A stretch of DNA of 24,685 nt from a virus. Position 1 is the stretch's first letter; every line of letters starts with the position of its first letter. Both the position numbers and the translations under genes were made by a program. The stretch is from positions 1-24,685 of IMG/VR virus record IMGVR_UViG_3300031576_000268, one strand, 5' to 3'. The notes under the pieces were generated by a model. The model did no database searches. It saw only the letters and a program-made list of their open reading frames with translations, and was not told the origin of the DNA. Of this stretch, positions 1 through 24,685 are shown piece after piece.

Positions 1-165
1 ACGATTCTTCTTGACAAGGCCAAAACACAGTTTTACGGTTTTGCCCCCTTCCCTAAGAACCCTACCCCCGAACGCCCTAGAGATCCAAGATCGCCCTTCC
101 AAGAGACAGCATCACGGTTCAGTGATGCACCCCCCACTGGAAAGGGGGGGGTCGGGGGGGGTTGA
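1..165 (+). CDS. 3' end of an unidentified upstream gene (partial)
   Basis: Frame 1 is open from the left edge to a TGA at 163-165, giving a 54-residue C-terminal fragment. It begins TILLDKAKTQFYGF, then becomes rich in Pro, Arg and Lys and ends in a Gly-rich tail (GKGGVGGG), like a disordered C-terminus. No domain can be recognised. Upstream of the portal in such phages the large terminase is commonly found, so a TerL tail is the positional guess, but no terminase motif is visible. Frame 2 is also open to a TAG at 170-172, so the frame choice is uncertain. Frame 1 was preferred because its composition looks more like a protein tail. Confidence 0.4.
   Translation, partial: TILLDKAKTQFYGFAPFPKNPTPERPRDPRSPFQETASRFSDAPPTGKGGVGGG
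130..161 (+). other. C-tract/G-tract inverted repeat with two G8 runs
   Basis: Six C (130-135) are followed after eight bases by eight G (144-151), a TC, and eight more G (154-161). The C run can pair with either G run to form a strong GC hairpin. The two G runs also fit a four-tract G-quadruplex pattern if each is split. The element lies at the 3' end of the upstream ORF and just before the intergenic region. There is no T-tract after it, so it is not a typical intrinsic terminator. Homopolymer runs like this are also prone to sequencing length error, which would change the upstream frame. Confidence 0.5.
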
Positions 166-193
166 TGCTTAGGAAAGACTGCTCGGTGCTGAA

Positions 194-277
194 GAGAGGT
201 GATCGGTGCGTGGATCCTTTGGTAAGGAATCCGTCTGCTTGCAGACTCCTGCACGCGCCCAAGGTACGTCACTTCTT
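194..277 (+). ncRNA. Candidate structured RNA (three-way junction)
   Basis: By hand folding, 194-202 pairs with 269-277 (9 bp, two G-U). Inside it, 205-211 pairs with 253-259 (7 bp, one G-U). That helix encloses two adjacent hairpins: 212-219 with 224-232 (8 bp, one bulged A at 228, TGGT loop) and 233-237 with 242-246 (5 bp, CTTG loop). The hairpins touch without spacer, and 247-252 joins back to the closing stem, so the fold is a compact three-way junction. It lies in the gap between the upstream ORF and the small gene at 373. It is not a tRNA: there is no T-loop sequence or cloverleaf spacing. It could be a leader element or a phage small RNA. Neither promoter nor conservation has been shown. 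Confidence 0.35.
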
Positions 278-291
278 GGTTGCAAGTTTTC

Positions 292-309
292 ACAAACCGT
301 GTTTGTTTT
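292..309 (+). terminator. Weak hairpin followed by a short T run
   Basis: ACAAAC (292-297) and GTTTGT (301-306) form a perfect 6-bp stem with a CGT loop, followed by TTT (307-309). The stem is AU-rich and the T run very short, so termination would be weak at best. It may simply be part of the untranslated leader of the gene at 373. The rest of 166-372 holds no convincing gene or sigma-70 promoter. Confidence 0.2.
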
Positions 310-372
310 GAACGATTATTGGTGGGGGCCCCGGGCGGCTTGCCGTGGATATAGTATTTGGAGGGACTGGGG

Positions 373-525
373 ATGCCGTTGACGAAGAAGGGTGCTAAAA
401 TCAAGCGTTCGATGGAGCGGGGTTACGGGACGAAAAAGAAGGGGACTCAAGTTTTTTATGCCAGTGTGAATGCTGGCAAGATCAAGGGTGCACATGTCGG
501 GAAGAGGCGCGGACGGGGTCTCTAA
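373..525 (+). CDS. Conserved short basic phage protein (50 aa)
   Basis: This is a 50-residue Lys/Arg/Gly-rich protein starting MPLTKKGAKIKRSMERGYG, with a central VFYASVNAGKIKG. The pattern MPLTKKGxKIxxxM...G.KKG..VFYAS.N.GKIKG is one I recognise from many short uncharacterised proteins of tailed phages, often near the terminase and portal genes. Function is unknown; the charge would suit binding to nucleic acid, but that is inference. The ATG has a GGAGGG-like ribosome site at 359-365. Its last 32 bases overlap the start of the next gene in another frame. Confidence 0.75.
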   Translation: MPLTKKGAKIKRSMERGYGTKKKGTQVFYASVNAGKIKGAHVGKRRGRGL

Positions 526-1231
526 CGAGACTCCGGAAGCGCCCTCGGCGCGTCCGGAGGAGGGTCCGGTCAGGGAGCACCGCAAGTTAAGGGCGTTCAG
601 CCGTCATTTATTTGGCGGTCTATATTTTCCGGCGAATGATAGCGGGATTCCCAGGTGGATACGCGGCGCTGAAACCGTTGACAGATGCTACGCATATGTT
701 GACAAATTCGGTGTGGCGTTAGATATTGGGGCGCATGTTGGTCTTTACGCCCTACGTCTGGCGCGGCGGTTTGAGGCGGTGTATGCCTTCGAACCGGACA
801 TCCACAATTTCGATTGTTTGGTTACCAATGTTGTCCGTCTTGGCAACATTCATTGTTGTCAGGCAGCTCTGGGCGCTAGCTCTGTGGAGGTACGGATGGT
901 GGGGAAGCCGAGTGTTAGCAAGCGGGTAGAACACTTCACGACGGAACAGGAAGCGAAGGTATGTTTGACGGCGGTACAGATGCGGCCCTTGGATTGGTTT
1001 GGTTTAGAGCCTGATTTTGTCAAGATTGATGTAGAGGGTTATGAGCGGCTAGTTTTGGTTGGGGGGGAGAAGACTTTCAGGAAGCACCGGCCGGTGGTGA
1101 TACTGGAGGACAAGGGGCATTGGGCGCGGTATGGATCAAGCTCCCCTTTGAGCTTGTTGGAGAATTGGGGCGCTCGTCAGATGGAACATCTTGATCCTGA
1201 CGTAATATACAGGTGGCCAAATGAACGTTGA
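494..1231 (+). CDS. FkbM-family SAM-dependent methyltransferase
   Basis: This is a 245-residue protein with the Rossmann motifs of FkbM methyltransferases: motif I ALDIGAHVGLYALRLA at about residues 75-90, the acidic loop VYAFEPD at 96-102, and the family hallmark VKIDVEGYE at 176-184. The family O-methylates sugars and other hydroxyls using S-adenosylmethionine. The first ~35 residues are Pro/Glu/Arg-rich and outside the domain. An in-frame ATG at 470 is possible, but the ATG at 494 follows AAGGGTG at suitable spacing and is preferred. The gene overlaps the small upstream gene by 32 bases and the next glycosyltransferase gene by 11, so it is probably translated as part of one operon. The likely substrate is a glycan made by the neighbouring glycosyltransferases (inference). 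Confidence 0.85.
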   Translation: MSGRGADGVSNETPEAPSARPEEGPVREHRKLRAFSRHLFGGLYFPANDSGIPRWIRGAETVDRCYAYVDKFGVALDIGAHVGLYALRLARRFEAVYAFEPDIHNFDCLVTNVVRLGNIHCCQAALGASSVEVRMVGKPSVSKRVEHFTTEQEAKVCLTAVQMRPLDWFGLEPDFVKIDVEGYERLVLVGGEKTFRKHRPVVILEDKGHWARYGSSSPLSLLENWGARQMEHLDPDVIYRWPNER

Positions 1232-2033
1232 CTCCTTGCTGGGCGCGCCGGGGGCGCTTCCGGAGTCGCCTTTGGGGGCCTTAATGCCCTTCCCGGTTTA
1301 TGTTGGGTATGATTCCAAGCAGGTGCTTGCGTATGATGTGTGTGTGTTATCGCTCATGCGGCGCAGCACTGTGCCGTTGCACATTGTCAAGTTGCAGAGG
1401 GATGCCTTAAGTTGGCCTGGCGGTGGGGGGATTTTCGAACGGAAATGGTTTGCGATGGGCGAGCAGGAGTATGACGAGTCGACCAAGCGTCCATTTTCGA
1501 CGGAGTTTGCCTTCACGCGGTTTCTTGTCCCGATTTTGCAGCAGTATGAGGGGTGGGCTCTTTTCTGCGACAGTGATTTCTTATTTCGCGCTGACATTGG
1601 TGAGTTATTGGCCTTGCGGGACGACAAGTATGCTGTCATGTGTGTCAAGCATGATTTCAGGCCGGTTGAGACGGTAAAGATGGATGGCAAGTTGCAGACG
1701 AGTTATTTCCGTAAGAATTGGTCAAGTTTCGTGCTGTGGAATTGTTCCCATAAGCACAATCTATCGATCAGGAGGGAGGATGTGAATTGCAAGCCAGGTG
1801 ATTGGCTTCACCAATTCCGGTGGTTACGGGATGGGGACATTGGGGAATTGCCGGTGGAGTGGAACTGGCTGGAGGGGGTAAGCGATTCTTCGATCGACCC
1901 GAAGGCAGTACACTACACGCGAGGAGGGCCGTGGTATGAGCGATACAAAGACGCTGCTTATGCCGACGAGTGGCGCGGCTACCTTAGGAGCTGGGTCTCA
2001 TTGCCTTACGAGTTGGGATTGGAGAGGGTATGA
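1221..2033 (+). CDS. Glycosyltransferase, GT8-like (GT-A fold)
   Basis: This is a 270-residue protein with a GT-A layout. An N-terminal nucleotide-binding strand (FPVYVGYDSKQ, about residues 24-34) is followed by FSTEFAFTRFLVP (92-104), then a metal-binding DxD as FCDSDF (115-120). SSFVLWNC lies at 168-175, and a C-terminal VHYTRGGPWY (230-239) gives a late His of the kind GT8 enzymes use with the metal. Such enzymes move a sugar from a nucleotide-sugar donor to an acceptor; donor and acceptor cannot be read here. The ATG at 1221 follows AGGTGG; an in-frame ATG at 1284 lies just before the conserved part and is the alternative start. The 3' end overlaps the next gene by 98 bases. Confidence 0.8.
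   Translation: MNVDSLLGAPGALPESPLGALMPFPVYVGYDSKQVLAYDVCVLSLMRRSTVPLHIVKLQRDALSWPGGGGIFERKWFAMGEQEYDESTKRPFSTEFAFTRFLVPILQQYEGWALFCDSDFLFRADIGELLALRDDKYAVMCVKHDFRPVETVKMDGKLQTSYFRKNWSSFVLWNCSHKHNLSIRREDVNCKPGDWLHQFRWLRDGDIGELPVEWNWLEGVSDSSIDPKAVHYTRGGPWYERYKDAAYADEWRGYLRSWVSLPYELGLERV
1921..1928 (+). promoter_or_regulatory. Ribosome binding site deciding the start at 1936
   Basis: GAGGAGGG lies 7 bases before the ATG at 1936, inside the coding sequence of the upstream glycosyltransferase. It is the strongest Shine-Dalgarno sequence nearby and supports the long overlapping start rather than a start beyond the upstream stop codon. Confidence 0.7.
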
Positions 2034-2739
2034 GGCGTATGGAAAGTCTTTTCTCGAGACCTACCTTCAGAATGTGGGTCTGCCTCTTATGGTGTCTTGC
2101 GAGTCGGGTTGTCCGGTCACGCAAACGGACGGCTGCGCCGTCCGTTACGTTAGGTGCGAAGCCGACGCAGCGAGGGCTGCTTTCGCGAGACGGAACCATG
2201 ACGACATACGGGCGCACGGGCTATTCCATATCGGGGGCGGAAAATACAGGAAGGACTACAAATGGGACGCCATGAAATGGCACAACAAGGCGTTCGCCAT
2301 GACCAACATGGACGGCATATCCCTGGGCGGCTGGCGGATATGGATAGACGGGGACGTGACGTTTCACGCGCCCATGACGGAGGTGGATTGGTGCGAGATA
2401 TTGGATGACGAATACTTGGGAGTGTATATAGGCCGAACTGACTGGCCTCATTCCGAGTGCGGTTTTTTGGCCCTGAATCTTGGTCGTGGTGGCGTCTCGT
2501 TTCTGCTTTCCATGCGAGAAATATGGGCTTCGGATGCCGTGTTTAGATTGAGGGAATGGCATGATGCTTGGGTGTTCGATACGGTCCGCGCCATATATCA
2601 GGCGCGGGGATTCCGGTTCAAGGATCTGGCCGCTGGCGTTGGCGGAATGCATCCGTGGCCCCAGACGGTTCTTGGGCGCTTCATGACGCATCATAAGGGG
2701 CCTGTGGCGAAGGGAGAGCAGTATGGCCGGCCGGTATAA
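1936..2739 (+). CDS. Second glycosyltransferase-like protein (GT-A type)
   Basis: This is a 267-residue protein. The core runs from LTSWDWRGYEAYG (about residues 24-36) through DYKWDAMKWHNKAFAM (107-122) to a DxD strand RIWIDGDV (134-141). SECGFLALNL (173-182), EWHDAWVFDTVR (207-218) and a His-rich end MTHHKGPVAKGE (250-261) follow. I recognise this pattern from uncharacterised phage and bacterial glycosyltransferase-like proteins; the DGD and late His pair fit a metal-dependent GT-A enzyme. The specific activity is unknown. The first ~23 residues are low in complexity and coincide with the 98-base overlap with the upstream gene. The 3' end overlaps the next gene by 17 bases. Confidence 0.7.
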   Translation: MSDTKTLLMPTSGAATLGAGSHCLTSWDWRGYEAYGKSFLETYLQNVGLPLMVSCESGCPVTQTDGCAVRYVRCEADAARAAFARRNHDDIRAHGLFHIGGGKYRKDYKWDAMKWHNKAFAMTNMDGISLGGWRIWIDGDVTFHAPMTEVDWCEILDDEYLGVYIGRTDWPHSECGFLALNLGRGGVSFLLSMREIWASDAVFRLREWHDAWVFDTVRAIYQARGFRFKDLAAGVGGMHPWPQTVLGRFMTHHKGPVAKGEQYGRPV

Positions 2740-4108
2740 GCAGCTTGGCATCGTCATTGCCAACGTCAAGCCGGCGAAAATTGTCGAAATTGGTACGTGG
2801 AACGGGGATCGGGCCGTTGAAATGGCCACGGAAGCCCTGAAATACGTCCCCGAAGTCACCTATGACGGGTTCGACCTCTTTGAATCGGCCACTCCGGAGA
2901 CCGATTCGGAGGAAAACAACGTCAAAGTGCCTTCTACGCTGGAGGATGTAAGTAAAAAACTGAACGATTTCGCCGCTGCGGTGGAAAAAGACGGGAAAAA
3001 GTTTGCCTTCAGCCTCACCCAGTGCAACACACGGGATTTGACGAATCCGATAACGGGGGATTTTGCCTTTATTGATGGCGGGCATTCCCTGGAGACCATC
3101 CGGCACGACGTAGAGCTTACCCGCGGCGTCCAGGTGGTCGTACTGGACGACTATTACACCAAGGATGGCGACGGAAAATGCCCCGATCTCGAGAAGTTTG
3201 GTGCCAACTGCGTTTTTGGGTCGGACTGGAAGATCCTCTCGGAAAAAGATCCCGTCAAAGACGGAGGGTTCGTGCAGATGCTAGTGAGGGGCTGGCAGCC
3301 GAAGGTGAATCTGATAGTAAAGACGAAGAATTGCGTCCCGCACGAAGAAATACTTAAGAATATCAAATATACGCAGACCAAGGGCCTTAAGCAGATCGTA
3401 GAGTGCAAGCCCCACGAGTTGCGCGCCATCTTTGTGTCTGCCGGACCGTCATACAAGAAGTACTTGCGGGAAATAAGGGAGTGGACCGAGAACCGGGACG
3501 CCCGGGTCGTATGCGTCAAGCACTCTCACGATTTTCTTGTGGCGAACGGGATCATGCCGTGGGCGTGTGTGCTACTGGATCCGAGGTCCCATGTGAAGGA
3601 GTTCATTGAAAATCCCCACCAGGATGTGATTTACTTTACTGCGTCTATGGTCGACAAGACGACCATCGATCGGCTGGTAGAGTTCAGCGCGAATGTCTGG
3701 GTGTACCATCCGAAGGTCGGGGCCGGCGAGGAAGAGCTTATCAAGGCTCAATCCTTTCTTGTCCCGGGCGGGTCGACCGCGGCCACGCGCGGACTAGTGC
3801 TGTTGTCCGCCCTGGGGTTCAGGAAGTTCACGCTGTACGGCTACGATTCATGCTATCGCACAAAGCCAGATATGGATCAGAAGAACGATGCCGGGCAACA
3901 GAAGAATTTCCACGTCAATGTCAGCGGCCGGAATTTCTGGTCAGACGGCGAGTTGATAGCGCAGGCACAGGATTTCGAACGCCTGATTAGGGAATGGCAT
4001 ATGGTGGACGTGGAAGTGTACGGTGACGGTATGGTCAAGCACCTGAACGACTTCATCAAGGGATTCAAGCCGCGGTTTTGCGACGTGTTTCCCGAGACGA
4101 GGCTCTAG
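2723..4108 (+). CDS. Fusion: class I methyltransferase + MptE-like/DUF115 domain
   Basis: This 461-residue protein has two parts. Residues ~18-190 carry class I SAM methyltransferase motifs: VEIGTWNG (21-28), YDGFDLFE (47-54), FAFIDGGHS (114-122) and VVVLDDYY (138-145), the last two typical of the Methyltransf_24 group. Residues ~230-460 match the MptE-like/DUF115 fold also found in the flagellin motility-associated factor (Maf) glycosyltransferases: AIFVSAGPSY (235-244), GIMPWACVLLDPR (276-288), then VPGGSTAATRG (347-357) with LGFRKFTLYGYDS (364-376). That second family includes sugar transfer to flagellin and a pterin diphosphokinase. Given two glycosyltransferases upstream, sugar chemistry is the likelier role. 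The ATG follows GGGAGAG. The gene stops 2 bases before the portal start. Confidence 0.75.
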   Translation: MAGRYKQLGIVIANVKPAKIVEIGTWNGDRAVEMATEALKYVPEVTYDGFDLFESATPETDSEENNVKVPSTLEDVSKKLNDFAAAVEKDGKKFAFSLTQCNTRDLTNPITGDFAFIDGGHSLETIRHDVELTRGVQVVVLDDYYTKDGDGKCPDLEKFGANCVFGSDWKILSEKDPVKDGGFVQMLVRGWQPKVNLIVKTKNCVPHEEILKNIKYTQTKGLKQIVECKPHELRAIFVSAGPSYKKYLREIREWTENRDARVVCVKHSHDFLVANGIMPWACVLLDPRSHVKEFIENPHQDVIYFTASMVDKTTIDRLVEFSANVWVYHPKVGAGEEELIKAQSFLVPGGSTAATRGLVLLSALGFRKFTLYGYDSCYRTKPDMDQKNDAGQQKNFHVNVSGRNFWSDGELIAQAQDFERLIREWHMVDVEVYGDGMVKHLNDFIKGFKPRFCDVFPETRL

Positions 4109-4110
4109 TT

Positions 4111-6237
4111 ATGGCAATGGCGCCCGGAACATTGGCGTCGGGGCTCGCCCCCCATAGCCTTGGCGACGGGGGGCAACCCCCCGAACTGTTCAACATCGCC
4201 TCTAGCCTGGAGGAGAAGGAACTTCTGGAGATCGGCAACTTGGCGTGGCGGGAATACAAGGAGGATCTGACCACTCGGACCGAGTGGCTGGAGATGCATG
4301 CCCACTGGATTAACCTGTATTACCATAGGGACAAGCCCCTGAATCCGCCGTGGAACGGTTCATCGCAAGAAGGCGTGCCGATGCTGGCGGAAGCCTGCAA
4401 TCAGTTTCACGCCCGGGCAGTCCCGGCATTTTTTCCGGGATCCGTGATCGTCAAGGCCATACCGACCGGCAATATAACTGATCTGGATCTGAAGCGGGCC
4501 GAGCGTGTGTCGAAACATCTGTCTTGGCAATTGTTGTCAAAGGATCTGTCGTACAAGAAACGCAAGGACGCGCTCCTTCTCGGTGTTGTATTGCACGGCT
4601 CCTTCTTCACGAAGACCTTCTGGGATGGCCAGAATGTAGTGGTGGAAAACGTGCGGGCCGAGGATCTGGTCTTGCCCTATAGTGTCGGGCCGCGGGAAAT
4701 CGAGAAGGTAGAACGCAAGACGCAATTGATCTGGATGAGTGTGAACGACAGTAAGATTCACGCCCAGGGGGGATTTTTCCTGCATGCGGCTGAAGCGTAC
4801 CAGCAGCCGGATCCGAAGCCGACCACCGCGGCCATCGATCAGGCTATGGGAATCCAGCCTGGTGTGCGGAGAGACTATTCCGACGCGTTACTCCTGGAGC
4901 AACACAGGCTGCTGGACCTGGACGACGACGGCATTGCCGAACCATACATTGTGACACTTGACGCCCAGACGCAGAAGGTTCTTCGCATTGCCATCCGATA
5001 CGAGGTCGACGAGACTGGGTATCCGACGGATGGCAAGAAGCCAATCGAGTACTTCACGCACTACCAGTTTCTGCCCAACCCGGATGGGGTGTACGGTCTC
5101 GGAATGGGACACTTGATTGCCCAGATCAACACCGCCGTCAACAAGATGATGCGGCAGACGGTCGACGCCGGGACGTTGCAGAATACCAAGTCCGGATTTG
5201 TGAACGACTCTCTCGGGGTGAAGAAGGGCGAAGTCGTTATGAGCATGGGCAAGTTTGTGCCAGTCCCCATGCTCACGTCGCGCATCCAGGACAACATACA
5301 GGAGTTCCAATTCTCGCCCCCAAGCCAGGCCATCGTCGCGATGATGGAATTGCTTATGTCGCGCGGGGACAGGCTTGCGACCGTTACCGAAGCACTGACC
5401 GGGCAGACGGAACAGGTCATGCAGCCGACCACCATCCTGTCCCTTGTCGACCAGGCCATGAAGGTCTTCTCCGCCAGCTTCGACCGGCTCATAGATAGCT
5501 GGTCCGAAGAGTTGCGGAAGATCTATAGGTTAAATGGAAAGTATCTGTCGGACCAGGAATACGTCACCATTCTTGATGCATATGGCTTGGAACGATTCCA
5601 GATAGGCAGGAAGGACTACGCTGCGGATTTGCAGATAGTTCCGATTGCCGATCCTAAGATGTCCTCAGCTCAGAGGAAGATGGCGAAGGCACAGGCCGAA
5701 TGGCAGTTCCTGTCTCAGAATCCGCTCGTATTGCAGAGCCCGACGCATTTCTATGAAGCGTCGAGGCGATATCTGGAGTCGATCGAGACGGAAAACATCA
5801 ACGCCGTGCTCCCGCGGCCGGTCACGGATCCCATGCGGGTGGACGATCCGAAGATTGAGAACATGGGCGCGATGATGCCGAATCCTGTTATTCCGAACGT
5901 ATACGCGGATCAGGATCACATGACCCACCTGATGGAACACGAGGCGATAAAGGTGGATCCGGTCTTCAGTGGGCGCTTGACGCCGCGGGGACTGCAAATG
6001 CTAGAATTGCATATCCAACTGCATGCTGCTTATATGTATGGTGTAAGGAATGCTGGACTCGGAGCCGTCCTCGCTGGACCAATGGGAAGTGGAGCAATGG
6101 CAGCACAACCCGGCTACGTTATGGTTCCTCCGCAGCTTGGCGGGCAAGTTCCGACCGCAGGACCTGTGGAAGGGGGCGGACAACCCCCTGCTCCTGGCGC
6201 GCCTCCAGGGGCAAATGGAGGTGCTGGACTATATTAG
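4111..6237 (+). CDS. Portal protein
   Basis: This is a 708-residue protein with the size and pattern of short-tailed phage portals. The N-terminal stem has PWNGSSQEGVPMLAEACNQ at about residues 80-98, followed by FHARAVPAFFP. A long alpha/beta middle includes the YQFLPNPDGVYGLGMGHL region, and helices follow with VTEALTGQTEQVMQPT. The last ~60 residues are Gly/Pro/Ala-rich and look disordered. The portal forms the dodecameric ring at one capsid vertex through which DNA is packaged and ejected. The ATG at 4111 follows the upstream stop by two bases and has ACGAGG upstream; a TTG at 4078 in the same frame is less likely. The disordered 3' end is overlapped by another reading frame (6050-6259). 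Confidence 0.85.
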   Translation: MAMAPGTLASGLAPHSLGDGGQPPELFNIASSLEEKELLEIGNLAWREYKEDLTTRTEWLEMHAHWINLYYHRDKPLNPPWNGSSQEGVPMLAEACNQFHARAVPAFFPGSVIVKAIPTGNITDLDLKRAERVSKHLSWQLLSKDLSYKKRKDALLLGVVLHGSFFTKTFWDGQNVVVENVRAEDLVLPYSVGPREIEKVERKTQLIWMSVNDSKIHAQGGFFLHAAEAYQQPDPKPTTAAIDQAMGIQPGVRRDYSDALLLEQHRLLDLDDDGIAEPYIVTLDAQTQKVLRIAIRYEVDETGYPTDGKKPIEYFTHYQFLPNPDGVYGLGMGHLIAQINTAVNKMMRQTVDAGTLQNTKSGFVNDSLGVKKGEVVMSMGKFVPVPMLTSRIQDNIQEFQFSPPSQAIVAMMELLMSRGDRLATVTEALTGQTEQVMQPTTILSLVDQAMKVFSASFDRLIDSWSEELRKIYRLNGKYLSDQEYVTILDAYGLERFQIGRKDYAADLQIVPIADPKMSSAQRKMAKAQAEWQFLSQNPLVLQSPTHFYEASRRYLESIETENINAVLPRPVTDPMRVDDPKIENMGAMMPNPVIPNVYADQDHMTHLMEHEAIKVDPVFSGRLTPRGLQMLELHIQLHAAYMYGVRNAGLGAVLAGPMGSGAMAAQPGYVMVPPQLGGQVPTAGPVEGGGQPPAPGAPPGANGGAGLY

Positions 6238-6259
6238 GCTGCTTATGCGCGATAAGTAG
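6050..6259 (+). CDS. Small phage protein overlapping the portal 3' end
   Basis: This 69-residue frame starts inside the portal gene (188-base overlap, +1 frame) and ends 22 bases past its stop. It reads as a real protein: WEVEQWQHNPATLWFL (about residues 12-27) and then an LxxGQMEVLDYIRLL end (52-66). This resembles a class of small proteins often coded just after phage portal genes, with a W..HP.T..F start and a GQ..AL..L end. Function is unknown. A stop codon lies just upstream in this frame, so the ATG at 6050 is the first possible start. AAGGA abuts it with no spacer, so initiation may depend on coupling or on a later start such as GTG at 6089. Confidence 0.55.
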   Translation: MLDSEPSSLDQWEVEQWQHNPATLWFLRSLAGKFRPQDLWKGADNPLLLARLQGQMEVLDYIRLLMRDK

Positions 6260-6293
6260 CAGTATATGGGGCCACGGACGAACGCACACAAAT

Positions 6294-6298
6294 GGAGA
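6294..6298 (+). promoter_or_regulatory. Ribosome binding site deciding the start at 6305
   Basis: GGAGA lies 6 bases before the ATG at 6305. The earlier in-frame ATG at 6266 has no comparable site, so 6305 was chosen as the start of the RyR-domain gene. Confidence 0.6.
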
Positions 6299-6304
6299 CG
6301 CGGG

Positions 6305-6685
6305 ATGGACGAAGCTTCTTTCGCGATTGATGTCGAGTCAATTGCCTCAATTTGTCATGAAGCAAACCGGCAATACTGTGCAGAGCTCGGCGATTTCTCA
6401 CAATTGGCTTGGAATGAGGCCGCGGCATGGCAACGCGAGAGCGCCATCTCCGGCGTCAAGGCGCGCGTGGCGAACCCGGGGCAGCCGCCGAGCACTTCGC
6501 ACGAAAGATGGATGGCTCACAAGCTCGCCGAGGGCTGGCAGTACGGACCGATCAAGGATGCCGACAAGAAAGAACACCCATGCTTGATGCACTATGAACA
6601 CCTGCCGGTCTCGCAACAGCGAAAAGACTATCTCTTCACCGCGATCATCGATGCGCTGAAGCCGATGCTGGATCAGGTGGACTGA
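6305..6685 (+). CDS. RyR-domain protein
   Basis: This is a 126-residue protein. The N-terminal half (ESIASICHEANRQYC at about 11-25, then FSQLAWNEAAAWQRESAISG) and C-terminal half (HERWMAHKLAEGWQYG at 66-81, HPCLMHYEHLP at 91-101, RKDYLFTAIIDAL) match the pattern of short RyR-domain proteins in phages and bacteria. The RyR domain is named after the repeat in ryanodine receptors; its role in phages is unknown. Its place between portal and co-chaperonin suggests co-expression with head genes but not a role in the virion. An in-frame ATG at 6266 would add 13 residues. Confidence 0.75.
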   Translation: MDEASFAIDVESIASICHEANRQYCAELGDFSQLAWNEAAAWQRESAISGVKARVANPGQPPSTSHERWMAHKLAEGWQYGPIKDADKKEHPCLMHYEHLPVSQQRKDYLFTAIIDALKPMLDQVD

Positions 6686-6707
6686 CGACTTACGGGGGGA
6701 TTAGAAA

Positions 6708-7382
6708 ATGCCTACTCCAACGGGCGCAAGAGGTTCTGATTATCGTGGCCACGACCCATCGGCGCCAGGCAAGGGCGGGAGCAAGGGCCGTGACTCTGGG
6801 ATATCCATCGGCAACGTGCTGGGCGCCCTTGCCGGCCTTGCCTTCGGTGGGCCGATGGGCGCGGTTGGTGGCTGGGGTGCGGGCGGCCGGATCGGGGATT
6901 TCCTCGGCGGCGCGCAGTTTTCCGGCGGTCGCCCCTCTGGGCCTCGGGGACCTGGGGGGCAGAGGGGACAGAGGGGCGGCGGGCCGAACGAACGAGATCA
7001 GTTCGTCAACGCCGTTATGGGCGGCCGCCAGCATCGCCCTCGGAGGGAGGAGAGGAAGCTCAAGGGGATTATCAAGGAGCCCCCCCTAACGTTCATGCCC
7101 GGAGTCCTGCCCTTTGGTCCCGAAGCCACCAACCTGCAGCAGAGAACCGGCATCGCGACCGGAGGCACAGCAGGACTCGCCGGCTACTACAATGATCCAG
7201 AAGTGATGAAGTACTACCAGAACTTGCTCATGCGGGATATGATCGGTGACGACGGACAGTACGGAGCATATGAATCGGTGATGCCCGTGGAACACCAGTA
7301 TTTACAGCAGGCGTTCGGACTGCAGTATGATCCGAATATAGCGGCTTTGTTGAAAGCATTGCAGGGGTATCAATTCGCATGA
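6708..7382 (+). CDS. Glycine-rich, glycine-zipper phage protein of unknown function
   Basis: This is a 224-residue protein. After a polar Gly/Ser/Lys start, a glycine-zipper hydrophobic stretch runs through about residues 33-68 (SIGNVLGALAGLAFGGPMG, then GAVGGWGAGGRIGDFLGG). A Gly/Pro/Arg-rich linker (about 72-95) and a basic patch with RPRREERKLKG follow. The C-terminal 90 residues are Tyr-rich (YYNDPEVMKYYQNLL) and end helical. The zipper could insert in or cross a membrane, as some ejected phage proteins do, but the position in the head module rather than with the ejection genes leaves this open. A GGGGGGA ribosome site lies 7 bases before the ATG. The stop overlaps the next start by 4 bases. 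Confidence 0.65.
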   Translation: MPTPTGARGSDYRGHDPSAPGKGGSKGRDSGISIGNVLGALAGLAFGGPMGAVGGWGAGGRIGDFLGGAQFSGGRPSGPRGPGGQRGQRGGGPNERDQFVNAVMGGRQHRPRREERKLKGIIKEPPLTFMPGVLPFGPEATNLQQRTGIATGGTAGLAGYYNDPEVMKYYQNLLMRDMIGDDGQYGAYESVMPVEHQYLQQAFGLQYDPNIAALLKALQGYQFA

Positions 7383-7642
7383 TCAGACCATTATTCGCCA
7401 GAGTGTTGCTGAAGCGCGACGTGCTGAAAAGTACTATCGTCATCCCCCAGGCATTCCAGAACAGGAATGCCCCCGCGAGGGGGATCATCGTCGCGGTCGG
7501 GCCGGCCGTGGACGAGAGCGTGAAGGACCTGATCGGCAAGGCGGTGCTGTTTGGCCGGTTTGCCGGAGAATGGATCAGGGACGGGGGTGACGAGGTGTAC
7601 GTCATCCAGGATGAGGATATCTTGGGAGTTTGCGATGACTGA
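7379..7642 (+). CDS. GroES-like co-chaperonin (Cpn10)
   Basis: This is an 87-residue protein with the Cpn10 layout. The N-terminal strand IRPLFARVLLKRD (2-14) is followed by the flexible mobile loop, with the hydrophobic tripeptide IVI at 20-22 (IVL in GroES). The ARGIIVAVGP strand (33-42), GKAVLFGRFAGEWI (53-66) and the C-terminal VYVIQDEDILGV (73-84) complete the barrel. Co-chaperonins cap the GroEL ring; phage versions such as T4 gp31 and the RB49 CocO protein let host GroEL fold large capsid proteins. Here the gene lies directly before the scaffold gene and 1.8 kb before the capsid gene, which fits that role. No GroEL gene is in the window, so it would use the host ring. It overlaps the upstream gene by 4 bases (ATGA) and the scaffold by 8. 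Confidence 0.85.
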   Translation: MIRPLFARVLLKRDVLKSTIVIPQAFQNRNAPARGIIVAVGPAVDESVKDLIGKAVLFGRFAGEWIRDGGDEVYVIQDEDILGVCDD

Positions 7643-8426
7643 GGTCGAAAAGGCGACTCCGCAAGCGCCTGCGACGCGTGCGGGAGAGAACGTTGAGGTC
7701 CCTGACGGGACTCCGGACGGCAGTGACGGAACGGATTTCGTCGATTCCTTTGGCAGTCCCGAAGGCAACGCGCGTTTCCGCCGCGTCTATGGTCACATGA
7801 AGGAATACGAGCGGGTCATTTCGCAGTTGATGGATCACAACAACAAGCTCCAGGCAGCCGTGGATGACATCAATTCGAACATGCAGACCCAGACGCAAGT
7901 TGCCGCCCTGAACGCGGCGAAGAAAAGCCTGAAGGAAGCCAAGGATATCGGCAATACCGATGCAGAGGTCGAAGCGCATACGCGGATCGCCGCCCTCTCG
8001 ATCCCCAAGAAGAAGGTTGAAACCAAGGCGCCGGAGATCGAAGTTCCGAACCTGGACGTCACTTTGATCAGGACGTGGGCGAACGAACTGCAGGACGGAA
8101 ACTTTGTCAGACCTTGGACCCAGCCGGGTCATCCCAAATATTACGATCTGCTCGACCTCACCAAGGAAGTCAGCGCCAAGTTTCCGGACGACGTGGAAGC
8201 GGTGTTGCGGGAGTTGGATGCTCGAATGGGTATCGGATCGGCAGCAAACGGCAGCGTAACCCCACAGCGCAGGTCTCCGGTGCTATCCGGTGGCGCAGGC
8301 CGGCGCGCGCAGGAAAAGGTGTCGCTGACTCCCGAACAGAAGGAAGTCGCTCGGCAGATGGGAATTAAGGAAGAGGCCTATCTGAAGCAGTTGAGGCTCA
8401 TTGCCGGGCCAAGGACAGGAGCTTGA
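7635..8426 (+). CDS. Scaffold-like protein
   Basis: This is a 263-residue, highly charged protein. An acidic, Pro-rich N-terminus (~45 residues) is followed by a long helical, coiled-coil-like middle (HMKEYERVISQLMDHNNKL, then LNAAKKSLKEAKDIG). A conserved-looking segment has TWANELQDGNFVRPWTQPGH, then YYDLLDLTKEV, and the basic C-terminal end has LTPEQKEVARQMGIKEEAY. That last phrase, as well as the position shortly before the capsid gene, fits phage scaffold proteins, which guide capsid assembly and then leave. A longer frame opens at 7551, but the ATG at 7635 with GGGAG upstream and an 8-base overlap with the co-chaperonin is the natural start. Confidence 0.7.
   Translation: MTEVEKATPQAPATRAGENVEVPDGTPDGSDGTDFVDSFGSPEGNARFRRVYGHMKEYERVISQLMDHNNKLQAAVDDINSNMQTQTQVAALNAAKKSLKEAKDIGNTDAEVEAHTRIAALSIPKKKVETKAPEIEVPNLDVTLIRTWANELQDGNFVRPWTQPGHPKYYDLLDLTKEVSAKFPDDVEAVLRELDARMGIGSAANGSVTPQRRSPVLSGGAGRRAQEKVSLTPEQKEVARQMGIKEEAYLKQLRLIAGPRTGA
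8417..8421 (+). promoter_or_regulatory. Ribosome binding site deciding the start at 8429
   Basis: AGGAG ends 7 bases before the ATG at 8429. The same frame has a TTG at 8423, only one base from this site, which is too close, so ATG 8429 was chosen. Confidence 0.6.
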
Positions 8427-8428
8427 TC

Positions 8429-8830
8429 ATGGCATCGCCGATTAAGAAGGGTAATATCTCGTGGCGTCCGGCAGCACGCTTGTCGCTCGTCCACAAAAAG
8501 CCGGGATTCGTCTATCGCTGGTGCGATAAGGACAAGTTCAACATCGAGAAGAAGCTGGCCGACGGCTGGGGGTTCGCTTCGGGACTTGCTGGCACGGAAG
8601 CGCAGAACGATGCGCCTCCCTCAGGAAGCATTTGCGAATACCGTGAACTTGTGCTAATGGCGATACCAGAGGATGAATATAAAGCGCATCGAGAGTACTT
8701 CCAGGAGCTGACTCGGAAGCAAACAGTTGGATTGAAGCAGAGTCTGGCGGCCGAAATCTCGACTGCCGCGGCGCAGAATAGAGCACCTGTAGCGCCCATT
8801 CACGGAAAAATAGTGACCGAAATAACTTGA
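8429..8830 (+). CDS. Phage head-module protein of unknown function
   Basis: This is a 133-residue protein with a Trp/Arg/Lys-rich N-terminal half (WRPAARLSLVHKKPGFVYRW at about 11-30, then KKLADGWGF). A middle strand and helix follow (YRELVLMAIPEDEYKAHREY, continuing FQELTRKQTVGLKQ) and an Ala-rich tail. I have seen this pattern in phage proteins coded between scaffold and capsid genes, but no function is known. No signal peptide or membrane segment is visible. The start follows the scaffold stop by two bases. Confidence 0.6.
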   Translation: MASPIKKGNISWRPAARLSLVHKKPGFVYRWCDKDKFNIEKKLADGWGFASGLAGTEAQNDAPPSGSICEYRELVLMAIPEDEYKAHREYFQELTRKQTVGLKQSLAAEISTAAAQNRAPVAPIHGKIVTEIT

Positions 8831-8844
8831 TTTACAGGTGAAAC

Positions 8845-9402
8845 ATGGCTGATTCTGCTCGCCGGGGTTTCGTCCCGATCCGGTCCCAGGTTGGAGGATC
8901 CGGGGCGCTGCGGTCGAGACTCTATGAGACGACGGCGAATCTGCTCGCCCCTCTTGGCGTGGGCGATCCCGTTGTGCTCATCTCAGGCGTGGTCCAGCGG
9001 TGGACGACCGCCGCGGCCTCGGCCTTCATCGGAGTCGTCAAGGGCGTCTACAATTCGGACAAGCGCCCGCTGACGCACAACCTCCCGACTCGCGCCGCGT
9101 ATTTGAACACATCCACTGCCGGGTGGGTTGACGTGATCGACGACCCAGCAGCGGTGTGGGAGGTGGAATGCGCCACGTCGATCGGCCTCAGCAACGTGGG
9201 CCAGATGTGCGACGTGAACATTTCAGGCCTCAACTCCGCCAGTGGAATCTCCCGGTTCCATATTCAGAACGCAACGGCGGATGCCGTTATGAATACCTTT
9301 CGGATCATTGGCCTTTCGCCGCGGGAAATTGCATCAACTACAGCCGGAAGCCCGAACAACGACATTGAAGTTGTAGCCGGCATTCATTTGTGGCGGAGGT
9401 AA
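8845..9402 (+). CDS. Structural protein, capsid decoration type
   Basis: This is a 185-residue, mostly beta protein with few charged residues. It starts ADSARRGFVPIRSQVGGSG, has LGVGDPVVLISGVVQRW (about 37-53) and SAFIGVVKGVYNSD (59-72), then an acidic segment with VIDDPAAVWEVE (97-108). It ends in a Gly/Ser-rich region and VVAGIHLWRR. The order G-FVP, GDPV, G-V-GV, DDP-x-x-x-WE is one I recognise in phage structural proteins coded immediately before the major capsid gene, probably binding the capsid surface. No function has been tested here; a minor head protein is the alternative. Confidence 0.6.
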   Translation: MADSARRGFVPIRSQVGGSGALRSRLYETTANLLAPLGVGDPVVLISGVVQRWTTAAASAFIGVVKGVYNSDKRPLTHNLPTRAAYLNTSTAGWVDVIDDPAAVWEVECATSIGLSNVGQMCDVNISGLNSASGISRFHIQNATADAVMNTFRIIGLSPREIASTTAGSPNNDIEVVAGIHLWRR

Positions 9403-9405
9403 ACC

Positions 9406-10302
9406 ATGACAATCTCAACTGGCGCCTTTGCCGAGCTGCTTTGGCCCGGCATCCGCGAAATCTGGGGCAACAAGTACACGGACTGGCCGTCCCTGTACAC
9501 TCAGATTTTCGAGGTCAAGAAGTCCGACAAGGCCTTCGAGAAGGAACAAGGCGTGACCGGCCTGCCCTTGGCGTCCATCAAGGACCAGGGTTCGCCGATT
9601 CCCTTTGTCGATCCATTCCAGGGATTCCAGCGGGAATATGTGAACACGACCTACGCCATCGGAGCCTCGGTGACGCGGGAGATGTATGACGACGCGCAGT
9701 ACAACTACATCAACTCGCTGCCTGAGATGCTTGCCCGCTCCATGCGGCAGACCGAGGAAACCACCCATTTCAACATCCTGAACAATGGCTTTAGTTCCAC
9801 TACCGGGACCTCGGATGGGGTGTCCATCATCAATGCTTCTCACCCCATGGTCGGAGGCGGCACGGCCCTGAGAAACCAACCGGCCACGGCCAGCGATCTG
9901 ACCATGACCTCCTTGGAAACGGCGTTCACGGACATCATGGACTTCTACGACGACCAGCTTCTGAAGATCAGGGTCATGCCCAAGTTCCTGGTTGTGCCGA
10001 CCGCACTGTGGGCCGTGGGCGAGAAAGTGTTGGGGACCGACCGGGTCGTCGGCAGCGCTGATAACGACATAAATGTCGTTAGGGGTAAGGTCAAGCTGAT
10101 CGTGAGCCCGTGGCTCACGGACACGGATGCATGGTTCGTGGTCACGGACGCCATGCACGGATTGACGAGCTACACGAGGCGTGAAGCAGAGATCGATCGG
10201 GATAACGACTTCGACACGCAGAACCTGAAGTTCAGCGCTACCCGTCGGTGGTCTCAGGGCTTGACGGACTTCCGCGGCATCTACGGGTCGGCCGGGGCGT
10301 AA
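9406..10302 (+). CDS. Major capsid protein
   Basis: This is a 298-residue protein with the look of an HK97-fold major head protein, nearest to the Mu gpT-like group. The N-terminal FAELLWPGIREIWGNKY (about 8-24) leads to the EYVNTTYAIGASVTREMYDD region (E-loop/P-domain). LEQ-free helical parts follow, then KFLVVPTALWAVGEKVLG (about 193-210) and KLIVSPWLTDTDAWFVVTD (229-247). The C-terminal REAEIDRDNDFDTQNLKF with RGIYGS matches the end of that group. It would form the icosahedral shell. A strong GGAGG ribosome site (9395-9399, 6-base spacing) fits high expression. The co-chaperonin and scaffold genes upstream fit its assembly. Confidence 0.85.
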   Translation: MTISTGAFAELLWPGIREIWGNKYTDWPSLYTQIFEVKKSDKAFEKEQGVTGLPLASIKDQGSPIPFVDPFQGFQREYVNTTYAIGASVTREMYDDAQYNYINSLPEMLARSMRQTEETTHFNILNNGFSSTTGTSDGVSIINASHPMVGGGTALRNQPATASDLTMTSLETAFTDIMDFYDDQLLKIRVMPKFLVVPTALWAVGEKVLGTDRVVGSADNDINVVRGKVKLIVSPWLTDTDAWFVVTDAMHGLTSYTRREAEIDRDNDFDTQNLKFSATRRWSQGLTDFRGIYGSAGA

Positions 10303-10307
10303 GCCCC
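10294..10307 (+). other. Hairpin with GTAA loop across the capsid stop codon
   Basis: GGGGC (10294-10298) pairs with GCCCC (10303-10307) around a GTAA tetraloop of the stable GNRA class that contains the TAA stop. There is no T-tract, so it is not a classical terminator; it could stabilise the capsid mRNA 3' end or lessen read-through into the next gene. A five-base stem may also be chance. Confidence 0.3.
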
Positions 10308-10361
10308 CCTGAGAGCACCAGAGAACCATTGACTGAACACAGACTACCGAGGGGGTAGACA

Positions 10362-10814
10362 ATGGGTGTAACGACTTTTTCCGGTCCGATCAGGACTGGC
10401 CGGGATCCTGGCATACCGGGTCAGGATACTCGCGGGACAGTGGTACTGAGTCAGGTGGGGACTGTTGGCGCTGCGGTTGCTGCGAGGAAGTCTCAGATTC
10501 AACTCCCACCGAATTGCCGGCTTGTCGATTTCACCATATATGTCCTGCAGGCTGTTAGCGCCTCTGCGGGCGGCACCGCTGCCACCTTGCGTATTGGCAC
10601 TTCCGCCGACTCGACGCGCTATGGTTCCCTTCCGGTGTCGGCGGTCGGGATTTATCGTCCTACGCTGGTGCAGGTGTCCGTTCGGGCCATGGCGAGCGGG
10701 GCGGGGAGCGCCGATTTCAATCTTGTCGTGTTCGACGCTACTGTTCAGGCGTCCGCGTCCGGCATGACTCAATTCGAGGCCCAGATCCTAGCCAAATACA
10801 CCCAGATCAGTTAG
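10362..10814 (+). CDS. Putative phage structural protein (beta-rich)
   Basis: This is a 150-residue protein rich in Ala, Gly, Ser, Thr and Val. It starts GVTTFSGPIRTGRDPGIP (2-19), then has GTVVLSQVGTVGA and a beta-sandwich-like core (CRLVDFTIYVLQAVSASAGG), ending in alternating polar/non-polar strands. The SGPI..G...G start is shared by small virion proteins coded after phage capsid genes in my memory of such genomes. The role may be a head fibre or decoration. A GAGGGGG ribosome site (10349-10355) and a 59-base gap after the capsid gene suggest independent, efficient translation. Confidence 0.55.
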   Translation: MGVTTFSGPIRTGRDPGIPGQDTRGTVVLSQVGTVGAAVAARKSQIQLPPNCRLVDFTIYVLQAVSASAGGTAATLRIGTSADSTRYGSLPVSAVGIYRPTLVQVSVRAMASGAGSADFNLVVFDATVQASASGMTQFEAQILAKYTQIS

Positions 10815-10827
10815 CAGCGGGGCGATC

Positions 10828-11139
10828 ATGGGTTCTAAACTCCAGCAGGTCACTGTCACAGGATCCGGAGCCGGTAGTCTGAATCTCAATCCGGCCTCCA
10901 AGCAGATTCAGATTACGTGGCGGGTTCAGCAGACTAACCAGCCGACCTATGCCGTGCAGGGGACCTTGATCAACCTCCTGGAAACTACGGCGACGGCTGC
11001 GGATTGGTTTGATCTGGTGAGCGGGGCCACGACCGACCGGGACGGCTCCTTCGTCGCCCCTCTGAATGCCATCCGGATCAACGTGACCGTCGTATCGGCC
11101 TCCTCGACCGCTACGTTGCGAGTCATTCAGGGCGGGTAG
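10828..11139 (+). CDS. Small structural-type protein, copy 1 of a duplicated gene
   Basis: This is a 103-residue, beta-rich protein (GSKLQQVTVTGSGAGSLNL; WRVQQTNQPTYAVQGTLINL; then TTDRDGSFVAPLNAIRINVT). Its closest relative is the gene at 13365: after residue 1 the two align without gaps. The last 131 bases before the stop region are identical but for one base, while the first halves differ at many positions. The final strands RINVTVVSASSTATLRVIQG look like an edge of a beta sandwich. Function is unknown. By position and composition it is a minor virion protein. A weak GGGGCG ribosome site precedes the ATG. Confidence 0.6.
   Translation: MGSKLQQVTVTGSGAGSLNLNPASKQIQITWRVQQTNQPTYAVQGTLINLLETTATAADWFDLVSGATTDRDGSFVAPLNAIRINVTVVSASSTATLRVIQGG
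11002..11132 (+). repeat. 131-base direct repeat, left copy
   Basis: This stretch in the 3' part of the gene at 10828 matches 13611-13741 over 131 bases with a single mismatch (a G here, a C there, in the GAGCGG-GCCACG context). Upstream of it the two gene copies diverge clearly, so the match is a sharp tract and not uniform similarity. Confidence 0.9.
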
Positions 11140-11194
11140 ACGACGGCCGTATCGGCATGATGATCCTGGGAATCGCTGCACCGTAGAGGGACTT

Positions 11195-11476
11195 ATGCCC
11201 GCCTTTCGCGTCGTCATCAAGGCACCAGCAAGGCTTGCCGTGAACGTGCCGAGCGCCGTGACCGCGGCGGAAGCGGCGAGATTCGCGGTCGCGCAGCTCG
11301 CCTTCAATAAGGCGGTGGTGGAATTGGACTTCATCCAACTGCACGGCACTGTGCGGGTGGAGGCGACAGAGCAGAGAGGGGCGCCCGTCCGAGATCAGAC
11401 CACGGTATTCCTCTGGGACCTGGGAGACAACCGGTCCGTGGCTGTCAAGAGTACGATCCAGGAGCGGCCCAAGTAA
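11195..11476 (+). CDS. Hypothetical protein in the repeat-flanked block
   Basis: This is a 93-residue protein. The N-terminal strand AFRVVIKAPARLAVNVPS (3-20) is followed by an Ala-rich helix with AAEAARFAVAQLAFNKA (24-40), then VELDFIQLHGTVRVEA (42-57) and a C-terminal strand region (TTVFLWDLGDNRSVAVKSTI). It is mostly beta with one helix; no family is recognised. GAGGG precedes the ATG, and its stop shares one base with the next start (TAATG), so it is coupled to the large protein that follows. It could be a partner or assembly factor of that protein (inference). Confidence 0.5.
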   Translation: MPAFRVVIKAPARLAVNVPSAVTAAEAARFAVAQLAFNKAVVELDFIQLHGTVRVEATEQRGAPVRDQTTVFLWDLGDNRSVAVKSTIQERPK

Positions 11477-13365
11477 TGGCCCAGCGCACCAATTGCACCG
11501 AGCAGGCGTTTCCGACCAACGAAACGAGCCTCGCGGCCGCGACCCGGTCGGACTTCGCGGCGATCACCCTCTACGTGCCGGAGACCACGACCAGGACCTT
11601 CCGTTCTGTGGCCGTCCAAATCACGTGCCGCGACAACTCTGCGACGGCACAAGACCTGACCTCGTGGTTGATCGGGATCAAGCTCGGCGCGGTCGCGTTC
11701 GACGACGCGACGGTAACGAACACGATCGCCCACTCAAGCGAGCACCAGACCCACACCTTCACCCGGGACGTGACGAGCTACTTCGCTACCAATTTCGGTG
11801 CGGGCGCGACCCAGACCTGCCAGGTGGGCGTGCAGTTTGGTGGGTCCGTCACCATCAACATCACAGCCAAGCTCATCATCACCTACGAGTACGACGACGC
11901 CTCGCAGACGACCCGTATCAAGACGGTCCGCATCCCCCTCGAAAGTGCGACTGGCGCGTTGACCACGACCTTGACGGAGATCGGTACGAACCAGGTGCCG
12001 CTTCTCGACACGTTCCTCCCCGAGAGCACAAAAGTTTTTCGGGACATCTTCTTCGAGGTCATGGGAAACGAGGCGAACGCTGGGGTAACGAACACCAACC
12101 TATCCCTCGCACTGGACGCCGAGGCGGCGGACAACACCGGCGTCATCGAGAACGCGCTCGCGTCGAGTTGTTGGTTCTACTATATCTGGCAGCGGCTCGC
12201 CATGACCACGAACGTGACCCATGCGTTCAATCTGGCGACGGTCTCGACGACCGGAAGCACCTTCAACCACATGGCGATCGTGCTGGTCGTGACCTACGAG
12301 TACGATCACAGCGCTAGTACGACGATCCTCAACTCGGTCATGCTGCCGGTCTATTTTTCTGGCACTCGGGGCGGCTCGGCGGCGGCCGACCAAGACCGAT
12401 ACGAGCGCAAGTTCTTCATCGAGGAACCGACAACCATCGCGCTCGTGCAGAGCGGGGTGTTGCTTTATTGGGGAACGACAAGCGCGTTCAACATTAATGT
12501 GCTGTGTGGCAGCCAAGCGGCGCGGACCTATACGGTGGTCGGCGGCACTGTCGCCGGGATGCACAATGTCATGCAGCGCATCGACAGCGGCGGGGCGCAG
12601 GGCGCGGGGATCACGCTCGCCCGCGGCGAAAACACACTGACGGCCAATTACTATTTCGCCAGTGCCATTGACCTCGGCGGCGCCTCTGGCTGGTGCTATC
12701 TCAACTACACGAGCGGGAAAGCAAGCGCAGGCGCCGCGGTTCACAATCATACGATTTTCCACTTGATTGGCGGCCAGATAGCAGCGGCGGCGAAACGTGC
12801 GTTTACGGCGACGGCGCCGAACATTCCGGAGGCCGACTACTACGCGATGACCGCTTTGTGCTTGCAGTATCTTTGGGGCTCCCCCGGCAACAGCCAGGCG
12901 ATAGAGGCGGAAGTCTTGTCCGGAGAAGGGGCGGGTGACGGTTGGCGGATACTGTACAACAAATTCCTGCAATGGGACGTCGAGAACGGGGTTGCAACTG
13001 GCGTCGGGCCGCCGATCGACGAGTTCGACCGCTACCCGCAAGATCAGCGTGCTCTCGGTCTGGTGCTGGAAAGCTCTCGGGTATATCAGCGACAAAGCGT
13101 CGGTAATACCTGGGATGCTCTAGCCATGTGGATCACCTACCATGCGATCAGCTACGACATCGCGGGGGCGGTGACGCCGAACCCCGGAGCCGGCGTCGCC
13201 GTGCAGGCCTATCGCACGGACACCAAGGAATACCTCAACACCGCGAACACCGACGTCAGCGGCAACTACACGATGAAGTGGTACGACAACGTGATCGAGG
13301 TGTTCACGGAGTGTCGGCAGAGTTCGAGCGAGGTGGGGCGGAGCGATAACGGAGTGGCCGCCTGA
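11476..13365 (+). CDS. Large beta-rich structural protein with C-terminal carboxypeptidase-regulatory-like domain
   Basis: This is a 629-residue protein, Thr/Ala/Ser/Val-rich with little helix. Two related N-terminal units can be seen. Each ends in a strand with TYEYD (136-140 and 273-277) followed by a similar SxTTxIxxVxxP run, suggesting tandem beta-sandwich domains of ~135 residues. The middle has Trp/Tyr-rich segments (SCWFYYIWQRLAM). The end, about 558-615 (DIAGAVTPNPGAGVAVQAYR, then NTDVSGNYTMKW), matches the pattern of carboxypeptidase-regulatory-like/Ig-like domains found in surface proteins and phage fibres. It is probably displayed on the virion, as a head fibre or adhesion protein, but that is inferred. 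Start and stop share one base with the flanking genes. Confidence 0.55.
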   Translation: MAQRTNCTEQAFPTNETSLAAATRSDFAAITLYVPETTTRTFRSVAVQITCRDNSATAQDLTSWLIGIKLGAVAFDDATVTNTIAHSSEHQTHTFTRDVTSYFATNFGAGATQTCQVGVQFGGSVTINITAKLIITYEYDDASQTTRIKTVRIPLESATGALTTTLTEIGTNQVPLLDTFLPESTKVFRDIFFEVMGNEANAGVTNTNLSLALDAEAADNTGVIENALASSCWFYYIWQRLAMTTNVTHAFNLATVSTTGSTFNHMAIVLVVTYEYDHSASTTILNSVMLPVYFSGTRGGSAAADQDRYERKFFIEEPTTIALVQSGVLLYWGTTSAFNINVLCGSQAARTYTVVGGTVAGMHNVMQRIDSGGAQGAGITLARGENTLTANYYFASAIDLGGASGWCYLNYTSGKASAGAAVHNHTIFHLIGGQIAAAAKRAFTATAPNIPEADYYAMTALCLQYLWGSPGNSQAIEAEVLSGEGAGDGWRILYNKFLQWDVENGVATGVGPPIDEFDRYPQDQRALGLVLESSRVYQRQSVGNTWDALAMWITYHAISYDIAGAVTPNPGAGVAVQAYRTDTKEYLNTANTDVSGNYTMKWYDNVIEVFTECRQSSSEVGRSDNGVAA

Positions 13366-13748
13366 TGGCGCTCGATATCACCCTGCGTAATCCAGGCGCG
13401 GACTTCAATATCATCCTCAGCACCAACCTCGCGGTCATGGGATCAAAAATACAGCAGGTCACTGTCACAGGGTCCGGGGCCGGCATCTTGGCCCTCAACC
13501 CATATTCTGAGCAAATCGCGATCACGTGGAGGGTCCAGCAGACCAATACCCCGACCTATGCCGTGCAGGGGACCCTCATCAATATCCTAGAGGCCGCTGC
13601 GTCGGCCTTGGATTGGTTTGATCTGGTGAGCGGCGCCACGACCGACCGGGACGGCTCCTTCGTCGCCCCTCTGAATGCCATCCGGATCAACGTGACCGTC
13701 GTATCGGCCTCCTCGACCGCTACGTTGCGAGTCATTCAGGGTATGTAA
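13365..13748 (+). CDS. Small structural-type protein, copy 2, with N-terminal extension
   Basis: This is a 127-residue protein. From M25 (the ATG at 13437) it is collinear with the 103-residue protein at 10828. The first 24 residues (ALDITLRNPGADFNIILST, then NLAV) are extra and absent from copy 1. The gene starts by one-base overlap (TGATG) with the large protein upstream. The 3' half is nearly base-identical to copy 1 while the 5' half is diverged. It may be a chimera formed when the block 11195-13365 entered next to a duplicated gene. The internal ATG at 13437 has no obvious ribosome site, so the long form is preferred. Confidence 0.65.
   Translation: MALDITLRNPGADFNIILSTNLAVMGSKIQQVTVTGSGAGILALNPYSEQIAITWRVQQTNTPTYAVQGTLINILEAAASALDWFDLVSGATTDRDGSFVAPLNAIRINVTVVSASSTATLRVIQGM
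13611..13741 (+). repeat. 131-base direct repeat, right copy
   Basis: Right member of the direct repeat pair with 11002-11132; 130 of 131 bases match. The two copies are about 2.5 kb apart in the same orientation, so recombination between them would delete the block containing 11195-13365 and leave one intact small gene. Confidence 0.9.
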
Positions 13749-13778
13749 CATCCGACTGGATCTGGGAGCCGACTAATC

Positions 13779-14117
13779 ATGCCAGAAAGACACACACACC
13801 GGATTGGCGATCATCTCATGGTTTGCGACGAGAGCGGCATCGTGGACTATGCCTCCAACATGCGGAAGCGCTGGGACGGTGCCTGGGTCAGGCCGAAGGG
13901 CTGGGAGACCAGGCAGCCGCAAGAGTTTGTGCGGGCCCGGAAGGATCCAGCCGCGCTGAAGGATATCCGGGCGCGGGACACGGATGCCCAGGCGTTTACG
14001 GCTCAACCTGTATTTGTGGGGTTGTCCACGGTGCGGACGAAGTCCGGGCCGGGTACTCACTTGTTCGATCCGGGCATTGGTGCAATGGAAATCGGCCAGT
14101 CCTTTCTGGTGAGATGA
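13779..14117 (+). CDS. Phage protein of unknown function
   Basis: This is a 112-residue protein with HRIGDHLMVCDESGIVDYAS (about 7-26), then MRKRWDGAWVRPKGWETRQPQE (short charged, Trp-rich core, about 28-49), RKDP, and a C-terminal strand region ending MEIGQSFLVR. VCDESG...Y.S....W.G..V....WE.R.PQ..VR...DP is a pattern I recall from small phage proteins of the structural region; the two Cys/His-poor halves do not suggest a metal site. Function is unknown. The start is preceded by GGGAGCC. Confidence 0.55.
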   Translation: MPERHTHRIGDHLMVCDESGIVDYASNMRKRWDGAWVRPKGWETRQPQEFVRARKDPAALKDIRARDTDAQAFTAQPVFVGLSTVRTKSGPGTHLFDPGIGAMEIGQSFLVR

Positions 14118-14128
14118 GTACATAGCGT

Positions 14129-15322
14129 ATGGCCAATATTGCTCTTCCAGTCACCAAATATTCGGTGCCTAGTCCTGTTGTTGCGACGGATGAGGTGGGC
14201 GGCGTGGAATATCTTCGCGTCAAGATCGATGGCGGAGGGGCCGGCGCCGCAGCCCCGGTTTTGGGAGATACGGCGTTTGGCCTCGATGTAGACGTGACCA
14301 GGATTGTCGCGCTTCCGGCGGGCGATAATAACATAGGTAACGTGGACCTTGTCACGGTGCCGGCGCCATTGAGCACGAGTGGAGGAGGTACGGAAGCGAC
14401 CGCCCTAAGGGTTACTATTGCGAATGATAGCACTGGACTTGTCTCGATCGACGATGGCGGCGGTTCTCTTAGCGTGGACGATGGTGGCGGTTCGGTTACA
14501 GTAGACGGGACAGTCACTGCGAATGCGGGGTCCGGCACATTCGTCGTGGGTGACGGCGGCGACTCGCTCACTGTCGATGGCGCCGTTTCAATCAACGGGG
14601 CTATTGATACCGAGCTTCCGCCCGCAGCGGCGCTGGCCGATAATACAGGGAATCCATCCGCCCCGGCGGTCGGCTCGTTCTTGCATGGGTTTGACGGGAC
14701 CGATTGGGAGCGGTTGCGCTGCGACGGGACAACAAAACGTCTGGAAGTGGAGGTTGAGAACAACCCGGTACTCGGCGCTGGCGCCAATAATATTGGCGAT
14801 GTGGATATAGCGAGCTTTGCTGCCGGTTCTATAACCGAAGTACAGGGGGACGTGGCCCACAACACGACGATTGCCGGCAATCCAGTAACTATTGGGGCAG
14901 AGGGGCGAAGCACTGATCGCACGGCCGTTTCGGACGGGACAGCGGCAAGACTCATGTGCGATGTGTTGGGAAAGATGATCGTGCTACCGTATGCCATTCC
15001 AGAGCGATTGGTTGACGGGGCGGTTGCGGCGGCAATGACCGGCACGGCGGACACGCAAGTGGTGGCGGCTCCGGGTGCCGGGCTGCGTAACTACATCACT
15101 CAAGTCACCATCACGAATGATCACGCAACTGTTGGGACGGTAGTAAATCTTAAGACAGCGGTAACTACCAGGTACAAGGTTTTCGCCGCTGCGGCCGGGG
15201 GCGGGGCCTCGATAACTCTCCCGTCTCCAATCAGATGTGGTGTGAATGAGGCATTCAATGCGGCTAACGTAACCACGGGTTCAAGCGTTTATGTTTCGGC
15301 ATCGGGGTTCATAGCACTATGA
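14129..15322 (+). CDS. Repetitive beta-structured phage structural protein
   Basis: This is a 397-residue protein, Gly/Ala/Val/Asp/Thr-rich. After an N-terminal segment (VEYLRVKIDGGGAG) it carries short repeats of the kind DDGGGSLSV (about residues 108-160) typical of extended beta fibres. A globular middle (VGSFLHGFDGTDWERLR) and a C-terminal beta domain (NYITQVTITNDHATVGTVVN; later VYVSASGFIAL) that looks like a receptor- or partner-binding sandwich follow. The GFDGTxWxRLR phrase recurs in many phage structural proteins. The likely role is a head or tail fibre-like virion protein. The 3' end overlaps the next gene by 4 bases (ATGA). Confidence 0.55.
   Translation: MANIALPVTKYSVPSPVVATDEVGGVEYLRVKIDGGGAGAAAPVLGDTAFGLDVDVTRIVALPAGDNNIGNVDLVTVPAPLSTSGGGTEATALRVTIANDSTGLVSIDDGGGSLSVDDGGGSVTVDGTVTANAGSGTFVVGDGGDSLTVDGAVSINGAIDTELPPAAALADNTGNPSAPAVGSFLHGFDGTDWERLRCDGTTKRLEVEVENNPVLGAGANNIGDVDIASFAAGSITEVQGDVAHNTTIAGNPVTIGAEGRSTDRTAVSDGTAARLMCDVLGKMIVLPYAIPERLVDGAVAAAMTGTADTQVVAAPGAGLRNYITQVTITNDHATVGTVVNLKTAVTTRYKVFAAAAGGGASITLPSPIRCGVNEAFNAANVTTGSSVYVSASGFIAL
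14450..14575 (+). repeat. 27-base in-frame repeats (DDGGGSLSV type)
   Basis: Two adjacent 27-base units (14450-14476 and 14477-14503) encode DDGGGSLSV and DDGGGSVTV. A third, more diverged unit (14549-14575) encodes GDGGDSLTV. The wobble bases differ between units, so they are old or selected at protein level rather than a fresh slippage. Confidence 0.7.
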
Positions 15323-16431
15323 TTCTTTCAACTCATGCTTCGAAATTAGAACGGTGGCTTGGCGTCGAGCACTGCGAGGCGATTTCAGCGCAGATGACCA
15401 ATTGGTATGGGCCGCCGATCGCAGTGGCGACAGTGCCCGGACGTGTGTTTGCCATGCCCGGCGGAGATTTCCGGGGCGTGATCAGGGCCGGTCAGTTTGC
15501 TGGGCAGTGGGATTTCTATCGTCAGCGCTGCAGGCGGATTTTCCGGCAATGGGAAAAGCGGCAGCAGCGAACGATGAATGCCGGCTTTTCGTCCCTGTCT
15601 GATTTGATCAGCGAGGCAACTACCGGCGGCAAGAGGCGAGACTTCTTATTTCAGAAGGCCGGGACAACTGGGGTTGTTGGCGCGACCAATACACTATGGT
15701 TTGTCGGGGCTCAGCCAGCCGCGGGGGCCGCAGCGGCGGCCGCTCCAGGCGGAACGATCCCGACGGATGCGACGACCGGAGCCTTTCTTTTCGTCAATCC
15801 CACCGGTGGGGACACTCTGCACTTTATTACCGGAAACACGACCGCCAGCGTTGCGGGCAATACACTTCTTTTGTACGACAGACTGTTCAGCGTCACGAAA
15901 ACCATGAATTCCACCGCAACGGAGGCGGTGACCGGGGTTCCGACCAGGTATCAAAATACTACAGCCGGCAATCCGGACAGTATCGCGGGGAATTTCCTGA
16001 TGATCGAATGCCGGACGGTGCTGGCTGCGGTGGCTCACAATTGGACGGTCTGTACCTACCTCGACCAAGCTAATGCGGCAAGTACCCTTCCATCCGTGAC
16101 GGGAAACTCGGGTAACATCGTCAATCGTCTTGATCAGCCAATACAACAGTTCTTCTGCCCGTTGGAGACCGGCGACACCGGCATCAAGGCGCTGACCCAG
16201 ATGCAAGCATCTGCATTGGTTACTACCGGGGCGATAGACTTTACTATCGGTCATCCTATAGCATTCATGCCTATGCCGATTGTCAACATCATAACTGTTT
16301 CGGATGGCATTAATTCTGCATTTAATCTAGCTCGCATTTTCGATGACGCCGCCATGGCGTTCTTGGAGATAATGAAACCGGCTACGGGCGCGACGACTTA
16401 TAATGGGGGCTTCGTTACGGTGGCGGGATGA
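15319..16431 (+). CDS. Phage structural protein of unknown role
   Basis: This is a 370-residue protein. Residues 1-85 are helical and basic toward the end (DFYRQRCRRIFRQWEKRQQR at 65-84). From M86 the sequence reads MNAGFSSLSDLISEATTGGK, continuing FQKAGTTGVVGATNTLWFVG and an Ala tract (132-144). It then becomes a long beta-rich domain with LLLYDRLFSVTKTMNSTATE and GVPTRYQNTT. This second part matches a pattern I know from uncharacterised virion proteins of tailed phages. The basic N-terminal part may be a separate domain or a fused small protein. ATGA overlaps join it to both neighbours. Confidence 0.55.
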   Translation: MILSTHASKLERWLGVEHCEAISAQMTNWYGPPIAVATVPGRVFAMPGGDFRGVIRAGQFAGQWDFYRQRCRRIFRQWEKRQQRTMNAGFSSLSDLISEATTGGKRRDFLFQKAGTTGVVGATNTLWFVGAQPAAGAAAAAAPGGTIPTDATTGAFLFVNPTGGDTLHFITGNTTASVAGNTLLLYDRLFSVTKTMNSTATEAVTGVPTRYQNTTAGNPDSIAGNFLMIECRTVLAAVAHNWTVCTYLDQANAASTLPSVTGNSGNIVNRLDQPIQQFFCPLETGDTGIKALTQMQASALVTTGAIDFTIGHPIAFMPMPIVNIITVSDGINSAFNLARIFDDAAMAFLEIMKPATGATTYNGGFVTVAG

Positions 16432-16601
16432 GAATCTTTAGGTTAAGGGGCGATCGTGTTATTTATAGGACGCAGGAGCAATGGCAGCCGACATTGACAG
16501 ACCATGACCCGAATCCACCTATTGTTCTAGAAACATCGGCCGCCGCGCCACCGGCTCCATCCGGGACACGGTTTATACTGTTATTGGGCGTTGGAGATTA
16601 A
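16428..16601 (+). CDS. Small hypothetical protein (57 aa)
   Basis: This short frame starts with ATGA overlap at the upstream stop and ends with TAA 12 bases before the next gene. It translates to 57 residues: a basic start (MRIFRLRGDRVIYRTQEQW), a Pro/Ala-rich middle and a hydrophobic end (FILLLGVGD). It fills exactly the gap between its neighbours, and such coupled small frames are common in phage structural operons. No family is recognised. The hydrophobic end is too short for a confident membrane segment. Confidence 0.5.
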   Translation: MRIFRLRGDRVIYRTQEQWQPTLTDHDPNPPIVLETSAAAPPAPSGTRFILLLGVGD

Positions 16602-16613
16602 GGTAATCGAGAT

Positions 16614-17033
16614 ATGGCTTCACAAACAAGAACGGTGAATAAGGGTCGGTTTGAGGACGGCGATGTGCCGACGGGTAGCGATTATGTCGATCTGATCGAC
16701 TCCTACCTCTCCCTGGCCGACACTGGCGCCCAGACCGTTACTTCCCTGCTCACCTTGTCCGGCGGAATCGCCACCACGACCGCTTCCGCTGCGGCAGTCG
16801 TCTGCGATACCGTCACCACCTCGGCTCAGAGGGTCACCACTCTGGGTCAGGGGACGGCCGCACCTTCATCTGGCTTCTGGATGACGGCCACGGAAGGTAA
16901 TGCTAGGTTTGATATAGCCACGACCACTCGAGCCTCCGGCGGTACCGGGGGGGCCGTTCCGGCGAGCGCTCAAGCGTTCGGACTCGTGACCATCAACGGG
17001 GTGACATACAGGATCGCCCTGTTCAACAATTGA
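16614..17033 (+). CDS. Fibre-type structural protein with a shared N-terminal motif
   Basis: This is a 139-residue protein. Residues 10-32 (K10, FEDGDVPT 13-20, DYVDLIDSYL 23-32) align position for position with the N-termini of the tail-fibre gene at 23760 and the partial gene at 24624. The rest is Thr/Ser/Ala-rich beta (SLLTLSGGIATTTASAAAVV) and ends GLVTINGVTYRIALFNN, a compact beta domain. The shared motif probably anchors the protein to a common virion site. It may be a short fibre or a head-tail collar protein. It lies just before the tail adaptor gene. AAGG about 10 bases upstream is the likely ribosome site. Confidence 0.55.
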   Translation: MASQTRTVNKGRFEDGDVPTGSDYVDLIDSYLSLADTGAQTVTSLLTLSGGIATTTASAAAVVCDTVTTSAQRVTTLGQGTAAPSSGFWMTATEGNARFDIATTTRASGGTGGAVPASAQAFGLVTINGVTYRIALFNN

Positions 17034-17039
17034 TGCAAA

Positions 17040-17741
17040 ATGCCAATCACGGATCTCCGACAGACAGTATTGTCTATCGTCAACACGGTGCAGCGGCGCC
17101 TTGGGCTGAACACGACTGCGACACTATTCGCCACGAAACATGCCACGATGCTGACGGAACTGCTGAATGAGGTGGTGGATGAGGTCAGTGACGCCGGCAA
17201 CTGGATGGAACTATTCCGGGAGACGACCGTGCTCGCGTCTTCGAGCGTCGAAGAGTATACACTCGACCCGGCGACCGGCTTAGTGAAGAATGTGTATGAA
17301 ATTCACTTCGGCTCGTCTCGTTCGGCGCTGGAAGTGGTGGAAATACAGGATATCCGTAGATTACAGAGGGGCCGGTCGTTCGGGGTGCCGCGGCAATTCG
17401 CCATTACTGGCGTTAATGCTTCCTCGGCTAATCCGTTGTTTCGGACGTATCCGATACCGGGATCATCCCAGAATAACCAGACGTTTCAGGTAGCGTACTA
17501 CACGAAGCCGGCTCTGTTCACCGCTTCTGCCGACGGGGGGACCACCCCGGGGCTTCCGGCGGCCATGCTGATACAAGGACTGTATGCGAAGGCATTGCTT
17601 GAAGAGAACGGCGGCGAACCTACCAAGCAGTACGAGACCGCGTTCGCGATCTATGAGCGCATGAAGCGGGAGGCGCTCAACCGATTCAATGCTGACACGG
17701 GAACGGATCTGCGCCTTATCCCCGGCGGGTCTAGATGGTGA
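17040..17741 (+). CDS. Head-tail adaptor (tail tubular protein A-like)
   Basis: This is a 233-residue protein with the pattern of short-tailed phage adaptors. The N-terminal helices include LNEVVDEVSDAGNWMELFRE (about 45-64) and the W.EL-type helix seen in T7 gp11-like proteins. A beta part has VEEYTLDPATGLVKNVYEIH (about 74-93), DIRRLQRGR and a YPIPGSS...FQVAYYTKP strand. The C-terminal helix has AMLIQGLYAKALLEENGGEP, followed by YETAFAIYERMKREALNRFN. Such proteins form the ring under the portal that joins the tail nozzle. The next gene is the nozzle, as expected. The ribosome site before ATG 17040 is weak. Confidence 0.7.
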   Translation: MPITDLRQTVLSIVNTVQRRLGLNTTATLFATKHATMLTELLNEVVDEVSDAGNWMELFRETTVLASSSVEEYTLDPATGLVKNVYEIHFGSSRSALEVVEIQDIRRLQRGRSFGVPRQFAITGVNASSANPLFRTYPIPGSSQNNQTFQVAYYTKPALFTASADGGTTPGLPAAMLIQGLYAKALLEENGGEPTKQYETAFAIYERMKREALNRFNADTGTDLRLIPGGSRW

Positions 17742-17745
17742 TCCC

Positions 17746-19782
17746 GTGCTCGAAGCCACATATCCCATAGCGCCGAGAGGACTGGCCACCTCCTTTACGG
17801 AGTCGGATACTCCGATCCAGTACGCCAGTCGTTTCAAGAACCGCTTTATCAATCAGGCCGGTGCCGCCGAGAAGCGCCAGGGCATTATCCAATTGGGCGC
17901 GGACGTGGGCCTGTCGCCGACCCTTGACAGCATCCACGAACTCATCGAAGTCAATGGGACGGCGACCTTGTTCGTGGCCGGAGAGGGGCGAATTTATCGG
18001 TATAATGCCGCGACATCTTCGTATAGTCAGGTCCATAGTGGGCTGAATGTATCTGCACGGGTTATGAGCGTGCAGATGAACGACAAGTTGATCTTCGTCA
18101 ACGGCGTCGATCGGAATATCTGGACTACGGACGCGTCGGTCTTCACGGAATTGCGGGCGATCGTCGAACAGGGCGAGGCGACGGCCAACACTAGTGCTGG
18201 CGCTCTGCGGGACTCTGATATCACCAACTGGATCGGCGGCACGGACGTTACGACGAACGATGTGGTTTATTACGTTCGGCAATCGGCCTTCGGTCTAGTG
18301 ACGGCCGTTACCAGTGCCGAACTCACGCACACTCGCGTGTCGGCGGCCGGGACGGGGGTCGGAGTGGGCACTGAGCCCACCTCGGGCGATGCATACGAAG
18401 TGATCGATACGGTCGAGCTGAACATCATACCTGTTGGGCGGGACTTCGATAATGCGGCCGTGACGACGACGGGCACGAATGCCAGCGTTATCGCCGTATC
18501 CGGTGTCTCTTTTGACACCACTCAGATCAGGGTTGGGGATTTCATTTCGAACACCACTCGCAACGCCGTGACCCGCGTGCTCTCCGTCAGTGCCAATGTC
18601 CGCGTCAATGATGTGGCGGCTCAGGTCGCCGGGGATTCCGTGGTGTTCCTTAAGAGCGCCATGCCTATCAGCAAGTTTGCTCATGTGCATTATTCCAGGC
18701 TCTATCACATAGACGCACGGGACGAGACCAGGATCCGCATTTCCGGGCGCAACGACCCTCACGACATGACGAGCGATGCCGGCACCCTTGACAGTGTTTC
18801 CATGTCGTATGGCGCACTCCAGCCACACGGAGACAAAATTATCGCCCTTGCCAGCTTTCAGCAATATGCGGTGCTGGTCGGGGAACGGAACATCTACGCC
18901 TTCAGCGGGACCAACCCGATCCCGGCATCGGCCCTCGCGAGCGAGGGAGATTTCAGGCCGGCTGGGCTGTTCCCTCAGGGGGCATTGACTTCCAGGGGCG
19001 CCCAATCGATCGGCAACGACATGGTATTCGTCAGCCGCGACGGCCTTCAGGCGTTTCGGCAGGAAGCGGACGCAAGCAACTTGACCAGGAGCAACCTGTC
19101 CGAGGCCATACGGACGACCCTGCGGGATGAGTTGGAAGATGCGACGGAAATAGTACTGTTTCACTACCCGCGCCGAAGCTGGCTCGGCATCAAAGTGGAC
19201 TCGCAGCTCTATATTTACAGCTATTCGGCTCAGATAGACCAAGCTATCGGGGAGAACAACTTCCCGCTCGGATCGTGGTCAGTGTTTGATGGGCTGTTCG
19301 CCAGGCAGAAGGACTATTTTGTTCGGTCTAACGGCCAACTGATCTGCTGCGGCGCGAATGGGAAGGTGTACAGGTACGATCGGGGCACGTACAACGACGA
19401 CGGCACGAGCATCGCAACAGAGGTGAGGACCGCATGGCTTTCCCTTGAAGAGCCTAGAACGAGTGTGCGGGTAAAGCAGCTTCAATACATAAAGCCTCTA
19501 TTGGAAGTAGGGGCGAATATATCCTATACTGTGCGTGTCGAGGCGCCGTATGATTCCGAAAGCACGGACACGGCCACCATCGCAGCGTCCGTTGCTTCGT
19601 CGCCTATAGGGCTCGCGGCGGTCGGGACGGCCATCGTGGGCGGGTCGCCCATCGCCAATGTCAAGGTTCCTCTAAGGGCCAGGGGAGAGCGCTTCAGGTT
19701 GACTTTCACGAACGATACCACGACTGGGCCGGACATTATCAGCAAATATACGATGTATGCTAATCTGCGAGGAAAACAATAG
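17746..19782 (+). CDS. Tail nozzle / stabilisation protein (P22 gp10-like, tail tubular B role)
   Basis: This is a 678-residue protein from the GTG at 17746. It begins LEATYPIAPRGLATSFTESD and SRFKNRFINQAGAAEKRQG, the usual start of short-tailed phage nozzle proteins. It then repeats beta-propeller-like blades (LFVAGEGRIYRYNAATSSY, LIFVNGVDRNIWT), an inserted beta domain, and propeller strands such as YAVLVGERNIYAFSG and FVSRDGLQAFR. The late YIYSYSAQIDQAIGENNFPL and SWSVFDGL complete it. It would form the tube end that crosses the host surface. An in-frame ATG at 17689 is possible, but its extra 19 residues lie in the overlap with the adaptor gene and do not look conserved. Confidence 0.75.
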   Translation: MLEATYPIAPRGLATSFTESDTPIQYASRFKNRFINQAGAAEKRQGIIQLGADVGLSPTLDSIHELIEVNGTATLFVAGEGRIYRYNAATSSYSQVHSGLNVSARVMSVQMNDKLIFVNGVDRNIWTTDASVFTELRAIVEQGEATANTSAGALRDSDITNWIGGTDVTTNDVVYYVRQSAFGLVTAVTSAELTHTRVSAAGTGVGVGTEPTSGDAYEVIDTVELNIIPVGRDFDNAAVTTTGTNASVIAVSGVSFDTTQIRVGDFISNTTRNAVTRVLSVSANVRVNDVAAQVAGDSVVFLKSAMPISKFAHVHYSRLYHIDARDETRIRISGRNDPHDMTSDAGTLDSVSMSYGALQPHGDKIIALASFQQYAVLVGERNIYAFSGTNPIPASALASEGDFRPAGLFPQGALTSRGAQSIGNDMVFVSRDGLQAFRQEADASNLTRSNLSEAIRTTLRDELEDATEIVLFHYPRRSWLGIKVDSQLYIYSYSAQIDQAIGENNFPLGSWSVFDGLFARQKDYFVRSNGQLICCGANGKVYRYDRGTYNDDGTSIATEVRTAWLSLEEPRTSVRVKQLQYIKPLLEVGANISYTVRVEAPYDSESTDTATIAASVASSPIGLAAVGTAIVGGSPIANVKVPLRARGERFRLTFTNDTTTGPDIISKYTMYANLRGKQ

Positions 19783-20325
19783 ATGGGCCTGGGGATCATA
19801 TCGGACCTGTTCGGATCTTCGTCCAGCAAGAAGATGAAGAAGGCGCTGGCGATGCAGAAGAATTTGATCAACGCCATGATCAATACTGGCAATCCGCTGT
19901 TCAAGAAGATGCTTGCCGAACAGAAGTCTGCAATGAGCATGGATTTTGCCAATGCTATCCAGGAACTGCGGACCGCCGATCGTCGTTATGGTCTGCTCAA
20001 CCCGGAACGGCGCGATGAAGCCGTCTCGCAAGCGTTCGGTCAGTTCGGGGAGGACCTGGGTCAGCGTGCGGGCGAGCAGGTCCGGAACTATCTTGCTATG
20101 GCGAGCGGCGCCAATCAGAACATGCTTGGCCTACTGGGTCCCCTGGCCGAGTTGCAGAAGAACAGGCAGGCCGGACTCCTGTCCGGCGGGCTAGAAGCCG
20201 CCATCCTGGGCGGGGAGAGTCTCTTCGGAGAGAAGCCGTTAGGCGGTTCCTCGTCGTGGATCGCCGATCTGTTCGGAGCGAAAAAGCCGGCGTGGCCCAT
20301 AACATACACCAGCGGCTATGTGTAA
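19783..20325 (+). CDS. Putative internal virion / ejection protein, small
   Basis: This is a 180-residue protein. It has a short hydrophobic N-terminus (GLGIISDLFGSSS), a Lys/Met/Ala-rich amphipathic helical region (KKMKKALAMQKNLINAM; later FANAIQELRTADRRYGLLNP), and a Gly/Leu-rich middle (NQNMLGLLGPLAELQKNRQ). The Ala/Gly-rich C-terminal stretch is LLSGGLEAAILGGESLFG. The helical, mildly hydrophobic character and the position between nozzle and the two larger candidates fit the three-gene ejection sets of short-tailed phages. No family motif is certain. The ATG directly follows the upstream stop (TAGATG), with GAGGA about 10 bases ahead. Confidence 0.5.
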   Translation: MGLGIISDLFGSSSSKKMKKALAMQKNLINAMINTGNPLFKKMLAEQKSAMSMDFANAIQELRTADRRYGLLNPERRDEAVSQAFGQFGEDLGQRAGEQVRNYLAMASGANQNMLGLLGPLAELQKNRQAGLLSGGLEAAILGGESLFGEKPLGGSSSWIADLFGAKKPAWPITYTSGYV

Positions 20326-20334
20326 GGCGGGATC

Positions 20335-21576
20335 ATGGCAACTGTTCTAGATGTGCTATCGGGACCGGCTGGCGTGCCGCAAGGCGCTGCCGGAACCCCT
20401 CCAGCGGAAGACTACGCCTCGGTCATGGGCGGGTATCGGGACAGGATTTCCTCGATCTTGCAGCAATCCCAGCCCGGAGGGTGGGATATAGCGCGAGCGC
20501 TTGCGAGGTCTATCAATCCCGCCACTCCGTCCTTCGGGCAGAACGTGCAGGACATCACCACGGCCAGAATGGCGCCCCAATTGAAGGCGCTGGAACTGGA
20601 AATGGGGATACACGAGAAGATCATGGTTCACGCCGAAGAAGCTGCAGCGCGCGGCGACGCGCAAGCCGAGGACCTTAAGACTCTGGTGTCGACGTACTCG
20701 ATAGAGAAGCTCCCACCGGGGGCACAGCAGCAGTTCTGGCAGAACGTGGAGGACGATCCGGACGACATAAGCGATGATTCGAACAAGAACCGGCGGATAT
20801 TCCAAAGGGCGTTCACGGGCTTGGACCCGGATACCCTGGCCGATGAGATGGAGACGACCCCGGCCATGAAGAACGCGCTGGCATTGGGTTATGAGGAAGG
20901 AACGCCGGAATATAACGATTACATATTGAAAGCCACGGTTGATCGGCCGCCGCTGATAAACATGGCTGAGACACTGCAATTGGCCCAAGGTAAGGCCATG
21001 ATCGAGCTTGACCTGGAACAGTTCAAGGCGGAGGCCAGCGAAGTTGAGCGGGGAGAGGCTTTGCAGCCGAGGCTGCAATCGATGGCATTGCTTCTGGAGG
21101 GCAATCCGGATTTGACGACGGGTCCGGTCACGGAGGCGCTCATGCCGTTCCGTCAAGCGCTGGCGGAAATGGGCTGGAGCGCCGATCCGAACCTGTCGGC
21201 TCTGGAGCAGATACAGTCCGGGATGGCGTACCTCGTTCCTAGAATGAGGGTTGTCGGATCCGGCACGACGACGGACAGGGACATGGAGTTTTTCCGGAAG
21301 GCCGCACCGAACATGAAGAATACCAGAGAAAGCAACGTTGTGCTCGCTCGCACCATGATGCAGATACAGGAGCGTAACAGGGACGCCCTGGAGATGGGAC
21401 GGGCGTATTACGGGGAACATGGCACCAGGGTTGGCATGAATGATTTCATAGAGCAGGAGCTGGGGCCGTTGTTTCCCCATCCTAGAGGGCAGGAAGATGT
21501 CGACGAATACGAGCCCGGGACGGTGTTCTTCTGGGATGGCCGATTTCTTGTGAAATCGAGTGAGGCCGCTGAATGA
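20335..21576 (+). CDS. Putative internal virion protein, middle
   Basis: This is a 413-residue, mostly helical, acidic protein. Gln/Ala-rich helices (DYASVMGGYRDRISSILQQS) lead to a conserved C-terminal part at about 305-335 (RVVGSGTTTDRDMEFFRKAA, then PNMKNTRESN). G-GTTTDRDME.F..A.P....T.E.N is a phrase I recognise at the C-terminus of phage internal virion proteins and related structural proteins. A final beta segment (GTVFFWDGRFLVK) closes it. It probably travels with the DNA at infection, together with the 19783 and 21573 products. The 3' end overlaps the next gene by 4 bases. Confidence 0.6.
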   Translation: MATVLDVLSGPAGVPQGAAGTPPAEDYASVMGGYRDRISSILQQSQPGGWDIARALARSINPATPSFGQNVQDITTARMAPQLKALELEMGIHEKIMVHAEEAAARGDAQAEDLKTLVSTYSIEKLPPGAQQQFWQNVEDDPDDISDDSNKNRRIFQRAFTGLDPDTLADEMETTPAMKNALALGYEEGTPEYNDYILKATVDRPPLINMAETLQLAQGKAMIELDLEQFKAEASEVERGEALQPRLQSMALLLEGNPDLTTGPVTEALMPFRQALAEMGWSADPNLSALEQIQSGMAYLVPRMRVVGSGTTTDRDMEFFRKAAPNMKNTRESNVVLARTMMQIQERNRDALEMGRAYYGEHGTRVGMNDFIEQELGPLFPHPRGQEDVDEYEPGTVFFWDGRFLVKSSEAAE

Positions 21577-23744
21577 CTGGATTGAAGGGCGTATGGGACC
21601 CAGGGTTCCCCACCGACTCCCCGGCCGCGCCGGCCGGCCCGCCGCCGCCGACCGCTCCTGGCGTCGCCGTGCAGGGAGAGAAGCCGCGGCTCAAGGGCGT
21701 GCTGTATCCGGACGATCCGGCCGTGAGCCCGGAGGAAATAGCGGCCCAGGAGGCGCTGCCCCTTGGCAAGCGACTGCAGTATTTGAATGAAGACATCCTG
21801 CGCTCCATCGCGAGTGGCCTTACGTTCGGTTTCGCCGATGAAATCTCGGCTTACGTGGGCAGCCAAACCGGGATCGGAGTTCGGACCGCTCCAGGCGCGG
21901 AAGAGCCGGACTATCCGGCCTTGCTCGCGGCCGAGCGGGAGAGGAACAAGAACATTCCTCTCTCGGTCGCCCTGCCGGGACAAATAGCTGGCGGCGTGGC
22001 TGGCGCTGCGGTACTGCCCGCCGCAGCAATCGGCAGGGCCGTCCCCTTCGCCGGCAGACTCGTCTCGCGCCTGCCAGGGTTCATGAAGTTCGGACTGGCC
22101 GGGGCTGCCGGTGGCGCGGTTGGCGGGTTCGGTTTCGGGGAGGGGGGATTCGAGGAGCGCGCGGAAAGCGCCGGTGTGGGCACGGCGGTCGGCGTCGGGT
22201 TAGGCACCGGGTTGCCCTATGCGGTCAAGGGGGCCGTGGGAGTCGTCCGCTGGGGTGCGAAGAAAGTGAGGGGTCGCTTCGCGCCCCATGCCGAGGCTGG
22301 TGCGAGGGCCGCGGAGGCATTCAAATTCGACGAGTTAAGTCGCGCTAGGGCCGAGATGCGCCTTGCGGATCTGGGGCCCGAGGCCGTGCTTGCCGATCTC
22401 GGGCCCAACGTCGCCCGCTTGGCGACTGCCGCGAAGAGGACGCCTGGCGAGGCCGCAAATCTTGCGGAACGCACGCTGGGGCATAGAGCGCGGACTGAGG
22501 TCTCGCGGATAAAGGAAGCGATACGGGGCTCGATCAGCGCACACATGGACGATTTTTATGCGCTGAAGGAGGCCTTTCTGGACAATATGCAGACTAAGGC
22601 AGCGCCGATGTACAAGGAGGTCTATGGTCAGTTCAAGACCTTGATGAGTCCCCGGATAGCGGAAATCCTCGGGTCCGGCTATGGCAGGAAGGCCCTAGTC
22701 GAGGCGCGAGACATAGTAGAGGCGCGATTGGCTGCCGGAAAATCGGACATATCCGCCAATGTCGCCAATGAGATGAAGCAGATGCTCGGGTCGGCCAGGG
22801 GGCCGCGATCCAATGCACCGCAATCCCTTGAAACCCTCGATAACCTCAAGCGCGGGTTCGATGCCATGCTGGAGAATTCCGCGTACCGGAACGAGGTGAC
22901 GGGGCGGCTCAATCCGAAGGGACAGGCGGTCGATGGTCTGCGCCGCGCTCTCCTGGAGGAACTGGATGCCCTCACTGGAGGACCCGGCGGCCTTTACGCG
23001 CGGGCGCGCAAGATTTTCGGAGGCGAGGCGGAGGCGATGGCCGCCCTGAACGAGGGGCGGAGGGCGTTCGGTCTTGACAAGGAAGTGATCCGGAAGAGGC
23101 TGGGGGAACTGTCGGAGGCTGCCGCGGAGGCATATCGCGCCGGGGCCGCCAGGGCCATGCGGGACATCATCGAGAAGGAGGGGGACAACACCTCGGCGGC
23201 CAGGCGGCTCTTCGGCAATCCGAACATGCGGGGGAAGCTGCGCGTCATCGCGCCGGACAACAAGGCGTATCGTGAAATGACTCGGGTGTTGCTCCGGGAG
23301 ATACGCTTCGCGAAGACCCACGGGAAGGTCCTCGGCGGGTCGCAGACCGCAGAGAAGATGGGTTCTGACGTGTTCACCTCCGCTGGCGGCACCGCCGGAG
23401 CGCTCATTGGATCCATGATTCCTGGCGTGCACCCCCTGATCGGCGCCAACATAGGCCGGCGTGGCGGCGAGAGCCTTGCGGGCAAGCAGGATCCTTCGGA
23501 GGTCAATCGGATTCTCGGAAAGATGCTCTTCAGTCGGAATCCGGCCAATAACAAGCAGGCCTTGGACGAGATATTCAAGCGCAACGGCCTCGACAATCTG
23601 CCGCCTCACGTAAAGGGCGCGATCTGGGAAAAGATCAGGCGGGGGCTGGGCGGTCCTCCGGGCGCGGCCGCATATGGGGCCGCAGCGGCGACCCCCGGCG
23701 GCCAGCAGACGATCGAGGATACGCGCCGCCTGTCTCCGTTCTAG
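21573..23744 (+). CDS. Large internal virion / ejection protein with glycine-zipper region
   Basis: This is a 723-residue protein. A Pro-rich N-terminus (about 16-40) leads to ILRSIASGLTFGFADEISAY (75-94), a phrase common in phage ejection-type proteins (G.T.GF.DE..A). Residues ~132-225 are Gly/Ala/Val-rich with zipper spacing (QIAGGVAGAAVLPAAAIG, FGLAGAAGGAVGGFGFGEGG) and could insert in a membrane. A long helical middle follows (ADLGPEAVLADLGPNVARLA) and then a second Gly-rich hydrophobic stretch near the C-terminus (TSAGGTAGALIGSMIPGVH). It would be released into the host envelope during DNA entry. No lytic transglycosylase motif was seen. A 4-base overlap couples it to the upstream gene. 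Confidence 0.6.
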   Translation: MTGLKGVWDPGFPTDSPAAPAGPPPPTAPGVAVQGEKPRLKGVLYPDDPAVSPEEIAAQEALPLGKRLQYLNEDILRSIASGLTFGFADEISAYVGSQTGIGVRTAPGAEEPDYPALLAAERERNKNIPLSVALPGQIAGGVAGAAVLPAAAIGRAVPFAGRLVSRLPGFMKFGLAGAAGGAVGGFGFGEGGFEERAESAGVGTAVGVGLGTGLPYAVKGAVGVVRWGAKKVRGRFAPHAEAGARAAEAFKFDELSRARAEMRLADLGPEAVLADLGPNVARLATAAKRTPGEAANLAERTLGHRARTEVSRIKEAIRGSISAHMDDFYALKEAFLDNMQTKAAPMYKEVYGQFKTLMSPRIAEILGSGYGRKALVEARDIVEARLAAGKSDISANVANEMKQMLGSARGPRSNAPQSLETLDNLKRGFDAMLENSAYRNEVTGRLNPKGQAVDGLRRALLEELDALTGGPGGLYARARKIFGGEAEAMAALNEGRRAFGLDKEVIRKRLGELSEAAAEAYRAGAARAMRDIIEKEGDNTSAARRLFGNPNMRGKLRVIAPDNKAYREMTRVLLREIRFAKTHGKVLGGSQTAEKMGSDVFTSAGGTAGALIGSMIPGVHPLIGANIGRRGGESLAGKQDPSEVNRILGKMLFSRNPANNKQALDEIFKRNGLDNLPPHVKGAIWEKIRRGLGGPPGAAAYGAAAATPGGQQTIEDTRRLSPF

Positions 23745-23759
23745 CCCGGGGCCGAGTCC

Positions 23760-24623
23760 ATGCCCCCAGTAACCAAAGTATCGGCCAAGGCGCTTTTCGA
23801 GACCGGTGATGTTCCAACATCCGCCGATTTCTCTGACTTGGTGGACAGTTACCAGGACTATGACGCGACCCTCTTCGCCATCGCCACGGCGGCCCAGGGC
23901 GGGCAAACTGGCCTGTTGGTCATAGAGGCCACGGCACAAGTGACGCTACGGGCCCTAGGAGCGGCCGTGACGGCCTTCTTGTCGGCTGCTACTACGAGCC
24001 GCGCCAGGGACGCCTTGGAACTGGGCGCCCTTGCTACGGCGGCGGGCGTTAGTTTGACGCGCATCGCCAACCAGGCTTCTGGCGCCATCTTCGGTTTCAA
24101 CACCGCCGGGTCGGCCGCGGCCATCGGAGGCAGCAGCGGGCAGCTTCTGATCTCGCAGGGCTCCGCTACTGCGGTGTTCGTCAGCTTTGTTTCCGCTATG
24201 GCTACGGCCGGCGTTTCGGCGCACGGGGTGGTTACGATCGCCACCACGGCGGACACCGTATCGGCCAACCGTGCGGACCGAGTGCCGACGGTCGCCACGT
24301 TTCGCGCCCACCCCGGCGTGTGCAAGGCGTGGCTGCAGTGCAACACGTCCACAGCGGCGATTGCCAATTCGATGAACGTCACTGCGGTGACAAATCAAAA
24401 CGCTGGAAATTTTCACGTAGCTTTCACCATTCCGTTCGCCACCTCGGCATATGTATTAGGTGGAGGGGCATTGGCCCTGTCCGAGGCGAATCCTCATATC
24501 ATGGCCTTGCGCGCGACCACTGGAAACCAATCGGCCGCCGGGTGCAAGATATCCGTAGGCACCGGGGGCGGAGTTGCCAGCGATACGCCCAACGCTACCG
24601 CCGTGTTCATAGGGACGCAGTAG
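23760..24623 (+). CDS. Tail fibre-type protein
   Basis: This is a 287-residue protein. Residues 10-31 (K10, FETGDVPT 13-20, DFSDLVDSY 23-31) form the anchor motif shared with the genes at 16614 and 24624. The middle is an Ala/Thr-rich collagen-free shaft-like region (LGALATAAGVSLTRIANQAS) with beta turns. From about residue 180 it reads HGVVTIATTADTVSANRADR and then HPGVCKAWLQCNTSTAAIAN, NVTAVTNQNAGNFHVAFTIP. That C-terminal beta domain is a pattern I know from many phage tail-fibre tips, probably the receptor-binding head. The start follows the ejection gene by 15 bases. Confidence 0.75.
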   Translation: MPPVTKVSAKALFETGDVPTSADFSDLVDSYQDYDATLFAIATAAQGGQTGLLVIEATAQVTLRALGAAVTAFLSAATTSRARDALELGALATAAGVSLTRIANQASGAIFGFNTAGSAAAIGGSSGQLLISQGSATAVFVSFVSAMATAGVSAHGVVTIATTADTVSANRADRVPTVATFRAHPGVCKAWLQCNTSTAAIANSMNVTAVTNQNAGNFHVAFTIPFATSAYVLGGGALALSEANPHIMALRATTGNQSAAGCKISVGTGGGVASDTPNATAVFIGTQ

Positions 24624-24685
24624 ATGGCGATAATCGCCAAGGCGGCCGTCAAGGCGTACTTCGAGACCGATGACAAGCCCACGGA
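24624..24685 (+). CDS. Second tail fibre-type gene, 5' end only (cut by window)
   Basis: The ATG directly follows the TAG of the fibre gene before it and the frame stays open to the window edge. The 20 full codons read MAIIAKAAVKAYFETDDKPT, matching the anchor motif of the neighbours (K10, F13, E14, D17, P19, T20). It is therefore very probably a tandem paralogous fibre gene. The rest is outside the window. Confidence 0.65.
   Translation, partial: MAIIAKAAVKAYFETDDKPT

Follow-up and report, generated by a model that had tools for sequence, protein, structure and literature searches.

A recurrent glycosyltransferase and methyltransferase gene set beside the portal gene of aquatic phages, a candidate virion-glycosylation cassette

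In the window analyzed here, a 24,685-base IMG/VR fragment of an uncultured phage, four overlapping plus-strand open reading frames (ORFs) at positions 494 to 4108 encode an FkbM-family methyltransferase, two GT-A-type glycosyltransferases (GTa and GTb), and a protein that joins a methyltransferase domain (MT24) to a PF01973 domain. All but the FkbM gene form a core that recurs in phage relatives, and the set, the enzymatic activity of which we infer, very probably builds a methylated glycan. We give an even chance to the reading that this is a virion-glycosylation cassette. More tentatively, and at somewhat less than even, the set may represent a widespread pathway of aquatic phages, in which a glycosyltransferase-methyltransferase-Maf-like enzyme encoded between terminase and portal would glycosylate the particle by the flagellin route.

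To our knowledge, virion glycosylation has been demonstrated directly in few phages. If our reading is true, hundreds of aquatic phage contigs (at least 572 confirmed PF01973 relatives) would bear a compact genetic signature of virion glycosylation that includes a candidate enzyme for attachment to protein, accompanied in some contigs by sugar-nucleotide genes. Such a signature would predict which phages wear glycans and would allow tests of glycan roles in stability, adsorption, and evasion.

Layout and identity of the cassette genes

The ORF listing bore out the single overlapping run described by the sequence-only reading, with overlaps of 11 bp (FkbM/GTa), 98 bp (GTa/GTb), and 17 bp (GTb/last gene), and two bases separate the last cassette gene from the start of the portal gene (Table 1). 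Profile searches placed a GroES-like gene, a capsid gene (9406-10302), and tail-related genes 3' of the portal gene; structural proteins are also encoded at 10362-10814 and 11476-13365. The window contains no terminase. Profile scans of window genes revealed none for sugar-nucleotide synthesis, in keeping with the earlier statement on this point; sugar donors would thus be made by the host or encoded in the missing part of the genome. An Rfam search of the window gave no match, and promoter-like sites showed no excess over shuffles. None of the four cassette proteins contains a hydrophobic stretch (maximum 19-aa mean of 1.28), which fits the expectation for soluble enzymes.

Table 1. Coordinates of the cassette genes, their domains, and the adjoining portal gene in the window, with the supporting evidence.
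Feature	Position	Strand	Evidence
FkbM-family methyltransferase, 245 aa	494..1231	+	PF05050 2e-13, TIGR01444 1e-23, phrog_8156 1e-26
GTa, GT-A-type glycosyltransferase, 270 aa	1221..2033	+	phrog_28018 2e-56; WbbM 6u4b profile match 3e-6; DxD
GTb, GT-A-fold glycosyltransferase, 267 aa	1936..2739	+	AF2 model, structural matches, WxDxD
Last gene, MT24 + PF01973 in one chain	2723-4108	+	
MT24 domain, class-I SAM methyltransferase, ~aa 1-194	2723..3304	+	PF13578 2e-5; O-methyltransferase folds; motif conservation
PF01973 (MptE-like / Maf_flag10) domain, ~aa 200-461, proposed glycosyltransferase	3320..4108	+	PF01973 8e-18; Maf 5mu5 match
Portal protein	4111..6237	+	PF23899 5e-12, phrog_1216 2e-16

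The FkbM identity was confirmed by scores above the cut-offs of PF05050 (51 bits, cut-off 22.7) and TIGR01444 (84 bits, cut-off 37.7), and this protein, which had no match among PDB sequences, is likely a sugar O-methyltransferase. An alternative start of its ORF is possible at position 470. The GTa profile matched the O-antigen enzyme WbbM (6u4b), while the GTa score against the GT8 family PF01501 fell below the cut-off (13 bits versus 24.3, E 0.076). GTb found no family in profile searches and no match among PDB sequences; its AlphaFold model (pLDDT 90, pTM 0.87) has the fold of a GT-A glycosyltransferase, in agreement with the class originally assigned to it, and the structures most similar to it, with tied scores of Z 14.5–15.2, were BoGT6a, domain 1 of PBCV-1 A064R, GlyE, and glycogenin. 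The DxD motifs noticed in both glycosyltransferases proved to be invariant, as D117 and D119 in 12 GTa sequences and as D138 and D140, within WxDxD, in 36 GTb sequences. The first ~19 residues of GTb are extra when compared with its homologues, and a GAGGAGG sequence lies 5' of its start.

The description of the last gene as a methyltransferase fused to an MptE-like domain also held, since PF01973 passed its curated cut-off (65.2 bits, cut-off 34.6) and PF13578 was just under its own.

Recurrence in relatives and the genomic slot

Relatives, most of which are metagenomic fragments, were collected by scans with three baits, namely the portal protein, GTa, and PF01973, with at most the 80 best matches for each. 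Among the portal-bait matches listed, GTa, GTb, MT24, and PF01973 were upstream of the portal gene in six of six relatives. Among the GTa-bait matches listed, PF01973 was present in 22 of the 54 viral loci that reach 3 kb downstream and in none of 80 bacterial loci, and GTb adjoined PF01973 in all 22 viral loci that carry the latter. Among the PF01973-bait matches listed, 52 of the 54 viral loci with enough upstream sequence contained GTb and 53 contained GTa, and FkbM was found in 21 of 54. Three of the four families thus travel together, so that the refuting outcome named beforehand, a lack of co-occurrence in relatives, did not arise for them: the core is GTa, GTb, and MT24/PF01973, and FkbM is optional. 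One contig, L199, holds all four families of the window in the same slot, in the order TerL, Caps-like, GTa, FkbM, GTb, MT24, PF01973, portal. Chance co-location was rejected, since dozens of divergent contigs carry the set, and this recurrence supports the original view of a glycan and methyl-transfer cassette in a structural operon. A tblastn search of 50,697 phage records with the last gene as query gave no match; no isolate carrying this gene is therefore known within those records.

GTb and PF01973 usually lie in one chain. A common ORF was found in 70 of 75 relatives among the matches listed, and in an earlier set, 25 ORFs were GTb-MT24-PF01973 fusions and 11 were GTb-PF01973 fusions; one fused relative is 760 aa long. 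The window therefore encodes as two genes what is usually one fused protein, and the same split was seen in L002, L027, L196, L199, L200, and L208. Sequencing error as its cause was disfavored, since these six related contigs share the split and L027 carries an HNH endonuclease gene exactly at the junction between GTb and the MT24/PF01973 gene.

That a terminase gene lies beside the cassette had been presumed rather than seen, and relatives supplied the missing observation, with TerL directly upstream of the set. Where the structural genes are shared but the cassette is missing, as in the isolates Alcaligenes phage QDWS535, MW202796, Roseobacter phage CRP-902, and Planktothrix phage Pag-Yong1, TerL adjoins the portal gene. 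This empty site indicates that the cassette lies at a point of insertion. In the GTa tree, the GTa of the window groups with those of L027 and L002 and with alphaproteobacterial and prophage GTa (support 87/97), apart from most cassette phages, and the deep branch is weakly supported (52/54). From these sequences, it is only suggested that the GTa of the window may be a replacement copy. Taken together, the tree and the empty sites suggest an inserted cassette with replaceable parts. A separate origin had already been proposed from codon endings, an argument that turned out to be weak: T occupies the third base in 28, 25, and 23% of the FkbM, GTa, and GTb codons, versus 17% in the portal gene, but the structural-operon genes at 10362, 14129, and 15319 likewise reach 25–30%. 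The case for insertion comes instead from the empty sites.

The structural neighborhood is not universal. T7-like phages encode the same enzymes in the interval from the replication genes to the gene for the small terminase, and phage Mosig has related genes next to those for RNR and RuvC. Part of the set also occurs in a cultured phage, Caulobacter phage CcrBL9 (laboratory host strain CB15), in which GTa-FkbM (gp177-gp178) lies near a putative tail protein.

The slot of five relatives (L003–L007) also holds genes of sugar supply: an RfaE2-like nucleotidyltransferase, a GDP-mannose 4,6-dehydratase (GMD; E 2e-99 in L004), a cupin of PMI type (in four of these relatives), and a PMM-like protein (in one). 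An extra protein without a Pfam or NCBIfam match is called "Caps" here, a label that is a guess. The sugar-nucleotide genes make a glycan role much likelier than the pterin role that the Pfam name of PF01973 implies.

The last gene and the candidate acceptor

The AlphaFold model of the last gene product (pLDDT 90, pTM 0.62) had its best structural match in Maf (5mu5), which covered both domains (Z 22.9, 323 residues). Residues 7–445 of the model align to residues 71–504 of 5mu5 with an rmsd of 14.1, showing that the orientation of the domains differs from that in Maf. Maf was also the sole PDB sequence matched by the PF01973 domain, weakly (E 0.034), and no GT42 entry appeared among the structural matches listed for the last gene. 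The MT24 domain matched O-methyltransferase folds, including the sugar methyltransferase CalS11 (5hoq, Z 13.8), and its SAM motif I and Asp residues are intact and conserved in nearly all relatives.

Taken at its name, the PF01973 domain would be a genuine pterin diphosphokinase of the MptE type, placing the gene in cofactor metabolism. The second domain, and it only, indeed matches the fold of the archaeal HPPK/pterin enzyme 8sd5 (Z 15.6, rmsd 3.4, 195 residues), so that archaeal MptE (6-hydroxymethylpterin diphosphokinase) has the PF01973 fold in common with the last gene, but the archaeal protein is a single domain of the pterin pathway. By contrast, the phage domain belongs to a chain shared with a glycosyltransferase in the 70 of 75 listed relatives mentioned above, a FolB partner was present in 0 of 13 records (possibly fragments), Maf, aligned along both domains, is the closest structural match, and the curated models touched are PseD and WaaZ. 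A pterin enzyme is thus highly improbable, and the "MptE-like" label is most likely misleading here, the domain being a glycosyltransferase.

We propose that GTa, GTb, and the Maf-like PF01973 domain would act as soluble transferases that make a short glycan in the infected cell, with sugar donors supplied by the host or, in some relatives, through genes of the phage itself, and that MT24 and FkbM would add O-methyl groups to this glycan. The PF01973 domain would attach the glycan to a phage structural protein, or extend it there, most likely by placing a sugar directly on a protein about to self-assemble, as Maf does on flagellin; the order of these steps is one that we infer. The predicted Maf-like architecture over both domains likely narrows the acceptor to a protein, which may equally well be or not be a virion protein, for example a component of the head or tail encoded in the same late operon. 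The presence and absence of structural genes picked out no single acceptor; the isolates without the cassette are only distantly related, and many of these genes are missing from them anyway. Points against the virion reading are the altered domain orientation and the missing C-terminal domain relative to Maf, the other neighborhoods of these genes in T7-like phages and in Mosig, and the fact that a shared fold does not prove function.

The main rival to virion glycosylation, possible but rather doubtful in our view, is that these enzymes alter the O-chain or capsule of the host and thereby block superinfection or re-adsorption to debris. Many Alphaproteobacteria carry GTa homologues as ordinary genes of the chromosome, the GTa profile matches WbbM, and the PF01973 domain weakly matches the KDO transferase WaaZ (E 0.0017). 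A role of this kind was proposed for the GT8 and rfaE genes of pelagimyophages (PMC7029224), which are like the RfaE2-GTa groups found here. However, the four proteins lack a membrane segment, no flippase or polymerase was seen, the best fold match of the last gene is a protein glycosyltransferase, and divergent phages retain the same terminase–portal slot. The structural genes of two alphaproteobacterial prophages also include GTa; in one, a Rhodospirillaceae prophage, an FkbM gene adjoins GTa within the structural module, which favors virion glycosylation.

Glycosylation of hypermodified DNA bases as a protection against restriction is improbable. DNA glycosylation by phage glycosyltransferases is known (cited in PMC12619734), but a base-modifying gene of thymidylate-synthase type was found in 0 of 14 cassette-bearing records (possibly fragments), the location is late and structural, the fold is Maf-like, and the methyltransferase, GMD, and PMI partners suit glycan building better.

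Comparison with known glycosylation systems

Maf O-glycosylates flagellin, a self-assembling structural protein; its PF01973 domain is Cst-II-like and its N-terminal methyltransferase-like domain has a degenerate SAM motif (PMC11339370). Its C-terminal helical domain bears a weak likeness to flagellin and its chaperones. The last gene product resembles Maf in being soluble and in having an N-terminal Rossmann/methyltransferase-like domain followed by PF01973. It differs in its intact SAM motif, in its usual fusion to GTb, in its location in a phage structural operon, and in the absence of the C-terminal, flagellin-binding-like domain, as the chain ends at residue 461, 16 residues beyond the aligned part. 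The full-length NCBIfam PseD model scored only 26.4 bits, below its cut-off of 670. On the basis of this score and of the absent C-terminal domain, we do not claim membership of the Maf family.

In PBCV-1, the chain A064R, of order GT-GT-methyltransferase, makes part of a methylated capsid glycan, and A061L adds a second methyl group (PMC9614988). The cassette is similar in combining a soluble chain of several transferases and a methyltransferase with a separate second methyltransferase. Domain 1 of A064R (2p72/2p73) matches GTb at Z about 14.6, a likeness at the level of the fold only, with 9–10% identity. The phage order, in contrast, is GTb-MT24-PF01973, no PF01973 homologue is named in A064R, and PBCV-1 is a eukaryotic algal virus.

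The pelagimyophage clusters, for which a role in host LPS modification has been proposed, are found mostly in the tail-fiber region of T4-like phages and resemble the RfaE2/PMI-GTa groups of the relatives; a PF01973 enzyme is not among the features reported in the accessible part of that study (PMC7029224). A literature search, with preprints and most subscription journals outside its coverage, returned no description of a phage GTb-MT24-PF01973 fusion.

Finally, the third of the nearest working precedents, after Maf and PBCV-1, is that of mycobacteriophages, in which phage-encoded glycosyltransferases O-glycosylate capsid and tail proteins (Freeman et al. 2023, as reported in PMC12619734 and PMC11652166). 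The location of glycosyltransferase genes beside virion genes, a trait of phage virion glycosylation, was also observed here, with the portal gene lying within 1.5 kb downstream of the set in 43 of 61 relatives among the matches listed.

Genomic settings of the GTa glycosyltransferase

GTa, the GT-A-type glycosyltransferase gene of the cassette, also belongs to a second phage module, in which RfaE2-like and PMI-cupin genes lie immediately 5' of it (related loci L032, L035, L055, L070 and L086, and others). Among the best 80 matches to GTa, an RfaE2-like gene was found directly before it in 30 and a PMI-cupin gene in 25, and the MptE-like/Maf domain (PF01973) was absent from most loci with this module. 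Homologues of GTa were also conserved in SAR11 and Rhizobiales chromosomes (loci L121-L186, e.g., L128:9983-10684), where their neighbours are presumably often tsaD-like and hemY-like genes. In a prophage of a Rhodospirillaceae genome (L122:9926-11361), GTa and an FkbM-type methyltransferase (phrog_8156) adjoin a head-tail adaptor gene.

Repeats and a small ORF at gene starts

The arms of the inverted repeat matched at 28 of 32 positions, compared with 23 in the best of 40 shuffles. Together with the third copy, this repeat could be a scar of recombination or insertion. The small ORF had no match in PHROG.

Features in the cassette and structural region
Feature	Position	Description	Location
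Small basic ORF	373-525	50 aa, begins MPLTKKGAKIKRSMERGYGTKKKGTQVFYASVNAGKIKG	Overlaps FkbM methyltransferase gene start
Inverted repeat	524-555 + 1241-1272	32-nt arms	Just inside 5' ends of FkbM and GTa
Third, related repeat copy	7653-7670		Just inside 5' end of gene at 7629
RyR-domain protein	6266-6685	PF02026, E 8e-11	Directly after portal gene
GroES-like co-chaperonin	7379-7642	PF00166, E 1e-10	Downstream of portal gene, ahead of capsid gene

Structural region

The RyR-domain protein has relatives of unknown function in PHROG. The GroES-like gene was found as well in isolates that have the same structural genes and no cassette. Further downstream, the structural genes at 10828-11139 and 13365-13748 share an MGSKxQQVTVTGSGAG stretch, and those at 16614-17033 and 23760-24623 an N-terminal GDVPTxxD motif; they form two apparent paralogous pairs.
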